DNA of 64,000 nt from a virus: positions 1-64,000 of IMG/VR virus record IMGVR_UViG_3300046804_004006, one strand, 5' to 3'. The notes beneath the pieces were generated by a model, which had not been told where the DNA came from, did not search any database, and saw nothing but the letters and a program-made list of their open reading frames with translations. Shown one piece after another: positions 1-64,000 of this stretch (position 1 is the stretch's first letter; every line of letters starts with the position of its first letter). The translations under genes and the position numbers were made by a program.

Positions 1-579
1 ACTGAAAGGTGTTATGAACTTCTTGCACTTCTAAATGGTAACGGCAAGTGTCATATTCCAGCATACGATGAGTATGTTAAGAAAAAAGAAAATCTTGTAT
101 GCGATAAAGATGATAAATCTCCTGAGTGCCAAAAATCTTGGAATGATTTTTGGGAAGAGAATTATTATCCAGAAGAAGTAAAGGATGCTTGTATGCCACC
201 TTGGGGACATAGTGATATTGAGTATAATCTTGCTAATCCAACACTAACTAAAGATCGCATCAGCAACTTTCCAGGAGAACAATACTCTGAAGAAGAACTG
301 AATGCTATGTGCGATAAGGCAGCATCAGATCAACTTCCACCTCAACAAGAATATCTTGGATGGAAAAATGTAAGTAGTAATGAGTTTGATAAAATGTTTC
401 CAAAAAAAGATAAAGTAGTAAAGTGGCAACTTCCCATTGAAGTTGACGGTGCAAGTGGTGAGTATTATATTCAGTTTCCTGATGATTTAATGGAAGCAGC
501 AAACATAAAAGAAAATGACATGGTGGAATGGGTAGATCGAGGTGATGGATCTTATCTACTTAAAAAGGTAAATGGTTAA
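1..579 (+). CDS. Hypothetical protein with AbrB-like C-terminus (5' truncated)
   Basis: The reading frame is open from base 1, so the true start lies upstream; 192 residues are visible. The last ~50 residues read as a short beta-rich domain (IQFPDDLMEAANIKENDMVEW, then a DGSYLLKKV tail). This resembles the swapped-hairpin AbrB/SpoVT DNA-binding fold seen at the C-terminus of marine T4-like phage proteins. The upstream part is acidic and aromatic-rich and contains four Cys that do not form an obvious zinc knuckle. No function can be assigned; the AbrB resemblance is judged by eye. Confidence 0.75.
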   Translation, partial: TERCYELLALLNGNGKCHIPAYDEYVKKKENLVCDKDDKSPECQKSWNDFWEENYYPEEVKDACMPPWGHSDIEYNLANPTLTKDRISNFPGEQYSEEELNAMCDKAASDQLPPQQEYLGWKNVSSNEFDKMFPKKDKVVKWQLPIEVDGASGEYYIQFPDDLMEAANIKENDMVEWVDRGDGSYLLKKVNG

Positions 580-745
580 TCTCATAAATGCCTGTTTGAA
601 TGGATTGATATACAGTACTGGAAATGTATGTGTTGTTGACTATCCAAATCCATCTGTGGTAAAATACTATGAACCTGGTAAGTCCTGTTATGTCAACGGG
701 ACTTTTTATACTAAATGTGAGGATAGATTAAATGGCACTAAGTAA
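572..745 (+). CDS. Possible small overlapping protein (57 aa)
   Basis: An open frame starting with ATG overlaps the upstream stop by 8 bases and runs 14 bases into the next gene. It encodes a Cys-containing 57-residue peptide with no recognised domain. It fills the otherwise empty gap between two genes in a region where overlaps are common, which is the main argument for it. No convincing ribosome binding site is seen, so it may be chance. Confidence 0.35.
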   Translation: MVNLINACLNGLIYSTGNVCVVDYPNPSVVKYYEPGKSCYVNGTFYTKCEDRLNGTK

Positions 746-962
746 AGCTACATTAGACCATCTTCTAGAAGCAGAAAGTCATCTTCGTGCCGCGATTAGA
801 AATGCCGCTTCTTCGGAAAAACCATTAGTTGTAAAACAACTATCACAACTTCTTCTTGACATGGAACAATGTAAGAAGTTTGAAGAGATTATGGATATGC
901 TAGAAAACCGTAAACCGGGCAGTCGTGGTAATTTTGGATCATTCTTTGGTGATGATAATTAA
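732..962 (+). CDS. Conserved hypothetical phage protein (76 aa)
   Basis: Short, mostly helical, mixed-charge protein ending in an acidic GDDN tail. Heptad-like spacing of Leu/Ile in residues 5-60 suggests a helical hairpin or coiled coil. The Gly/Ser-rich stretch after residue 62 is probably disordered. I have the impression of similar proteins in marine T4-like phages but cannot name a family. Confidence 0.7.
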   Translation: MALSKATLDHLLEAESHLRAAIRNAASSEKPLVVKQLSQLLLDMEQCKKFEEIMDMLENRKPGSRGNFGSFFGDDN

Positions 963-1051
963 GAACTGTAAAGCAATCCCGAAGAAATTATTAAATGTCT
1001 AGATAATTCGTATTGATATGCTAACATATCTGAGTATTCGGGAGCAAAACT

Positions 1052-1216
1052 ATGACTTATTCGGCAAGAAAAACAAACACTCTTACTGATGCAGAGTTTG
1101 CTGAAATGATAGCACTTAAGAATGCAATTAATGATAATCCTGCATCTGTACACCCAGAGAAACAAGAAGAATTTACTGCATATTTGGTAAGAAGTTTAAG
1201 AGAAAGAGGTGGTTGA
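1052..1216 (+). CDS. Small hypothetical protein (54 aa)
   Basis: ATG-initiated frame with GGAGC about 10 bases upstream. The encoded peptide is short, helical and polar, with no recognised motif. It ends just before the late-promoter-like octamer at 1215, which overlaps its stop codon. Function unknown. Confidence 0.55.
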   Translation: MTYSARKTNTLTDAEFAEMIALKNAINDNPASVHPEKQEEFTAYLVRSLRERGG

Positions 1217-1222
1217 TAAATA
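1215..1222 (+). promoter_or_regulatory. T4-type late promoter, GATAAATA
   Basis: GATAAATA matches the T4 late consensus TATAAATA at seven of eight positions and lies 25 bases before the ATG at 1248. The same spacing recurs before the virion genes, so this gene is probably read late. Confidence 0.6.
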
Positions 1223-1247
1223 CCAAAAGAGTGTTTAATGTATCCAA

Positions 1248-2123
1248 ATGCTAGATGAGGGAAGAAAGAGAGATGCTGCCGCAAATGCTGTTCTAGCATT
1301 ATCATTTGCCGCAAATGCAGCACAATCACCACAATCATTAATTAGTTCTGGAAAGGATTCTGCTCCAGGATTTGCAAATATGCAAAGATTGATGGACCCT
1401 CGTAAAAAAAGAAAGGATTTAGATTTACAAAGAGTTTCTCATTCAGCAAGAAATAGTAAATTAAAAACTTTTAAAGAATTTGTAGAAGAAGCATATTTGA
1501 TTGAAGAAAGACAACAACATTTTTCAAGTAAGGAAGAATTAATAAAACATTATGGGGGTTCTATGCCGTCACACTTATACCCCAAGAATAGAGGAAGTAA
1601 AGTAAATCCAAAATGGGGTATTGGTAGTAGAGAAGAAAGAGAAAAGACTCAAGCAAGAAGAAAAGAAAATATTAAAACATCCACAGGAAGTTTGACAAGA
1701 AAACAAAAATCTAAAGTAGAACGCAAACGCACTCTTGCAGCACAAAGAGGAAAAGAACTTCATCACGGAACTGAAGTTTCTACTTCAGCAAAACAGATGA
1801 GAAATATGTCTCCTGGAGAAAGATTGAGATTTAAAAGTAAAGAAGCAAAAAAGAATAGGTATCACGGAAATGACCCAAAAAATTTAGTTCTTGCTAATAA
1901 GGGGTCTGTTGATACTTTTAAACCAGAACAACCTGGATTTCATCACGGCAAGTATCATGCATTTGAAAGAAAAAATAGAGCAAAATTAAAAGACACGGAA
2001 CATATTCTCTCACCATCTCGTGCTTTTACAACATTAGTAAATAAAGAGAGAAGAAAAATTAGAAAATCCAAAGAGTTGCAAGCAAGAATGTCTGCTGCCG
2101 CAGATAGGCAAGGGATTAAATAA
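1248..2123 (+). CDS. Putative packaged HNH-like protein with internal capsid-targeting sequence
   Basis: Lys/Arg-rich 291-residue protein. Residues 72-82 read LKTFKEFVEEA, nearly the T4 capsid-targeting peptide MKTYQEFIAEA, but here it is internal, after about 70 residues. The codon there is TTA, so it cannot be an alternative start. After about residue 165 the order ELHH... HGNDPKNLVLANK... HHGKYH resembles the HNH nuclease spacing (His-His, Asn, His-His). VEE|A is near the gp21 cleavage consensus. A late promoter precedes it and two further CTS genes follow. Inference: a basic, possibly nucleolytic protein packaged into the head. The HNH reading is tentative and there is no proof of activity. 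Confidence 0.8.
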   Translation: MLDEGRKRDAAANAVLALSFAANAAQSPQSLISSGKDSAPGFANMQRLMDPRKKRKDLDLQRVSHSARNSKLKTFKEFVEEAYLIEERQQHFSSKEELIKHYGGSMPSHLYPKNRGSKVNPKWGIGSREEREKTQARRKENIKTSTGSLTRKQKSKVERKRTLAAQRGKELHHGTEVSTSAKQMRNMSPGERLRFKSKEAKKNRYHGNDPKNLVLANKGSVDTFKPEQPGFHHGKYHAFERKNRAKLKDTEHILSPSRAFTTLVNKERRKIRKSKELQARMSAAADRQGIK

Positions 2124-2126
2124 ATA
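2119..2126 (+). promoter_or_regulatory. T4-type late promoter, AATAAATA
   Basis: AATAAATA overlaps the end of the preceding gene and lies 18 bases before the ATG at 2145, a CTS-bearing gene. Confidence 0.5.
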
Positions 2127-2144
2127 AAAGAAAACCATAAGTAT

Positions 2145-2600
2145 ATGAAGACCTTCAAAGAGTTTCTAGAAGAAGCAACCCTTTTTGAAATGCGTAAAGA
2201 GGATAAAGTTGCTGGAAAGAAAAAGACTCCACTTCACACAATCATTAAGTCTGCAAGAGTTGAAAGACAACCAGAAGGCAGTGGCACTAAGTGGAAGGTT
2301 CAAAAGTCTGAAAGAAAGACAGTTTCCCAGGGTGCTTCAATGGGAAGATATAAGCAGGGGATGCTTGATAAAGAAACCAATCCTTTTGGTTCAAGACATG
2401 AAGTTGCTGGAACATATAAGAGACATCCACATGGTGGTGGTGGATATGGAGCAGCAGCACCTGGTGTTAAGAGAGGGGTGAAGAGAACTGCTACTATTCA
2501 ACAAAGAAGAGAAAGACCTTTTAATGCAGGACCAACACCAGCAGAGAAAGTCGCATTAAAGAAAGCAAGAAGAGCACGTTCAACGGGTGGTGGTTATTGA
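2145..2600 (+). CDS. Internal head protein candidate with N-terminal CTS
   Basis: Begins MKTFKEFLEEA, aligning residue for residue with the T4 capsid-targeting sequence MKTYQEFIAEA found on IPI, IPII, IPIII and Alt. LEE|A fits the gp21 protease consensus (Leu/Ile-x-Glu followed by a small residue). The remaining ~140 residues are strongly basic, Gly-rich in the middle (residues ~98-110) and lack a recognised fold, as expected of a DNA-associated packaged protein. Its TGA overlaps the next ATG by one base, coupling it to another CTS gene. Function after packaging is unknown. Confidence 0.85.
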   Translation: MKTFKEFLEEATLFEMRKEDKVAGKKKTPLHTIIKSARVERQPEGSGTKWKVQKSERKTVSQGASMGRYKQGMLDKETNPFGSRHEVAGTYKRHPHGGGGYGAAAPGVKRGVKRTATIQQRRERPFNAGPTPAEKVALKKARRARSTGGGY

Positions 2601-3448
2601 TGAAAACCTATCAAGAGTTTATTTCAGAAGCAAAGAAGTGTTGGCCTGGATATAAGAAGAAAGGCACACAGAAACTCTTTGGAAAGACTTATAATCGTTG
2701 TGTGAAAGAAGAGATTGAAGAACTTGAAGAAAGTTCAACTGGTGAAAGAAGTGGTAGAAGAACCAGAGGCAAGGTGACCCTTGCTCGTGGTCGTGGTGCT
2801 GATATGAGTAAGAGTGAAAGAACCACTGCTGCTGTTGCAAAGAAAGCAGGACTCAAGGGAACTGGTAAGTATTCCACCAAAGATTTGAGGTCTAAAGCAA
2901 AAGACTATACAACTTATGATAGTGAGGATACAGAAGATGATATTGGTAGCACCGAGCAGGATCATTATATCCGCACCCATTCGTCAGCAAGAAAAGCAGC
3001 AAAAGGTGAACAACTAATCAAGAAATACAAACCAGCAGGAAGAACTGCAACTGGAATGACTAAACTCAAAACTGCACCTTCAAGTGAAAGTGTAAGAAGA
3101 GTGAAAGACTTGAAAAAGCAAATGACAAAGACAGGTGCAAAGAAAACTGGAAGAGTCCATACTGTAGATATTATGCACCGAGATAGTGATGTTGGTAAAG
3201 GTGATAAACATCAACAAATGGAAAGAGGAAGGAACTTCATTGCTGCCGTGAAGGATACTCCTAAACAATTAAAAAAGGCAGGAGCAAAGAGTGGTGAAGC
3301 AGTAGTGGGAAAACCAACTGCTGTAATGTCTGGTGAAGATAAGAAGACTGGTGAAGCAAAGAGAGCAAAACTTTATAAGAAAGCATTTGGTAAAAGAAGT
3401 AGTGAAAAGTCTCCAAAAACTGGATTGATGGTTGGTAAAGCAGACTGA
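2600..3448 (+). CDS. Internal head protein candidate with CTS and CWPGYKK motif
   Basis: The first 11 residues, MKTYQEFISEA, differ from the T4 CTS by one residue; ISE|A is a good gp21 cleavage site. Next comes a CWPGYKKKGTQKLF motif with a second Cys at NRCVKE, repeated in the 632-residue protein at 51751. The rest (282 residues in total) is Lys/Arg/Ser/Thr-rich and low complexity. I chose the ATG at 2600 over the TTG three bases earlier because it places the CTS at the N-terminus and gives a TGATG junction with the previous gene. Likely packaged in the capsid; precise role unknown. Confidence 0.85.
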   Translation: MKTYQEFISEAKKCWPGYKKKGTQKLFGKTYNRCVKEEIEELEESSTGERSGRRTRGKVTLARGRGADMSKSERTTAAVAKKAGLKGTGKYSTKDLRSKAKDYTTYDSEDTEDDIGSTEQDHYIRTHSSARKAAKGEQLIKKYKPAGRTATGMTKLKTAPSSESVRRVKDLKKQMTKTGAKKTGRVHTVDIMHRDSDVGKGDKHQQMERGRNFIAAVKDTPKQLKKAGAKSGEAVVGKPTAVMSGEDKKTGEAKRAKLYKKAFGKRSSEKSPKTGLMVGKAD

Positions 3449-3470
3449 GACAATTCTTGAACTGTCCCAA

Positions 3471-3494
3471 GACCCCCGCAAGGGGTCCTTTTTT
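3471..3494 (+). terminator. Rho-independent terminator after the CTS gene block
   Basis: GACCCC and GGGGTC form a 6-bp GC-rich stem with a CGCAA loop, followed by a run of T. It closes the CTS cluster. Confidence 0.8.
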
Positions 3495-3504
3495 GTGCTA
3501 TACT
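3495..3504 (+). promoter_or_regulatory. Early-type promoter, extended -10 TATACT
   Basis: TGTGCTATACT lies directly after the terminator and about 20 bases before the ATG at 3525. No good -35 hexamer is visible. First of about 17 stem-loop/promoter cassettes in 3.4-18.2 kb. Confidence 0.6.
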
Positions 3505-3524
3505 ACTTGAAACACAAAACTCCT

Positions 3525-3929
3525 ATGGAACTTACAGTTGTAGCAATCAAACGTGAAGATGGTTTGTATCATTTTGATCATCCTCATAATGATACAATTG
3601 AAGAACTCTTGATGAATGGAACTGAAGAAGCAATTGATGAGCATTGCTATTTCAAAACTGGAAAGTATCCGATTGAGGGTGATGAAGTTGAGATTTCTCT
3701 TTTTCTGGAAGAACCTAATGATTATGATACTCTTCTGGTAAAAGAAGTATCTGATGAAGAAGGAACAACTTATACTGATACTACTATGTGTGTTCCTGTT
3801 TGGCTTTGTAACTGGCTTCAAGGATATTTTCAATATATTCCAGAGGAAATCTATATTAAAGTTAGACCAATCAATAAAGGATTGGAGTCTTTTGTTGCTG
3901 CAACTGGTATGCAAGGGTTTATTAAATAA
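3525..3929 (+). CDS. Conserved hypothetical phage protein (134 aa)
   Basis: Acidic protein without signal peptide or membrane segment. I place the start at the ATG of MELTVVAIKRED because upstream in-frame codons fall inside the terminator and promoter. It has aromatic/hydrophobic patches (PVWLCNWLQGYFQYIP) and a mixed alpha/beta appearance. It is flanked on both sides by terminator/promoter cassettes, so it is a single-gene transcription unit. Function unknown. Confidence 0.75.
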   Translation: MELTVVAIKREDGLYHFDHPHNDTIEELLMNGTEEAIDEHCYFKTGKYPIEGDEVEISLFLEEPNDYDTLLVKEVSDEEGTTYTDTTMCVPVWLCNWLQGYFQYIPEEIYIKVRPINKGLESFVAATGMQGFIK

Positions 3930-3962
3930 AAACTCTATGTGCCACCTCCCAAACTGTCCACC

Positions 3963-3996
3963 AGACCCTTCACGGGGTCTTTTTTTGTGCTATGAT
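3963..3996 (+). promoter_or_regulatory. Terminator plus promoter cassette
   Basis: AGACCC/GGGTCT stem (3963-3968 with 3975-3980) followed by seven T, then an extended -10, TGCTATGAT (-10 at 3991-3996). The promoter serves the gene at 4022. Confidence 0.75.
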
Positions 3997-4021
3997 GACG
4001 GAGTAATCAAAAAGAGTTGTG

Positions 4022-4255
4022 ATGACTAAACTTCTTGAGTTTGCTGATTCCAGTGCAATCTCCAAGATTTCTTTGAACAATGCGAATAATGAGGTTGGAA
4101 TTTCTTTCACATCTAAACCAGACAACTTTTATCTTTTTGAGTGTGGTGATGTAAGTGAGTTTGAGATTAAAGTGAATGAAGTGGTGAGTACAAAAGAAAG
4201 TCTTGGAAAGTTTATTGCATCTTCCCGCAAAGATGGAACTTTGGTTGCAGTTTGA
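4022..4255 (+). CDS. Small conserved protein, possibly KTSC-like (77 aa)
   Basis: The beta-strand/helix pattern (VGISFTSKPDNFYLFECGD, then ESLGKFIASSRKDGTL) recalls the small KTSC-type domain found in T4-like phages, but I cannot confirm it. The ATG at 4022 is preferred to the GTG three bases earlier. Its TGA overlaps the next gene's ATG. Function unknown. Confidence 0.7.
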   Translation: MTKLLEFADSSAISKISLNNANNEVGISFTSKPDNFYLFECGDVSEFEIKVNEVVSTKESLGKFIASSRKDGTLVAV

Positions 4256-4431
4256 TGGAGGGTTTTATTATAGGTAAAGGTGAATATGCTGCTGTGCCTT
4301 ATGGAAAACAGTTGATGATAATTCACAATGGTCAGCAACTTAAAGTTTGTCGAACTGAAAACTCAGCAAGAAAGTTTATTGCTGATCATAAAAAGGGAAA
4401 GAGTTTAGCAGAACTCCCCTTGGACAGTTGA
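4255..4431 (+). CDS. Small hypothetical protein (58 aa)
   Basis: Translationally coupled to the upstream gene by a TGATG overlap. Beta-rich N-terminus and a basic helical middle (ENSARKFIADHKKGKSL). No recognised domain. Confidence 0.6.
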   Translation: MEGFIIGKGEYAAVPYGKQLMIIHNGQQLKVCRTENSARKFIADHKKGKSLAELPLDS

Positions 4432-4443
4432 GGAACTGGCACA

Positions 4444-4478
4444 CAGGTCTCCCAAACCGAGACCTGATGCCCTATACT
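4444..4478 (+). promoter_or_regulatory. Stem-loop plus promoter cassette
   Basis: CAGGTCTC (4444-4451) pairs with GAGACCTG (4459-4466) in an 8-bp stem with a 7-base loop. A -10 TATACT follows at 4473-4478. There is no T-run after the stem. Confidence 0.65.
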
Positions 4479-4501
4479 ACTTAAGTAATCAAACAAATTA
4501 A

Positions 4502-4915
4502 ATGTCAACCCGCTCTCGCCTGGGTCTTGAACTTGCTGATGGTTCTATTCTCTCTGTCTATCACCACTGGGATGGTTATCCTGAATGGTTGGGTCGCATC
4601 CTGAAGACTCACTATAACACCAAAGAGAAAGTAGAAGAACTGATTGATGGTGGTGATATGAGTTCTTGCTGGACAAATATGCGATGGACTAAAGAAGGTG
4701 CTGAAGAAGTTGAAGAGTATGGTGCGGAGTATTACTCTGGTCGTGGTGAAGATTGCCCTCCTCGACTTGATGCTAGTCTTCAAGAATATCTGTGTGATGG
4801 TGAAGAGTATGCTTACATTTTCAATCGTATGAATGAGTGGATTTGTTACAGCATTTCTCTTTCTTCCAAAACTGCTAAACTTGTTGAAATTCCTTCTGGA
4901 GCACTCCACGTTTAA
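4502..4915 (+). CDS. Conserved phage hypothetical protein (137 aa)
   Basis: The N-terminal pattern SVYHHWDGYPEWLG followed by ELIDGGDMS is one I recognise from many phage genomes as a conserved protein of unknown function. It is soluble, acidic and rich in Trp, Tyr and Cys. It has its own promoter cassette upstream and is followed four bases later by two very small membrane-type genes. No catalytic motif is evident. Confidence 0.8.
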   Translation: MSTRSRLGLELADGSILSVYHHWDGYPEWLGRILKTHYNTKEKVEELIDGGDMSSCWTNMRWTKEGAEEVEEYGAEYYSGRGEDCPPRLDASLQEYLCDGEEYAYIFNRMNEWICYSISLSSKTAKLVEIPSGALHV

Positions 4916-4918
4916 GTT

Positions 4919-5077
4919 ATGAAAACTTCTACTGCTCTTGGTGTTGTATTAGGTGTTCTTACTATGATCGGTTGGAACATCTTTCTAGTCCAACGTGATG
5001 AGAGGATGTTTGATGCTTATTATCGCTCAAAAGCAATCGAGAACCTTAAGCATCCACCCAGTAATCAAATAAAATGA
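4919..5077 (+). CDS. Small single-pass membrane protein (52 aa)
   Basis: Residues ~5-24 (ALGVVLGVLTMIGWNIFLV) form one hydrophobic helix followed by a charged tail. It overlaps the next gene by an ATGA junction. Function unknown; probably inserts in the host membrane. Confidence 0.55.
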   Translation: MKTSTALGVVLGVLTMIGWNIFLVQRDERMFDAYYRSKAIENLKHPPSNQIK

Positions 5078-5202
5078 GTATCACTGTTGCCATAGTAACT
5101 TACTCAACACTTGTAGCATTAGTATCATCTATTATGACATATTATTATAAGGTAAAGTATCCTCAGGAGGAATCAAAACTTAGGGAGAGGTCTAAGACAT
5201 AA
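5074..5202 (+). CDS. Very small membrane protein (42 aa)
   Basis: Hydrophobic N-terminal helix (residues ~3-23) and a basic tail. The ATG overlaps the upstream TGA. The stop codon overlaps a late-promoter octamer. Function unknown. Confidence 0.5.
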   Translation: MSITVAIVTYSTLVALVSSIMTYYYKVKYPQEESKLRERSKT

Positions 5203-5205
5203 ATA
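5198..5205 (+). promoter_or_regulatory. T4-type late promoter, CATAAATA
   Basis: CATAAATA lies 19 bases before the ATG at 5225 and marks a late gene inside an early-type region. Confidence 0.6.
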
Positions 5206-5224
5206 ACTAAAAAGTATTTGTAAA

Positions 5225-5764
5225 ATGGACACACAAGACTTTCGCAATCTTCAAGAAGCATATCAAGAGATGTATTCTGTTGATGAAGGACTAGGTTCTG
5301 CTATTAAAAGAGTATTTGGCAGAAAAAGTAAAGAAGCAGAGGCACCTAAACCAATGAGTAGAGGTGAAGTTCTACGTCAAAGATATAATGTTGGACCAGA
5401 AAAGTCCGACACTTCTGCAAAGAGACAAATTCTCAATCGTAGTCGTGCAAGAGCAGAAAGAGACGAAGATAAGTATGGCGGTTCCATATACACTAAAAAA
5501 GTTGCAGATAAATCAAGAGAAGCACACAACCGTTATTTGAGGGCCGGTTATAGTAAGTATGGTGCTACACATACTGCAGGGAGTGCTCCCGAACAAGGTA
5601 AAGGAAATAAAGCAAGAAAAAGAGCAGCAGCACTTAAAAAAGAAGAATTTGATTTTATTCTTTATCATCTTGTAAATGAAGGATATACAAATAACCTTGA
5701 GGGTGCTAAAGTCATTGTATCAAATATGAGTGAAGAGTGGATTGTAAGTATTCTTGAAGGTTGA
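5225..5764 (+). CDS. Prohead-core/internal protein candidate (179 aa)
   Basis: Starts MDTQDFRNLQEAYQEMY, a divergent CTS-like leader in which LQE|A fits the gp21 cleavage consensus. The middle (residues ~30-140) is Lys/Arg-rich and low complexity. The C-terminus (FILYHLVNEGYTNNLEGA, then NMSEEW) matches a C-terminal motif I recognise from cyanophage proteins of unknown role. It is preceded by a late promoter and followed by a terminator, so it is an isolated late unit. Packaging is inferred from the leader and basic composition. Confidence 0.8.
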   Translation: MDTQDFRNLQEAYQEMYSVDEGLGSAIKRVFGRKSKEAEAPKPMSRGEVLRQRYNVGPEKSDTSAKRQILNRSRARAERDEDKYGGSIYTKKVADKSREAHNRYLRAGYSKYGATHTAGSAPEQGKGNKARKRAAALKKEEFDFILYHLVNEGYTNNLEGAKVIVSNMSEEWIVSILEG

Positions 5765-5787
5765 GGGCACTTTCCAAACTGGCACAC

Positions 5788-5822
5788 AGACTCCTCACGG
5801 GGTCTTTTTTTTATGCTATATT
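5788..5822 (+). promoter_or_regulatory. Terminator plus promoter cassette
   Basis: AGACTCC pairs with GGGGTCT (one G-T wobble) around a TCAC loop, followed by eight T. An extended -10, TGCTATATT, follows (-10 at 5817-5822). It separates the late gene at 5225 from the small genes at 5846 onwards. Confidence 0.75.
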
Positions 5823-5845
5823 AACGAAGTAAAGTCAATAACCAA

Positions 5846-5989
5846 ATGAAGTACATCGTTGACCTGTATGTTGGTGGTAAAGTCTTCAAGGAAGAAGTTC
5901 AAGCAAACAATCCTAAAGATGCCCGTGAGACTGCTCTGGCAAGGAATCCAACTGCAAAAGTAGTTGGTGTTAATGCATCATTCAAATGA
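5846..5989 (+). CDS. Small hypothetical protein (47 aa)
   Basis: Beta-beta-alpha pattern (KYIVDLYVGGKVFKEEV, then NPKDARETAL), as in many tiny phage proteins with a degenerate N-terminal strand pair. It overlaps the next gene by ATGA. Function unknown. Confidence 0.6.
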   Translation: MKYIVDLYVGGKVFKEEVQANNPKDARETALARNPTAKVVGVNASFK

Positions 5990-6102
5990 CGATACTCACG
6001 TTTCTAGGAACTTGGTTTTTGATTTCATTGATAGTTGGTCCTATTGTAGGGACCATAATTAAGAAAACCAATCCACTTGACGAAGACACAACTAACGATT
6101 AA
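5986..6102 (+). CDS. Very small membrane protein (38 aa)
   Basis: One hydrophobic helix (residues ~3-25) and an acidic tail. ATGA overlap with the upstream gene. Function unknown. Confidence 0.5.
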   Translation: MTILTFLGTWFLISLIVGPIVGTIIKKTNPLDEDTTND

Positions 6103-6128
6103 ACTAAAGGAGTAATTTACACAAACAA

Positions 6129-6368
6129 ATGGCACAAAAGTTTCTCTATATCGTCAATCACTACGTTCCTTACCCCGACTCAAATGGAGGACTCTGGAAT
6201 GTAGTTGCAGAAGACGATAATGAATGTTTTGATTTGATTGTTGCAGAGGATGCAAATAACTTCTATGAAAGTTATTACAATCAACTCAAAGAAAACGTTC
6301 TAAATGGAATCGTGTATGAACTTGCAGGTGAAGTAGAATCTTGTATTGTTGAATCTTTCCTAGACTGA
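6129..6368 (+). CDS. Hypothetical acidic protein (79 aa)
   Basis: Acidic, aromatic-rich protein (VNHYVPYPDSNGGLWNVVAE). AAAGGAG lies about 15 bases upstream of the ATG, a little far for a standard ribosome site. It overlaps the following ATG by one base. No domain recognised. Confidence 0.65.
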   Translation: MAQKFLYIVNHYVPYPDSNGGLWNVVAEDDNECFDLIVAEDANNFYESYYNQLKENVLNGIVYELAGEVESCIVESFLD

Positions 6369-6529
6369 TGAGTAATCCTGAAATGAATCGTCTTGCTTTT
6401 GACTTGAAGCAACAGTATCAAGAACGAATCACACAACTTCAAAATAAGATTACAGACCAACAAAAAGAAATTCTACAACTTCAGGAACAGATTAAATACC
6501 TAACGTATCCAAAGGAGTACGATTGTTAA
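6368..6529 (+). CDS. Small coiled-coil protein (53 aa)
   Basis: Residues ~8-44 are Gln/Leu/Ile-rich with heptad spacing (YQERITQLQNKITDQQKEIL), consistent with a short coiled coil. Coupled to its upstream gene by TGATG. Function unknown. Confidence 0.6.
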   Translation: MSNPEMNRLAFDLKQQYQERITQLQNKITDQQKEILQLQEQIKYLTYPKEYDC

Positions 6530-6533
6530 AGTT

Positions 6534-6713
6534 ATGGTATTTGCAGAGGGAACAGCAGTCATTTACAAAGGAATGTATGGTGTGGTTGATTTTGTATGCG
6601 ATGAACACATTGTAATACAACTTCCAGCACAAGCAAATAGAAATTCTCCAAGACTGTTGGTTTTTAGAGAGTATTATAAACAAATTACAATTCCCAAAGC
6701 ATCAACCAAATGA
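6534..6713 (+). CDS. Small beta-rich protein (59 aa)
   Basis: Short SH3-like pattern (GTAVIYKGMYGVVDFV, then HIVIQLP). It overlaps the next ATG by four bases. Function unknown. Confidence 0.6.
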   Translation: MVFAEGTAVIYKGMYGVVDFVCDEHIVIQLPAQANRNSPRLLVFREYYKQITIPKASTK

Positions 6714-6970
6714 AGAAACCAAAGAACTTATGGTATATTTGGAGCAAATCTCTTGGTGAGAAAGCATCATCTTGTAATAAGACATCAGATAAAGTTGCAG
6801 TAGTAAGAACCTTTATGTTCTTTACTTATTTGATTACTAATATCTTCATATGCGCTGGTGTAATCAAGCACTGGAATGATGAAACAAAAGTATATGTAGA
6901 GGTTATATCTGATAATCCTACTCTACCAATGATACAGACAAAGAACAACCGAACAGGAGAGTTTGAATAA
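6710..6970 (+). CDS. Small membrane protein (86 aa)
   Basis: Polar N-terminus, one transmembrane helix at residues ~32-50 (TFMFFTYLITNIFICAGVI) and a polar C-terminal half. The last base of its stop starts the late-promoter-like octamer at 6970. Function unknown. Confidence 0.65.
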   Translation: MKKPKNLWYIWSKSLGEKASSCNKTSDKVAVVRTFMFFTYLITNIFICAGVIKHWNDETKVYVEVISDNPTLPMIQTKNNRTGEFE

Positions 6971-6977
6971 CTAAATA
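6970..6977 (+). promoter_or_regulatory. Late-promoter-like octamer, ACTAAATA
   Basis: ACTAAATA lies 19 bases before the CTS gene at 6997, the same spacing as at 5198. The second position departs from the T4 consensus; the same variant recurs at 21835. Confidence 0.45.
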
Positions 6978-6996
6978 TCTAAAAAGTCAAGGTGCA

Positions 6997-7362
6997 ATGA
7001 AAACGTTTCAACAATTCAGCGAAGATGTTGACAGACTTACTCAAAGAAGACAACAACTTCGACAAAGACAGTTGAAACAAATGGCGGCACATAAAGAAAA
7101 GGTTGCTGCTTATCAAGAATCTCAAAGAAGAAAAAGGCAAAAAGAAGCAGAAAGAGAGAATTTAAAGAAAGAAATTAAAAGAGAGTTGCAAACAGAACAA
7201 ACTCCTGTTATGCAACCAAATCTTTATAATCAATTGATTGCAAGGAGACAAGCAACTCAAAAGGGACAGCAAATAAGACACGTTCACGGAGAACTTGGTG
7301 CTGAAGCAAGAGCACAACAAGCAGCAAAAAGACAAAGACTCAATAGACTTATGAGTAAGTAG
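6997..7362 (+). CDS. Internal protein candidate with CTS, basic coiled coil (121 aa)
   Basis: The N-terminus MKTFQQFSEDVDRL aligns with the T4 CTS, though the gp21 cleavage motif is weak (FSED). Residues ~12-75 are almost pure Arg/Lys/Gln/Glu with no Gly or Pro, predicting a long charged helix. The remainder is equally basic. The composition suits DNA binding or condensation inside the head. It is a single late-type gene embedded among early-type genes. Confidence 0.75.
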   Translation: MKTFQQFSEDVDRLTQRRQQLRQRQLKQMAAHKEKVAAYQESQRRKRQKEAERENLKKEIKRELQTEQTPVMQPNLYNQLIARRQATQKGQQIRHVHGELGAEARAQQAAKRQRLNRLMSK

Positions 7363-7391
7363 GGACACTTCAGGAACTGGCACAAGACCAC

Positions 7392-7420
7392 TTGTGTTGA
7401 CCGACCTGATGGGATATAGT
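7392..7420 (+). promoter_or_regulatory. Early-type promoter
   Basis: TTGTGT (7392-7397) and TATAGT (7415-7420) are 17 bp apart. The upstream text GAACTGGCACAAG recurs in the cassettes before 7788 and 8088. Confidence 0.55.
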
Positions 7421-7445
7421 ACCTTTGTTGATGAGACGACCCCTG

Positions 7446-7712
7446 ATGTCCCGTTTCCTGACTATTCTTTTTGGTGAGAGTGAGCACGGTTTCTGGAATG
7501 AACCAACCTATCATTCTACTCAACGTGCCGCAACTAAATGGGGTATGAGTATGTGGAATGTTGGTGAAGTCCTTGGTTATGTGGTTGTGAAGATTGATCA
7601 CGAGACCTGGGAAGTTGTTGATGAAGAATCCCGAATCCCTGACTATAGTGTTTCTTGGGATGGATTTGGATTTGTGAAGGTCAAACGTGCTCCTCAACTG
7701 GTGATGGTATGA
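7446..7712 (+). CDS. Hypothetical protein (88 aa)
   Basis: I prefer the ATG at 7446 to the in-frame ATG at 7431 because it leaves the ~25-base gap from the -10 seen in sister cassettes. Trp/Gly/Val-rich, probably a small beta protein (SMWNVGEVLGYVVVKIDHET). It forms a single-gene unit between two cassettes. Function unknown. Confidence 0.65.
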   Translation: MSRFLTILFGESEHGFWNEPTYHSTQRAATKWGMSMWNVGEVLGYVVVKIDHETWEVVDEESRIPDYSVSWDGFGFVKVKRAPQLVMV

Positions 7713-7733
7713 CGGTTTGAGAACTGGCACAAG

Positions 7734-7766
7734 GGCACTTGAGATTGCTTGAGTGCCTGCTATACT
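7734..7766 (+). promoter_or_regulatory. Stem-loop plus promoter cassette
   Basis: GGCACT (7734-7739) can pair with AGTGCC (7752-7757). TTGAGA at 7739-7744 and TATACT at 7761-7766 are spaced 16 bp, so the stem overlaps the promoter spacer. Confidence 0.6.
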
Positions 7767-7787
7767 GTAAAAACACTCAAAAACAAA

Positions 7788-8003
7788 ATGAAGAATCCAG
7801 TTTATCTTGATTTCGGTATTTATGAAATTGAGTATGAACCTAAAAACTATCTTAGTGTTCTCGACCGTTTTAATCTGGCAAAATGTGCTCGTCAACGAAT
7901 GACTGAATATGTTGTAGATGTGATTCGATGGAAGGGTGAGCGACGTTCTTTTTATTCTGCACTACAGTCAATGAATGTTGATGAGGTTTGCTATAATGAC
8001 TGA
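7788..8003 (+). CDS. Hypothetical protein (71 aa)
   Basis: The start is set at the ATG 21 bases after the -10. Tyr- and Arg-rich, mixed alpha/beta, no recognised motif. Single-gene unit between cassettes. Confidence 0.65.
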   Translation: MKNPVYLDFGIYEIEYEPKNYLSVLDRFNLAKCARQRMTEYVVDVIRWKGERRSFYSALQSMNVDEVCYND

Positions 8004-8037
8004 TTGAAGGTCAGTCGCCAAACTGGCACAAGGGCAC

Positions 8038-8066
8038 TTGCGGACCGCCTGGTGCTCTGCTATACT
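8038..8066 (+). promoter_or_regulatory. Early-type promoter
   Basis: TTGCGG (8038-8043), 17-bp spacer, TATACT (8061-8066) with an extended TGC. Preceded by CAAACTGGCACAAGGGCAC, also found before 7788. Confidence 0.6.
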
Positions 8067-8087
8067 ACATTTGTTCTTGAGATTTCT

Positions 8088-8267
8088 ATGACTCCCGACA
8101 CTTACACGTTCAGCGGCGATGCTGTCACATTCCTTGGTTTTGTTGGTGTTGCTTCGACGCTTCTTATTGTTGTCACTTCTTTCCGTCGCTTCTTCAATTC
8201 TCCTTACAATGTTCGCGTGAATACTAAACTGAATCAAGAAACTACCACGGAAACTGAAAATGCCTGA
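8088..8267 (+). CDS. Small membrane protein (59 aa)
   Basis: Start chosen 21 bases after the -10. Residues ~8-30 form one hydrophobic segment (AVTFLGFVGVASTLLIVVTS) followed by RR and a polar tail, suggesting N-out/C-in topology. Overlaps the next gene by eight bases. Function unknown. Confidence 0.6.
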   Translation: MTPDTYTFSGDAVTFLGFVGVASTLLIVVTSFRRFFNSPYNVRVNTKLNQETTTETENA

Positions 8268-8454
8268 AACTGATACTGTTAATGTTCTTCCGCATCTTCA
8301 AGAACTTCGTGATACTTGGAGACGACAAGATTTTGCATTTACCAAATCACAAAAGGAAGAATATGAAATGCTTCTTCAAGCACGACGTGAGCGTGTAAAG
8401 TATTTCTATGCCGAAGGTCTTGTAAGTAAGGGTCGCGCAAAAGCAGAAGACTAA
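8260..8454 (+). CDS. Small charged helical protein (64 aa)
   Basis: Mostly helical, rich in Arg/Glu, no recognised domain. The frame overlaps the membrane protein upstream, so the two are probably co-translated. Confidence 0.6.
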   Translation: MPETDTVNVLPHLQELRDTWRRQDFAFTKSQKEEYEMLLQARRERVKYFYAEGLVSKGRAKAED

Positions 8455-8470
8455 ATAAGACTCAAGAGAC

Positions 8471-8529
8471 TGTGCCACCTGAATGAGTGGCACACAGCAC
8501 TTCCCAAACCACGGATCAGGTGCTATGAT
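8471..8529 (+). promoter_or_regulatory. Stem-loop plus promoter cassette
   Basis: TGTGCCAC (8471-8478) pairs with GTGGCACA (8487-8494), the signature stem of this cassette family. TTCCCA, a 17-bp spacer and TATGAT (8524-8529) form the promoter. AAAGGAGG follows as a strong ribosome binding site for 8557. Confidence 0.7.
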
Positions 8530-8556
8530 ATGTTCATCAAGTCAAAGGAGGTTCTA

Positions 8557-8706
8557 ATGTATTGCAATGAACTGATGCTTCACGACGATTATCAATCTTT
8601 TGCTGAGAACTATCTTGGTATTGATTATGAAGACTATGTTGAAATGTTGAGTGAAATTGAACTTCCCGATGATGAGTTTGTCCTTGAAAATGGTCTAAGT
8701 TTTTAA
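8557..8706 (+). CDS. Small acidic protein (49 aa)
   Basis: A strong AAAGGAGG lies six bases before the ATG. Highly acidic, Tyr/Asp-rich peptide without a recognised motif; such DNA-mimic-like composition recurs in small genes nearby. Function unknown. Confidence 0.65.
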   Translation: MYCNELMLHDDYQSFAENYLGIDYEDYVEMLSEIELPDDEFVLENGLSF

Positions 8707-8752
8707 TTATTATGGGAATGTGTTTGCCCTAAAGTTACACATTTGCCGTGGT

Positions 8753-8800
8753 TCAACTACTCTTAATAAAAGCAGTGGGGCATTTATTAAGAGTAGTTGA
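8753..8800. repeat. 18-bp perfect inverted repeat upstream of tRNA-Ala
   Basis: Bases 8753-8770 and 8783-8800 are exact reverse complements with a 12-base G-rich loop (AGCAGTGGGGCA). The stem is AT-rich and lacks a following T-run. It begins 46 bases after a stop codon and ends 25 bases before the tRNA. Confidence 0.85.
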
Positions 8801-8825
8801 TTTAGATTCACAACCTCATGGCATT

Positions 8826-8896
8826 GGGGAATTAGTTTAGTGGTAAAACAGGTGCTTTGCAAGCATCAATCACCAGTTCGACTCTGGTATTCTCCA
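8826..8896 (+). tRNA. tRNA-Ala(TGC)
   Basis: All four arms fold by hand. The acceptor is GGGGAAT/ATTCTCC, the D stem GTTT/AAAC, the anticodon stem GGTGC/GCATC with loop TTTGCAA (anticodon TGC at 8858-8860), and the T stem ACCAG/CTGGT with loop TTCGACT. The G3-U70 wobble that identifies alanine tRNA is present. CCA is not encoded. It probably supplements decoding of the GCA/GCT-rich phage genes. Confidence 0.92.
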
Positions 8897-8938
8897 TTGG
8901 GAATTAACCTTCCCAAACATTCACTTGAATTCTTTATT

Positions 8939-9124
8939 ATGTCCACCAAACTGATTGCTCTTGCTGCTGAACTCGTTGACACCAACCCTGCTGCTGCTCA
9001 ACTGATTTCTAGTCTGGATAAAGCAGAGTCTTCTGTTGAGATTGTGGAAGCACTGGATGCTTATGATGCTGCAGTTGCTGTTGTGAATAGTGCTCAACCG
9101 ACTCTGGAACCTGTTGATTTTTGA
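8939..9124 (+). CDS. Small Ala-rich helical protein (61 aa)
   Basis: The ATG follows a TTCTTTATT leader rather than a purine-rich ribosome site. Ala/Val/Leu-rich and acidic, helical, with no transmembrane segment. Directly downstream of the tRNA gene. Function unknown. Confidence 0.65.
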   Translation: MSTKLIALAAELVDTNPAAAQLISSLDKAESSVEIVEALDAYDAAVAVVNSAQPTLEPVDF

Positions 9125-9150
9125 TTTTTAGTTCTTTATTTGATATATGG

Positions 9151-9209
9151 TGTGCCACTTCTTTTAGTGGCACACTATTTTTGCGTAGGTGCTATGGACC
9201 TGCTATGAT
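9151..9209 (+). promoter_or_regulatory. Terminator plus promoter cassette
   Basis: TGTGCCACT (9151-9159) pairs with AGTGGCACA (9166-9174), then ATTTTTG gives a short T-run. TGCTATGAT places the -10 at 9204-9209 and is followed by AACGGAGTTCA, shared with the cassettes before 15940 and 18203. Confidence 0.75.
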
Positions 9210-9230
9210 TAACGGAGTTCACAAGGAAAA

Positions 9231-9380
9231 ATGACACTAACTTCCCTAACTTTTGAGGAGATTGATGCTCTCCTCTCTTTGATTGAATTTCACGACGATT
9301 GGGAGTTTGTGAGTGAGCGTGTTGGTACTGATCTCAATGCTATGTATGAGAAACTTAGTGAAATGAGAGATGAAGTTTGA
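9231..9380 (+). CDS. Small acidic helical protein (49 aa)
   Basis: The ATG follows AAGGAAAA. Glu/Asp/Leu-rich and helical. No recognised motif. Confidence 0.6.
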   Translation: MTLTSLTFEEIDALLSLIEFHDDWEFVSERVGTDLNAMYEKLSEMRDEV

Positions 9381-9422
9381 TTGATTATATCCTGAAGGTT
9401 TTTTAATTTTTAATTTCTTACT

Positions 9423-10655
9423 ATGCAGTTTTATCCCTACCAGCAACGTGCGATTGATGCAATCAAGCAGCACAGTAAAGGTTGTTGCTATATTCCCACT
9501 GGTGGTGGTAAATCGGTTGTGATGATGCAGGATGCAAAGGACCGCATCCTTTCTGCACAACAACCTATGACTGTAGTTGTAGTCTCTCCGCGTATTCTTC
9601 TCACCAATCAACTCTGTGCAGAGTTTGAGGAATACCTGAAAGACTTTGATATTCAATATACCGAAGTTCACAGTGGAGAAACTCATAACTTCTCTACGAC
9701 CAAACCCTATGCGATTCAACAACGCAATCAGGAAGTAATCGCATCGGGTTCTCATCACTTTATCTTCACCACTTACAATTCTATTCATCGCATCAACGAA
9801 TCTCAAATTGAGGTGAATGTTGTATATTTTGATGAGGCGCACCATTGTGTGAAGAAGTCGAACTTTGTGGGTATTGCTCACACTTCGCAGAACGCAGATA
9901 ACGCTTATTTCTTCACTGCAACTCCCAAAATTGATAACTCTCAACAGTCGATGAATAATACTGTTGTGTATGGACAGAAGATTATTTCTGTCCCTGCCAC
10001 AGAACTGATTGCTGCTGGTAGTATCATTCCTCCTCAAGTGATCTCTTATGAGGCAGAGTCTATCCGCACAAAGGAGAACGCACACTTTGTCGATGCAGAG
10101 AATATCCTTGGTATTCTCAATGATATTGAGGATGATGTAACCCCCAAAGTTCTTGTTGCTTCTCCTAGCACCAAAGTCATTTGGAATATGTTTGCGGAGA
10201 GTGATTTGCTCAATGAACTCGAAGCAATGGGATTTGCTGTGTTTCATATCACTGCAAAACACGGTGCTTATGTAAACAAAAAGAAAGTCTCCCGTGAGAA
10301 GTTCTTTGAGTTGATGAATGAATATGGAAATGACCCTGACCAAAAGATGATCGTGTTTCATTACTCTATTCTCAGTGAGGGTATCAATGTTCACGGTTTG
10401 ACGCATTGTATTATGCTTCGCAATCTGCCGTGGATTGAAATGTGCCAAACGATTGGTCGAGTTGTGCGTATGCACCGCGATGACCGTAAAGCAATTCAGG
10501 AAGGTAAGATTGCAGCGGGTAATTACCAGTTCTACAAGAAGTCCTTTGGCAAGATTGTTGTTCCTGTGAGCAACAACTATGGTGATAAGATTGCCAATCA
10601 ACTCCAGAATGTTGTTAATGCTGTCTTCGTGAAAGGGGAACTCTCTGCTACATAA
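9423..10655 (+). CDS. SF2 DEAH-type helicase
   Basis: The 410-residue protein carries PTGGGKS (Walker A, residues 25-31), FDEAH (Walker B, 136-140), FTATP (motif III, ~160) and QTIGRVVR (motif VI, ~345), so both RecA-like lobes of an ATP-dependent DEAD/DEAH helicase are present. The compact N-terminus places a Q-motif-like PYQQRAI five residues in. It is shorter than T4 UvsW (~590 residues) and may be a separate phage helicase for replication, recombination or early DNA handling. It is the only large enzyme among about 50 tiny genes. The substrate cannot be read from sequence. Confidence 0.9.
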   Translation: MQFYPYQQRAIDAIKQHSKGCCYIPTGGGKSVVMMQDAKDRILSAQQPMTVVVVSPRILLTNQLCAEFEEYLKDFDIQYTEVHSGETHNFSTTKPYAIQQRNQEVIASGSHHFIFTTYNSIHRINESQIEVNVVYFDEAHHCVKKSNFVGIAHTSQNADNAYFFTATPKIDNSQQSMNNTVVYGQKIISVPATELIAAGSIIPPQVISYEAESIRTKENAHFVDAENILGILNDIEDDVTPKVLVASPSTKVIWNMFAESDLLNELEAMGFAVFHITAKHGAYVNKKKVSREKFFELMNEYGNDPDQKMIVFHYSILSEGINVHGLTHCIMLRNLPWIEMCQTIGRVVRMHRDDRKAIQEGKIAAGNYQFYKKSFGKIVVPVSNNYGDKIANQLQNVVNAVFVKGELSAT

Positions 10656-10684
10656 TTTACAAATCACTTGAGACTACTGTGAGA

Positions 10685-10744
10685 CTGTGCCACTTGTAGC
10701 GGTGGCACAGTAAAGTCCCGCAGACCCCCCAGATGCCCTATAAT
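10685..10744 (+). promoter_or_regulatory. Stem-loop plus promoter cassette
   Basis: CTGTGCCAC (10685-10693) pairs with GTGGCACAG (10702-10710). A consensus -10 TATAAT lies at 10739-10744 in GATGCCCTATAATAC, nearly identical to the cassettes before 11701 and 12505. ACACAAGCAAAGGAGAC follows and supplies the ribosome site. Confidence 0.75.
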
Positions 10745-10768
10745 ACAGAGACACAAGCAAAGGAGACT

Positions 10769-10972
10769 ATGCAAACCACTCTCATTCCTAATTTTACTTA
10801 TGATGAGGAAAGTGATCTTCTTGCTGCTGCATTTCATTCTGTTGCTTATATGAAGCAACTTGCTGATGATAGTGTTGATAATAAAGATTATTGGATGCAA
10901 CGTGCAGAAAGTCTTGAAAAGGTTGCAGTTAAACTGAACGAAGAAGTTCGCAATTTCTATTACAACAAATGA
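10769..10972 (+). CDS. Small acidic helical protein (67 aa)
   Basis: The start is set by AAAGGAG six bases upstream. Acidic, helical, no domain recognised. ATGA overlap with the next gene begins a four-gene operon. Confidence 0.65.
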   Translation: MQTTLIPNFTYDEESDLLAAAFHSVAYMKQLADDSVDNKDYWMQRAESLEKVAVKLNEEVRNFYYNK

Positions 10973-11172
10973 CTACCATTTCATTTACATCAGGGCAGAT
11001 TCTAGATATTATCTCTGCTCTTGAAGAAAAAGAAGATGCACTCTACGATGCAGATAATAAACACCTTGCTGCCTACTATATGAATATGGGGGCACAGTTC
11101 CAACGTGTTTATGATAGGTTGCAGGATGTAGTGCCTGAGAAACGTGTTGCTAACCTTGTTCTTGCTGCTTGA
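10969..11172 (+). CDS. Small helical protein (67 aa)
   Basis: Second gene of the operon, coupled by ATGA. The first residues (TISFTSGQILDIISALEEKE) form a strand then a helix. The stop is followed two bases later by the next ATG (TGATTATG junction). Confidence 0.65.
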   Translation: MTTISFTSGQILDIISALEEKEDALYDADNKHLAAYYMNMGAQFQRVYDRLQDVVPEKRVANLVLAA

Positions 11173-11174
11173 TT

Positions 11175-11438
11175 ATGACTACTTCCAATCTTTCTAAAAT
11201 CAAACCCAAACTCCGCACTCAAGGTGTTGTTTCTGGAAATTTTGGTAAAGCAAAAGTAAAGGCAGGTTCACCTCTGCGTGAGATTGGTGTAACCAATGCT
11301 AAGGTAGTTAAAGTCAACACGCAAGATGAGTATTTGGGTCGTCTTTATACTGCATTTGATGCAACTGATGATGAGAAACTGAAAAAGTTCATTTATCAAC
11401 AAATTCGCAACATTCATATTCAACGGGGGACTTGGTGA
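11175..11438 (+). CDS. Hypothetical basic protein (87 aa)
   Basis: Lys/Val/Gly-rich protein with the ATG in a TGATTATG stop-start junction and no purine-rich ribosome site. It overlaps the next gene by one base. No domain recognised. Confidence 0.65.
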   Translation: MTTSNLSKIKPKLRTQGVVSGNFGKAKVKAGSPLREIGVTNAKVVKVNTQDEYLGRLYTAFDATDDEKLKKFIYQQIRNIHIQRGTW

Positions 11439-11605
11439 TGACTGGAATACAAATCGAATGTGAAATCCAAAAATCAGTTAAGCAACATCTGCTTGATTGT
11501 ATGCAACGACCAGAGTATATTAACTATCCTCACTACGACCTCATAGCAGATTACACCGCAAAGATTAAAAAGATAGATGAGTTCCTAGAGGAGTTTGATA
11601 GGTGA
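11438..11605 (+). CDS. Small helical protein (55 aa)
   Basis: TGATG-coupled to the upstream gene. Helical with a Cys/His/Tyr-containing middle. Its stop codon abuts the cassette stem-loop at 11606. Function unknown. Confidence 0.6.
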   Translation: MTGIQIECEIQKSVKQHLLDCMQRPEYINYPHYDLIADYTAKIKKIDEFLEEFDR

Positions 11606-11664
11606 TGTGCCACTTGTTCTAGTGGCACAGTAAAAGAGCACGGGGGCACTGGATGCCCTATAAT
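11606..11664 (+). promoter_or_regulatory. Stem-loop plus promoter cassette
   Basis: TGTGCCACT (11606-11614) pairs with AGTGGCACA (11621-11629), starting at the base after a stop codon. The -10 TATAAT is at 11659-11664 in GATGCCCTATAATACC. Confidence 0.75.
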
Positions 11665-11700
11665 ACCAAAACACAAGCAAAGGAAACCAACTGATTGATT

Positions 11701-11958
11701 ATGACACTCACTCAAGACCAATACGATCAACTGCTCGCAAAATACTGTGAATCGCTTGTTGATGGTATGGACATGGATAGTTTGATTGAATTTGCGATGG
11801 ATCAGATTGAGATTAACATTCGACGCAATTGTTCTCTGGATGAAGAACTGATTGAAGAAATAGGTCGTTATTATGATGAGAGTGATGTTGCTTCGATGAT
11901 TGAAGATGTCGGTGCAAATCCTGCTGACTTTGGTATTAAAAACTGGTTGGATGATTGA
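11701..11958 (+). CDS. Acidic hypothetical protein (85 aa)
   Basis: The ATG is reached through GATTGATTATG, with AAAGGAAA 20 bases upstream. Strongly acidic (Asp/Glu-rich) and helical, with a paralogue-like pattern (EELIEEIGRYYDES) resembling residues in the 15665 protein. Function unknown. Confidence 0.65.
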   Translation: MTLTQDQYDQLLAKYCESLVDGMDMDSLIEFAMDQIEINIRRNCSLDEELIEEIGRYYDESDVASMIEDVGANPADFGIKNWLDD

Positions 11959-11960
11959 TT

Positions 11961-12140
11961 ATGACTTATAGGGAACTTCTTTCTAAACTTCAATCTTTCA
12001 CAGATAATCAACTGGATAATGAAATCCTTGTGTATAACTATGAGGATAATGTATTCTTTGATGATGGAACAGAACTTCGCATTAGTGTGAATGAAGTTCC
12101 TGGTTTTATTTCTAAAGACATTCCTTATCTGGTAGTTTGA
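11961..12140 (+). CDS. Small acidic protein (59 aa)
   Basis: TGATTATG junction with the gene upstream. Predicted helix then beta strands. No domain recognised. Confidence 0.6.
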   Translation: MTYRELLSKLQSFTDNQLDNEILVYNYEDNVFFDDGTELRISVNEVPGFISKDIPYLVV

Positions 12141-12142
12141 TT

Positions 12143-12406
12143 ATGTCTATCACCTCAATCGAAAGTATTTCCTTCGACGGAACATATGTAACAGTCACTG
12201 CTGTTGTAGAAGATGTAGTCCTCACCTATACTGGAAGTTATTATGACCCACCAGAATATGGACCTGCATTGTGTAGTTCCACCTTTGAGTTGGAAGAGGA
12301 TGAAACACTGCCAACTGATGATGTTGAACTATTGAAATACATTCGGTCTCGTGATTTAGATTGGGAAGTGATGGAGAGTGATTATGATTACGATGATTAT
12401 GCTTGA
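12143..12406 (+). CDS. Acidic beta-rich protein (87 aa)
   Basis: TGATTATG junction. The beta-strand N-terminal half (TYVTVTAVVEDVVLTYTG) is followed by an extremely Asp/Tyr-rich tail (ESDYDYDDYA). The DNA-mimic-like charge is an observation only; no function assigned. Confidence 0.65.
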   Translation: MSITSIESISFDGTYVTVTAVVEDVVLTYTGSYYDPPEYGPALCSSTFELEEDETLPTDDVELLKYIRSRDLDWEVMESDYDYDDYA

Positions 12407-12419
12407 TTCTTGATGCCCT

Positions 12420-12478
12420 TGTGCCACTTGTTCTTGTGACACAATAAACTCCCGCAGGGGCAGCAGATGCCCTATAAT
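12420..12478 (+). promoter_or_regulatory. Stem-loop plus promoter cassette
   Basis: TGTGCCAC pairs with GTGACACA (12436-12443) with one mismatch. The -10 TATAAT is at 12473-12478. The text after the -10 is almost identical to that at 10745. Confidence 0.7.
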
Positions 12479-12504
12479 ACAGAGACACAAGCAAAGGAGA
12501 CTAA

Positions 12505-12735
12505 ATGACTGAAGCATCCCTAGTTCCTAATAGTTTTGCCCGACAGTGGATTGAAGACCATTTTGTTTGTGCTGGTGGTCAATCTGCTGCTGGTGCAAAT
12601 ATGGTGCAACTTGCAGAAGATGGTGTAATCTCTTGGGAAGATATTGCACGGGCATTTATCTATGATGCAGATGAAACTGCAAAGTATAATGCTTTTGTGC
12701 GTGTAGCAGAATGGCAACAATATACTCCTGTGTGA
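12505..12735 (+). CDS. Hypothetical protein (76 aa)
   Basis: AAAGGAG precedes the ATG. The sequence has the look of a small helical, Ala/Asp-rich domain (ISWEDIARAFIYDADE). The next gene starts at the base after the stop. Function unknown. Confidence 0.65.
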   Translation: MTEASLVPNSFARQWIEDHFVCAGGQSAAGANMVQLAEDGVISWEDIARAFIYDADETAKYNAFVRVAEWQQYTPV

Positions 12736-12882
12736 ATGGCAAAAACACTTACATTCAAGAAACCAAATAAAATGCGATTGATTCTCTTTTGTTTCATTGT
12801 TGCTTTTATTTGTTCTCCAGGTGTGAGGAATCTTACAGCAAACACACTTTATACTGTCGCAGACATTATTTCTACTAAATGA
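12736..12882 (+). CDS. Small membrane protein (48 aa)
   Basis: Basic N-terminus, then a hydrophobic helix at residues ~12-28 (MRLILFCFIVAFICSPG), possibly a signal-anchor. Overlaps the following gene by ATGA. Function unknown. Confidence 0.55.
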   Translation: MAKTLTFKKPNKMRLILFCFIVAFICSPGVRNLTANTLYTVADIISTK

Positions 12883-13064
12883 AAACTATGCTTGATAAAG
12901 TCCTGATGGTTGAAGAACTGCTCAACGAGAAGCAACTTAATGCTCTTCGTGATATGCTTTTTGTGTATAAAGATTTGCAAAAAGAAGTTCATAACTATCC
13001 TCCAGAGGATACTCTATTCACTCAATCTCAACGTGAAGTTTTCGACATTTTTGACATCAAATGA
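12879..13064 (+). CDS. Small helical protein (61 aa)
   Basis: ATGA-coupled to the upstream gene and overlapping the next by four bases. Leu/Glu/Lys-rich helices. No domain recognised. Confidence 0.6.
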   Translation: MKTMLDKVLMVEELLNEKQLNALRDMLFVYKDLQKEVHNYPPEDTLFTQSQREVFDIFDIK

Positions 13065-13261
13065 CTTTTATTGAAGGACTCATTGCATCTGGTTATGTTT
13101 ATGATGATGAAGATTATGATGGTTGTTATGTGAAACAAGATTCGGAAGGTTTCATACACTGCTATCAGGAAAATGTGGATGATGAAACTGATACTCTCTG
13201 GAATTATGTGAAGATGACTGATGATTTTGATGTAATCACAGAAAAGACCTTTATTCCTTAG
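13061..13261 (+). CDS. Small acidic protein (66 aa)
   Basis: ATGA-coupled. Tyr/Asp-rich and acidic (YDDEDYDGCYVKQDSEGF), similar in composition to the proteins at 12143 and 16188. Followed immediately by a cassette stem-loop. Confidence 0.6.
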   Translation: MTFIEGLIASGYVYDDEDYDGCYVKQDSEGFIHCYQENVDDETDTLWNYVKMTDDFDVITEKTFIP

Positions 13262-13266
13262 TGCGA

Positions 13267-13374
13267 TGTGCCACTTGTTCTAGTGGCACACTAAATGAGC
13301 ACAGACCCCAAAATGTGGTATTCTTAAAGGGTGGAGGGAGTAAGTCCCACCCAAGTCCCATTCTTTATTCTTTC
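13267..13374 (+). promoter_or_regulatory. Stem-loop, promoter and structured leader (type L)
   Basis: TGTGCCACT (13267-13275) pairs with AGTGGCACA (13282-13290). A weak -10 TATTCT (13319-13324) precedes TTAAAGGGTGGAGGGAG. In the leader GGGTGG can pair with the downstream CCACCC. It ends CCATTCTTTATTCTTTC before the ATG. The same leader design occurs at 15040 and 16687. Confidence 0.6.
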
Positions 13375-14049
13375 ATGGACCGTCAGCAAGTTATTGCTAA
13401 AATCCAGTCTATTCTCAAACTGCAGAATGGAACTGACTTTGAGGGTGAGGCATCTGCTGCTGCACAGATGATTGATAAACTGTGCAAACAGTATGGAATC
13501 ACCGTCGATGAGGCAACAGAAACTCAAGTTTATGATGAAGAGTTTTCTTCATTCAAGAGAGTTAATGCTGCACTCTCTCTGCTGCTTAATGCTGTCGCAA
13601 ACTTCTATGATGCTAAAGCATACCTGAAGAATGGTGATACTAAATCACTTCAAGTCATTGGTAGTGAAGCACAACAAATTCAAGTGCGACTCTATTATGA
13701 TTACCTGGTGCAGGTGATGGAGAAAGAAGCAGAAGTTGCACATAAAGCAGAGAAAGTTCTTGCTGAAACTCTGGGCACTTCTGTTTCCCGTTCCTTCAAG
13801 TTGAACTTCCGCAAGGCATTTGCAGAAAAAGTTGCAGACCGTCTGCGTGAAATGAAAAAGGAAGAGAACCGAGTTCATGATGATGCAGAGGCAGTTGATA
13901 AGAAACTCTCCACGATGCGATTTGGACGTGCAAAACGTATGAATGGTGCAAGTGGTGCTGGTGCTTATTCTGGTGCAAACGTCGGTGCTGGTGTATCTCT
14001 AAACCGTCAAGCATCGGGTTCTGTGACTAAACAACTCTGCGGGGTGTGA
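13375..14049 (+). CDS. DUF2786-like protein (224 aa)
   Basis: The start is placed at MDRQQVIAKIQSIL because upstream in-frame codons lie inside the leader. Residues ~5-45 (KIQSILKLQ, EGEASAAAQMIDKLCKQYGI) match the helical N-terminus I associate with DUF2786-type phage/bacterial proteins. The middle is a long helical region and the last 30 residues are Gly/Ala-rich. A terminator overlaps its stop. Function unknown. Confidence 0.75.
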   Translation: MDRQQVIAKIQSILKLQNGTDFEGEASAAAQMIDKLCKQYGITVDEATETQVYDEEFSSFKRVNAALSLLLNAVANFYDAKAYLKNGDTKSLQVIGSEAQQIQVRLYYDYLVQVMEKEAEVAHKAEKVLAETLGTSVSRSFKLNFRKAFAEKVADRLREMKKEENRVHDDAEAVDKKLSTMRFGRAKRMNGASGAGAYSGANVGAGVSLNRQASGSVTKQLCGV

Positions 14050-14070
14050 GTTAATCTCACCCCTTTTTTA
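14041..14070 (+). terminator. Rho-independent terminator
   Basis: GGGGTG pairs with CACCCC (with further inner pairs) and is followed by seven T. The stem overlaps the stop codon of the 13375 gene. Confidence 0.8.
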
Positions 14071-14094
14071 CTTTATTCTTTTCTCCCTACGATT

Positions 14095-14424
14095 ATGACT
14101 ACTAATTTCTCTGTTGATGACTGCAAAGTTTTGTGGGTGGTAGGGGCACTCGAACGTCTTGCAACTCTGGGTGTGTTGAATAGTGATGTTCCACTCACTC
14201 TTACACAAGATGCAATCGACGATTACATTTCGATTGATAATGACCGTCAGTATTTGTTTGAGAGTGATTTTGAGATTGCACAAATCTTTCGGGCAGTTGC
14301 AAATGTGAGTAATGAACGTGATGTTGATGAAGATGATATGTGTAGTGTGATTGAACTTCTGCTTCACTATAAGAATGACCGTGAAGAACTTGTGAAATAT
14401 GCACTCTCACAATCATTTGTGTGA
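14095..14424 (+). CDS. Acidic hypothetical protein (109 aa)
   Basis: The ATG follows a pyrimidine-rich leader, CTTTATTCTTTTCTCCCTAC, with no Shine-Dalgarno. Acidic and helical; no domain recognised. Confidence 0.65.
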   Translation: MTTNFSVDDCKVLWVVGALERLATLGVLNSDVPLTLTQDAIDDYISIDNDRQYLFESDFEIAQIFRAVANVSNERDVDEDDMCSVIELLLHYKNDREELVKYALSQSFV

Positions 14425-14457
14425 TGTGTTAGAATCATCCTATTATGGAGAATCAAA

Positions 14458-14616
14458 ATGTTTGATGTTCAACTCACACAAGAGGAAATAAACACTATTC
14501 TTCAAGGACTTTTTATTCTTGAAGACCAAGAATGGTTCAGGGGTCATAGTAAAACAGAACCCTTGATTGAGAAGTTTAATCAATTTCTCCCTGACAATAA
14601 TCAAGAAACTCTTTGA
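14458..14616 (+). CDS. Small acidic helical protein (52 aa)
   Basis: The ATG is preceded by TATGGAGAATCAAA, giving a GGAG ribosome site. Acidic helical peptide; function unknown. Confidence 0.6.
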   Translation: MFDVQLTQEEINTILQGLFILEDQEWFRGHSKTEPLIEKFNQFLPDNNQETL

Positions 14617-14627
14617 CACTAAAGATT

Positions 14628-14948
14628 ATGAATCGTCAAGTCATCAACTATCCCGAAACTCAAGAAGAATGGGATAATCTCCCTCAAGATTTTTTTGATT
14701 ATCTTAATGTTTTGGATGAGGCAAAAAGTATCAAAGCAGAACATACAAATAATCCAGTAGACCCACTCTATCCTACTTACGATTATGAGTGGGAACTTGA
14801 TGGTAAACTCTCATTGGAGACTATTCTTTATTATTGGAATCAAGTCGATAAAGAACTTCCTTCTAATGATGAAATCCTTGATGGAATCAACGAAGGATAT
14901 GCAGAGGCAGCATATGATGATTATGTAAGTTCTGCATATTCTTACTAA
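14628..14948 (+). CDS. Acidic hypothetical protein (106 aa)
   Basis: The ATG in AAAGATTATG is preferred to upstream non-ATG codons. Tyr/Asp/Glu-rich, mixed helix/loop (PLYPTYDYEWELDGKLSLET). No domain recognised. Confidence 0.65.
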   Translation: MNRQVINYPETQEEWDNLPQDFFDYLNVLDEAKSIKAEHTNNPVDPLYPTYDYEWELDGKLSLETILYYWNQVDKELPSNDEILDGINEGYAEAAYDDYVSSAYSY

Positions 14949-14981
14949 CAGACATCATCTCAAGGTGAGTCTCTTATACTG

Positions 14982-15149
14982 TGTACCACTTGTTCTTGTG
15001 GCACACTAAAAGAGCACAGCGCCCAAAGGGTGCTATATTAAGAGGGTGGTGAGGGAGGTCCGTCAGTTTCGCACTGTCGGGTCTCTGGTCTGGAATGTTC
15101 TTTATAGAAATCCAGACACTCACTACTTACCTTCCTTATTCTCTACAAA
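14982..15149 (+). promoter_or_regulatory. Stem-loop, promoter and long structured leader (type L)
   Basis: TGTACCAC (14982-14989) pairs with GTGGCACA (14998-15005) with one mismatch. TGCTATATT gives a -10 at 15034-15039. The ~110-base leader opens with TTAAGAGGGTGGTGAGGGAG. It contains a 7-bp stem, GTCTGGA (15088-15094) with TCCAGAC (15111-15117), and ends in a pyrimidine-rich CCTTATTCTCTACAAA. Possible regulatory RNA. Confidence 0.55.
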
Positions 15150-15491
15150 ATGGAACTGACTAATTCTTTCCCCCCTGTCGATGCTCTTGTTGAGTTTAGC
15201 AACAAGAAACTCAAAGAGTTCGATTATGTCCAATTTGGTCAAAATGGGATTAAAACTGCCGCAACTTTTGCTGCTATTGTTGTTGGTGTTGTTTCCTATG
15301 TGTGGACTGCACTGCAACTGTGGTGGGAAGATAATGGTGAAGCAACGCAAGTCAATTTTATTCGCTTTGTTGTGAATGTAATTGATTTTATCGGCGCGAT
15401 TGTAACTGAAACTCCCAAAGTTTATCGTTGGGTACAACTGAATAGCAATCGCCTGATTGATTCTCTGTTCTTTCAAGTCGCCTTTAACTGA
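15150..15491 (+). CDS. Small membrane protein (113 aa)
   Basis: Two hydrophobic helices are visible (residues ~37-58, AATFAAIVVGVVSYVWTALQL; ~72-90, FIRFVVNVIDFIGAIV) between polar ends, so a hairpin membrane topology is likely. It is one of few larger membrane proteins in the region and the only gene with the longest structured leader. Function unknown. Confidence 0.7.
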   Translation: MELTNSFPPVDALVEFSNKKLKEFDYVQFGQNGIKTAATFAAIVVGVVSYVWTALQLWWEDNGEATQVNFIRFVVNVIDFIGAIVTETPKVYRWVQLNSNRLIDSLFFQVAFN

Positions 15492-15493
15492 TT

Positions 15494-15655
15494 ATGCTCT
15501 ACAACATTAGAGTTGAGTTTAAGGATGGCACTGTTGATAAGTTTCAACGCAGAAGCAACATCAAACCTATTAACAGTGTAAAACTCAATGATAAGATTGC
15601 TAATGAGATTTTTCCGCGAGAGTGGAAAGAAATCTCCTCTCAACCTGTTTATTGA
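15494..15655 (+). CDS. Small basic protein (53 aa)
   Basis: TGATTATG junction with the membrane protein gene. Begins with a beta hairpin (LYNIRVEFKDGTVDKFQRRS). Function unknown. Confidence 0.6.
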   Translation: MLYNIRVEFKDGTVDKFQRRSNIKPINSVKLNDKIANEIFPREWKEISSQPVY

Positions 15656-15664
15656 TTATCGTAA

Positions 15665-15850
15665 ATGAGCACTAAAATGAACCGCGACCAACTGACTGAA
15701 GCATACGTTGATCGTATTCTTGATAATATGAGCACCAAAGATTTGATGCGAATTGTTGGTGATCAAATGGAAGAAAACCTCAGTTCTTATAGTGATGAAG
15801 AACTGATTAGTGAAATTACTGAATACTACCCTGAATTGCTTGGGGAGTGA
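15665..15850 (+). CDS. Small acidic helical protein (61 aa)
   Basis: Helical; its ending (SDEELISEITEYYPELLG) resembles that of the 11701 protein (DEELIEEIGRYY), so the two may be distant paralogues. Followed by a cassette. Confidence 0.6.
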   Translation: MSTKMNRDQLTEAYVDRILDNMSTKDLMRIVGDQMEENLSSYSDEELISEITEYYPELLGE

Positions 15851-15857
15851 GAACTAA

Positions 15858-15917
15858 TGTGCCACTAATTCTTGTGGCACAATACACTCCCCAAACGTCC
15901 ACTGTCCCTGCTATGAT
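15858..15917 (+). promoter_or_regulatory. Stem-loop plus promoter cassette
   Basis: TGTGCCAC (15858-15865) pairs with GTGGCACA (15874-15881). TGCTATGATGAACGGAGTTCA contains the -10 at 15912-15917 and is shared with the cassettes at 9201 and 18171. Confidence 0.75.
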
Positions 15918-15939
15918 GAACGGAGTTCATCAATCAACG

Positions 15940-16143
15940 ATGCTTTTTCTCACTTATCCCGATCACGGTTGTGTTTATACTCTTTCGCAAGAGGATGGTG
16001 ATGAACTCTATTATGCTCCCATTTATTCCAATGGGAATGTAAATCTTGAGGAGTTTGCTCCTGTAGATTTGGATTCTATTGATATGGATGAGATGGAAAT
16101 CTTTGATATTCGAAATCGCCTTGTGAAACTGAGTCAAGTCTAA
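15940..16143 (+). CDS. Acidic hypothetical protein (67 aa)
   Basis: The ATG 22 bases after the -10 is preferred over in-frame codons inside the cassette. Beta-rich first half and acidic second half (VDLDSIDMDEMEIFDI). Function unknown. Confidence 0.65.
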   Translation: MLFLTYPDHGCVYTLSQEDGDELYYAPIYSNGNVNLEEFAPVDLDSIDMDEMEIFDIRNRLVKLSQV

Positions 16144-16187
16144 ATCCTCAGTTTCATTCTTTCACTCACTTTACTTTCTTTTTGATC

Positions 16188-16604
16188 ATGTCTGTTACTT
16201 TCACTGTGAACTACAAAGAAATCTACGGCACCGAGACTGTTGATAAAATTGATGAACTTCTTGAGAATAATTATGCTCTGGAAGACATCCTTGAGTTTAT
16301 TGATCAAAATTCAGAAGAAGACTTCCGCGACTATTATGAAGAGTATGTGACTGCTGGTGAAGATTATTCTTACGCAGCAGTCGATGCTTTTGTTGAAGAG
16401 TTTGGACTTGATTGTGTTTCCTCCTTCACCGATTCTTACCAAGGTGAGTATTCGAGTGAAGCAGAGTTTGCGGAACAGTTCTGCGATGACATGGGTTATG
16501 AAATCCCTGACTTTGTTGAAGTTGATTGGCAAGCAACTTTCGATCGCCAACTTCATTATGACTATTCCTATGTGAATGGTTATGTCTTCAACAAAAACTT
16601 CTGA
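16188..16604 (+). CDS. ArdA-like antirestriction protein (138 aa)
   Basis: Highly acidic. The C-terminal half has the ArdA order: SYQGEYSSEAEFAEQFCDD, then a VDWQATFDRQL...YSYVNGYVF segment matching the ArdA 'iDWe..aRdl ... gyvF' ending. ArdA proteins mimic B-form DNA and block type I restriction enzymes. The N-terminal half is shorter and less typical than full ArdA (~165 residues). The ATG lies in TTTGATCATG after a pyrimidine-rich leader. Function follows from the family; activity is not shown. Confidence 0.65.
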   Translation: MSVTFTVNYKEIYGTETVDKIDELLENNYALEDILEFIDQNSEEDFRDYYEEYVTAGEDYSYAAVDAFVEEFGLDCVSSFTDSYQGEYSSEAEFAEQFCDDMGYEIPDFVEVDWQATFDRQLHYDYSYVNGYVFNKNF

Positions 16605-16627
16605 TCTCAAGGTGAGTCGCTGATGCT

Positions 16628-16750
16628 GTGTGCCACTTGTACTGGTGGCACACTAAACGGGCACTGGCACTTTTTTATGGTAGATTAAGAGGGTGGAGGG
16701 AGCGGGTCTCACCGTCCCGCCCCGAGTCCCATTGTTTATTCTTTTTAGAA
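16628..16750 (+). promoter_or_regulatory. Stem-loop, promoter and structured leader (type L)
   Basis: GTGTGCCAC (16628-16636) pairs with GTGGCACAC (16645-16653). TAGATT (16681-16686) is a candidate -10, followed by TTAAGAGGGTGGAGGGAG. In the leader GCGGG (16702-16706) pairs with CCCGC (16716-16720). It ends CCATTGTTTATTCTTTTTAG before the ATG. Confidence 0.6.
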
Positions 16751-17329
16751 ATGACTTCTTTCACTGTTGAAAAGCAAGGTCAAGAGATTAACTTTGAGAG
16801 TAAGTTTGATAATCTGCAAGATGCAAAGGAATATATTGTAAATAAACTGAACTATAATGATTTCGCAATGAATCTGGTTGAGAAGAAGAAAGTGAGTGAA
16901 AAGCAAATTGCTTGGATGCACTATCTTGCAACTCAAGGTGTCATTGATTCTCAAACTCCTGTTGAGGATGGTGAGTATATGAATGTGGTCAAGAAAATGT
17001 ATGATGCAGGTAAGAATCGCAAGACTAAGTTTCAAGTGCGACTGCCTGGTATTACTCTTTCCACTGTAAATCGAGGTGCAAATATCGGTTGTGTTTATGT
17101 CTATGAAAACAACCAATATGTTGCTAAGATTACTCAAAATGGTGAGTTGATTGGTAATGTCAGTGAGGATGTAAAGAATCTTCTGGAGGATGCAAATGAG
17201 AATCTTTTGCAACTGGCGAAGATTTATGGTCACGAATCTGGATCTTGCTCTATTTGTGGTCGCACACTGAACGATCCTCTCTCTGTGCAAATGGGAATTG
17301 GTCCTATTTGTGCAAAACTGTTCAACTGA
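16751..17329 (+). CDS. DUF6011-like protein (192 aa)
   Basis: The C-terminal 40 residues contain C-S-I-C-G-R-T-L and GIGPICAKLF, the Cys-x2-Cys plus GxGPxC pattern of DUF6011-type zinc-binding domains in phages. The N-terminal two-thirds is helical and charged, with KQIAWMHYLA in the middle resembling phage single-strand-handling proteins, though this is only a likeness. The start is fixed by the leader motif TTTATTCTTTTT. Probably a DNA- or RNA-associated early protein. Confidence 0.75.
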   Translation: MTSFTVEKQGQEINFESKFDNLQDAKEYIVNKLNYNDFAMNLVEKKKVSEKQIAWMHYLATQGVIDSQTPVEDGEYMNVVKKMYDAGKNRKTKFQVRLPGITLSTVNRGANIGCVYVYENNQYVAKITQNGELIGNVSEDVKNLLEDANENLLQLAKIYGHESGSCSICGRTLNDPLSVQMGIGPICAKLFN

Positions 17330-17350
17330 GTTCTTTATTCTTTTTTTCCA

Positions 17351-17605
17351 ATGTTTGACCAACTTACATTTGTCCCGCATCTAAATGGTATTCCTGGTGC
17401 GATTGGTGCAAGGTATAAGTTTTCCAATGATTGGGAGATTTCAGTAGTTTCTGGACCTGCTGGTTGTGGATTATATGGAAATGTTGATGATGAGACATAT
17501 GAAGTTGCAATCTTCCGACCGAATGGACATATGACTGAAGATGTAAGTGGATGGAATACAAAACAAGAAGTATCTGCGATGATGTGGATACTGTCTCAAC
17601 TCTAG
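17351..17605 (+). CDS. Hypothetical beta-rich protein (84 aa)
   Basis: The ATG follows TTCTTTATTCTTTTTTTCCA, another pyrimidine leader. The composition suggests a compact beta sheet (NDWEISVVSGPAGCGLYG). Function unknown. Confidence 0.65.
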   Translation: MFDQLTFVPHLNGIPGAIGARYKFSNDWEISVVSGPAGCGLYGNVDDETYEVAIFRPNGHMTEDVSGWNTKQEVSAMMWILSQL

Positions 17606-17637
17606 TTTTTTAATCACTTCACACCACACTCTCAAAA

Positions 17638-17820
17638 ATGACTAAAACTGAAACAATCAAATTTCTCATCAATCAAATTGAAGGTGATTTGGAAGACCTG
17701 TCTTGGCAGATTCGAGAGGAGACAAATTATGAAGATAATTCTGTTGATGATTTGAGTGAAGAGTATGATGAGAAGAAAGAACATCTAGAGAATCTCAAAA
17801 GCATTCTTTCCCAACTCTGA
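17638..17820 (+). CDS. Small acidic coiled-coil protein (60 aa)
   Basis: Nearly all helix with Leu/Ile heptads and many Glu (EEYDEKKEHLENLKSIL). Function unknown. Confidence 0.6.
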   Translation: MTKTETIKFLINQIEGDLEDLSWQIREETNYEDNSVDDLSEEYDEKKEHLENLKSILSQL

Positions 17821-17847
17821 CCTAAATTAACAAAGGGGAAAAAACCA

Positions 17848-18078
17848 ATGTCTAAAACACAACGCAAAGGTAATGATTCTGATTATTACCCATACCGCCG
17901 ACCAAAGACATTTAATGAAATCAAGCAACTTGAAACTTTACTTCACGATAATGAGGTAGAACTTCGAAATAGGGATAAATCAAAGATTCATAATCTTCCC
18001 ACTGTTTATGATGACATTGTAAAGAGTGGATATTATGAGGATTATGATTGGAAACATCATTGGGATAAAGAATCATAG
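17848..18078 (+). CDS. Hypothetical charged protein (76 aa)
   Basis: AAAGGGG precedes the ATG. Polar, Tyr/His/Asp-rich, no domain recognised. The TAG stop runs into the CTCAAGGTGAGTC repeat shared with 14957 and 16604. Confidence 0.65.
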   Translation: MSKTQRKGNDSDYYPYRRPKTFNEIKQLETLLHDNEVELRNRDKSKIHNLPTVYDDIVKSGYYEDYDWKHHWDKES

Positions 18079-18153
18079 TCTCAAGGTGAGTCCAGCATAG
18101 CGATAAGGGATGCTGATAGGTAGAAGAACCCAAAGTGTATCAGGGCGAACTAC

Positions 18154-18179
18154 GGGGCACCCTGCCCCCATGCTATGAT
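18154..18179 (+). promoter_or_regulatory. Stem-loop plus promoter cassette
   Basis: GGGGCA (18154-18159) pairs with TGCCCC (18163-18168) over a CCC loop. TGCTATGAT (-10 at 18174-18179) and AACGGAGTTCA follow. This is the last cassette of the series. Confidence 0.7.
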
Positions 18180-18202
18180 GAACGGAGTTCAAGGATGAGG
18201 AA

Positions 18203-18379
18203 ATGACCACTGCTCAACGGATGGAACGTCAATTCTTTATTCAAATGATTGCTCTTGTGAATGAGATTCAATCTGACAAAACTATTCTTCACTCGCAATC
18301 TGGTTCTTATCGCAAATCTGCTTGGTGCAAAGTAATTAAAACTCCCAAGCAAGATCAATCTGCACTTGCTTCTGTTTGA
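18203..18379 (+). CDS. Small hypothetical protein (58 aa)
   Basis: AAGGATGAGG precedes the ATG. Helical N-terminus, basic C-terminus. No domain recognised. Confidence 0.6.
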   Translation: MTTAQRMERQFFIQMIALVNEIQSDKTILHSQSGSYRKSAWCKVIKTPKQDQSALASV

Positions 18380-18398
18380 TTTTCTCTACACTCAATCA

Positions 18399-18584
18399 AT
18401 GATGAAACTTACTAAAGCACAAAAAGAGATTCTACTGACTCTTGAGAATGGTGATGAAGTGAATAACTGGTCGCAACGTATGCGAGCACTTCAACCATTG
18501 ATTGATGCTGGTATTGTTTACATTAAGGTGACGAATGATAAGAATGGTATTACCGAGGATGTAAGAATCGCACTGGTCGATTAG
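18399..18584 (+). CDS. Small winged-helix-like protein (61 aa)
   Basis: The pattern TKAQKEILLTLENGDE, then LQPLIDAGIVYI and a beta hairpin resembles a minimal winged helix-turn-helix, hence possibly a DNA-binding regulator. This is a visual judgement. Two adjacent ATG codons are equally possible starts. Confidence 0.6.
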   Translation: MMKLTKAQKEILLTLENGDEVNNWSQRMRALQPLIDAGIVYIKVTNDKNGITEDVRIALVD

Positions 18585-18605
18585 TTCTTTTTTTCTCAAA
18601 ACAAA

Positions 18606-18764
18606 ATGACATTCACTGAAGTTCTAGAATCTCTTCCGCAGTTTATTGATGAAATGCAACCTGATCTTGAGATGATTTATGATTTCATCACAGAACAACT
18701 CTGCACTGAAGATTTAACTGATGCAGAATGGAGTCAAATTCTTAATCTTTACACTTCTTACTGA
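18606..18764 (+). CDS. Small acidic helical protein (52 aa)
   Basis: First of seven minigenes linked by stop-start overlaps up to 19622. Acidic, helical. Function unknown. Confidence 0.55.
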   Translation: MTFTEVLESLPQFIDEMQPDLEMIYDFITEQLCTEDLTDAEWSQILNLYTSY

Positions 18765-18883
18765 TGAACGATTCTACACTTGATCTTTTTACAGATCATG
18801 AAGATGCAGAAGATGCAACAATCGAAGAACTTGCTGCTGCATTAGAAATCACTGTTGATTATTTTCTCGCGGAGTTTGTTTGA
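18764..18883 (+). CDS. Very small acidic protein (39 aa)
   Basis: TGATG overlap at both ends. Acidic with an Ala/Leu helix (EELAAALEITVDYFLAEF). Function unknown. Confidence 0.5.
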   Translation: MNDSTLDLFTDHEDAEDATIEELAAALEITVDYFLAEFV

Positions 18884-19011
18884 TGATTAAGTACACCTTC
18901 GACATTATCACTCATCAACCAGTTTATGTTGTTTGTAATGTAAATCACCAACCACAAGTCATTACAACTAACATCTGCACTGCAATTCACAAACTTCAAC
19001 AAGTAAAATGA
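18883..19011 (+). CDS. Very small beta-rich protein (42 aa)
   Basis: TGATG overlap upstream and ATGA overlap downstream. Beta-strand-like residues with no recognised motif. Confidence 0.45.
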   Translation: MIKYTFDIITHQPVYVVCNVNHQPQVITTNICTAIHKLQQVK

Positions 19012-19214
19012 TTTTTCAAGTTACTGAAATTGAATTCGATTTCACTGATGATCTTGATGAAGAAGCATTAGATCAAGAAACACAAGATGAGATTTATGAT
19101 GAGGTTATTGGTCAAATCTGGGAAGCAGATGATGAAGATGATTTAATTGAAGAGATTACTTGTGCTACAGGTTGGTGCATTAAATCCATTGATTATCGAC
19201 ACGTTCTAAAATGA
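19008..19214 (+). CDS. Acidic small protein (68 aa)
   Basis: Very acidic (about one third Asp/Glu) with a Cys-containing C-terminus (ITCATGWCIKSIDYRH). ATGA overlaps on both sides. The composition is reminiscent of DNA mimics; not assigned. Confidence 0.6.
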   Translation: MIFQVTEIEFDFTDDLDEEALDQETQDEIYDEVIGQIWEADDEDDLIEEITCATGWCIKSIDYRHVLK

Positions 19215-19378
19215 CACAATATACATACACTGTTATTGGTGGAGTTAATGAGTATGAATGTGATGTTAAGTCATTACAACTGTTTGATCGAAAATCACAA
19301 GCAGAACAGTATGCAGAGGATATAAAGGAAAAGTGGGATTATGAATATGTTTCTATCACTGTAAAGGAGATTCAATGA
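19211..19378 (+). CDS. Small protein (55 aa)
   Basis: Beta-alpha-beta appearance (YTVIGGVNEYEC, then a helix, then VSITVKEI). ATGA-coupled on both sides. Function unknown. Confidence 0.55.
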   Translation: MTQYTYTVIGGVNEYECDVKSLQLFDRKSQAEQYAEDIKEKWDYEYVSITVKEIQ

Positions 19379-19464
19379 AGAAGAAAAAGAAAGAAAAACA
19401 TCAATTACTATCTAAAGCACAAGATGGTAATGAACTTCTTATTATTCTCAATGCACTGAAATGA
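19375..19464 (+). CDS. Candidate microprotein (29 aa)
   Basis: Begins with a run of Lys (MKKKKKEKHQ) followed by a short hydrophobic helix. Supported only by ATGA overlaps with both neighbours in the same chain. Confidence 0.4.
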   Translation: MKKKKKEKHQLLSKAQDGNELLIILNALK

Positions 19465-19622
19465 AACAAGAAGCACAACTGATTGATGCTCTCTATGAGG
19501 AACTTTATGCAAACAACTATTCACTCATCGAAAAGGTGATTGAAGAGTATGTGTTGAACTTAAATCCTATTGAAATGAATACTCTTGAAGATTTGATTGT
19601 CAATAACTTTGGTATTGATTGA
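19461..19622 (+). CDS. Small acidic helical protein (53 aa)
   Basis: Last member of the overlapping minigene chain. Acidic and helical. A gene-poor 1.15-kb segment follows. Confidence 0.55.
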   Translation: MKQEAQLIDALYEELYANNYSLIEKVIEEYVLNLNPIEMNTLEDLIVNNFGID

Positions 19623-19784
19623 TTAAAGATATAATGATATTGTTATATTAAAAATGTATTAAAAAAGATATATGAGTGTTTTATCTTTTCCACAATAACT
19701 GTGGAAAAAGTATAATAAACTGTGGAAAACTTATGAATCTTAAGTCTTTTAAGTGTCTATAAATGTGCTCAGGTCTTGTGATCT

Positions 19785-19865
19785 TATAAATGCTCATAAA
19801 TGCTCATAAATGCTCATAAATGCTTATAAATGCTCATAAATGCTTATAAATGCTTATAAATGCCT
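19785..19865 (+). repeat. 10-bp tandem repeat, TGCTCATAAA
   Basis: Seven uninterrupted 10-bp units (TGCTCATAAA or TGCTTATAAA) run from 19791 to 19860, with partial units at both ends. The period is close to one DNA helical turn. Every unit creates ATAAATG, one base short of the late-promoter core ATAAATA. Confidence 0.9.
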
Positions 19866-20320
19866 CAGAGTCTTGTGATCTTGGCCCGCAGTCTATCAGC
19901 ACTTGGAGATTTTGTCAAGCACCCCCAGGACACATAAAAAACCCCCACACCTCACATTATAACAATATCACACTTCCGTTATATCATATAAGTCCACATA
20001 GCATACTCTCCCTACATATAAAACACTCTCAGACACTTCTATATGCCCCTACAAGGCACTTATAGACACTCTTAGGTCTTACACCCTATAATTCAGTTAT
20101 CAAGGTTCTATCAGAACTCTTTTATTCTATCATAAAATCTCCTAGTTGACAAGTGCTCATAATGTTGCTAGAGTAGGTTTGTTGCTGTTAAAGAGAGATA
20201 ATATCAACAAGAACTTAAAGACCGTCCGAAGGACAACACGACCGAAGGGAGTGTTTCTATAAGACACTGATTGACAATTACTATAAGACCTGATAGAATA
20301 TAACAATCAGAACACACAAA

Positions 20321-20560
20321 GTTCATTCGTTATTAGAGAATGAATGTAATAGAATCTCTTATTGAGAATCAAAGATAATATCACTGAGAAATTCATTCGT
20401 GATTAGATAATGTTCGTATAGAATTTCATATAAAGCACCTATTCTCAATAAGAACTCAAAGTTCATTCGTGATTAGATAATGTTCGTATAGAAGATAAAC
20501 AATACATATTCTCTAAGTATTGATATAAAAGTTCATTCGTGATTAGATAATGTTCGTATA
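20321..20560 (+). repeat. Four 30-bp direct repeats at exact 70-bp period
   Basis: Copies lie at 20321-20350 (diverged), 20391-20420, 20461-20490 and 20531-20560. The last three share ATTCGTGATTAGATAATG plus TTCGTATA. The 40-base spacers differ from one another. The first copy contains a TTCATTC/GAATGAA inverted repeat. Spacers 1 and 2 hold a 13-base inverted match (TCTTATTGAGAAT / ATTCTCAATAAGA). No cas gene is present in the window. Confidence 0.9.
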
Positions 20561-20712
20561 AGACTTTGCAGAGTATCGAAAAGTCATCAAATCCTAATGA
20601 AAAGTATTCGTGTATTCTGCACATGCGTATAAATATTCACCAAGTCTTGTGTATTAAGTTCACAGGAACTTAGTGAATTCTTATCAGTTTCGTGAGTCGT
20701 ATAAGAGTGGGG

Positions 20713-20741
20713 TTGACGGGGGATATAAGTTCTGCTACACT
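20713..20741 (+). promoter_or_regulatory. Sigma70-like promoter
   Basis: TTGACG (20713-20718), a 17-bp spacer and TACACT (20736-20741) with TGC extension, about 33 bases before the ATG at 20774. Confidence 0.65.
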
Positions 20742-20773
20742 TACAACAGTCGTTCAGTTCTTCTTCACTTCTT

Positions 20774-20941
20774 ATGTCTAGTTCGTATCTCCTAGCACAA
20801 AAGAATAAGTATCGTATCACGTTAGAACTTGACGTTCTCGGTGATTTCGATCCTCATCAGATTGATTGGAAGAAACTCTTTGACCTTGAGCATAATGAAT
20901 CGGTCAAGAGTTATGTAGAAGATCTCTCAGTGCCTTGGTAA
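20774..20941 (+). CDS. Conserved small cyanophage-type protein (55 aa)
   Basis: Contains LLAQKNKYRITLELDVLGDF, a sequence I recognise as a conserved small protein of marine T4-like phages with no assigned function. It follows a clear sigma70-like promoter and stands alone in the gene-poor segment. Confidence 0.75.
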   Translation: MSSSYLLAQKNKYRITLELDVLGDFDPHQIDWKKLFDLEHNESVKSYVEDLSVPW

Positions 20942-21366
20942 TTCTTATACATCAGTGAGTTTATTATCTCTTCGTGTAGATGTTCGTGTGATATAATTAT
21001 ACTTTGCGTTGTTCTTTATACATTCTTCGTGTCAGTTGTTGATATAAACTCAACAATGTGCTGGCAGTTACTATAAAGAACTACGTGGAGATATAATTAT
21101 ATCGTGCTGATTGTTCGTTGTGAGTATAAAGAACTGTGCTGATGTATTAGAATACACTAAGAATTGGTGGTAGTTAATATAAAGAATGACGAATAATAAT
21201 ACTTATTCGTTGTCAGTTCTTTATTCGTTATAGCAGCGATTTTATGTTGTTTGTTATTGTTTATATCGGGCGTTGCGGTTATAAAAACGCTCCACTACCC
21301 TAATCTATAACAACTCCGTACACCGACCTCGATTTATCTCTCATTCAAAAAATTCCGGAGAAAAAA
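20942..21366. other. Non-coding stretch with inverted repeats
   Basis: No gene is supported. GATATAATTAT occurs at 20990 and 21090, exactly 100 bp apart, the second as the 14-bp palindrome GATATAATTATATC. GTTCTTTATA (21011-21020) pairs with TATAAAGAAC (21072-21081), and another TATAAAGAAC (21125-21134) faces GTTCTTTAT at 21217. TG-A-TATAAT at 20989-20997 is a good extended -10. It could encode a structured RNA or a long leader. Confidence 0.55.
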
Positions 21367-21477
21367 ATGTTTACAAAATGGATTCATAAAAACGGCAAAT
21401 CAAGACCAGATAAACGCTGTAAAAATTGTAAGACCCAAGCAAAGGCAAATGGTGCGCGTAAGAGAAAGAAGAAGTAA
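21367..21477 (+). CDS. Small basic CxxC protein (36 aa)
   Basis: GGAG lies nine bases before the ATG. CKNCK makes one Cys pair and the C-terminus is a run of Arg/Lys. Overlaps the next frame by 29 bases. Possibly a nucleic-acid-binding microprotein. Confidence 0.5.
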   Translation: MFTKWIHKNGKSRPDKRCKNCKTQAKANGARKRKKK

Positions 21478-21607
21478 ACCTTATTGGAACTTCTGGAAGG
21501 TTGTCTTAGTGGGATGGATAATTCGCTATCCTGGAAAAATGTTTAAAATTATCGGAGTCCCTCTTGGAATTCTTATAGCAATGATATATAAATCGGTGAC
21601 GAAATAA
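21449..21607 (+). CDS. Small membrane protein (52 aa)
   Basis: Starts inside the previous gene in another frame. A basic, Trp-rich N-terminus precedes a hydrophobic C-terminal segment (FKIIGVPLGILIAMIY). Supported by its uninterrupted frame and membrane-like pattern; no ribosome site is clear. Confidence 0.45.
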   Translation: MVRVRERRSKPYWNFWKVVLVGWIIRYPGKMFKIIGVPLGILIAMIYKSVTK

Positions 21608-21628
21608 AAAATTTCCCGGAAAAATTTT

Positions 21629-21829
21629 ATGAAAAACATCGAAAAATTATATCACATATATGCAAAGGATCGGTGCATATATCACAATCTTCCAGAAAAC
21701 AAATTCTATGAAACCTGGGATATGTTGCACAAAATGGTTGAGCTATTAGGTTCGAATATTTCAACAAAAGATTTACAATATGAGGAAGTATTTGTCAATA
21801 AACTTATATCACTAAACTCATCATATTGA
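21629..21829 (+). CDS. Small helical hypothetical protein (66 aa)
   Basis: Helical (NIEKLYHIYAKDRCIYHNLP) with a possible conserved-phage look, but no named family. The leader TTTCCCGGAAAAATTTT contains an AAATTT-type inverted repeat. Confidence 0.65.
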   Translation: MKNIEKLYHIYAKDRCIYHNLPENKFYETWDMLHKMVELLGSNISTKDLQYEEVFVNKLISLNSSY

Positions 21830-21834
21830 CAAAT

Positions 21835-21842
21835 ACTAAATA
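21835..21842 (+). promoter_or_regulatory. Late-promoter-like octamer, ACTAAATA
   Basis: ACTAAATA lies 35 bases before the glycosyltransferase ATG; the same variant precedes the CTS gene at 6997. Confidence 0.4.
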
Positions 21843-21877
21843 GGACGATAAAATTGATCTGAAGGTTGATTTAACTT

Positions 21878-22645
21878 ATGGCAAAAGGATTTACTGTAAA
21901 AGCAGCAGCACCCAAACCCAAAGAAGGGGAATGGGATTATGATGCGATTAAAGAACGAATGAAAGGTAAGAGTATTGTCTTCTGTTTACCTGGAAGAGGA
22001 TGTTCTTTTATTTTTCTAAAGGCATTTGTACAACTTTGTTTTGATCTTGTACAAAATGGAATGAGTATTCAAATTAGTCAAGATTACTCATCAATGGTTA
22101 ACTTTGCACGTTGTAAGTGTTTAGGTGCAAATGTTCTTCGTGGACCAAAGCAAGTTCCTTGGGATGGAAAACTTCAATATGATTATCAACTTTGGATTGA
22201 CTCGGATATTGTCTTTGATTCTAACAAATTCTGGCAACTCTGTGATCTTTCTTTGAGTGAAGATGGTACTGAGCGTGAGATTACTGCTGGATGGTATGCA
22301 ACAGAAGATGGTCACACAACCTCTGTCGCACATTGGTTAGAAGAAGATGATTTCCGCAAAAATGGTGGAGTTATGAATCACGAAACTGTGGAATCAATCA
22401 GCAAGCGTCGTAAGCCATTCACTGTAGATTACACAGGTTTTGGGTGGGTTATGATTAAGAATGGTGTTTTTGAAAATCTTGAATATCCCTGGTTTGCTCC
22501 AAAGATGCAAGTCTTTGAGTCTGGTAATGTTCAAGATATGTGTGGAGAGGATGTATCATTCTGTCTTGATGCAAAAGAAGCAGGATTTGAGATCTGGTGT
22601 GATCCTCGAATTCGTGTAGGACATGAGAAAACTCGTATTATTTGA
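21878..22645 (+). CDS. Glycosyltransferase, GT-A-like
   Basis: The 255-residue protein has a DSD motif in LWIDSDIVFD (residues ~106-113), the metal/nucleotide-sugar DxD of GT-A enzymes. GEDVSFCLDAKEAGFEIWCD near the C-terminus matches the (E)D-fold element of such transferases. Similar proteins occur beside late genes in marine T4-like phages. It may modify virion proteins, DNA or host surface glycans; the acceptor cannot be inferred. The first 20 residues are a low-complexity extension. Confidence 0.8.
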   Translation: MAKGFTVKAAAPKPKEGEWDYDAIKERMKGKSIVFCLPGRGCSFIFLKAFVQLCFDLVQNGMSIQISQDYSSMVNFARCKCLGANVLRGPKQVPWDGKLQYDYQLWIDSDIVFDSNKFWQLCDLSLSEDGTEREITAGWYATEDGHTTSVAHWLEEDDFRKNGGVMNHETVESISKRRKPFTVDYTGFGWVMIKNGVFENLEYPWFAPKMQVFESGNVQDMCGEDVSFCLDAKEAGFEIWCDPRIRVGHEKTRII

Positions 22646-22657
22646 TGGAGGTAATGT

Positions 22658-22798
22658 ATGGCAAAGGGTGGATCTAGTAAGGTAATTTTTGAACCTGGAG
22701 CTCCAAAGAAGACTCGTCAGGGTCGTTCTCCTCGCACTTTACTCAGTGCAACTTCTCGTAATGGACGTAAAAAAAAGTATAGGGGACAAGGTAAATAA
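22658..22798 (+). CDS. Conserved small basic phage protein (46 aa)
   Basis: The sequence MAKGGSSKVIFEPGAPKK and a basic RKKKYRGQGK end are familiar from cyanomyovirus genomes, where it is a conserved protein of unknown role. GGAGGT precedes the ATG. A terminator follows. Confidence 0.75.
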   Translation: MAKGGSSKVIFEPGAPKKTRQGRSPRTLLSATSRNGRKKKYRGQGK

Positions 22799-22806
22799 AT
22801 TTTTTT

Positions 22807-22840
22807 AGAGTGCTTAAATAAAAATAAGCACTCTTTTTTT
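22807..22840 (+). terminator. Rho-independent terminator
   Basis: AGAGTGCTTA (22807-22816) pairs perfectly with TAAGCACTCT (22825-22834) around an A-rich loop and is followed by T residues to 22840. The next gene's ATG starts at 22841. Confidence 0.88.
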
Positions 22841-23311
22841 ATGTTTTCAGAAAAAGAACTTTACATTCTCAATTGGATCAAGAAAGTTTCAGAATTAAGA
22901 CCCGAACTAAATGGATTTGCAATTTGTCCATTTGCAGCAAAGTCTAAATTTAAAATTGTAGAATGTTCAGTAGAAGAAATATATCCTATTGAAGGGTATG
23001 AGGTAATTATTTTTATCGTTGAAGACTATCTAGACCTAAATTCCATTAACTTTTGGGTTGATCATCACAATTCAATGCATAAGAATTGGAAATTTTTTGA
23101 AGATTGTGGTTTATATGATACTTATATTAATGGGGTTCAGACCAATAATGGAAAATATAACTTGATTTTGGGACAACCAACTGATAAACTGCGTAAATTT
23201 CGCGAAAAATTAGCAAAAACTGATTATTATAAGATGTGGGATGAAGAATATTTGAAGGAAATTCTCGAAGATGACTATGATATAATTAGAAGTGGGATAG
23301 CAACCCCGTAA
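22841..23311 (+). CDS. Conserved hypothetical phage protein (156 aa)
   Basis: Mixed alpha/beta protein (AICPFAAKSKFKIVECS; EVIIFIVEDYLDLNSINFWV) without a recognised catalytic motif. Similar proteins seem to accompany virion gene clusters of marine T4-like phages. The ATG immediately follows a terminator T-run and lacks a Shine-Dalgarno; no later ATG occurs in the first 70 residues. Function unknown. Confidence 0.75.
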   Translation: MFSEKELYILNWIKKVSELRPELNGFAICPFAAKSKFKIVECSVEEIYPIEGYEVIIFIVEDYLDLNSINFWVDHHNSMHKNWKFFEDCGLYDTYINGVQTNNGKYNLILGQPTDKLRKFREKLAKTDYYKMWDEEYLKEILEDDYDIIRSGIATP

Positions 23312-23344
23312 AAAGTTCTGATTTAACAGATCAGGAGCTAAAAA

Positions 23345-23602
23345 ATGACCAAACAAGTTGATAAAGACAAAAATTTTATGAGAAGTGAATGGGGAACTCA
23401 ATATTTGTCTTCGGAGTACGGTTGGGAAGCAAAAATTGACAATCAAAAAATGCTTCGTGAGATTGCAAATGACGATTTAACGCCCAAAAAGCATGATTTT
23501 TTCCATCAAAATGAAATTCATGCTCAAATTCGCAATGATAATGACTATGATGACTGGGAATATGGCACAGAACCACTTTATGAATCAAAAAATCCCGAAT
23601 AA
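23345..23602 (+). CDS. Hypothetical protein upstream of gp25 (85 aa)
   Basis: Polar, Trp/Asp/Asn-rich protein with no recognised domain. AGGAGC lies ten bases before the ATG. It occupies the place where T4 has gene 53, but it is much shorter and I see no gp53 similarity. Confidence 0.7.
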   Translation: MTKQVDKDKNFMRSEWGTQYLSSEYGWEAKIDNQKMLREIANDDLTPKKHDFFHQNEIHAQIRNDNDYDDWEYGTEPLYESKNPE

Positions 23603-23605
23603 ATA
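23598..23605 (+). promoter_or_regulatory. T4-type late promoter, AATAAATA
   Basis: Lies 20 bases before the gp25 start and opens the main virion block. Confidence 0.65.
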
Positions 23606-23625
23606 AGATAGAATTATCATATTCA

Positions 23626-24027
23626 ATGCCTCTAGAGAGAGTAAGTCAGGGATTTAAAGACATTAGTATGACATTTCAGGCGAATCCCCTGAATAACGAT
23701 CTTATTGCGTTAAAAAATGAAAGTGCTATTGCACGTTCAATACGTAATATTGTTTTTACTCTCCCTGGAGAAAAATTTTTCAATGAAAATTTTGGATCTA
23801 AGATTTCTAGAACTATTTTTGAAAATGTAGATAATATCTCAGCATCAATTATAGTCGATGAAATACGTCAATCAATTATAAACTATGAGACTAGAGTTCA
23901 ATTGATTGATGTCCAAGCATATCCAGACTATGATAATGGTAGTTTTGATGTGGTACTTATATACAATATAATAGGTGCAGATGTTCCTGCACAACAGTTA
24001 CAATTTGTTTTGCAACCAACTAGGTAA
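23626..24027 (+). CDS. 25: Baseplate wedge subunit gp25
   Basis: The 133-residue protein has the gp25/IraD-type signature SIRNIVFTLPGEKFF followed by NFGSKISRTIFE (residues ~39-65). It belongs to the 'lysozyme-like' wedge family and is the length expected of T4 gp25 (132). In T4-type baseplates gp25 sits with gp6 and gp53 in the wedge core. The gp6 gene begins one base after its stop. Confidence 0.92.
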   Translation: MPLERVSQGFKDISMTFQANPLNNDLIALKNESAIARSIRNIVFTLPGEKFFNENFGSKISRTIFENVDNISASIIVDEIRQSIINYETRVQLIDVQAYPDYDNGSFDVVLIYNIIGADVPAQQLQFVLQPTR

Positions 24028-24028
24028 A

Positions 24029-25954
24029 ATGCCGTTAGTCAATTTTTCTAACCTAGATTTCGATCAGGTTAAAACAACAATTAGGGATTACTTAAAATCT
24101 AATTCTAACTTTACTGACTATGATTTTGAGGGATCTAATCTCTCTACAATTATTGATGTTTTGGCATATAATACCTATATTACTTCATATAATGCAAATA
24201 TGGTTGCAAATGAAGTTTTCATTGATAGTGCGACCTTGAGAGAGAACGTAGTTGCACTTGCAAGAAATATAGGATACATACCTCGTTCAAGAAAAGCAGC
24301 AAGAGCAACAATTAGTTTTTTCATAGACACGACAAACATAACACCAATTCCAACATCAATTACTTTAAAAAAAGGTTCTGTGGCTTCAACAACAGGATCT
24401 TTTGGAAATCAATCTTTTGTATTTTCAATTCTCAATGACATAACGGTCCCTGTCATTGATGGTATTGCATCATTTAATGATATTGAAATTTATCAAGGTG
24501 TTTTACTGACAAGTAATTTTACTGTTGATTCGAGACAACCAAATCAAAGATACATTCTTCCAAATAGCGGAATTGATACTGATTTAATTTCTGTAGTTGT
24601 AAAATCTAGTCAACAAGCAACCCAACAAGTAAAATATAGTAAACAAGATAGTTTATTTGATATTAATAGAGAATCTAAAGTTTATTTTTTACAAGAAATT
24701 GAAGATGAAAGATATGAACTGATTTTTGGCGATGGAATTTTTGGAAAAAAACTTGATCAAGATAATTATATTACCGCAAATTACATTGTTTCAAATGGCG
24801 ATAGTGCAAATGGAATAAGTCAATTTACTTTTTCCGGCACATTATCATACACAAGAAATTCAATAGAATATACAGTAACCTCTGGAATTTCTCTTTTAAC
24901 AACAGGATTGACTTCCTCGGGAGGAGAAAATATTGAGTCTGTGGAGTCTATTAAAAAATATGCTCCAAGGATATACTCTTCTCAAAACAGAGCAGTAACG
25001 GCAAATGATTATGAAACTTTAATCCCAGAAAAAATTTACCCAGAAACAGAGTCCATATCTGTTTTTGGGGGAGAAGAATTGATTCCGCCACAATATGGAA
25101 AAGTATTCATAAGTATTAAACCAAGATCTGGTGACTTTTTACCAAATCTTATAAAAGAAAATATTAAAAGAGACTTAAAAAAATATGCAGTTGCTGGAAT
25201 AGTTCCGGAAATTTTAGACTTAAAATATTTGTATATAGAGTCTGATTCAAAAGTTTATTATAATACTAATCTTGCTCCGAGTTCTTCTTACGTTTCTAGT
25301 ATCGTTCAAAGTAACGCAAATAAGTATGCAGAATCTACAGAATTAAATAAATACGGTGCTAGATTTAAATATAGTAAATTTTTGAAGATAATTGATGATA
25401 GTCACGAATCAGTTACTTCAAATATAACAACTCTTCAAATGAGAAGAGATTTGAGAGTGGTATTAAATAGTTTTGCGGAATATCAAATAGGATTTGGTAA
25501 TGAATTTTATATTAAATCTATGAGTGGATATAATATAAGATCCTCTTCTTTTAGAGTTGCGGATATTCAACAAGATGTTTATCTTTCTGATATACCAAAT
25601 TCAGATAGACTTACTGGATCTTTGTTTCTTTTTACTGTTCCTACAGTAAATTCATCTTCACCAACAATTCTAAGAAGAAATGTTGGAAATATTAATTATA
25701 AAAATGGAATAATAACATTAAATCCAATTAACATCTTATCTGGAAAAATAAAAGATGGACAAACAATTATAGAAATTTCTGCAGTTCCTAAATCAAATGA
25801 TGTAATAGGATTACAAGATCTTTATTTGCAACTAGATATAAGTAAGAGTAATTTTGAAATGGTCATAGATGAAATTTCATCTGGTTTAGATCCTTCGGCA
25901 TCAAATTACATAGTAACATCCAGCTACAGTAACGGGAATTTAGTAAGATCATAA
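24029..25954 (+). CDS. 6: Baseplate wedge subunit gp6
   Basis: The 641-residue protein (T4 gp6 is 660) opens with NFSNLDFDQVKTTIRDYL and IDVLAYNTYITSYNANM, the gp6/baseplate-J-like signature. GIPTSITLKKGS-type strands and an ANDYE motif follow (~320). I chose the ATG one base after the gp25 stop; upstream in-frame codons overlap gp25. Wedge ring component next to gp25 and gp7. Confidence 0.92.
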   Translation: MPLVNFSNLDFDQVKTTIRDYLKSNSNFTDYDFEGSNLSTIIDVLAYNTYITSYNANMVANEVFIDSATLRENVVALARNIGYIPRSRKAARATISFFIDTTNITPIPTSITLKKGSVASTTGSFGNQSFVFSILNDITVPVIDGIASFNDIEIYQGVLLTSNFTVDSRQPNQRYILPNSGIDTDLISVVVKSSQQATQQVKYSKQDSLFDINRESKVYFLQEIEDERYELIFGDGIFGKKLDQDNYITANYIVSNGDSANGISQFTFSGTLSYTRNSIEYTVTSGISLLTTGLTSSGGENIESVESIKKYAPRIYSSQNRAVTANDYETLIPEKIYPETESISVFGGEELIPPQYGKVFISIKPRSGDFLPNLIKENIKRDLKKYAVAGIVPEILDLKYLYIESDSKVYYNTNLAPSSSYVSSIVQSNANKYAESTELNKYGARFKYSKFLKIIDDSHESVTSNITTLQMRRDLRVVLNSFAEYQIGFGNEFYIKSMSGYNIRSSSFRVADIQQDVYLSDIPNSDRLTGSLFLFTVPTVNSSSPTILRRNVGNINYKNGIITLNPINILSGKIKDGQTIIEISAVPKSNDVIGLQDLYLQLDISKSNFEMVIDEISSGLDPSASNYIVTSSYSNGNLVRS

Positions 25955-25955
25955 A

Positions 25956-28900
25956 ATGACAGACAAAAGAGTTCAATTTAATACTATTGTTCAGAATCAA
26001 CTCCCTGCATATGTTAGAGAGGAGTTTCCTTTAATTTCTGAATTTTTAAAGCAGTATTATCTTTCACAAGAATTTCAAGGTGCTCCAACTGATTTAATTC
26101 AAAATATTGATCAATATATTCGATTAAATGAGACCACAAATCTTGTAGATTCTGTCATTTTAAAATCAAACATATCTTTTGTTGATACTACAATTGAAGT
26201 AGATTTAGGATTTTCTCCTACAGGAACAAATGGGTTTCCGGATTCTTATGGATTAATTAAAATTGATGATGAAATTATTTTATATACCTCAAAAACTTCC
26301 ACTGCAAATTCTGCTTCATTTAATGGATGTATAAGAGGATTTAGTGGCATTTCTTCTTTGAACGATCAAACTGCCACTGGAGAATTGGTATTTTCTACCA
26401 GTTCTGCGGAAGAGCACATTGGAACAGAATATAATTCGGATGGATCAATAAAACAAAAGGGATCAACGATATTAAACTTAAGTAACTTATTCTTAAAACA
26501 ATTTTTACTTAAGACAAAGTATCAACTTCTTCCGGGTTTAGAAGACAGAGAATTATTTTCTGACTTAAATGAAGATCTTTTTATAAAACAGTCTAAAGAT
26601 TTTTATGGAAGTAAAGGCACTGACGAGTCTTTTAAAATTCTCTTCAAGTCTCTTTATGACGAAGAAGTAAAAATTATTAAACCTAAAGATTTTCTTCTTA
26701 CTCCATCAAATGCACAATACACTATCACAAATGATTTAGTTGTTGAAAGTATTTCAGGAGATCCTCTAGAACTTAAAAACTCAACACTATATCAAAATTC
26801 ATATCTTGATAATTTTACAAAATCATATGCACCTATCACATCAGTAGAAAAAATATCTTCTAGAGATGGAAAAACTTTTTATAAACTTAGTGTAGATGCT
26901 GGTTATAATAGGGATATTGTAGTTGATGGAGCAACTTATGGAAACTTTTTAGTTCACCCAAAAACTAAAGTAATAGGAGAAGTATCTCCAAATTCAACAA
27001 TTCTTGATGTAGACTCAACGGTAGGATTTCCAACTTCTGGGCAACTTTTTGCTAGTTATAATGACGGAACAGCGGGAGTTATTTCATATACATCCAAATC
27101 ATTAACTCAATTTTATGGTTGTTCAAATATTGTAAAATCTATTAATAATGCAGAGAATGTTGGATTAAACACTTATGCATCAAATAGTGATGGAAGTATT
27201 AAAGTCAGGATCAATTCTGTTATTAGTGGTTTAGATGTGAGAAGTGATACTCGTTATCTATCTCCCAAAGAATCTATACAGATAAAAACATTAGGAGTTT
27301 CTGCAAAAGACTTTATATCAAAAAACTGGTATTATAATATTTCATCCAGATACGAAGTTCAAGGTAGTCCAGTTTTAATAGATACCTCCGATAAAACATA
27401 CAGATTAACCCTGAAAACTCCCCACTATCTTAAGATTGGAGATTCTATATCAATTGTAGATAGTAATAATGCATCGAAGTCCTCTACTGTAGTTGATATT
27501 AACTCAGAGTATTCAATAACCATTAGAGATCAAGGTGAACTATCTTTATCAACAAACTACACTATTAAAAGAAATATTCTAAAACCAATTTCAAATACAT
27601 TTTCAAATTTATCTTCATATACATCAAATGTTCAAAATGTATATAAGGATTCTGGAAAAACTTTATTAGCATCTAATTCAATTCCATCATATTATCGCCA
27701 ACCATTAAATGTAATTGATAGATCTATTACTTTTTCCGGAACTTTTATTGGAGATGAATTTGTAATATCAAATAAAGATCACGGTTTTTATACTGGAGAT
27801 GTAGTATATTATACTCCACAAAAGGTTACTACAACATCATTTAGTGATGATGGAATTGAAATTCAACAAACATCTATACAGTCTTCTTTGTTTGATGAAG
27901 GACTTTATTTCATCAAACGAGTTAACGAAACCGCAGTTAAATTTGCAAAAAGTAAATTTGACATTTACTATTCTGAATTATATAAGGATGACTCATCTAA
28001 ATCTAAGTATGTCAAATTAACTGAATCTAAAAGTGTTTCTGATAACAAAATAGAAATTTATAAATTTAATTCAAAAACAGTATTACCACAAAAAATACTT
28101 AGGGAAATACAAGATCCAATAAGTGATGGAAAAACCTATCCAACCTCCCCAGGATTTAATGGTATACTTGTCAATGGAGTGGAAATTTTAAACTACAAAT
28201 CAAGCGATGTAATTTATCATGGAAAAATAAACTCCATTGATATTTTATCGCCGGGATTGGATTACGATGTCATCAATCCACCGGAATTAAAAATTAGCGA
28301 TAGAATTGGAACAGGAGCTACTGGATATGTTTCTGTTAATGGTTCATTAAGAGAAATACAGATTATAGATCCTGGATTTGACTATGTTGATGTCCCAACA
28401 GTTAAGATTACTGGTGGTAATGGATCAGGAGCTTTAGCTTCTGTAAATATGAAGTTAATAGATTATTATGCAAGTTTTAATTCAGATTCCGCATCAAATC
28501 AAATTGGAATAGGTGTGACGGTTTCAACTATAGGATTTAGCACTTATCATAAATTTAGAGATGGAGAAACTGTAATATATGATCCAAAATATCAACAATC
28601 TGTAGGTGGTATAACCACAAACTCAACTTATTTTGTTTCAGTAAAAGATTCTAATACAGTAAAACTTCATAAAACATTTGATGATGCAGTTTCTGGAATC
28701 AACACTATTACTCTAACTTCTTATGGATCTGGAATACATTACCTTAAATCGTATAATAAAAAGTCAGTAGTTGGTTCCATCAACGTAGTTTCTGGTGGTT
28801 CTAATTATCAAAATAAAAAAAGAACAACAGATATTACCGGAATAAGTACATCTTTAAATCAAGTTACTATCACCAACCATGATTATCAATCCGGAGAAAT

Positions 28901-31900
28901 CGTAAAGTATGCAACAGAGGGTGCTTCTATTGGTGGTTTAATTAGCGGATCAGAATATTATTTAACCAAAATAGATGATAATAATTTTAAATTATCAAAT
29001 ATTGGCATAGGAGTTACTGAAAAAGACTTTTTCTATAGAACAAATCAATATATAGATTTTACTAGTGTAGGTGTTGGAACTCATACCTTTAATTACCCTA
29101 ATATTTCTGTAACTTTATCTGGAAAAATTGGCATTTCTTCTATTGGATCTGAGACTTTTGAGGCACAAATTCAACCAGTATTTAGAGGAGAAATTACTTC
29201 AGTACATTTAAAGAATTCTGGAGTTGGTTATGGATCTTCAGATATTATCAATATTGTTAAAGAACCTGAAGTTTCTTTAGTATCCGGACAAGATGCCCAA
29301 TTACTTCCAGTAATTAGTAATGGAAGAATTTCTGAGGTTTTGGTCCTAAGCACTGGTAGAAATTATAACTCTGTCCCCATCTTAACTATAGTTGGTGATG
29401 GTGTTGGTGCAGTTGTAACTCCTATTATTGAAAATAATAGTTTAAAGTCAGTTAAAGTAATAGAACCTGGTCAAGGATATTCTTCAAAAAACACTTCAAT
29501 ATTAGTTTCTTTTCCAGGCAGCGGATGTTCATTTAAATCAAATATTCAAACTTGGAGAGTTAATCTATTTGAACGAAATTTTAATACTTTTACTTCTGAT
29601 GATGGATTTATTGAAAGTAGTATTAATGACGAATATGAACTCCAGTACTGCAATATCTATGCTCCAAGAAAATTAAGAGAGAGTTTATTTTCCGTAGATT
29701 CTTTAGGAAAAACTTTATATGGAACAAAGGATCTGAGTAAAAATAATGCGGGAGTAGAAGAGTTTAATGCAATAAAACAAAAACATTCTCCAATTATAGG
29801 TTGGGCATATGACGGACATCCAATTTATGGTCCATATGGATATTCTAAAAAATTCGGCGGGGTGATCACCCAAATGAAGTCCGGATACAAGATGAATTCT
29901 TCAAGAGTATCTGGACCACCAACTTCAATTTATCCTTTAGGGTTTTTTGTAGAAGATTATACTTACTTTAAAACTAACGATGAAACGGTTCTCGATGAAA
30001 ACAACGGAAGATTTTGTATAACACCAGAGTATCCAAAAGGAACATATGCATACTTTGCAACCATCAACAATTTATCTTCAGATTCTTCTGGACCATTTTA
30101 TCAATACAGAAGACCTGTTTTCCCATATTTAATAGGAAATAATTTTAAGTCAATTCCAAATAAATTTAACTACGACAAAAATTCAAATCAAGATAGTTAT
30201 GATTTAAATAAAACTTCTTGGATTAGAAATACAGATCCATATAATTTAAGAAATGGCAACGTTAATTATGAATACCTTTCTTTACCAAATAATTTAAATC
30301 AAACTTTAGAAGTTAAGTCAGTTTCACCCGGATCTGTTGAAAGTATCAAAATATCTTCGGGAGGTTTAAACTATAAAGTAAATGATGAAATTATCTTTGA
30401 TAATTCAAATACTAATGGATTTGGTGCTTCAGCAAAAATTTCTAAAATATTTGGAAAGTCTGTCAATAATATTAGTGTTGCCACAAGTTCCGTTACTGGA
30501 GTGGAAATTTATCCAGAAAATAAAATCGGATCTTATACAATTTTTTCACAAAATCCTCATAATTTTAAAAATGGAGATCTGGTTCAAGTATCTGGGTTGA
30601 GTACGAGCACATTTAAAATCAACAATTCATACCCAGCAGGAATATCCACAAATACTCTCACTCTAGTTGGATTAGGATCAACTTCAATAGGAATTAAAAC
30701 TACTGGAGTTACTGGAATTGTAACATATATCAATGTATTAGGAAACTTAAATTACCCCAACATCAGAGAAAATGATATTCTTACAATAAATTCCGAAAAA
30801 ATTAAAGTTTTAAATGTAGATGCAAAACTTTCTAGAATCAGAATTATTAGAGAAATTGAAAGCACAGTAGGGTCCGCACACACTGTTGGATCTAAAATAT
30901 ATGAGAATCCAAGAAAGTTAATAGTTAATACTGAATTTTCTACCACATACAATTATAAGTTAAATAAAGAAATTTATTTTAATCCAATAGAATCGGTTGG
31001 ACTAGGAACAACTTCTGGAGTTGGAATAGGAACTACAATCTTCTTTTCAAATCCAGGAATTGGATTGACTGAAATCTTTATTCCAACAAAAACAATATAT
31101 TTACCAGGGCATAACTTAAATACTGGAGATCAACTAACATATTCAACAAATGACGGAAAAGGTCTATCAGTCTTAATAGATTCCTCTTCAGGAGTAAGCA
31201 CGTTAACAGATCAACAAATTCTTTATGTTGCTAAAGTGTCTGATGACTTAATTGGAATTTCTACTGTTAGAGTTGGACTTGGAACCACAGGTACTTTTGT
31301 TGGAATAGCAAGTACGCAAAGAAATTCTACTACATTATTCTTCTCCGGTATTGGAACTGGAATTTATCATAGTTTTAAAACAAATTATGATAAATTATCA
31401 GGAAAAATTACAAAAAATATTGTTACTGTTTCTACAGCACAAACACATGGTTTACAAAACGGAGACACTGTTTATATTGATGTAAATCCATCAATTTCTA
31501 CTACGGTAACTCTAAAGTATAATGATTATCATAGAAAAGTTTTAATAAACGCCAAAACTTTTATTTCAAGTGGAGTTAACACTTCAACAAGTTTGATAAC
31601 AATTGATAATCATGGATTTGAAACTGGAGATAAAGTTATTCACACTTCCCCATCTCCAGCGCAGGGTTTAGAAAACAATAAAATTTATTACGTAGTAAAA
31701 TTTGATGATAATTCATTTAAACTATCAAATACTTATTATAACTCATTAAGTTCAAATCCTTCAATTGTAGGAATAGCAAGTACTTCGAATGGAGAAATTT
31801 CTTTAATCAATCCACCTTTAAATGCATATAAAAATTCTTCTATAATATTTGATTTATCAGATTCTTCTTTATCATACATTAAACAATCTACAAATTACCC

Positions 31901-34900
31901 AGCTTTTGATTTGAATTTTTATCTAGATGAAAACTTTACTCAACTTTACGATAAAAATCCAGAAAGCTCCACATTTGAGGTTCAAAAATCCAGCGGCGTT
32001 GTTGGAGTTTCTACTGATGCAAAAGTAACTTTATTTGTCAATGAATATACTCCAAAAAATTTATTTTATAAATTAGACCCATTATTTGATAGTGATATTC
32101 CCATAGAAAAGCAAGAAATCAATGTAGATTCTTCGGTTTTATCAAATAATAAAATTAATGTTGAAAAGAGTGTTTATAGCGGAAAGTATACAATTTCTGC
32201 GGGATCAACTATATTTACATATTCACTAAATAAACTTCCGGAAAATAATTCTTATGTATCTACATCTTCATCTATTACATATCAAACCGATTCACTAAGC
32301 GTAACGGGAGCAATATCTGAAGTTGAAATTACAAACAAAGGAAGAAATTATTATTCTCTCCCTGGAATTTCTTCTATTGTTTCAACTAGCGGTAGTGGTT
32401 CTATTCTGGAACCATTTAGCAACTCAATAGGAAAAATTAAAAATACTACAATCAAAAACATTGGATTTGATTTTTCTTCAGATTATACAGTTAAACCAAG
32501 TTCTTCTTTACCACAATTATTAAAAATTGATCCACTAGCCTCATTTTCTTCTATTGGAATTAGTTCTTTTGGTAGAGGATATACTTCTGCACCAAATATA
32601 TTAGTTTTTGATGGGAAAACTAACCAAATTATTACTGATGTAGACTTAAGATATAATCTAGGAGATTCTCAAGTAACAATTTTTAAAAATACATATGGTA
32701 TAAACAATGTTACTCCAAGATTTATTCCAGTACAAAATTCAAATGGAGTTGGTATAAATTCAATTTCATTTAATTCAACAACTAAGGATGTTACGGTTAG
32801 ATTGTCCGTTGGGTTTAGCACTATAAACTCATTCCCATTTGAAGTAAATGATAAAGTTTTAATCGAAAATATCAGTGTTGGTGTAGATTCTACTGCAAAA
32901 GGATATAATTCAGAAAATTACGATTATGCGTTGTTTACTATTACATCAGTAGATCAAAATATAGGTGGAATAGGATCCATAACTTATAATCTTTCTGAAT
33001 TCCTTAGTGATGGAGAGTATCCTGGTACATATGATTCTATAAATTCTGTTGGAAGAGTAATACCCGAAAAATATTTTCCAACTTTTAGTCCAATCTTGCA
33101 AATTGGAGATTATATTGAAGGGGAAACAGTAGAATCAAATTCATCTTTAGGTATAGTTGAAAAATGGGATAAAAAATCCCAAATATTAAAAGTATTATCC
33201 AATCAAGATTTCAATAATGATGCAATTGTAAAGGGTCTATCATCAAATACTCAGGGTATTGCTTCATCAATAACTTCTTTTGAATCATACTTAACTTTAA
33301 ATTCATTATCTAAAGTAGAAAGGGGATGGGAAACAAACTCTGGATTTTTGAATGAAAATTTACAAAAAATTCAAGACAGTTTTTACTATCAAAATTTTTC
33401 ATACTCATTAAAATCTAAAGTTGATTTTGATTCCTGGAAGGATGCGGTTGGCACTTTAAATCATACATTAGGATTTAAAAAATTCTCCGATTATCAGTTA
33501 GAATCTTCTTTAGGGCAGCAAGAGCAAAATTCAATGCTGGTTGAATCAAACCTATCTTCGTTTGAAATTATAACTGACATTGTGGAATATGTAGATTTAA
33601 ACTGCGTTTACGATTTTGATTTGGTTACGGAAAATTCTATCGAATTAAATTCAAAAATAATTTCCGATGAAATAGTTTTTAATTCCAGAATATTGACCGA
33701 TTACATGGAGTCTGTGGGAAATAGAGTTCTTTCTATAGACGATATAAGTGGATTATTTAATAGCAATCCACGTTCCACACAATACTCAGAGGTCCATAGA
33801 TTTTTATTATCAGATGCAAGATCTCAAAAATATATAACTTTCGTAAGTGATAAAAGGTATACTGAGCAATCACAAACATCAATTATTACTCTTTTACACG
33901 ATAATTATATTTCTTTTATGAATCAGTATGGAAGAGTTGAAACTTACTATGACCAAGGTTTTTTTGACTTTACTATTGAGGGTAGTGAAGGTGTTCTTTT
34001 ATTCTATCCAACAAACTATCAAGTCAACAACTATAATGTTACAACTCTTTCATGGAATTTAAAGGACAATTTAATAGGAGTTGGATCTTCGTCCTTTGGA
34101 GACACCGTTCTAATAAACACAAGTAGCGTAAGTGTTTCTTCAGGATCAACAACTATAGTTGGTATTAATAGTTCTTTTAGTTCTGTTAAAGTTTTAGTAG
34201 AAATTTCAGGAAATAATGGAGAGTATGAGTTTAATGAGATAAGTGTAATACATGACGGAACAAATACACATATGATTGATTATGGTCAATTATCGAATTT
34301 AAATTACACTCCATTTGAAAGTTCTGGATTAGGGACCTTTAATTCATATCTTTCAGGATCTCAAATAAAAATTGATTTTACTCCAAATGTAGGAACAGCA
34401 ACTACCATAAACACGATACAAGTTGCAATTGCAAATACATCATCGACTGGTATTGGTACTTTTGATATGAAACACGCCAAACTGTCATCACAGTCGGTTT
34501 CAATCGCATCTTCATCATCTCCTACAGCAAATTCAGTTGCCAACCTATCAAATGACTATGATGCAACTTATTTTGTTCTTCAAGTTACTGATACAACTAA
34601 TAATAGACTTCAACTCTCCGAAATTATGTTAATAAACAATGACTCAGAAATTTATTTAACTGAGTTTGGAAATATTGAAACAAATTCTGGATTAGGAACT
34701 TTTGGTGCTTTTAGAAGTGGAACTGATACTGTTCTATCATTTACACCAATACAAAATATTGATACACAAGTAAAAACTTTTTATACTTCTTTACGACATC
34801 AAGATGATTCTAAGGATGTTGTTGATTTAATCAATGCAACAATAGAAACAAATTTTGGAACTTATTTTGGGGCAGAGACTGACATCAAACGCCAATTTGA

Positions 34901-37900
34901 CTTAAAACATAAAAATGTTCCTATTTTTGAAAGAAGTTTTAATGGAGATGATACTTCAATTGTGAGTATTGACAGCAATACTATTACAATTCCAAATCAT
35001 TTTTATGTAACGGGAGAAAAAGTTAATTATTATCATGCAGGATCCGGAACAACTCAGGCTATTGGAATTGCAACAACAACCTTTGTCTCAGTTGGATCCA
35101 CAGACAAACTTGCATCAGAAGTTTATGTCGTCAAAATTAATGATGATAAAATTAAACTTGCTTCAAGTTCAGAAAATGCTTTGAAATTTGTCCCACAAAC
35201 TATAGATATAACGAGTGTTGGTATTGGAACTTCACATCGTTTTGTATCGACAAACCAAAATGCAAAGGTCTTACTATCAATTGATAATGTTATTCAGTCT
35301 CCCGTTGTTTCTACTGCAGTTACTACAACATTATCAAAAAATATATTTACAACTGATGATACAATATACTTCAGCGGAATCACTTCATTTTTTGGAGGTG
35401 ACCTGATTAAAATTGGCGACGAAATTATGAGAATTGATGGGATTGGTATTGGAAGCACTAATGCAATATCAGTAACTAGACCTTGGTTGGGAACAGTAGT
35501 TTCAGGATATTCTACTGGAGATCTTGTTACGAAGGTAATCGGAGATTATAATATTATTGATAACATTTTAAATTTTGTAACTGCCCCATATGGAAATACT
35601 CCGTTTGGAACAATTACAAATGCTCCAGATGAAAGAGATTGGAGTGGAATATCAACCGGATCTAGTTTTCACGGGAGAGTATTTTTAAGATCCGGAGAAC
35701 AAGATACTTCAAACGAGACATATCATAAAAATTATATTTTTGATGACATTTCTTCTAAATTTAATGGGTCGGAGAGAAATTTCAGATTAAAATCGAATTT
35801 ATCCGATGTGACCGACATATCTTCAGAAAACGCGGTAATCTTAATAAATAACGTTTTTCAAGGTCCAGAATTATCCAATGATTATACATTATCAGAGGTT
35901 GCTGGAATAACTACTATTTCATTTACTGGCACAGCAACATCTATTTCTTCGGATGTAAACACTTCAAATTTACCTTCAGGTGGAATAATTGTTTCTGTTG
36001 GTTCAAGCGGAGGATTTGGATATCAACCATTGGTATCCGCAGGTGGAACATCTGTAGTGTCAATATCAGGAACAATTCAATCTGTCAGTATCGGAAATAG
36101 TGGTTCCGGATATAGATCAAAATCAAAGTATGAAATTACAACTAAAACTTCTCAAGCAGTTGGTGTTGGTTCAACAATAGTTTATTTGGAAAATGACAAT
36201 AGTATATTTAATATATTAAGTCTTTTAAATTCTGGTTCAAATTGCAAGATTGGCGTTGGAACTTTTATAGATTTAACTACAATTGTATCTGCAGGATCCA
36301 CATTTATTTGTATTGGGGTTGGAAGTACAAGTAACTACATTATTCCAGCAGAAACTTCTACGGCTATTGAAATAGAAAATCCCCAAATTGGAATAGTGAA
36401 TGTTGAAGTTGTTACCAGCTCTTCTGGAATTGCAACTTATACTCATGTTGGATTTGCTACAATAAGAAATGGTAATGTATCTTCTCCGGTTTTTATAACA
36501 AAAGTATCTTCGGGATATACTAACACAAATCCACCAAACGTTGTTTTTGATGATCCACAATCCTATTCGGATATTCCATTGATTTACAGTTCCAATTATG
36601 CTTCTGGCGGTGGATCAAATGCAACTATAGACATTGTTGTTGGACAAGGTTCTAGTGTTATAGATTTTGAAGTTAAAAATACCGGATATGGTTATGGAAT
36701 TGGAAATGTTTTAACGATTCCTGTTGGAGGATTAGTTGGAATTCCTACAACTTCCGGATTTAAAGAATTTGAAGTCACAATTCAAAATGTTTTCTCTGAT
36801 AAATTTAGTGGATGGTCTATTGGATCTTTACAAGTTTTTGATAGTATTGATAGATATTTTGATGGAAGGAGAGTTTCTTTCCCACTTTCTTTATCAGGAA
36901 ACATAACTACCATAAATTCTTCTAAAGGATCAAAAATATCTCTCCAGGACACAATTTTAATCTTCTTAAATGATATTTTACAAGTTCCGGGTGAAGGATA
37001 TACTTTTAATGGTGGCAGTGCAATAACATTTACAGAAGCACCAAAAGAAGGAGATCAGTCAAAAATTATTTTCTATAAAGGAAGTGGTGATGGCATCGAT
37101 GTTATTTCCCGAGAAATTATAGAAACAGTTAAAATTGGAGATGATTTAAGAATTACTTATGATTCATCTCAGGGACAGTCACCTACTTTATCCGAAGACT
37201 TTAGAACAGTATATGATATCAAATCCACAGATTCAGTCAAAACAAATCCTTATTTTGGACCAGGTAACACTAACAATACTAACTTACTAAGACCAGTTGT
37301 TTGGTGCCGTCAAACTGAAGATAAGATTATTAATGAAAAAGTAGTTGGTAAGGATAGGGAAATTTATACCCCAAATATAAATCCATTTGCATACATCATT
37401 AAAAATGTAGGTATTGGTTCAACCGCAATTTATGTTGATAATTTGAAACCTTTCTTTAATGCTCAAAATGAAAATGACACTTCATTATCTTTCCAAAACA
37501 GTATAAAATTTATATCACAAGATACTATTTCTGGGGCAATTGGCACTGCAGTCGTATCCACTGCAGGAACAATTTCTTCAATTGTTATTAGTGATGGTGG
37601 TGTAGGATATTCAACTTCACCTACAATAAGCATTGGAAGCACTAATGGAATTGGAATTGGAACCACATCAACAGCCCTTGGAACAGTTTCAATTAGTATT
37701 GGTGGAACAGTAACTGGTGTAGCAATAACTAATCCAGGATTTGGATATACAACTTCTAGTCCGCCATCGGTTTTAATATCCTCACCTACACTAATTTCAG
37801 AAACAAATTCAGTTTCTTCTTATTCAGGAGACTCTGGAATAGTTGTTGGATTTGGAACAACAACTATTAGTACACAAACTCAACTAATATTTGATCTTTA

Positions 37901-38375
37901 TATCCCACAAAATTCATATTTAAGGGATATTAAATATGTCGGTACAGCAGTGACTATTAGTTCTTTATCAAATAATGATTATTTTATTGTATATGACTCA
38001 AACGTTGGATCTTCTTCTACAACTTTAACTTCTCTTGATGTTTCTAACAACACTATTGGTATAGGAACTCAATTTGTAGATAATGTATATGAGGTAAATT
38101 CATCACAAATAGTATCTACCAATGTCAGTGGAGTGGGAGTTACTTATGTCAGGAGAGTTTTTGTAAAAATTTCAGAGAATTTTGCTTATGGTTCAGGAAT
38201 TTCTACTTCAAATTATTTTGGATCTTATAGTTGGGGAAAAATTAATTTAAAATCTAGAACAGGAATAAATTCACACTCTTCCTATACTTTAAATGGTGTG
38301 TCAGGAATTTCAACTTCAACTATTGTTCAGAGATCTAATCCACTAAAATCAAAAAATTATGATATTTCAAATTGA
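25956..38375 (+). CDS. 7: Giant baseplate wedge protein, gp7-like (4139 aa)
   Basis: A single open frame of 12.4 kb encodes a protein four times longer than T4 gp7 (1032). The N-terminal ~280 residues (RVQFNTIVQNQLPAYVREEF...) match the gp7-type protein of marine T4-like phages and lie in gp7 position between gp6 and gp8. Around residues 1272-1370, GWAYDGHPIYGPYGY and LDENNGRFCITPEYPKGTY mark a YHYH-type domain. At least six copies of an 'NHGF-x2-GD-x-V' then 'YYV-K-DD-FKLS' module occur (near residues 608, 864, 974, 1718, 1885, 3013). GSGY-x3-P-x-V repeats and IDDEII-type modules are interspersed. AT-rich, AGA-biased codons. Presumed wedge scaffold with extra receptor- or glycan-facing modules. 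Confidence 0.88.
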   Translation: MTDKRVQFNTIVQNQLPAYVREEFPLISEFLKQYYLSQEFQGAPTDLIQNIDQYIRLNETTNLVDSVILKSNISFVDTTIEVDLGFSPTGTNGFPDSYGLIKIDDEIILYTSKTSTANSASFNGCIRGFSGISSLNDQTATGELVFSTSSAEEHIGTEYNSDGSIKQKGSTILNLSNLFLKQFLLKTKYQLLPGLEDRELFSDLNEDLFIKQSKDFYGSKGTDESFKILFKSLYDEEVKIIKPKDFLLTPSNAQYTITNDLVVESISGDPLELKNSTLYQNSYLDNFTKSYAPITSVEKISSRDGKTFYKLSVDAGYNRDIVVDGATYGNFLVHPKTKVIGEVSPNSTILDVDSTVGFPTSGQLFASYNDGTAGVISYTSKSLTQFYGCSNIVKSINNAENVGLNTYASNSDGSIKVRINSVISGLDVRSDTRYLSPKESIQIKTLGVSAKDFISKNWYYNISSRYEVQGSPVLIDTSDKTYRLTLKTPHYLKIGDSISIVDSNNASKSSTVVDINSEYSITIRDQGELSLSTNYTIKRNILKPISNTFSNLSSYTSNVQNVYKDSGKTLLASNSIPSYYRQPLNVIDRSITFSGTFIGDEFVISNKDHGFYTGDVVYYTPQKVTTTSFSDDGIEIQQTSIQSSLFDEGLYFIKRVNETAVKFAKSKFDIYYSELYKDDSSKSKYVKLTESKSVSDNKIEIYKFNSKTVLPQKILREIQDPISDGKTYPTSPGFNGILVNGVEILNYKSSDVIYHGKINSIDILSPGLDYDVINPPELKISDRIGTGATGYVSVNGSLREIQIIDPGFDYVDVPTVKITGGNGSGALASVNMKLIDYYASFNSDSASNQIGIGVTVSTIGFSTYHKFRDGETVIYDPKYQQSVGGITTNSTYFVSVKDSNTVKLHKTFDDAVSGINTITLTSYGSGIHYLKSYNKKSVVGSINVVSGGSNYQNKKRTTDITGISTSLNQVTITNHDYQSGEIVKYATEGASIGGLISGSEYYLTKIDDNNFKLSNIGIGVTEKDFFYRTNQYIDFTSVGVGTHTFNYPNISVTLSGKIGISSIGSETFEAQIQPVFRGEITSVHLKNSGVGYGSSDIINIVKEPEVSLVSGQDAQLLPVISNGRISEVLVLSTGRNYNSVPILTIVGDGVGAVVTPIIENNSLKSVKVIEPGQGYSSKNTSILVSFPGSGCSFKSNIQTWRVNLFERNFNTFTSDDGFIESSINDEYELQYCNIYAPRKLRESLFSVDSLGKTLYGTKDLSKNNAGVEEFNAIKQKHSPIIGWAYDGHPIYGPYGYSKKFGGVITQMKSGYKMNSSRVSGPPTSIYPLGFFVEDYTYFKTNDETVLDENNGRFCITPEYPKGTYAYFATINNLSSDSSGPFYQYRRPVFPYLIGNNFKSIPNKFNYDKNSNQDSYDLNKTSWIRNTDPYNLRNGNVNYEYLSLPNNLNQTLEVKSVSPGSVESIKISSGGLNYKVNDEIIFDNSNTNGFGASAKISKIFGKSVNNISVATSSVTGVEIYPENKIGSYTIFSQNPHNFKNGDLVQVSGLSTSTFKINNSYPAGISTNTLTLVGLGSTSIGIKTTGVTGIVTYINVLGNLNYPNIRENDILTINSEKIKVLNVDAKLSRIRIIREIESTVGSAHTVGSKIYENPRKLIVNTEFSTTYNYKLNKEIYFNPIESVGLGTTSGVGIGTTIFFSNPGIGLTEIFIPTKTIYLPGHNLNTGDQLTYSTNDGKGLSVLIDSSSGVSTLTDQQILYVAKVSDDLIGISTVRVGLGTTGTFVGIASTQRNSTTLFFSGIGTGIYHSFKTNYDKLSGKITKNIVTVSTAQTHGLQNGDTVYIDVNPSISTTVTLKYNDYHRKVLINAKTFISSGVNTSTSLITIDNHGFETGDKVIHTSPSPAQGLENNKIYYVVKFDDNSFKLSNTYYNSLSSNPSIVGIASTSNGEISLINPPLNAYKNSSIIFDLSDSSLSYIKQSTNYPAFDLNFYLDENFTQLYDKNPESSTFEVQKSSGVVGVSTDAKVTLFVNEYTPKNLFYKLDPLFDSDIPIEKQEINVDSSVLSNNKINVEKSVYSGKYTISAGSTIFTYSLNKLPENNSYVSTSSSITYQTDSLSVTGAISEVEITNKGRNYYSLPGISSIVSTSGSGSILEPFSNSIGKIKNTTIKNIGFDFSSDYTVKPSSSLPQLLKIDPLASFSSIGISSFGRGYTSAPNILVFDGKTNQIITDVDLRYNLGDSQVTIFKNTYGINNVTPRFIPVQNSNGVGINSISFNSTTKDVTVRLSVGFSTINSFPFEVNDKVLIENISVGVDSTAKGYNSENYDYALFTITSVDQNIGGIGSITYNLSEFLSDGEYPGTYDSINSVGRVIPEKYFPTFSPILQIGDYIEGETVESNSSLGIVEKWDKKSQILKVLSNQDFNNDAIVKGLSSNTQGIASSITSFESYLTLNSLSKVERGWETNSGFLNENLQKIQDSFYYQNFSYSLKSKVDFDSWKDAVGTLNHTLGFKKFSDYQLESSLGQQEQNSMLVESNLSSFEIITDIVEYVDLNCVYDFDLVTENSIELNSKIISDEIVFNSRILTDYMESVGNRVLSIDDISGLFNSNPRSTQYSEVHRFLLSDARSQKYITFVSDKRYTEQSQTSIITLLHDNYISFMNQYGRVETYYDQGFFDFTIEGSEGVLLFYPTNYQVNNYNVTTLSWNLKDNLIGVGSSSFGDTVLINTSSVSVSSGSTTIVGINSSFSSVKVLVEISGNNGEYEFNEISVIHDGTNTHMIDYGQLSNLNYTPFESSGLGTFNSYLSGSQIKIDFTPNVGTATTINTIQVAIANTSSTGIGTFDMKHAKLSSQSVSIASSSSPTANSVANLSNDYDATYFVLQVTDTTNNRLQLSEIMLINNDSEIYLTEFGNIETNSGLGTFGAFRSGTDTVLSFTPIQNIDTQVKTFYTSLRHQDDSKDVVDLINATIETNFGTYFGAETDIKRQFDLKHKNVPIFERSFNGDDTSIVSIDSNTITIPNHFYVTGEKVNYYHAGSGTTQAIGIATTTFVSVGSTDKLASEVYVVKINDDKIKLASSSENALKFVPQTIDITSVGIGTSHRFVSTNQNAKVLLSIDNVIQSPVVSTAVTTTLSKNIFTTDDTIYFSGITSFFGGDLIKIGDEIMRIDGIGIGSTNAISVTRPWLGTVVSGYSTGDLVTKVIGDYNIIDNILNFVTAPYGNTPFGTITNAPDERDWSGISTGSSFHGRVFLRSGEQDTSNETYHKNYIFDDISSKFNGSERNFRLKSNLSDVTDISSENAVILINNVFQGPELSNDYTLSEVAGITTISFTGTATSISSDVNTSNLPSGGIIVSVGSSGGFGYQPLVSAGGTSVVSISGTIQSVSIGNSGSGYRSKSKYEITTKTSQAVGVGSTIVYLENDNSIFNILSLLNSGSNCKIGVGTFIDLTTIVSAGSTFICIGVGSTSNYIIPAETSTAIEIENPQIGIVNVEVVTSSSGIATYTHVGFATIRNGNVSSPVFITKVSSGYTNTNPPNVVFDDPQSYSDIPLIYSSNYASGGGSNATIDIVVGQGSSVIDFEVKNTGYGYGIGNVLTIPVGGLVGIPTTSGFKEFEVTIQNVFSDKFSGWSIGSLQVFDSIDRYFDGRRVSFPLSLSGNITTINSSKGSKISLQDTILIFLNDILQVPGEGYTFNGGSAITFTEAPKEGDQSKIIFYKGSGDGIDVISREIIETVKIGDDLRITYDSSQGQSPTLSEDFRTVYDIKSTDSVKTNPYFGPGNTNNTNLLRPVVWCRQTEDKIINEKVVGKDREIYTPNINPFAYIIKNVGIGSTAIYVDNLKPFFNAQNENDTSLSFQNSIKFISQDTISGAIGTAVVSTAGTISSIVISDGGVGYSTSPTISIGSTNGIGIGTTSTALGTVSISIGGTVTGVAITNPGFGYTTSSPPSVLISSPTLISETNSVSSYSGDSGIVVGFGTTTISTQTQLIFDLYIPQNSYLRDIKYVGTAVTISSLSNNDYFIVYDSNVGSSSTTLTSLDVSNNTIGIGTQFVDNVYEVNSSQIVSTNVSGVGVTYVRRVFVKISENFAYGSGISTSNYFGSYSWGKINLKSRTGINSHSSYTLNGVSGISTSTIVQRSNPLKSKNYDISN

Positions 38376-38376
38376 T

Positions 38377-38384
38377 GATAAATA
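38377..38384 (+). promoter_or_regulatory. T4-type late promoter, GATAAATA
   Basis: Lies 18 bases before the gp8 ATG, directly after the giant gp7 gene. Confidence 0.65.
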
Positions 38385-38402
38385 GATAAAAAACTCTTAA
38401 AA

Positions 38403-39953
38403 ATGTCCGCAATTATAACTGATCAAATTAGAATATTAAATGCTAAAAATTTTGTTGCTGGCGTAGCTTCAAATTCTTACTATTCTTTTATTGGTTTGCC
38501 TAATTCTTCAGATTATCAATCAGATTGGGACAGCAATCCTCCCTCACCAAAAGATAATTTCAATGAAGAAAATCAATATTGGGATAATATGATAGCATTG
38601 AAAAAAATTAATGCTAGTGATGTAAGGCAAGTTGTTACCAAAAAGGTTTGGTCATCTGGCACAACATATGATATGTATAGACACGACTATAGTTCTTCAA
38701 ATATAACAAAAGTTACTGGTAGAACAAGTTTATATTCTTCATCATATTATGTTGTAAATAGTGATTACAAGGTTTATATATGTTTACAAAACGGAACTGA
38801 TCCAGATAATCCAAACGGAAAACCTTCTTTAGACGAACCAACTTTTACCGATTTAGAACCAAGATCAGCCGGTAGTAGTGGTGATGGGTATATCTGGAAA
38901 TACCTATACACTATAAAACCAAGCGAAGTTATAAAATTTGAAACCTCTGATTATATCCCAGTTCCACCAAACTGGGAGTCTGGTGTAGAAAATGCTGCCG
39001 TTAGAGATAATGCGGTAGATGGATCAATTAAAATTGTAACTATAAAAAATAGAGGAGTTGGTGTTGGGACTGCAAATACTCAATATACCAGAGTTCCAAT
39101 AAAAGGTGATGGTGTAGGAGCAGAGTGTACAATAGTAATTAATGGTGATAGCAAAGTAGAGAGTATTACTGTTTCGTCTCAAGGATCGGGATATACTTAC
39201 GGAAATGTGGATCTTAAAGCAGGTGGAGTTCCAACCGGATCTACAACACCATTATTTGATATTATTATTTCACCAAAAGGAGGTCATGGATATGATATCT
39301 ATAGGGAACTGGGAGCATACAATGTTCTTTTATATTCTCGTATAGAAAATGACAATGAGAATCCTGATTTTATTACTGGAAACCAAATAGCGAGAATAGG
39401 CATTGTAGAAAATCCCAAATCTTCATCAAACCCAACTTCAAATTTAACAACAGATAAAGCAAGTGCGGTATATGCTCTCAAATTGATTGGAATTGGATAT
39501 AGTTCGTCTACATTCATAGCAGACTCCACAATTACACAAACAATTTCAACTGGAACGACTGCTGTCGGTAGAGTTATAAATTATAATCAAACGACAGGAG
39601 TATTAAAATACTGGCAGGATAGGAGTATGTCGGGATTTAATACTGATGGAACCTCCCAAACAATCCCAAATTATGGATTTGAGTTGAATGAGTTTACGGG
39701 TTCGCCATTAACGGGAGGAAGTTTAACAATAGTTCCTTCCAGTGGATCGAATTTGACAATAGACTCCGGTTTTACTGGCATATCTACTGTAATAAATAGT
39801 AGAACCTACTATCTTGGTCAAAGTTTTATTGGTGGCGTATCTGTTCCTGAAGTTAAAAAATATTCAGGAAACATTATCTATGTTGATAATAGACCAGCAA
39901 TAACCAGGTCATCCAACCAAAAAGAAGATATTAAAGTCATTTTGCAGTTCTAA
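38403..39953 (+). CDS. 8: Baseplate wedge subunit gp8
   Basis: The 516-residue protein starts ITDQIRILNAKNFVAGV and contains DGYIWKYLYTIKPSEVIKF (~residues 159-178), characteristic of gp8. T4 gp8 is 334 residues. The extra length includes a GSGYTYGNVDLKAGG module (~258-275) also found in gp7, gp14 and the 39960 protein. gp8 joins gp7 and gp10 in T4 wedge arms. Confidence 0.9.
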   Translation: MSAIITDQIRILNAKNFVAGVASNSYYSFIGLPNSSDYQSDWDSNPPSPKDNFNEENQYWDNMIALKKINASDVRQVVTKKVWSSGTTYDMYRHDYSSSNITKVTGRTSLYSSSYYVVNSDYKVYICLQNGTDPDNPNGKPSLDEPTFTDLEPRSAGSSGDGYIWKYLYTIKPSEVIKFETSDYIPVPPNWESGVENAAVRDNAVDGSIKIVTIKNRGVGVGTANTQYTRVPIKGDGVGAECTIVINGDSKVESITVSSQGSGYTYGNVDLKAGGVPTGSTTPLFDIIISPKGGHGYDIYRELGAYNVLLYSRIENDNENPDFITGNQIARIGIVENPKSSSNPTSNLTTDKASAVYALKLIGIGYSSSTFIADSTITQTISTGTTAVGRVINYNQTTGVLKYWQDRSMSGFNTDGTSQTIPNYGFELNEFTGSPLTGGSLTIVPSSGSNLTIDSGFTGISTVINSRTYYLGQSFIGGVSVPEVKKYSGNIIYVDNRPAITRSSNQKEDIKVILQF

Positions 39954-39959
39954 GGAATT

Positions 39960-42900
39960 ATGTCACAGCAAACGAATCTTAACGTAGCTCCATATTTTGA
40001 TGACTTTGATCCAAACAATGATTATTATAGAGTATTATTCAAACCTGGTTACCCAGTACAGGCAAGAGAATTAACAACTTTACAATCAATATTACAAAAT
40101 CAAATTGAAAAGTTTGGGCAACATTTTTTCAAAGAAGGTGCTAGGGTTATACCTGGAAATATTGGATATAATAGACTATACTATGCAGTCCAATTAAATA
40201 ACACTTATCTTGGTGTTCCAGTTTCTGCTTATGCAGATCAATTGGTAGGTTCTAAAATTCTTGGTCAGACTTCTGGCGTAAGTGCTTATGTGGATAAAGT
40301 ATTACTGCCACAAGATTCTGAAAATGGAAATTTAACCTTATATGTAAATTATATTAATTCCAGCATACAAAATAATAATACTCAACAATTTTCAGATGGG
40401 GAAACTTTAGTATGTGATAGAGTCATTGCATCTGGTCTTTTAGGTAACACAACAATAGAAGCAAATAGTCCATTTGCCAGCACACTATCAACAAATGCAA
40501 CTGCAACTGGATCTTGTTTTTCGATTACCAATGGAGTTTATTTTGTTCGCGGGAACTTTGTTAATGTAGAAACGGAGACTTTAATATTAGATCAATATAC
40601 AAATTCCCCAAATTATAGAGTGGGTTTATTTATATCGGAAGAGATTATAAATTCAAATATAGATGAATCTTTAAATGATAATTCTCAAGGATATAATAAT
40701 TATGCCTCCCCAGGTGCAGATAGATTAAAAATTTCAGTAGGTTTATTTAAAAAATCTCTAAATGACTTTGATGACACTAATTTTATAGAATTGGCAACAA
40801 TTCAAGATGGTGTATTAAAATCTACAAATAATTTTACATCATCTCAAAATTCCATATTTAATACAGAATTAAATAATGCTCTAGCTAGAAGAACATATGA
40901 TGAATCGGGAGATTATTGTGTAAGACCCTATGAAGTTACTATATTAGAGTCATTAAATGATAACCTTGGAAATAGAGGTGTATTTGATAAAGGTCAGATA
41001 ACCTACGGAGGTATGACACCTACTGATAATTTATCAGTGTATAAAATTTCTCCAGGAAAATCTTTTGTTCGTGGATATGAAATTGAAACATTAAATTCAA
41101 CTTTTATTGATGTAGAAAAACCAAGAACAACAAAAACTCTAGAAAGTCAATCAATAAACTATAATACCGGACCAACTTTAAAATTAAATAGAGTATATGG
41201 TACTCCAGAAGTTGGATTTGGGAATACTTACGTATTGAGTTTAAGAGATAGTAGAGTTGGAGTTTCTTCTACTTCACCTGCAGGAAATGAAATTGGCGTA
41301 GCTAGAGTTTATGACTTTAGGTTAGAATCTGGATCATACAATTCATCGAATTCTAACATAAATCAATGGAATATAAGCTTATTTGATGTTCAGACTATTA
41401 CAAATATCACATTGAATGTCTCATCAACATTTTCTGTTCCTACTTTTGTAAAGGGCAATAATAGCGGAGCAACTGGATTCTTAAAAGATTCCGTGACTGT
41501 TGGAACAGCTTTGACTTTATATGAGGTAAAAGGTTCTTTTATACCAAATGAGTCACTTTCATTTAATGGGGTTAATGATGGAAGAATAGCAATTGCAGTT
41601 ACATCATATGGTATTTCTGATATAAAATCTGTTAGAGGAGTCGTTGGTTCAGGTTCTACATTTACAGCAGACGTAATTCAAACGCCTTCATTTTTAGTAG
41701 GTATTGCAACAATAACCCCATTTTCTGGAGTAAGCACTGTAAGAAGTTCAAATACTGCATTTCCAGGCAATATAGTTAAAATTGGGGATATTGTTAGATA
41801 TTCAAATCTCAGTGCTTCTGCAGATCCAACTTTAGCAACAGTTGTAAGCGTTGGATCATCCACAGTGCAAATTGTTGGAGTTACAACTGTTACGGGAGTG
41901 GCAAGCGGAACAATTTCAACAACTTCTGTAACGTCTGTAACTGACTTGCAAATTTTATCAACTAGTTTAGAATCATCCAGCGATAACACTCTATATACAA
42001 AACTTCCTAAAAATAACATTTCTTCTGTTGACTTAACAGGGGCATCTTTGACCATAAGAAAAGTATATAATGTTGAAATATCTGCAAATAAAATAAACAC
42101 AATATCTGCAGGTCAAAATGAAATCTTTTTACCATTTGATGAAGAAAGATATTCTTTAATAAGATCTGATGGAGCAACAGAACCACTTTCCTCAGACAAG
42201 ATGGTATTCACTGAAGGTGGGACTCAATTAAAAATTTACAACTTAGGTAGTAATTCTTCAGCAAAACTAATAACCACATTAAGAAAGTCAAATCCAACGT
42301 CAAAAATTAAAGTAAAGAATAGAGTTAATTCAATCATAGTATCTAATTCAAAGTATAGTGGATCTGGAATAGGATCTACTACGTTGGGTAATGGATTAAC
42401 TTCAGGTAGTTATCCCTTTGGAACTAGAGTTGAAGATGATATTATTTCTTTAAATACCCCCGATATAATTGAAATTCATGGAATTTTCGAATCAGTAGAT
42501 AATTCAGACCCATCCGCACCTAAGATATCTCTCACATCTATTCGAAGTTCTTCAACAACTACTGCAGAATTATTGATCGGGGAATTGTTGATTGGACAAA
42601 CAAGTGGATCCATTGCAATTTGTGTAGAAAAAATAAATGACTCTGATATTTCATTTATTTACAAAAATAATAATAGATTTAAAGAAGGAGAAACTGTTGT
42701 TTTTCAAGAATCAAATGTATCCGCAATAATTTCTACCCTAAGTTCACCAAGTTTTGAAATCTCTTCTAATTATAAATTCGATAATGGACAAAATTCAACT
42801 TTTTATGGATACGGTTCTATAGTTAGAAAACCATTTTCATATGAACCTACGAAAAAAATAAAAGTTTATTTTTCAAATGCATACTATGATGCAACTGATA

Positions 42901-45900
42901 ATGGAGATGTAACGACTATAGCATCTTATAATCAATTTAATTATTCAAAAGAAATTCAAAGTGTTGATGGAATTTCAAACTCCGATATTATTGATATAAG
43001 ACCAAGAGTTTCTTCCTATTCAGTAACAGAAAATTCCAGATCACCTTTAGAGTTTTATGGAAGATTATTTAATGGCGCTGGAAATTCTGCATCCAATATT
43101 CTTTCATCCGAAGAATCTATTTTAACGACATTTTCTTATTATCTTGGCAGAATTGATAGAATATTTCTTTCCAAGAATGGAACTTTCCAAGTTAAATATG
43201 GAACTCCTGCAGAAAATCCAAGAAAACCTATTCCCGTTGATGATGCTTTAGAAATAGCAACAATTTCTTTACCGCCATATCTATATAATGTTTCTCAGGC
43301 ATCTATTCAATTCTTGGATCATAAGAGATATCAAATGACTGATATCAAACAAATTGAGAATAGACTTAAAAATCTTGAGTATTACACGGCTCTTTCAATA
43401 TTAGAGTCAAATACAGTTAATTTATTTGTCCCAGATTCTGACGGATTTAATAGATTTAAGAGTGGTTTTTTTGTAGATAATTTTTCAACATTTAAGTCTC
43501 AAGACGAAACCATAGAAATTAATAATAGTATAGATGTAAAAAATAAAGAGTTAAGACCAAAACATTATACGGAATCTATTGATTTAATTTTTGGTCCAAT
43601 AGTAGGTGCGAATCAAAGTGCTGACTTAGCGTTCTCTCCAATTGAAGGAATAAATGTTAGAAAATCCTCTGATATTGTTACTCTTGAATATGGTGAAGTT
43701 GAATGGATAAAACAAACTTCATCCACAAGATCTGAAAGTATTACTCCATTTTTAATTCCTTTCTGGCAAGGAACTATTGAAATGACACCCTCCTCAGATA
43801 CTTGGGTTGATACTGCTACATTTGATTCAAAAATAACACAATTTGGAGAAAGTTGCACAGAGACTTTTTCAAAAATATCTAAAACAAAAAATATAAATGA
43901 GCAGAGTGGTTTTGCATCAATTTTATGGAACTCTTGGGGAACAAACTGGGTTGGTGTTGATATTTCTGAAGATTCAAATGAAAAAATTAATTCAGTAAAA
44001 GTTAATAATCAATTTGGAAGATTGTTGACAAAATCCAATACATCAACTACTGTTTTGCAAGATAATAAAAAGGAAGCAAGACAAACCCCATTAGACTCTA
44101 AAAAATATTTTAGATCTATTTTAAGCGATCAATTTGATACTACTTCGATTGGAGATAGAATTATAAGTAGAGACTTGATCTCATATATAAGATCAAGAAA
44201 TATTCAATTTATTTCTAAAAAATTAAAGCCATCAACTCAATTATATGCATTTTTTGATGGAGTAAATGTAACAAGATACTGTATACCAAAACTTCTTGAA
44301 ATTAGTATGATTTCTGGAACTTTTGAGGTTGGTGAAGATGTAATAGGAACTTCTTTAGATACTGGTCTTGGTCCAAATTTAAATAAATTCTCCCCAAAAA
44401 TAACCTTTAGAGTTGCACAATCAAATCATAAAGAAGGTGAGTATGATAATCCAACTACAACATATTCAAATAACCCATATACCAATCAAATTTTACCAGA
44501 GTCGTACTCTTCAACATCAACAATACTGAATATTGATACTTTCTCTCTGGCAAATCAAACTCAAGGTCAATATGGTGGATGGATAGAAAGTGGAATGTCT
44601 CTTGTAGGCAAAACTAGTGGTGCAAGAGCTACTATTACAAATGTAAGGTTAATTACAGACTTGTCGTCTACTCTAATAGGAAATTTCTTTATTCCCGACC
44701 CAAATAATATAAATCATCCTAGATTTGAGGCAGGACCAAAAACCTTTACTCTTACCAACGATGAGCAAAATAACCAAAATGCATCATCAACAGTTGCGGA
44801 AGAATCTTTCATAGCATCTGGTATTTTAGAAATAACACAAGACAATGTAATTTCTGTGAGAAATACTAGAGTTGAAAATAAACAAGTATTTGAAAGTTCT
44901 AATACTAGCAGAACACTTGGAACGGAAACTGTTTTTGGTAAGCAAGGAAATAGTTTCAATACAAATGCTATTGTTGGTTGGTATGATCCCCTTGCACAGT
45001 CTTTCTTAGTTGAAGATGAAACTGGCATATTCTTGACAAAATGTGAAGTATTTTTCAGTTCTAAAGATGATATGGATATTCCAGTTTCTCTTCAATTGAG
45101 AACTATGAAAAACGGGACTCCATCCCAAAAAGTTTTACCTCTTTCAGAAATAGTATTAAACCCAACAGACGTTAATACTTCAAATGATGGATCCGTTGCA
45201 ACAACATTTGAATTTAAAGCACCGGTTTATCTTGAAGGTGGACAAGAGTATGCAATTTGTTTATCATCAAATTCAACAAAATATAGTGTATATGTATCTC
45301 GTGTTGGAGAAATTGATCTCTTAACACAAACTCTTATTTCAAATCAACCATATCTTGGATTTTTATTTAAATCTCAAAATACTTCCTCTTGGGAAGCAAG
45401 TCAATGGGAAGATCTTAAATTTACTCTTTATAGAGCTGAATTTATAAATTCCGGATCTGTTGAATTATATAATCCAAAATTAAATGAAGGAAATGGACAA
45501 ACTCCAATTCTCTCTCCAAATCCTTTAATTTTAAATTCAAGAAAAATCAGGATTGGAATCGGATCCACTTTACAGGATTCTGGGTTGTTAATAGGCAATA
45601 CTATTTTGCAGAAAGGAACAAATGCTTCTGGTAATTTGACGGGATTTGCTGGTATAGCAACAGGAACACTGTCAATCAGTAACTCTGGAATTGGATATAC
45701 TCCTTCCTCCGGAGGACTGACTTTTAACAATGTGAATCTTAGCACTATTACCGGAAAAGGAAAGGGTGCAATTGCAAATATAACTATTAGTAATGGCGTT
45801 GCTGTTGCTGCAACTGTTGTTAGTGGTGGATATGGTTATCAAGTCGGAGATGTTCTCGGAATAACATCAATTGGAGCAAGTCCAGCTGGTCGTGATTCAA

Positions 45901-47429
45901 AATTCTCACTAGTTTCTATAGCAAGCACAAACTTATTAATCTTAGATAATGTTCAAGGAGAATTTGTTGTTGGATCAGCAAAAACAATCCAGTATGTAAA
46001 TAGTTCTGGAATAACAACTACCCTTAATAATTCCACAGGTGGTAATGTTCAAATATCAACTATTGATGTTGATAGTGATGGTCTTCATATTCAAGTTAAC
46101 CACCAAAATCACGGAATGTATTTTTCAGATAATTTGGTAAAAATTTCTGGAGTTTTGCCGGATATTATTCCAACAAAGTTAAATGTAGAATATGATGCAT
46201 CATCAACTAGTCCGATTTCTGTCGTCGATGCATCATCATTCACTACATTTGAAAATGTTGGTGTCGGAACAACAAATGCAGGATTCTTACTAATTGGAGA
46301 TGAGATTATAAAGTATACTTCCGTATCCGGTAATCTTATTGGCGGAGATATTGAAAGAGGTTCAAATCCAATTACATATCCAACAGGAACTCCTGTTTAT
46401 AAATATGAACTTGGTGGAATAAATCTTTCAAGAATAAATAAAACTCACGATTTAAATGATGTAACAATTGATAATCCAATTACATTTGATTCTTATTATA
46501 TTAAACTTGATACCTCTGAAAAGTTTGATGTAGACAATGACGATAGAAGTGACGATACCGGTTACCCAAAACTTTATATCAATAAAACAAAATCTTCTGG
46601 TGGATATAATGTAAGATCTTCTCAAAATATTCCCTTTGAGATAATAACACCTATGGTTCAAAATCTTACTGTTCGTGGCACAACTATCAGTGCTGAAGTT
46701 AGAACAGTAACTGGTAGAAGCATCAGTGGCAATGAGGTTCCTTATCAAGATAGTGGATTTGAATCAGTTGTTTTAAATCAATCAAATTATTTGGATTCTC
46801 CAAGAATAATTTGTTCAGATGTAAATGAAGTTGAGCAACTTTCATCTATTCCAGAAAATAAGTCTATGAACTTACGTTTGTTTATGAGCACTACAGATAC
46901 TAGAGTATCTCCAGTGGTTGACGCTCAGAGGATTAGTACTATTTTAACATCAAATAGAGTCAATAGTGTGATCACTAATTATGCCACTGATAATAGAGTA
47001 AATGGGATTGAAACAGATCCCACATCTTGCCAATACATATCTAAAGAAATTGTTTTAGAAAACTCCGCTTCATCCATAAAAATTGTATTGAACGCTTATA
47101 TTAATGATAAATCTGATATTAGAGCATTTTATGCGACTAATAATTCTCAAGGATTTGATCCGATATTTATTCCTTTCCCAGGATATTCGAATTTAAATTC
47201 AAATAAACAAATCATTTCCCTAGAAAATAGTAATGGTCAATCTGATATTCTCATTTCGAAATCTAATAGTTATGATTTTGATAGTAGTTCCTTAGACTTT
47301 AAAGAATACACTTTCACTGCTGATAACTTGTCTGCGTTTAGATCATATAGAATTAAATTGCTACTAACATCAACTAGTCAGGTGTATGTTCCAAGAATAA
47401 AAGATTTGAGAGTAATTGCTTTAGCATGA
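39960..47429 (+). CDS. Large DUF4815-type virion protein (2489 aa)
   Basis: The N-terminus (YYRVLFKPGYPVQARELTTL, then QNQIEKFGQHFFKEGARV) is the DUF4815 signature of large marine-phage virion proteins. It lies between gp8 and gp13, where T4 has genes 9-12 and wac, so it probably replaces part of that set as a baseplate/fibre-attachment protein. GIGY and GYGYQVGD repeats (~residues 1900-1960) and a LIGDEIIKYTS...ERG module (~2110-2140) are shared with gp7 and gp15. Virion role is well supported; exact position is not. Confidence 0.85.
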   Translation: MSQQTNLNVAPYFDDFDPNNDYYRVLFKPGYPVQARELTTLQSILQNQIEKFGQHFFKEGARVIPGNIGYNRLYYAVQLNNTYLGVPVSAYADQLVGSKILGQTSGVSAYVDKVLLPQDSENGNLTLYVNYINSSIQNNNTQQFSDGETLVCDRVIASGLLGNTTIEANSPFASTLSTNATATGSCFSITNGVYFVRGNFVNVETETLILDQYTNSPNYRVGLFISEEIINSNIDESLNDNSQGYNNYASPGADRLKISVGLFKKSLNDFDDTNFIELATIQDGVLKSTNNFTSSQNSIFNTELNNALARRTYDESGDYCVRPYEVTILESLNDNLGNRGVFDKGQITYGGMTPTDNLSVYKISPGKSFVRGYEIETLNSTFIDVEKPRTTKTLESQSINYNTGPTLKLNRVYGTPEVGFGNTYVLSLRDSRVGVSSTSPAGNEIGVARVYDFRLESGSYNSSNSNINQWNISLFDVQTITNITLNVSSTFSVPTFVKGNNSGATGFLKDSVTVGTALTLYEVKGSFIPNESLSFNGVNDGRIAIAVTSYGISDIKSVRGVVGSGSTFTADVIQTPSFLVGIATITPFSGVSTVRSSNTAFPGNIVKIGDIVRYSNLSASADPTLATVVSVGSSTVQIVGVTTVTGVASGTISTTSVTSVTDLQILSTSLESSSDNTLYTKLPKNNISSVDLTGASLTIRKVYNVEISANKINTISAGQNEIFLPFDEERYSLIRSDGATEPLSSDKMVFTEGGTQLKIYNLGSNSSAKLITTLRKSNPTSKIKVKNRVNSIIVSNSKYSGSGIGSTTLGNGLTSGSYPFGTRVEDDIISLNTPDIIEIHGIFESVDNSDPSAPKISLTSIRSSSTTTAELLIGELLIGQTSGSIAICVEKINDSDISFIYKNNNRFKEGETVVFQESNVSAIISTLSSPSFEISSNYKFDNGQNSTFYGYGSIVRKPFSYEPTKKIKVYFSNAYYDATDNGDVTTIASYNQFNYSKEIQSVDGISNSDIIDIRPRVSSYSVTENSRSPLEFYGRLFNGAGNSASNILSSEESILTTFSYYLGRIDRIFLSKNGTFQVKYGTPAENPRKPIPVDDALEIATISLPPYLYNVSQASIQFLDHKRYQMTDIKQIENRLKNLEYYTALSILESNTVNLFVPDSDGFNRFKSGFFVDNFSTFKSQDETIEINNSIDVKNKELRPKHYTESIDLIFGPIVGANQSADLAFSPIEGINVRKSSDIVTLEYGEVEWIKQTSSTRSESITPFLIPFWQGTIEMTPSSDTWVDTATFDSKITQFGESCTETFSKISKTKNINEQSGFASILWNSWGTNWVGVDISEDSNEKINSVKVNNQFGRLLTKSNTSTTVLQDNKKEARQTPLDSKKYFRSILSDQFDTTSIGDRIISRDLISYIRSRNIQFISKKLKPSTQLYAFFDGVNVTRYCIPKLLEISMISGTFEVGEDVIGTSLDTGLGPNLNKFSPKITFRVAQSNHKEGEYDNPTTTYSNNPYTNQILPESYSSTSTILNIDTFSLANQTQGQYGGWIESGMSLVGKTSGARATITNVRLITDLSSTLIGNFFIPDPNNINHPRFEAGPKTFTLTNDEQNNQNASSTVAEESFIASGILEITQDNVISVRNTRVENKQVFESSNTSRTLGTETVFGKQGNSFNTNAIVGWYDPLAQSFLVEDETGIFLTKCEVFFSSKDDMDIPVSLQLRTMKNGTPSQKVLPLSEIVLNPTDVNTSNDGSVATTFEFKAPVYLEGGQEYAICLSSNSTKYSVYVSRVGEIDLLTQTLISNQPYLGFLFKSQNTSSWEASQWEDLKFTLYRAEFINSGSVELYNPKLNEGNGQTPILSPNPLILNSRKIRIGIGSTLQDSGLLIGNTILQKGTNASGNLTGFAGIATGTLSISNSGIGYTPSSGGLTFNNVNLSTITGKGKGAIANITISNGVAVAATVVSGGYGYQVGDVLGITSIGASPAGRDSKFSLVSIASTNLLILDNVQGEFVVGSAKTIQYVNSSGITTTLNNSTGGNVQISTIDVDSDGLHIQVNHQNHGMYFSDNLVKISGVLPDIIPTKLNVEYDASSTSPISVVDASSFTTFENVGVGTTNAGFLLIGDEIIKYTSVSGNLIGGDIERGSNPITYPTGTPVYKYELGGINLSRINKTHDLNDVTIDNPITFDSYYIKLDTSEKFDVDNDDRSDDTGYPKLYINKTKSSGGYNVRSSQNIPFEIITPMVQNLTVRGTTISAEVRTVTGRSISGNEVPYQDSGFESVVLNQSNYLDSPRIICSDVNEVEQLSSIPENKSMNLRLFMSTTDTRVSPVVDAQRISTILTSNRVNSVITNYATDNRVNGIETDPTSCQYISKEIVLENSASSIKIVLNAYINDKSDIRAFYATNNSQGFDPIFIPFPGYSNLNSNKQIISLENSNGQSDILISKSNSYDFDSSSLDFKEYTFTADNLSAFRSYRIKLLLTSTSQVYVPRIKDLRVIALA

Positions 47430-47430
47430 T

Positions 47431-47658
47431 ATGAATTATTCGAAAATAGACGGTCACAGTGACTTATTGAGAGATTCAAATACAAATTCAATTATAAACA
47501 CAAATTTATCCGAATACGAACAATATATTGCTAGACGTGAGGCAAAGGAACAAAAGAATCTTAAGATACAGTCAATAGAGGATGAAGTTGCTAATATTAA
47601 AAATGATATTGATGAAATTAAATTTTTATTAAAGGAGTTATTAAATGGATCCAAATGA
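47431..47658 (+). CDS. Small coiled-coil virion-block protein (75 aa)
   Basis: Residues ~30-70 are heptad-rich (IQSIEDEVANIKNDIDEIKF), predicting a coiled coil. It is familiar from cyanophage genomes between the large virion protein and gp13. Overlaps the next small gene by 14 bases. Function unknown, possibly a small fibre or chaperone component. Confidence 0.75.
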   Translation: MNYSKIDGHSDLLRDSNTNSIINTNLSEYEQYIARREAKEQKNLKIQSIEDEVANIKNDIDEIKFLLKELLNGSK

Positions 47659-47824
47659 AATTACATTAGAAAATCTAAGTAAAAGTTTTGAATATTTTAA
47701 GTTTGCATCAGAAATTGACAATATCGATGATATTGAAAATCTAAAAAATATTGCAAAATCTTATTTCAAATTATATTTGAAACAACAAGAAGTTTTGTTG
47801 AACTTAGATAGCACTCTAAAATAA
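47645..47824 (+). CDS. Small acidic helical protein (59 aa)
   Basis: AAAGGAG lies nine bases before the ATG, inside the upstream gene. Acidic N-terminus and Lys/Leu helix at the C-terminus. Continuous frame up to the gp13 promoter. Function unknown. Confidence 0.65.
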   Translation: MDPNEITLENLSKSFEYFKFASEIDNIDDIENLKNIAKSYFKLYLKQQEVLLNLDSTLK

Positions 47825-47827
47825 TTT

Positions 47828-47835
47828 CATAAATA
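47828..47835 (+). promoter_or_regulatory. T4-type late promoter, CATAAATA
   Basis: Lies 21 bases before the gp13 ATG. Confidence 0.65.
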
Positions 47836-47856
47836 TCTTTAGGTAAAAGTAGATAA

Positions 47857-48711
47857 ATGGCGCAACCTACTACTAGGCAAGAACTAATAAATTACTGCAA
47901 ACGAAAACTGGGTGCGCCAGTTTTGGAAATTAATGTTGCAGATGAACAAATTGAAGATTTAGTTGATGATGCCATCCAATTTTTTCAGGAAAGGCATTTT
48001 GATGGAGTATATCCGACTTTTTATAAGTACAAGGTTACCCAAGATGATATAGATAGAGGAAGAGCTGGATACGCAAGCAATGCTAAAAGTGCGGTTGGTA
48101 TAGCATCCACTAGTGCAACTACAAATATAGTTGGAACTGCAACAACATTTACTTTTTATGAAAATAGCAATTATTTGCAAATTCCACCAAACGTAATCGG
48201 CGTTAATAAAATATTCACTTTTGATAGTTCAAATACTATCACCCACAATATGTTCAGTGTTAAGTACCAGTTATTTTTGAATGACATTTACTATTGGGGA
48301 ACTACTGAACTTTTAAGTTATGCAATGGTTAAAACTTACTTAGAAGATTTAGATTTCTTATTAAATACACAAAAACAAATAAGATTTAATAAAAGACAAG
48401 ATAGATTATATTTGGACATTGATTGGAGTTCTGTTACTGATAACTACTATTTTATTGTTGATTGTTATGCGACATTAGATCCAAATGATTATTCTAGGGT
48501 TTGGAATGATTCTTTCTTAAAGCCATATTTAACATCTTTAATTAAAAAGCAATGGGGACAAAATATGATGAAATTTACAGGTGTTAAACTTCCCGGTGGA
48601 GTTGAACTTAACGGGAGGCAAATGTATGATGATGCCCAAAGAGAAATAGACATTTTAATGGAAAAAATGTCTAGTACTTATGAGCTTCCTCCATTAGATA
48701 TGATTGGATAA
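47857..48711 (+). CDS. 13: Neck protein gp13
   Basis: The 284-residue protein matches gp13 of T4-type phages in length (T4 309) and signature: RQELINYCKRKLGAPVLEIN and EDLVDDAIQFFQERHFDGV near the N-terminus, LDPNDYSRVWNDSFLK near residue 205. gp13 and gp14 form the neck that seals the filled head and accepts the tail. A short Ala/Thr/Ser-rich loop (~residues 80-105) is an insertion. Confidence 0.92.
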   Translation: MAQPTTRQELINYCKRKLGAPVLEINVADEQIEDLVDDAIQFFQERHFDGVYPTFYKYKVTQDDIDRGRAGYASNAKSAVGIASTSATTNIVGTATTFTFYENSNYLQIPPNVIGVNKIFTFDSSNTITHNMFSVKYQLFLNDIYYWGTTELLSYAMVKTYLEDLDFLLNTQKQIRFNKRQDRLYLDIDWSSVTDNYYFIVDCYATLDPNDYSRVWNDSFLKPYLTSLIKKQWGQNMMKFTGVKLPGGVELNGRQMYDDAQREIDILMEKMSSTYELPPLDMIG

Positions 48712-48714
48712 TAT

Positions 48715-50121
48715 ATGCTTAATCCCTTTTTCCTTCAAGGTTCTAAAACAGAGCAAGGTCTTATTCAAGACTTAATCAATGAGCAACTAAGAATGTATGG
48801 TGTTGAGGTTTATTATTTGCCAAGAAAATATGTTACAGAAAAAACTGTGATTAGAGAATTAATTGAATCCAGTTTTGAAAGTGCGTATCCAATAGAAGCA
48901 TATGTTAATACCTATGAAGGATATGGAGATAATCCAACAATTTTATCAAAATTTGGAATTCAAGCATTAAATGAAATAACCTTAACAATATCAAGAGAAA
49001 GATTTAAAAATTATATTTCTCCTTTAATTAAAGATAAATCAAATATAAAGTTATCAACAAGACCAAAAGAGGGAGATCTAGTTTATTTTCCTTTAGGCGA
49101 CAGGTTATTTGAAATAAAATATGTTGAACATGAAAAACCTTTTTATCAGTTACAAGGATTATATACATATGAATTGAGATGCGAACTCTTTAGATATGAA
49201 GACGAAGTAATAGAAACAGGCATCGAAGAGATTGATGATAATATCAATGGTACAGGTGAAGAGGAGACAAAACCTGTTGGGGTAGTTCAAAAACTTATCA
49301 TGGTTGGCACCGCAGTAACAGCGACTGCTACCGTATCTATAGTTAATGGTGGAATTAGATCTATAACAGTCACTAACCGAGGAGGTGGATATACAAGCAC
49401 TCCAACTGTTGGTATTTCTTCAGCACCAAGTGGAGGTAAAACAGCAACAGCGATTGCAAAAATGATAGGTGGTATTGTTGTATGTAATGATAACACAAAT
49501 CCATCCGCACAGTCAGTTCAAAGTGTAGAAATAACTAACGCTGGATATGGATATACAACAACACCCGGAATAAGATTTATTGGCGGAGGAGGAAGTGGAG
49601 CTACAGGAATAGCATCAATAGGAAATGGTATAGTTGGAATTATAACAGTTACTAATTCTGGTTCTGGGTATGTTAATTCACCTATAATTACATTTACTGG
49701 AATATCGACAGTTTCTGCTGCGGCTACTGCTATTGTTTCTGCAGCGGGAACAATAGCAGCAATTCACATAACAAACTCTGGACTTGGATATACACAATCA
49801 CCTACAATTACTATAGGAAATCCATCAATAAATTCATCCGGAACTTTCATATTTAATGAAACAGTGACAGGATCTCAAAGTGGAACTACAGGAAGAGTTA
49901 GATCTTGGAATTCAACAACTAATGTTTTGGAAGTATCAAATGTTGATGGTCAATTTGTTGCGGGAGAAAATATTATTGGGACTGCTTCAAGTGCATCACA
50001 TTATCTAAGATCTATCGACACGTTAATAGTTAAAGATGGATTTACTGCAAATGATGATATAGAAGAAGAAGCAGATGAAATCGTAGACTTTAGTGAGAAA
50101 AATCCTTTTGGGATGCCATAA
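48715..50121 (+). CDS. 14: Neck protein gp14 with inserted repeat domain
   Basis: Residues 1-165 are typical gp14 (SKTEQGLIQDLINEQLRMYG; GDLVYFPLGDRLFEIKYVE), and the tail (FVDFSEKNPFG-like end) is also typical. T4 gp14 is 256 residues; this one is 468. The excess, residues ~195-430, consists of four or more 'NxGxGYxxxPxIxxxG' beta repeats as in gp7 and gp8. The ATG is 3 bases after the gp13 stop. The insert would project from the neck. Confidence 0.9.
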   Translation: MLNPFFLQGSKTEQGLIQDLINEQLRMYGVEVYYLPRKYVTEKTVIRELIESSFESAYPIEAYVNTYEGYGDNPTILSKFGIQALNEITLTISRERFKNYISPLIKDKSNIKLSTRPKEGDLVYFPLGDRLFEIKYVEHEKPFYQLQGLYTYELRCELFRYEDEVIETGIEEIDDNINGTGEEETKPVGVVQKLIMVGTAVTATATVSIVNGGIRSITVTNRGGGYTSTPTVGISSAPSGGKTATAIAKMIGGIVVCNDNTNPSAQSVQSVEITNAGYGYTTTPGIRFIGGGGSGATGIASIGNGIVGIITVTNSGSGYVNSPIITFTGISTVSAAATAIVSAAGTIAAIHITNSGLGYTQSPTITIGNPSINSSGTFIFNETVTGSQSGTTGRVRSWNSTTNVLEVSNVDGQFVAGENIIGTASSASHYLRSIDTLIVKDGFTANDDIEEEADEIVDFSEKNPFGMP

Positions 50122-50123
50122 AC

Positions 50124-50131
50124 CATAAATA
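50124..50131 (+). promoter_or_regulatory. T4-type late promoter, CATAAATA
   Basis: Lies 38 bases before the gp15 ATG, just after the gp14 stop. Confidence 0.6.
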
Positions 50132-50169
50132 AAAGTTATTATGATTAATTAATAGGAATTATAAAAAGT

Positions 50170-51171
50170 ATGTTTGAGTATTTTTATCACCAAATTTTAA
50201 GAAGAACCGTAATTGCCTTTGGTTCTTTATTTAATGATATTAGTATTAAACATACTAATAATAATGGAGTTGTAGTTAGTTCAATTAAAATTCCTCTTGC
50301 GTATGGACCAACACAAAAATTTCTTGCAAGATTAGAACAATCTCCAGATTTAAACAAACCAGTTCAAATTACATTACCAAGAATGTCATTTGAATTTACT
50401 GGGTTAACTTATGATTCAGCGAGAAAATCAACAACAACACAAACCTTTACCGCAAAATCTGCTACTGACGGAACAGAAACAAAAAAAATATATCTACCAG
50501 TTCCATATAATATGCAATTTGAACTTAGTATTATGTCTAAATTAAATGATGATGCTTTGCAAATTGTTGAGCAAATTTTACCTTATTTTCAACCGGCATA
50601 TACAATGTCGGTTGAATTAGTCGATGGTATTAATGAAAAAAGAGATGTTCCAGTCGTTCTTGAAAATATCACAATGCAAGACGATTATGAAGGAAACTTT
50701 ACAACAAGAAGAGTATTAATTTATACACTAAGATTTACTGTTAAAACATATCTTTTTGGTCCGATTTCTTCTGCAACAAAAGATATTATCAAAAAAACCA
50801 CAGTCAGTTACATTACTGGAGATACCACATCTTCTCCAACAAGAGAAGTTGTTTACTCTTCAGAACCAAGAGCAACCAAAAATTATACTGGAACTGTTGT
50901 AACAAATATTTCCAAAGATGTAACAACTGAAGACATATTAATCACTGTAGATAATGCAAGTTCAATTTCAACAAATACATATCTCGATATAGAAGGTGAA
51001 GAAGTTTTTGTAAGGTTAAAAACTGGAAATATTCTCACCGTAGATAGGGGTAGAGATGGAACTAATATTACATCACACTTAGCAGGTGCTCAAGTCAAGT
51101 CCATTACTACCTCAGATAACTTATTAATCGAGGATGGCGATGATTTTGGTTTTGGTGGATCTAATTCTTGA
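50170..51171 (+). CDS. 15: Tail sheath stabiliser and completion protein gp15
   Basis: Residues 1-210 match gp15: FEYFYHQILRRTVIAFGSLF, then KFLARLEQSPDLNKPVQITLPRMSFE in two segments, and a TMQDDYEGNF segment. The 333-residue length exceeds T4 gp15 (272). The C-terminal ~90 residues add an IDNASSIS...LDIEGEEVFV...VDRGRDGT-type module shared with gp7. gp15 caps the sheath and joins the tail to the head. Confidence 0.9.
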   Translation: MFEYFYHQILRRTVIAFGSLFNDISIKHTNNNGVVVSSIKIPLAYGPTQKFLARLEQSPDLNKPVQITLPRMSFEFTGLTYDSARKSTTTQTFTAKSATDGTETKKIYLPVPYNMQFELSIMSKLNDDALQIVEQILPYFQPAYTMSVELVDGINEKRDVPVVLENITMQDDYEGNFTTRRVLIYTLRFTVKTYLFGPISSATKDIIKKTTVSYITGDTTSSPTREVVYSSEPRATKNYTGTVVTNISKDVTTEDILITVDNASSISTNTYLDIEGEEVFVRLKTGNILTVDRGRDGTNITSHLAGAQVKSITTSDNLLIEDGDDFGFGGSNS

Positions 51172-51177
51172 TAAGTT

Positions 51178-51609
51178 ATGAAAATGACAAAAAAGTTTGA
51201 CAAATTAAATGACACTTTTAATGTAAGTGGAGAAATAGTTTCTACTGAAGTGGAATCTTCGATTGAAAAAGTAGAAAAAATATCGTCAGGCGTGGATGAT
51301 ATTAAAAAGGACTATGAGTATACTAGGGGAAATTTATATTCAATAATTGAAAAAGGACAAGAAGCTATTAATGGAATTTTAGAGTTGGCGCAGGAAAGTG
51401 AAATGCCTCGCGCATATGAAGTTGCCGGTCAACTTATTAAAAATGTTGCGGATGCGACTGATAAATTAATGGATCTCCAAAAGAAACTTAAAGACGTTGA
51501 AGAAGAAAAACAAAAGGGGCCAACAACAGTTAATAATGCATTATTTGTAGGATCAACTGCAGAATTAGCAAAATTGTTAAAACAACAAACTCAAAATGAA
51601 GACATTTAA
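51178..51609 (+). CDS. 16: Terminase small subunit gp16
   Basis: The 143-residue coiled-coil-rich protein (T4 gp16 is 164) contains DYEYTRGNLYSIIEKGQEAI and LAQESEMPRAYEVAGQLIK (~residues 56-93), the gp16 signature. It forms an oligomeric ring that stimulates gp17 packaging ATPase. The next gene starts within its last codons. Unlike T4, it is separated from gene 17 by two internal-protein-type genes. Confidence 0.9.
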   Translation: MKMTKKFDKLNDTFNVSGEIVSTEVESSIEKVEKISSGVDDIKKDYEYTRGNLYSIIEKGQEAINGILELAQESEMPRAYEVAGQLIKNVADATDKLMDLQKKLKDVEEEKQKGPTTVNNALFVGSTAELAKLLKQQTQNEDI

Positions 51610-51751
51610 ACAGTTTCAAGAAGACTGGAGTAATAAATACAAGAAGAGTATTGATTGCTCGAATCCAAAAGGATTTTCTCAGCGTGCTCATTGTGCCGCA
51701 AGAAGAAAGAGAGCAAAAGGTGAAGAGACTAAATCAAAACCAATTGAGTAA
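51596..51751 (+). CDS. Small CTS-bearing basic protein (51 aa)
   Basis: Begins MKTFKQFQEDWSNKYKK, aligned with the T4 capsid-targeting sequence though without a clean gp21 site. It continues CSNPKGFSQRAHCAARRKRA, a Cys-pair motif I have seen in other marine-phage small proteins. It overlaps gp16 by 14 bases and its TAA overlaps the next ATG by one base. Likely co-assembled into the head; function unknown. Confidence 0.75.
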   Translation: MKTFKQFQEDWSNKYKKSIDCSNPKGFSQRAHCAARRKRAKGEETKSKPIE

Positions 51752-53649
51752 TGCCCCAAATCAAGTCACATAAAACAGTCGAACAAATTGCAAAGAAACA
51801 TCGTCTTGATGTTTCTTTCATACAAAAGCAACTTGATATGGGTGAACCCATCGAACATGAACATACAAAAGATCATGAACTTGCAATGGATATTGCACTT
51901 CAACATCTTGATGAAATTCCAGACTATTATACTCGTTTGAAAAAAATGGAAGCAGATGCCAAAAAGCATCATAAAAAATTTAAAGATGTAAAAGAAGAAA
52001 CTAAATCTGGAGATGAAGGTCTTCACGATTGGTTTAATAAATCAAAGTCAAGTGACGGTAAGAAAGGATGGGTTCAACTTGGAGGAAAGTGGGCAGGAAA
52101 ACCTTGTGCTCGTCAACAAGGTCAAACTTCCACCCCTAAGTGCGGAAGTTCTAAGATGAGTAAAACACTTTCTAAAGACGAAGAAGAAAAAGCAAGACGT
52201 AGAAAAAATATTCAAGACCCAAATCAACCAGAAAAAACTGGCGGAGCAAAACCAACTAACGTAAGAACTGAAGAGATGAATCTACAAGAAGTTAAAGACA
52301 AACCAGGTAAAAGTAGTGGCAAAAAAGATGCTTGTTACCATAAGGTAAAGTCTCGTTATAGTGTTTGGCCTAGTGCGTATGCATCTGGAGCACTAGTCAA
52401 GTGCCGTAAGGTTGGTGCAGATAACTGGGGAACCAAGTCCGAAGCAATGGAAGAACAAAGATATTGCCCATTATGCGATAAAAGAGAAACTAGATCCGAA
52501 TGTTCTTACGGGGGAAAGGCGTGGGATAAAGTTTCTGTAAAAGATCATGAGTATTCAATGGCTAGGTCTGAAATTGAATCTATTATAAATGCAGCAGAAA
52601 GACTTAAATCAAAAGTTGCAAAAGGTGAGGGCAGTCTCGAAGCATGGGTCCAGTCCAAAATAACTAAAGCTGCGGATTATATTGATACTGCAGCAGATTA
52701 TGTTGCTAGTGGAGAAATGGAAGAATCGGTTGGTTATAAAATAAATCCAGAATCTCATTCGTCGCAAAAATTATCATCAGCGGCAAAAAAAATTGATAGG
52801 ATGACAACAACACAACAAGCACAATTGCCACCAAAAGCAAAGCAAATAGTCGGCACAACTTTACCTAAATTTGAAGAAACCCTAGTTGATAAAATTACAA
52901 GTGAAATTGTAATCGAAAAATGCTGGCCTGGTTATAAAAAGAATGGTATGAAAATAATGTTTAGGAAAAGTTATCCAAATTGCGTAAAAGTAGAGGATGT
53001 AACTATTGAGGATGCAGATGGAAATACTTTCGCGGAAATAGTTGATATAATTAATCCTGAACTTATCAGGGGATTTAAGTCTCAAGTAGATGAGGCGACT
53101 AGGATGCAAGCACAAACCGGAAATGTAATTTCAGCGACTCTTTCATGGAGAGGAAAATATTACTCACTTAAATTGTTTTTCCCTCAAGTCAAACTTCCCA
53201 CTCGCAAAGAAATTAACGATGAGATTCAAAAAGTTTATCCGAATTGTAATTTAGTGTATCATTCTGTATCTGAACTTCAACCAGGACAACCTCTTATTCA
53301 GGCGTTTGGTCCACAAGGTGGAAGTTTTGCAAGTCCGGGACCTAGTAAAAAATATATAAAACCTTATGGCGAACAAGTGGAATTTGGGGAGGATTGGCAA
53401 TCAGTCAATCGTAAAGATAAAACTGATGGGTTAAGTCAAAAAGCGGTAAATGCATATCGTAGAGAAAATCCAGGATCAAAACTTCAAACCGCAGTAACTG
53501 AGAAGAATCCAAGTGGAAAAAGAGCACAACGTCGTAAGTCATTTTGTAGTCGTATGTCTGGAATGAAGAAAAGATTAACTTCGGCAGAAACTGCAAGAGA
53601 TCCAGATTCAAGAATCAATAAAGCACTTCGTCGTTGGAATTGTAATTAA
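51751..53649 (+). CDS. Mosaic virion/internal protein (632 aa)
   Basis: A chain of small modules. Residues ~38-65 (HTKDHELAMDIALQHLDEIP) resemble DUF5661. A GGKWAGKPCARQ...PKCGSSKM Cys motif lies at ~110-130. Residues ~192-220 (ACYHKVKSRYSVWPSAYASG) resemble DUF5872. A CPLCDKR...C segment follows (~235-250). CWPGYKK is at ~391, shared with the 2600 protein. A SATLSWRGKYYSLKLFF domain (~461-500) is related to the 60356 protein. The C-terminal KSFCSRMSGMKKRLTSA...RWNC resembles DUF6321. Lys-rich linkers join them. It sits between the terminase genes; probably a virion or core protein, role unknown. Confidence 0.8.
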   Translation: MPQIKSHKTVEQIAKKHRLDVSFIQKQLDMGEPIEHEHTKDHELAMDIALQHLDEIPDYYTRLKKMEADAKKHHKKFKDVKEETKSGDEGLHDWFNKSKSSDGKKGWVQLGGKWAGKPCARQQGQTSTPKCGSSKMSKTLSKDEEEKARRRKNIQDPNQPEKTGGAKPTNVRTEEMNLQEVKDKPGKSSGKKDACYHKVKSRYSVWPSAYASGALVKCRKVGADNWGTKSEAMEEQRYCPLCDKRETRSECSYGGKAWDKVSVKDHEYSMARSEIESIINAAERLKSKVAKGEGSLEAWVQSKITKAADYIDTAADYVASGEMEESVGYKINPESHSSQKLSSAAKKIDRMTTTQQAQLPPKAKQIVGTTLPKFEETLVDKITSEIVIEKCWPGYKKNGMKIMFRKSYPNCVKVEDVTIEDADGNTFAEIVDIINPELIRGFKSQVDEATRMQAQTGNVISATLSWRGKYYSLKLFFPQVKLPTRKEINDEIQKVYPNCNLVYHSVSELQPGQPLIQAFGPQGGSFASPGPSKKYIKPYGEQVEFGEDWQSVNRKDKTDGLSQKAVNAYRRENPGSKLQTAVTEKNPSGKRAQRRKSFCSRMSGMKKRLTSAETARDPDSRINKALRRWNCN

Positions 53650-53665
53650 TAGGTAGGTTTTTGTT

Positions 53666-55312
53666 ATGTCAAATGATGTATATCTTGGTAACCCGTTACT
53701 AAAAAAAGCAAATACTCCAATCGAATTTACCCAAGAACAAATTCTTGAGTTTGTTAAGTGTAAAGACGATCCTGTTTATTTTGCTAAAAATTACGTAAAA
53801 ATTGTTACTCTTGATCATGGTCTACAAACTTTTACTCCATATCATTTTCAAGAAAAGTTAATTAATAACTTCCATAAGCATAGATTTAATATTTGCAAGA
53901 TGCCACGACAGACTGGCAAATCAACTACTGTTGTGTCATTTTTGCTTCATTATGCAGTTTTTAATGATAATGTAAATATTGGTATCCTTGCAAACAAGGC
54001 AGCTACAGCAAGAGAACTTTTGGATAGACTTCAAACTGCATATGAGAATCTACCAAAATGGATGCAACAGGGGATTATCTCCTGGAACAAAGGTTCTCTT
54101 GAATTAGAAAATGGATCTAAAATCTTGGCAGCATCAACATCCGCATCTGCTGTCCGAGGAATGTCATTCAACATTCTATTTTTGGATGAATTTGCGTTCG
54201 TTCCAAATCATATTGCAGATTCTTTTTTTGCATCCGTTTATCCAACTATTACTTCAGGTAAACAGACTAAGGTAATTATAGTTTCTACTCCACATGGTAT
54301 GAATCACTTTTACCGAATGTGGCACGATGCTGAAAAAGGTAAGAATGAATATGTGTTCACGGATGTTCATTGGAGTGAAGTTCCCGGACGAGATGAAGAG
54401 TGGAAAAAACAAACGATTGCAAATACCTCTGAGCAGCAATTCAAGGTTGAGTTTGAGTGTGAATTCTTAGGATCAGTAGATACTTTAATCGCCCCATCAA
54501 AACTCAGATCTCTCGCGTATGATCACCCCAAGACTCGCAGCGCGGGTTTAGATGTTTATGAGGATCCTATTCAAAACCATGATTATCTTATTACTGTAGA
54601 CGTTGCTAGAGGTGTTGGAAATGATTATTCTGCATTTACTGTTGTTGATATTACTGAATTTCCGCATAAAGTAGTTGCAAAATATAGAAATAATGAAATT
54701 AAACCAATGCTATTTCCGAGCATTGTTCACGAAGCTGCAACTGCATATAATAATTCTTACATTTTATGTGAGGTGAATGATGTAGGAGATCAGGTAGCAA
54801 GTATTCTTCAATATGATTTAGAATATAATAATCTTCTTATGTGTTCTATGAGAGGAAGAGCCGGTCAAATTGTTGGGCAAGGATTTTCGGGTAAGAAGAC
54901 TCAATTGGGGGTTAAGATGTCCAAAACGGTTAAAAAAGTTGGATGTCTTAATTTAAAGACTATGGTAGAGGAAAATAAACTTTTCCTAAACGACTATGAT
55001 ATTATAAGTGAACTTACAACTTTTATTCAAAAACATAATTCATTTGAAGCTGAAGAGGGTTGTAATGATGATCTTGCTATGTGTTTGGTAATTTATGCCT
55101 GGTTAGTAGCACAGGACTATTTTAAAGAACTTACTGATCAAGATGTTAGAAAAAGATTATATGAAGAACAAAAAAATCAAATAGAGCAAGATATGTCTCC
55201 ATTTGGTTTTATTTCGGACGGTTTAGATAGTAGTAGTTTTGTTGACGTTGATGGCGATAGATGGTTTGTTGATGAATATGGAGATATGGCTTATATGTGG
55301 GAGTATAATTGA
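53666..55312 (+). CDS. 17: Terminase large subunit gp17
   Basis: The 548-residue packaging motor (T4 gp17 is 610). ATPase: PRQTGKST Walker A (residues 80-87), ILFLDEF Walker B (170-176, D174/E175) and VSTPHG coupling motif (~207-212). The nuclease lobe begins with VDVARG (D312) and ends near NDDLAMCLVIYAW. It translocates and cuts concatemeric DNA at the gp20 portal. AGGT upstream is a weak ribosome site. The stop overlaps the next ATG. Confidence 0.95.
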   Translation: MSNDVYLGNPLLKKANTPIEFTQEQILEFVKCKDDPVYFAKNYVKIVTLDHGLQTFTPYHFQEKLINNFHKHRFNICKMPRQTGKSTTVVSFLLHYAVFNDNVNIGILANKAATARELLDRLQTAYENLPKWMQQGIISWNKGSLELENGSKILAASTSASAVRGMSFNILFLDEFAFVPNHIADSFFASVYPTITSGKQTKVIIVSTPHGMNHFYRMWHDAEKGKNEYVFTDVHWSEVPGRDEEWKKQTIANTSEQQFKVEFECEFLGSVDTLIAPSKLRSLAYDHPKTRSAGLDVYEDPIQNHDYLITVDVARGVGNDYSAFTVVDITEFPHKVVAKYRNNEIKPMLFPSIVHEAATAYNNSYILCEVNDVGDQVASILQYDLEYNNLLMCSMRGRAGQIVGQGFSGKKTQLGVKMSKTVKKVGCLNLKTMVEENKLFLNDYDIISELTTFIQKHNSFEAEEGCNDDLAMCLVIYAWLVAQDYFKELTDQDVRKRLYEEQKNQIEQDMSPFGFISDGLDSSSFVDVDGDRWFVDEYGDMAYMWEYN

Positions 55313-55542
55313 TGGATCTAGACAAACAAATAAAATTGAGTCATTTGTTACTTGTGGATAGAAAATGTAGAGTATGTGGGGAAATGAAAAATCTTATAGA
55401 TGGGTTTTACAGAACACGCAAAGATAGAGGTCCAGTTGCATCATCATATTCATATGAATGTAAAGACTGTACAGTAAAACGCATTGTCACTAATAGAATA
55501 AAAAGTAGTGTTTTTGATAAATGGGAATATCCTGACTGGTAA
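55312..55542 (+). CDS. Small zinc-finger-like protein (76 aa)
   Basis: CRVCGEMK...ECKDC gives two Cys-x2-Cys pairs about 30 residues apart, like a small zinc-binding domain, with FYRTRKDRG between them. This is the spacing of phage-borne HNH-associated zinc ribbons, but no HNH residues follow. The ATG overlaps the gp17 stop; a TTG three bases earlier is less likely. Function unknown. Confidence 0.7.
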   Translation: MDLDKQIKLSHLLLVDRKCRVCGEMKNLIDGFYRTRKDRGPVASSYSYECKDCTVKRIVTNRIKSSVFDKWEYPDW

Positions 55543-55582
55543 TTTGTTCACGTCACATTTCCCCCGCGAAAAGTAACTTTTT

Positions 55583-55590
55583 AATAAATA
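55583..55590 (+). promoter_or_regulatory. T4-type late promoter, AATAAATA
   Basis: Lies 35 bases before the tail sheath gene. Confidence 0.65.
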
Positions 55591-55625
55591 TTTTTTAGAT
55601 AAACTGAGACTTCACGGAGAAAAAC

Positions 55626-57830
55626 ATGGCGACTCCTCAATTATCTCCAGGCGTACTCGTCAGAGAGGTTGATTTAACAGTAGGAAGAGCTGATAATGTC
55701 TTAGATAATATCGGTGCGATTGCAGGACCCTTCCCAATCGGACCAGTTGACTTTCCAATTGATATTACTACAGAACAAGATTTAATCAACGTATTTGGCA
55801 AACCACTTTCAACAGACTCCCAGTATGAATACTGGATGAGTGCATCATCTTTCCTTTCATATGGTGGTGTTCTTAAAGTCGTAAGAACTGGTGGGTCATC
55901 TCTCAATAATGCCAATGCTGGTGTTGGTGCTGCATATACAACATCTTTAGATATTGATAATTATGATGATTATATCAATAATCACTCAGACGGTAACAAT
56001 TTTACGTTTGCTGCTAAGAATCCAGGATCTTGGGCAAATAACTTAAAGGTATGCGTGATTGATGATCTGGGAGATCAAATTATTGGTATCACAACAACAA
56101 ACCCAGGTGCTCTTGGAGCAGCAATTGGTTATGGAGTAACAACAACACTTACATCAACAGTTCTTGCTGGATCCGGATCTACTTCTCTATTTACTGGTTA
56201 TCTAAAAGGAATTATCACCGGTGTTACTACTGATGCAACAAATAGCAACAGTAATATCACAGTAAGAATTACATCAAGAGTATCTTCCGGCGGAACGGAG
56301 ACTAGAATTAATTACGCGGAGGGATCATCTACAGCAGCGTTTGCAGCAGCACAAACAATTAACTTTATCAACTCTTCAGGTATTTCTACTGGAAGTGCGA
56401 CAGTTGCTTCAGTCTCTGATTGGTATAATCAACAAACTTTAGGATTAACTAACACGACTATTTACTGGAAGTCAATTGCACCAAAACCCGTTTCAAATAG
56501 ATATTCTCTTGATAGAAACGGCAAAAATGACGCAATTCACGTAGTTGTAGTTGATGACTTAGGAACCATTACTGGCAATCAAGGAACAATTCTTGAGAAG
56601 CATTTAAGTCTATCGAAAGCACTTGATTCAGTTTCTGCAGTAAATTCTCCGCAAAAGATCTGGTACGAACAATATCTTGCAGATTTCTCATCGCAAGTTT
56701 ATGCGGGAGGGAATCCATCAAGCGCGGCAGATTCTTATTGGGGAACTGCACCAAGAGCTACTGGATTTACTACTTATTCCGGTGTTGCATCGGCATCATT
56801 TACTCCAATCACAACTGCAAATGGACTATGGGGAGCGAATGCACAGGATGTAACTTTTAGTGCAATTGGAAACGTAACTTATGCACTAGGTGGAGGTGTT
56901 GACTATTCTGCTTCAGGTGGAATGAAAGCTGCTCTTGGAGACCTTATTACTTCATATGAAAAGTTCTCAAATAAAGATGAAGTTCAAGTTGATTATTTAA
57001 TCATGGGCCCTGGAATGGATTCTCAAGCAGATTCTCAAGCAAAAGCAAGTTATTTGATTTCTCTTGCACAACAAAGACAAGATTGTGTTGCAACCGTTGG
57101 GCCACATAAATCTGATTTAGTTGGATTGACGAATACAACTACGCAGACAACCAATTTAATTAAATACTTTAGTTCACTTCCATCTTCATCATATGCAGTT
57201 TTTGATAGTGGATACAAGTATACTTATGATAGATTTAACAATAAGTTTGTTTATATTCCTTGCAATGCTGATGTTGCAGGTTTAATGACAAGAACAAATA
57301 TTGTTGCATATCCTTGGTTCTCTCCTGCTGGGCAGCAAAGAGGTATTATTAATAACGCAATTAAACTTGCTTATAATCCAAGTAAAGCTCAGAGAGATCA
57401 ACTTTATCCCCAAAGAATTAATGCAATTGTAACTCAACCTGGTGTTGGTACTCTTCTTTTTGGAGATAAAACTGCACTTGGATATGCTTCTGCTTTTGAC
57501 AGAATCAATGTTCGTCGCCTTTTCCTTACTATTGAACAAGCATTACAAAGAGCTGCTCAAGCACAACTCTTTGAATTAAACGATGAGTTAACGAGAGCAA
57601 ACTTTAAGAACATTGTTGAACCATATCTCCGAGACGTTCAGGCAAAGAGAGGTCTTTATGGATTTCTCGTTGTTTGTGATACAACAAACAATACTCCAGA
57701 CGTTATTGATAACAATGAATTTAGAGCGGACATTTACCTGAAGCCCGCCAAATCTATTAATTATGTCACTCTTACCTTTGTTGCGACACGCACTGGAGTA
57801 AGTTTTGAAGAAGTTGCAGGTACTGTTTGA
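55626..57830 (+). CDS. 18: Tail sheath protein gp18
   Basis: The 734-residue contractile sheath subunit (T4 gp18 is 659) starts with SPGVLVREVDLT, the conserved sheath N-terminus. It contains AVFDSGYKYTYDRFNNKFVYIPCNADVAG (~520-548, shown in parts), then WFSPAGQQRG and NIVEPYLRDVQAKRGLYGF, all characteristic. The C-terminus ends in the AxxTGVSFEEVAG strand that swaps between sheath subunits. GGAG lies ahead of the ATG. Confidence 0.95.
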   Translation: MATPQLSPGVLVREVDLTVGRADNVLDNIGAIAGPFPIGPVDFPIDITTEQDLINVFGKPLSTDSQYEYWMSASSFLSYGGVLKVVRTGGSSLNNANAGVGAAYTTSLDIDNYDDYINNHSDGNNFTFAAKNPGSWANNLKVCVIDDLGDQIIGITTTNPGALGAAIGYGVTTTLTSTVLAGSGSTSLFTGYLKGIITGVTTDATNSNSNITVRITSRVSSGGTETRINYAEGSSTAAFAAAQTINFINSSGISTGSATVASVSDWYNQQTLGLTNTTIYWKSIAPKPVSNRYSLDRNGKNDAIHVVVVDDLGTITGNQGTILEKHLSLSKALDSVSAVNSPQKIWYEQYLADFSSQVYAGGNPSSAADSYWGTAPRATGFTTYSGVASASFTPITTANGLWGANAQDVTFSAIGNVTYALGGGVDYSASGGMKAALGDLITSYEKFSNKDEVQVDYLIMGPGMDSQADSQAKASYLISLAQQRQDCVATVGPHKSDLVGLTNTTTQTTNLIKYFSSLPSSSYAVFDSGYKYTYDRFNNKFVYIPCNADVAGLMTRTNIVAYPWFSPAGQQRGIINNAIKLAYNPSKAQRDQLYPQRINAIVTQPGVGTLLFGDKTALGYASAFDRINVRRLFLTIEQALQRAAQAQLFELNDELTRANFKNIVEPYLRDVQAKRGLYGFLVVCDTTNNTPDVIDNNEFRADIYLKPAKSINYVTLTFVATRTGVSFEEVAGTV

Positions 57831-57838
57831 TTTTAGTC

Positions 57839-57846
57839 AATAAATA
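57839..57846 (+). promoter_or_regulatory. T4-type late promoter, AATAAATA
   Basis: Lies 20 bases before the gp19 GTG start, in the 36-base gap between sheath and tube genes. Confidence 0.65.
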
Positions 57847-57866
57847 ACCCAAGGAGGTAATCAATC

Positions 57867-58451
57867 GTGGCAAGACTCAAAACAATCTCCCAATTTAAGA
57901 GTGCTTTAAGTGGTGGTGGCGCTCGTCCCAATTTGTTCGAAGTTGAACTAACCACTTTCCCAACTGGAATTTCTTGGGATGCAGATAAATTCAAGTATCT
58001 TTGCAAAGCAGCTGCTCTTCCCGCATCAAATATTGCAGCAATTGACGTTCCTTTTAGAGGAAGAATTTTTAAAGTTGCTGGCGATAGAACAATTGATACT
58101 TGGACTGTTACCATCATCAATGATGAAGACTTTAAACTAAGAAGAGCATTTGAAGCCTGGACCGAACTTATTGCTAAATTAGACAATAATTTAGGTGCTA
58201 CCCAACCAGCAGCTTACATGAGTAATGCTACTGTCTATCAACTAGGAAGAGGTTCTCAAATAAACAGCACTACTAATGCTGGTTCGGATAGTTCTATCTT
58301 AGCTGCATACAAGTTTGTTGATATTTTCCCAACCTCCGTCTCCAATATTGATCTTTCATATGATAGTGGTGATACTATTGAAGAATTCACCGTAGAATTC
58401 CAAGTTCAATCTTACGAAATTATTGGTGGAACCACTGCAGCGCGAACTTAA
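57867..58451 (+). CDS. 19: Tail tube protein gp19
   Basis: The 194-residue tube subunit (T4 gp19 is 163) carries ARPNLFEVELTTFPTGISWD and LCKAAALPASNIAAIDVPFRGR (~residues 17-75, given as parts). It ends with IEEFTVEFQVQSYEIIGG. The start is GTG with AAGGAGGT ten bases upstream, one of the strongest ribosome sites in the window, as suits a highly made protein. The additional loop at ~115-150 is Ser/Thr/Asn-rich. Confidence 0.93.
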   Translation: MARLKTISQFKSALSGGGARPNLFEVELTTFPTGISWDADKFKYLCKAAALPASNIAAIDVPFRGRIFKVAGDRTIDTWTVTIINDEDFKLRRAFEAWTELIAKLDNNLGATQPAAYMSNATVYQLGRGSQINSTTNAGSDSSILAAYKFVDIFPTSVSNIDLSYDSGDTIEEFTVEFQVQSYEIIGGTTAART

Positions 58452-58456
58452 TAAAT
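58449..58456 (+). promoter_or_regulatory. T4-type late promoter, AATAAATA
   Basis: Overlaps the gp19 stop codon and lies 29 bases before the portal gene. Confidence 0.6.
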
Positions 58457-58485
58457 AGTGCAAAGGTAAGGGTAAAAAATAAATC

Positions 58486-60165
58486 ATGGCAAGATTGTTT
58501 GGTTTTTCAATTGAAGATACAGAACCACTGTCTCCAAGTACGGTCAGTCCAGTTCCTCCCAATAATGAGGACTCGACTGACCACTACTTAAGTAGTGGTT
58601 TTTTTGGTTCTTACGTTGATATTGAAGGTGTATATAGGACTGAGTTTGATTTAATTAAACGATATCGAGAAATGGCACTTCACCCAGAATGCGATAGTGC
58701 GATTGAAGATATCGTAAATGAAGCAATTGTATCAGACACAAATGATTCTCCAGTAGAAATTGAATTATCAAATTTAAATGCTAGTGATGGTATTAAGAAA
58801 AAAATCAGACAAGAATTTAGACATATTCTTTCACTTTTAGATTTCGACAAAAAATCTCACGAAATTTATAGAAATTGGTACGTTGATGGAAGAATTTATT
58901 ATCACAAAATAATTGATTTTAAAAATCCACAGGAAGGAATTCAAGAACTGCGTTACATAGATCCCATGAAGATGAGATATGTAAGACAGCAGAAAAAAAC
59001 TGATAAAGATAAGTATAGACTTGCCAATATTAATGCAGATAATCCAATGGATTTTGAATTTCCTCAAATTGAGGAATACTTTATTTACAATCCAAAAATG
59101 ACTTATCCAGCAAGTAATCCATCATCTCTTGGTGGAACTGCTGGTATCAAAATGACCAAAGATTCCATTACTTACTGCACATCAGGTCTTGTAGATAGAA
59201 ACAAGGGATCAACTCTTTCATATCTTCATAAAGCAATTAAATCACTCAATCAACTAAGAATGATTGAGGATAGTCTTGTAATCTATAGATTGTCTCGTGC
59301 TCCGGAGCGTAGAATTTTCTACATTGATGTGGGCAATCTACCAAAAGTAAAGGCAGAACAATATCTTCGCGATGTTATGATGCGTTATCGCAATAAACTT
59401 GTTTACGATGCATCAACGGGAGAGATTCGTGATGATAAGAAATTTATGGCAATGCTTGAGGACTTTTGGCTTCCAAGGAGAGAGGGTGGTAGAGGAACTG
59501 AAATTTCTACTCTTCCTGGGGGTCAAAATCTTGGAGAAATTACCGATATTGAATACTTCAAAAAGAAACTTTATCGTTCATTGAACGTTCCTCCTTCAAG
59601 AATGGATGGAGAGGGTGGATTTAATCTTGGACGCTCATCGGAAATTCTGCGTGATGAAGTTAAATTCAGCAAGTTTGTTGCTCGTTTAAGAAAAAGATTT
59701 TCTTATATGTTCCACGATATGCTGAAAACTCAGTTAATTCTCAAAAATATTATTACTCCAGAAGATTGGGAAATTATGCAAGAGCATATTCAATATGACT
59801 TCTTGTATGATAATCATTTTGCAGAGCTCAAGGATGCAGAACTTTTGAATGAAAGATTAAATATGGTTCAAATTGCAGAACCATATGTTGGAAAATATTT
59901 TTCCCAAGACTATCTGAGAAGAAAAATTCTACGTCAAACCGATGAAGAAATTATTGAACAAGATAAAATTATGAAGAAAGAAATTGAAGATGGAATTATT
60001 CCTGATCCTAACGCGCCAGTTGATCCAATGACAGGTATGCCTTTGGATCAAACCTCACAAATGGATCTTGGTCAACCAGTAATGGAACCAAATATTGATG
60101 CTCAAGGTGCAGCAACAGAGGCAAGTGGGAAAATAGCAGAAATGCCCAAGGGCGGTGAAATATAA
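58486..60165 (+). CDS. 20: Portal protein gp20
   Basis: The 559-residue portal (T4 gp20 is 524) shows YREMALHPECDSAIEDIVNEA (~63-83), EELRYIDPMKMRYVRQ-type and LYRSLNVPPSRMDGEGGFNLGR (~362-383) segments typical of T4-type portals. The C-terminal ~50 residues (PNAPVDPMTGMPLDQTSQ) are a Pro/Gln-rich extension. It forms the dodecameric vertex that docks gp17 and starts prohead assembly. Confidence 0.95.
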   Translation: MARLFGFSIEDTEPLSPSTVSPVPPNNEDSTDHYLSSGFFGSYVDIEGVYRTEFDLIKRYREMALHPECDSAIEDIVNEAIVSDTNDSPVEIELSNLNASDGIKKKIRQEFRHILSLLDFDKKSHEIYRNWYVDGRIYYHKIIDFKNPQEGIQELRYIDPMKMRYVRQQKKTDKDKYRLANINADNPMDFEFPQIEEYFIYNPKMTYPASNPSSLGGTAGIKMTKDSITYCTSGLVDRNKGSTLSYLHKAIKSLNQLRMIEDSLVIYRLSRAPERRIFYIDVGNLPKVKAEQYLRDVMMRYRNKLVYDASTGEIRDDKKFMAMLEDFWLPRREGGRGTEISTLPGGQNLGEITDIEYFKKKLYRSLNVPPSRMDGEGGFNLGRSSEILRDEVKFSKFVARLRKRFSYMFHDMLKTQLILKNIITPEDWEIMQEHIQYDFLYDNHFAELKDAELLNERLNMVQIAEPYVGKYFSQDYLRRKILRQTDEEIIEQDKIMKKEIEDGIIPDPNAPVDPMTGMPLDQTSQMDLGQPVMEPNIDAQGAATEASGKIAEMPKGGEI

Positions 60166-60168
60166 ATA
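60161..60168 (+). promoter_or_regulatory. T4 late promoter, exact consensus TATAAATA
   Basis: Perfect TATAAATA overlapping the gp20 stop, 24 bases before the gp67-like gene. Confidence 0.7.
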
Positions 60169-60192
60169 AAGAAAATTACTTAGGTATTAACA

Positions 60193-60354
60193 ATGGATGA
60201 TCTTTTAGATATGATTGCATCTGATGAGTCTCCCGCACAGATTAGTGATAAGATTAAAGAACTTTTATTCACAAAGTCTGCTGAAAAAATTGACGAATTT
60301 CGCCCAGCAGTTGCAATGAATATGTTTGGTCAAGAGGAACAAGAAGAGGAATGA
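60193..60354 (+). CDS. 67: Prohead core protein gp67-like (53 aa)
   Basis: Short acidic protein ending in a Glu tail (FGQEEQEEE), with AAKSIDKIKE-like helices before a FRPAVAMNMF segment. Position directly after gp20, size class and acidic tail match gp67 of T4-type phages (80 residues in T4). A core component removed by the gp21 protease. Assignment relies strongly on synteny. Confidence 0.75.
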   Translation: MDDLLDMIASDESPAQISDKIKELLFTKSAEKIDEFRPAVAMNMFGQEEQEEE

Positions 60355-60355
60355 T

Positions 60356-60676
60356 ATGAAATCTTTCAAGCAATTTATCTCAGAATCAGTTAATATTGCT
60401 GGCGATTTCACAGGAAATCTTTATATTGGTGCTCAATCAGAACAACCACAGCAAGTCGGTGAAGGATATGTTGCCGACGTAATGTGGCAAGGAAGTTTAT
60501 ATCGTTTAGAGTTAGTAACTAAAACTGGAGTTCCTTCTCCAAGAGAACTAGGTGAGCAACTACAATCTGATTATCCGGGTGCTGTTGTTCATCAAATTTA
60601 TCCAGTGATGGAAAAAAACTTTAATATCAAAAACGTACAAAGATACCACCCATCAAAGTTAGAATGGATTGATTGA
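60356..60676 (+). CDS. Core/internal protein candidate with CTS (106 aa)
   Basis: Begins MKSFKQFISESVNIAG; ISE|S fits the gp21 cleavage rule and the leader aligns with the T4 CTS. The rest (VADVMWQGSLYRLELVTKTG; PSPRELGEQLQSDYPGA) is a compact alpha/beta domain related to residues ~461-510 of the 51751 protein. It takes the place of T4 gene 68 between 67 and 21. Unlike the other CTS proteins it is not especially basic. The ATG lies one base after the gp67 stop. Confidence 0.8.
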   Translation: MKSFKQFISESVNIAGDFTGNLYIGAQSEQPQQVGEGYVADVMWQGSLYRLELVTKTGVPSPRELGEQLQSDYPGAVVHQIYPVMEKNFNIKNVQRYHPSKLEWID

Positions 60677-60679
60677 TAA

Positions 60680-61996
60680 ATGGCTCAGTGGAATAAGAAT
60701 AATCAAGATTATCTAAACCAAGAGCGTACACTATTTGAAGTGTACATGCAGGCAGATAGATATGGTGAAATCTTTGATCCAGTCGGTCAAGGTTTTAATG
60801 GTGACTTATTTGGAAGAGTCAAAGTATCAAATCCATATACACTTTTTGACTCTACTCATAGATATTCTCAGGACGGAGATTTTGATGATGTAGTTCTTGG
60901 TGCAGGTTCTACAGTAGGAATCATAACCGAACAAAGCACCGCAACATTAGGAATAGGAACCACTGCAGGATGTTCTATTATTCGTGAAAGTAAAAGAGTA
61001 TTTTCATATCAACCAGGCAAGTCGTTACAAGTTCTTCAGACATTTGTATTTAATCCTGCAAAGGAAAATCTGGTTCAGAGAGCAGGATATGCATCATCCG
61101 AAAATGGTTTGATGATAGAACTTAATGGTTCGCAACTTAATATTATTAAGAGAACTGCAATATCTGGTGTTGGAACAACAATTTCAGTTCCACAATCAGA
61201 ATGGAATCGTGATACTTTAGATGGTTCTGGTCCGAATGAATCTAATCCAAGTGGTATCGCTTTAGATATGACTAAGGCACAACTTATGTTTAGTGAATAT
61301 GAGTGGTTAGGTGTGGGATGTGCAAGAATTGGATTTGTAAATGCAAATGGAAAGTTTCACACTGCACACGTTTTTAATCACGCAAACACTCTTGATAGTG
61401 TTTATATGACAACTGCATCTCTTCCAGTTCGTTATGAGATTCTAAACACAGGAATCACAACATCTGCATCTACAATGAAACAGATTTGTGTATCTATTCA
61501 GAATAATGGTGGATATGATAAACTTCAAGCAAGAGATATTGCAAGAAGAACTACATTAAGGACTGGCATTGGTGTCACTACTTTTGTTCCTCTTATAAGT
61601 ATTCGTCTTGCACCAGGAAGAGAAGATGCAATTGTTCTTCCTAGAGGAGTTAAGTCAGTTTTTGATTCTACTGCGGGTGCAATTTATGAACTTGCGCTAA
61701 TTAAAAATGCAACTCTATCAAATGTAGGGGCATTAGTTTGGTCATCAACATCATCACAAAATGTTCAGTATAATACTGATGCAACTACATTAACTGGTGG
61801 GACAATAATTTTTAATGAAATGAGTTCTACTTCAAACAAAGTTGCTGGACAATTAGATATTGAAGCATTGTATAACTGGGACTTACAATTAGGAAGAACT
61901 CAAAGTAAAGTCAGTGATATTATGACTGTTGCAGTAAGATCAATATCTGGAACCTTTGATGCTACTGCTTCTATTGATTTTTTTGATCTAACTTGA
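60680..61996 (+). CDS. Virion structural protein, unassigned (438 aa)
   Basis: Beta-rich protein (RVFSYQPGKSLQVLQTFVFN; FVNANGKFHTAHVFNH) resembling structural proteins found between portal and protease genes in marine T4-like phages. No membrane segment or enzymatic motif. T4 has no counterpart here, so it is an insertion into the 20-67-68-21 cluster, perhaps a head-decoration or fibre protein. Its position in the late block supports a virion role. Confidence 0.75.
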   Translation: MAQWNKNNQDYLNQERTLFEVYMQADRYGEIFDPVGQGFNGDLFGRVKVSNPYTLFDSTHRYSQDGDFDDVVLGAGSTVGIITEQSTATLGIGTTAGCSIIRESKRVFSYQPGKSLQVLQTFVFNPAKENLVQRAGYASSENGLMIELNGSQLNIIKRTAISGVGTTISVPQSEWNRDTLDGSGPNESNPSGIALDMTKAQLMFSEYEWLGVGCARIGFVNANGKFHTAHVFNHANTLDSVYMTTASLPVRYEILNTGITTSASTMKQICVSIQNNGGYDKLQARDIARRTTLRTGIGVTTFVPLISIRLAPGREDAIVLPRGVKSVFDSTAGAIYELALIKNATLSNVGALVWSSTSSQNVQYNTDATTLTGGTIIFNEMSSTSNKVAGQLDIEALYNWDLQLGRTQSKVSDIMTVAVRSISGTFDATASIDFFDLT

Positions 61997-62002
61997 TTAA
62001 AT

Positions 62003-62010
62003 AATAAATA
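62003..62010 (+). promoter_or_regulatory. T4-type late promoter, AATAAATA
   Basis: Lies 23 bases before the gene at 62034, which is translated together with gp21. Confidence 0.6.
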
Positions 62011-62033
62011 ACTAAAAGTGTACTATAAAAATA

Positions 62034-62585
62034 ATGGCTCATAGACCAGTTGGGGCAGGATCCTCATTTACCTTTAGTGCAGGAACTGCAACCACATCAT
62101 CTTCATTTTCAGTTCAGTCGAGTGTTTTGAGAGTAGTTTCTGTTAGTGGCGGTGCTCATATAGCAGTTGGTGCAACTCCTTCAGCAACTAATACGGATTA
62201 TTATGTTCCTTCTGGAGGAGAAGCGACTCTTGCATTAACCAAAGCATCTAATCGTGTTGTTGGCGTTACAACAGGAACCACAACAACAGTCATAGTTCCG
62301 GAGGGAACCCAAGTTCCTTTTGGTGTTGGTGATTATGTTACATTAACTGCAACGGGTCAATCATATTATGATTTTACTCATCAAAGAGTTTTGTCAGTTG
62401 ATACCACTGCAAATGTAAATGGATATTATCAGACAAGAATGACTGTTAACTATAATTCAAGTGGTATTGTAACTGCATTTTCTTCTGCAGATGCAACTAT
62501 TATCAATTCCAATAAAGTTTCTGCATACGGTGCTGGTTCAGGAACTCTCTATTACCAACAAGTTCAAATCTCAGGAGTCGCCTAA
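62034..62585 (+). CDS. Virion structural protein, unassigned (183 aa)
   Basis: Ser/Thr/Gly/Val-rich, all-beta in appearance (SSFTFSAGTATTSSSFSV; YDFTHQRVLSVDTTANV). It has the composition of phage decoration or adhesin domains. The gp21 start lies one base after its stop. A second insertion between gene 67 and gene 21 relative to T4. Function unknown. Confidence 0.7.
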   Translation: MAHRPVGAGSSFTFSAGTATTSSSFSVQSSVLRVVSVSGGAHIAVGATPSATNTDYYVPSGGEATLALTKASNRVVGVTTGTTTTVIVPEGTQVPFGVGDYVTLTATGQSYYDFTHQRVLSVDTTANVNGYYQTRMTVNYNSSGIVTAFSSADATIINSNKVSAYGAGSGTLYYQQVQISGVA

Positions 62586-62586
62586 A

Positions 62587-63237
62587 ATGAAACTCATCAC
62601 CGAAGAAATTGAATCAGTAGAAGTTATTACCGAAAATGTAAACGGCAAAAAAACTCTTTACATTCAAGGACCTTTCCTTCAAACTGAACAACCTAATCGC
62701 AATAACAGAATATATCGTATGCCTGTTATGGAAAGAGAGGTTAAGCGTTATACTGAACAATATGTGAATAAAGGGCGTGCTCTTGGTGAGTTAGGACATC
62801 CCGATGGTCCAACAGTAAATCTTGATCGAGTTTCTCATAAAATCGTATCTCTTACTCAAGAGGGAAATAATTTTATTGGTAAAGCACAGATTCTTTCCAC
62901 ACCAATGGGTAAGATTGCAGAGTCACTTCTTAAAGAAGGAGTAACTCTTGGAGTTTCTTCTCGTGGTATTGGATCCGTAAGACCAACTAAAGAAGGATAT
63001 AATGAAGTTGGTGAAGATTTTATGCTTGCGACCGCTGCTGATATTGTAGCGGATCCTTCTGCACCTGATGCTTTTGTTCAGGGAATTATGGAAGGTAAGG
63101 AATGGGTGTGGGATGGTGGAATGTTAAGAGAAAAGGTTGCAGAAAACACACAAAGAAGAATAAATACTCTAGTTAATGAGGGTATTCTTGAGGAATATAA
63201 GTTATCGCTATTTAATGAGTTTTTAAACTCATTGTAA
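62587..63237 (+). CDS. 21: Prohead protease gp21
   Basis: The 216-residue assembly protease (T4 gp21 is 212) contains ALGELGHPDGPTVNLDRVSH with catalytic His71 and TLGVSSRGIGS with Ser124/125, the herpesvirus-like serine protease arrangement. It cleaves prohead core and CTS leaders after Leu/Ile-x-Glu. I chose the ATG after the 62034 gene's stop because it begins a typical MKLITEEIE N-terminus. Confidence 0.94.
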   Translation: MKLITEEIESVEVITENVNGKKTLYIQGPFLQTEQPNRNNRIYRMPVMEREVKRYTEQYVNKGRALGELGHPDGPTVNLDRVSHKIVSLTQEGNNFIGKAQILSTPMGKIAESLLKEGVTLGVSSRGIGSVRPTKEGYNEVGEDFMLATAADIVADPSAPDAFVQGIMEGKEWVWDGGMLREKVAENTQRRINTLVNEGILEEYKLSLFNEFLNSL

Positions 63238-63247
63238 TTTATTAAAT

Positions 63248-63255
63248 TATAAATA
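63248..63255 (+). promoter_or_regulatory. T4 late promoter, exact consensus TATAAATA
   Basis: Perfect TATAAATA, 38 bases before the gp22 gene. Confidence 0.7.
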
Positions 63256-63293
63256 AATATAGTTTATAACTAAAGGTTAAACGGAGAGTTCAA

Positions 63294-64000
63294 ATGTCTC
63301 GTGGAGATTTACAAGAAATGGAAGTAGGCACTAAGCAATCCAGAACCGCTGTCAATGCTAATGCTAAAGCAGCGGATGCAATGCCACATCTTTCTGGTGC
63401 AACACCAGGACAAACTGGAGGATGGGAAGATCTTGGTGGGCCAGACCCTTCTAACTATCGTTCTACTGATGATTCAGCAAAATTAAAAACACCCGGAGGA
63501 ACCCTTAAGCAAGTTAAGGATGTTGTCACCAAAGGTGCCAAACCCGCTGAAGCAATGAAAGGCGTAAAGGAAGAAGAAGAACTCGAAGATGAAGACCTCA
63601 TCGAAGAAGAAATTGAAGAAGAAATCGTAGAATCCAAAGAAGAAGAGGAAGAAGAAGAGGAAGAGGGCGGTAAGAAAAAAGGTAAAAAAGAAGAGGAAGA
63701 AGAGGAAGAAGAGGAGATGGAAGAAGAGTTTGACATCGAAGAAGATGTCAATGCTCTTCTAGAAGGCGAGGAACTTTCCGAAGAGTTCCAAGAAAAAGCA
63801 CGCACCATCTTTGAAGCCGCTCTTCGTTCTAAAGTCTCTCAAATTCAAGAGGCAATCGAAGAGCAGTATGCTGTTGCACTTGCAGAAGAAGTAGAAGAAA
63901 TTAAATCTGAACTTTCTGAGCGTGTAGACGCATATCTTGAGTATGTTGCTGATGAGTGGATGCAAGAAAATACACTCGTCATTGAACAAGGTCTTAAGAC
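63294..64000 (+). CDS. 22: Prohead core scaffold gp22 (3' truncated by window end)
   Basis: Open to the last base (235 codons). The N-terminal ~90 residues are a Gly/Ala/Pro-rich extension. Residues ~94-150 are nearly all Glu broken by a Lys/Gly patch. A helical scaffold domain then begins (FQEKARTIFEAALRSKVSQI; VDAYLEYVADEWMQEN), typical of gp22 of cyanophage type. It forms the prohead core with gp67 and is digested by gp21. GGAG precedes the ATG. The codons of the Glu run (GAA/GAG) form a purine-rich microsatellite. Confidence 0.92.
   Translation, partial: MSRGDLQEMEVGTKQSRTAVNANAKAADAMPHLSGATPGQTGGWEDLGGPDPSNYRSTDDSAKLKTPGGTLKQVKDVVTKGAKPAEAMKGVKEEEELEDEDLIEEEIEEEIVESKEEEEEEEEEGGKKKGKKEEEEEEEEEMEEEFDIEEDVNALLEGEELSEEFQEKARTIFEAALRSKVSQIQEAIEEQYAVALAEEVEEIKSELSERVDAYLEYVADEWMQENTLVIEQGLK

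Follow-up and report, generated by a model that had tools for sequence, protein, structure and literature searches.

The 291-aa protein encoded near the start of an IMG/VR viral fragment is, in our assessment, rather likely to be a packaged, protease-processed, and probably injected nuclease of predicted HNH/EndoVII-like type, carried by a T4-like cyanophage within a system of exchangeable cassettes. The protein consists of a prefix of ca. 71 aa, an internal T4-type capsid-targeting sequence (CTS), and an HNH-like cargo (Table 1), and the parts most conserved among its relatives were the CTS and the His/Asn residues of the cargo.

Results

Source virus and expression class of the gene

The stretch of DNA analyzed here (the window) comprises positions 1–64,000 of IMGVR_UViG_3300046804_004006, and the full record is a 72.6-kb viral fragment. 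The terminase of the record showed 84–86% identity with those of marine Synechococcus and Prochlorococcus T4-like phages, and the source virus appears to be a T4-like cyanophage. The window also encodes a portal and a tail tube protein. Downstream of the window, the record contains two ORFs assigned by reading and synteny, one Glu-rich and scaffold-like and the other coding for a gp23-like major capsid protein; the N-terminal part of this capsid protein contains FLTE|A, the expected gp21-type processing site.

An ATAAATA-type motif was found 15–50 nt upstream of 11 of the 37 listed gene starts in the window, against a mean of 0.4 and a maximum of 4 starts in random placement (n = 2000), and the late-promoter-like motif occurred 22 times on the plus strand and 3 times on the minus strand. 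In nearly all relatives, such a motif preceded the prefix gene by ca. 30 nt. Based on these statistics, the 291-aa gene is probably a late gene, like the head genes. The motif in front of its ATG also supports the start at 1248 as real. In ten contigs (L003, L014, L022, L031, L061, L069, L071, L072, L058, and L009), a strong hairpin with a trailing T-run, immediately upstream of the prefix gene, carried (A/C)TAAATA in its loop, as in GACCTCTGATAAATAATCAGAGGTCTTTTT; this arrangement resembles a terminator with a promoter in its loop, and the strong hairpin is absent from the window copy.

Table 1 Features of the window related to the 291-aa gene.
Feature	Position	Strand	Remarks
Late-promoter-like motif ATAAATA	1216..1222	+	32 nt upstream of the ATG at 1248
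291-aa gene (prefix, internal CTS, and HNH-like cargo)	1248..2123	+	ATG start
Prefix, residues 1–71 (ca. 71 aa), M-L-D-E-G at start	1248..1460	+	
Internal CTS LKTFKEFVEE|A, residues 72–82	1461..1493	+	T4-critical positions invariant; pN/pS 0.25
Candidate second protease-type site L84-I85-E86	1497..1505	+	Position conserved among relatives
HNH-like core, residues 169–247	1752..1988	+	HH172–173 strand, YHG205–207, N212, strand 213–217, helix 233–247 (H233, H237)
Next CTS gene, MKTFKEFLEEA N-terminus, MRKEDKV cargo	2145..2600	+	In other contigs, cargo directly behind the prefix
Third CTS gene, MKTYQEFISEA N-terminus	2600..3448	+	
Small CTS-like protein MKSFKQFISES	60335..60676	+	Between portal and head genes
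gp21-type prohead protease, candidate processing enzyme	62587..63237	+	Pfam Peptidase_S77, E 4e-34

Conservation of the internal CTS and of a protease-type site behind it

The initial annotation had noted a CTS beginning at residue 72 with a TTA codon and had argued against a missed start. Codon 72 is TTA (Leu), and KTFKEFVEEA occupies residues 73–82. When the window ORFs of at least 60 aa were searched with a CTS regular expression, four genes matched, and the other three have the CTS at the N-terminus. Across 22 prefix rows, K73, T74, F75, F78, and E81 were invariant, position 79 was V or I, and position 72 was free. Mutagenesis in T4 assigned CTS positions 4 and 7 to targeting and positions 8 and 10 to processing (PMC9026906), and these critical positions correspond to F75, F78, V79, and E81 here. 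In the same rows, the CTS segment had the lowest pN/pS of five segments (0.25) and the highest pS. Judged by these substitution patterns, the internal CTS is real and under purifying selection, and the reading of its position and first codon was borne out. A missed internal start at residue 72 was rejected because this position is mostly non-Met among the relatives (Met in a minority and K, R, L, G, Q, or N elsewhere).

T4 internal proteins carry the CTS at the N-terminus. It starts at residue 72 in the 291-aa protein and is N-terminal in 7 of the 37 distinct HNH relatives described below. We know of no precedent in T4 in which a CTS functions 70 residues away from the N-terminus, and this counts against the packaging reading.

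In T4, gp21 cleaves after L/I-X-E (PMC9026906). VEE81|A82, the cleavage site initially proposed, departs from this rule with Val at P3. L84-I-E86 fits it, the P1' residue being Glu in the window protein and Ala in many relatives. Of 39 prefix proteins, 34 had a second [L/I]-x-E no more than 8 aa from the CTS; elsewhere in these proteins, the background was 0.3% of 8-aa windows. LIE86, just past the CTS and overlooked by the initial annotation, appears to be a better candidate protease site than VEE|A. The prefix itself starts with M[LI]xE[GA] in all 41 prefix proteins, and residues 2–5 match the gp21-type [LI]xE|[AG]. A Peptidase_S77 (gp21-type) prohead protease gene was found in the same genome (Table 1).

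Loss of the CTS start Met in the window copy and in most prefix relatives would fit a relic of gene fusion within a late, non-packaged protein. We consider such a relic improbable, because purifying selection acts on CTS positions 4, 7, 8, and 10 while position 1 is free, and because the second protease site is conserved.

A divergent HNH-like domain as the cargo

HH172–173, N212, HH232–233, and H237 are all present in the 291-aa protein. In a 35-row alignment, H172, H173, S180, Y205, H206, G207, N212, and H233 were invariant, while the remaining cargo diverged to 22–30% identity, as expected for an active site. The full-length AlphaFold model (mean pLDDT 82; >90 over most of residues 90–210 and ca. 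80–86 near the last helix) placed a strand at 169–173, a strand at 213–217, and a helix at 233–247, an order of elements that fits a ββα-metal site. A shorter domain model was poor in this region. In a Foldseek search against BFVD, whose matches include M4SQZ7, the best match was unnamed (E 5e-5), and the second and third were HNH proteins by name (E 0.025 and 0.063).

Searches of Pfam, PHROGs, and NCBIfam with the 291-aa protein gave nothing significant. Relatives gave weak matches to Pfam AHH and HNH_2, all below the gathering cut-off (best AHH score 20.0 bits against a cut-off of 22.3, in relative L032), and consensus sequences still scored below the Pfam cut-off. No HNH chain was found in PDB by sequence searches, and Foldseek and VIA searches with the full and domain models gave no HNH chain or fold match there. 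With the sub-threshold Pfam scores and no PDB match, the domain is a divergent, unproven HNH. The initial proposal of an HNH-like C-terminal half is supported by the invariant residues, the order of the modeled elements, and the names of the BFVD matches. Neither of the two refuting conditions proposed with it was borne out: the His/Asn residues were kept by the homologues in the 35 rows, and the full-length model showed the element order of a ββα-metal site, while the PDB searches gave no fold match. Taken together, we regard it as likely that the cargo is HNH-like and a working nuclease.

The cargo may instead be CTS-targeted and packaged without being an active nuclease, its HNH-like fold serving a DNA- or metal-binding or inhibitory protein, such as an anti-restriction protein like T4 IPI–III. 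Besides the sub-threshold HNH evidence and the missing PDB fold match, this agrees with the remaining cargos of the array, which are unknown basic proteins, and with T4 Ip1–3, anti-restriction proteins each of which inhibits GmrSD type IV restriction enzymes (PMC12373910). It is set against the invariance of every catalytic-type His/Asn residue amid the divergence of the cargo, and we judge it unlikely.

Further members and look-alikes of the domain were observed. In L124, L126, and L032, the same HNH family forms the C-terminal end of unrelated, larger proteins that have no CTS. In L008:3001-3781, stop codons break the HNH part, reflecting a decayed gene or a sequencing error. The prefix cargo of L052 and L061 was considered as a second HNH-like form from a KHV.DH.QP ... 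N pattern seen by eye, and was rejected for want of Pfam support.

Exchange of cargos behind a fixed prefix

About 50 IMG/VR contigs contained relatives. In tblastn searches against 50,697 GenBank phages, the 291-aa protein, the prefix consensus, a type-B HNH part, and the CTS-free relatives L032 and L124 gave no match, and a CTS-HNH N-terminal query gave only chance-level matches. A plasmid search with L125 gave no match, and a scan of genome contigs found no bacterial relative.

Since our alignment A3 includes rows found by CTS patterns, the unbiased count is that obtained with an HNH-only pattern (YHG..N, no CTS used), which gave 37 distinct relatives. The CTS was present in 34 of them: 24 with the prefix and an internal CTS, 7 with an N-terminal CTS, and 3 with a CTS after another N-terminal module; the other 3 had none. 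L105, one of the 7 with an N-terminal CTS, has Tyr instead of Glu at CTS position 10.

The module order in the relatives was the prefix of ca. 71 aa (M[LI]xE[GA]), the CTS, and the cargo. The cargos behind the same prefix included HNH type A (as in the window), HNH type B (AHHITP...), a third HNH-like form (L016 and L070), the MRKEDKV protein, and others. The prefix gene occurred once per contig stretch examined and headed a series of CTS genes in tandem; the exception was L086, with one CTS gene ahead of it. The later genes of the array have a plain N-terminal CTS.

Prefix and cargo differed in their relationships. The window protein and that of L036 were 94% identical in the prefix and 26% in the HNH part, and the comparison with L069 gave the reverse pattern (48% and 65%, respectively). 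At the DNA level, L006 and L016 were 93–100% identical from upstream of the gene to ca. nt 240, at the CTS, and ca. 50% identical thereafter; L009 and L026 showed the same drop at the CTS. Several relatives still have the Met of the captured cassette at the joint (KMKTF). A prefix tree gave 17 changes of cargo type (minimum 6), with many forks left open because it is based on only 73 columns. From these comparisons of sequence, the prefix is a constant module belonging to the first gene in an array of CTS cassettes, and the cargo that follows it is swapped from genome to genome, features overlooked by the initial annotation.

Mobile HNH genes are common in phages, and this cargo does move between contexts. 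One alternative is that a free-standing HNH endonuclease of the homing or mobile kind came to lie behind a CTS through a chance fusion. We consider it very improbable, given that 34 of the 37 distinct relatives keep the CTS, that the locus is a fixed array behind a late promoter, and that the breakpoints lie at the CTS and not around the HNH part alone.

Modules of this kind were also seen elsewhere. A 632-aa multi-module protein (window 51751-53649) contains DUF5661 and DUF6321; by eye, one of its modules also forms the N-terminal part of L097, ahead of an internal CTS and HNH part, and its CWPGYKK motif recurs in the third CTS gene (2600-3448). The cultured freshwater phage S-SRM01 (MW015081.1 81722-84158, L127) has CTS-like genes (MKTFQEFQES and MKSFSQFQED) near homologues of window genes, and this stretch contains no prefix gene or HNH relative.

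Discussion

We favor the reading of the 291-aa protein as a packaged nuclease, in which it would be synthesized late together with the head proteins and recruited into the prohead core by its internal CTS. The gp21-type protease would then cut at VEE81|A82, LIE86|E87, or both, which would free the nuclease inside the head and leave the CTS on the prefix; before cleavage, the prefix could keep the nuclease inactive. The released nuclease would be packaged with the DNA, injected into the host, and there cut host or rival nucleic acid or counter a defense. Late expression, CTS recruitment, cutting by gp21, packaging, and injection are each known for T4 internal proteins. Given the anti-restriction activity of T4 Ip1–3, a defense-related role for the cargo is plausible by analogy. 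At this locus, the prefix and the late promoter occupy a fixed first position, and the CTS-cargo units are swapped, probably through recombination within the CTS or beside it.

Against the packaging reading, a free nuclease in the head would endanger the phage's own DNA. When Ca is added to T4 heads carrying staphylococcal nuclease, infectivity is lost (PMC9026906), and a natural packaged nuclease must therefore be restrained, whether by the absence of metal, by modification of the DNA, or by its choice of substrate.

The closest known systems are T4 IPI, IPII, and IPIII, which share the KT[FY]..F.xE|A tag, including its critical positions, the late class, and a conserved tag before unrelated cargos, and are processed by gp21 in T4 (PMC3012670, PMC9026906, PMC12373910). 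Unlike these, the CTS here is internal behind a conserved 71-aa prefix, the cargo is HNH-like, and several CTS genes stand in tandem. In engineered T4 CTS/IPIII fusions with staphylococcal nuclease or EcoRI, a nuclease behind the tag is packaged, processed, and able to act (PMC9026906); those fusions are artificial, with an unrelated nuclease and an N-terminal tag or carrier. AHH and HNH_2 nucleases (PF14412 and PF13391) have the same HH ... N ... H order (E 0.00068 and 0.021 for the best relatives), but all scores were below gathering, and the conserved YHG and the long insertion between HH and N are particular to the proteins described here. Polyvalent proteins with DNase domains (P1 DdrB-like ParB) are likewise phage proteins of several modules for which packaging and injection have been predicted (PMC5512222), but have other domains and no T4-type CTS logic. 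In the open-licence literature, we found no paper on a CTS together with HNH, and nuclease cargo behind the T4 CTS was found only as engineered fusions and not in a natural protein.

That the cargo behind a CTS can be exchanged is already established in T-even phages. New in the present case are a CTS placed inside the protein after a conserved prefix, a tandem array whose first position is fixed, and the HNH-like cargo. More tentatively, and with the odds in our view somewhat against it, T4-like cyanophages may keep at one locus a swappable arsenal of packaged effectors, in which the prefix and internal CTS would form a zymogen-like carrier, the nuclease would be freed only in the head by the prohead protease, and the CTS would act both as a sorting tag and as a recombination joint.

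The arrangement suggests that a CTS can work from the interior of a protein, a point of relevance to cargo recognition by the prohead core. If the packaging reading is true, cyanophages would deliver nucleases and other effectors along with their DNA, and the CTS array would serve as a simple sequence marker by which many other effectors of this kind could be located.
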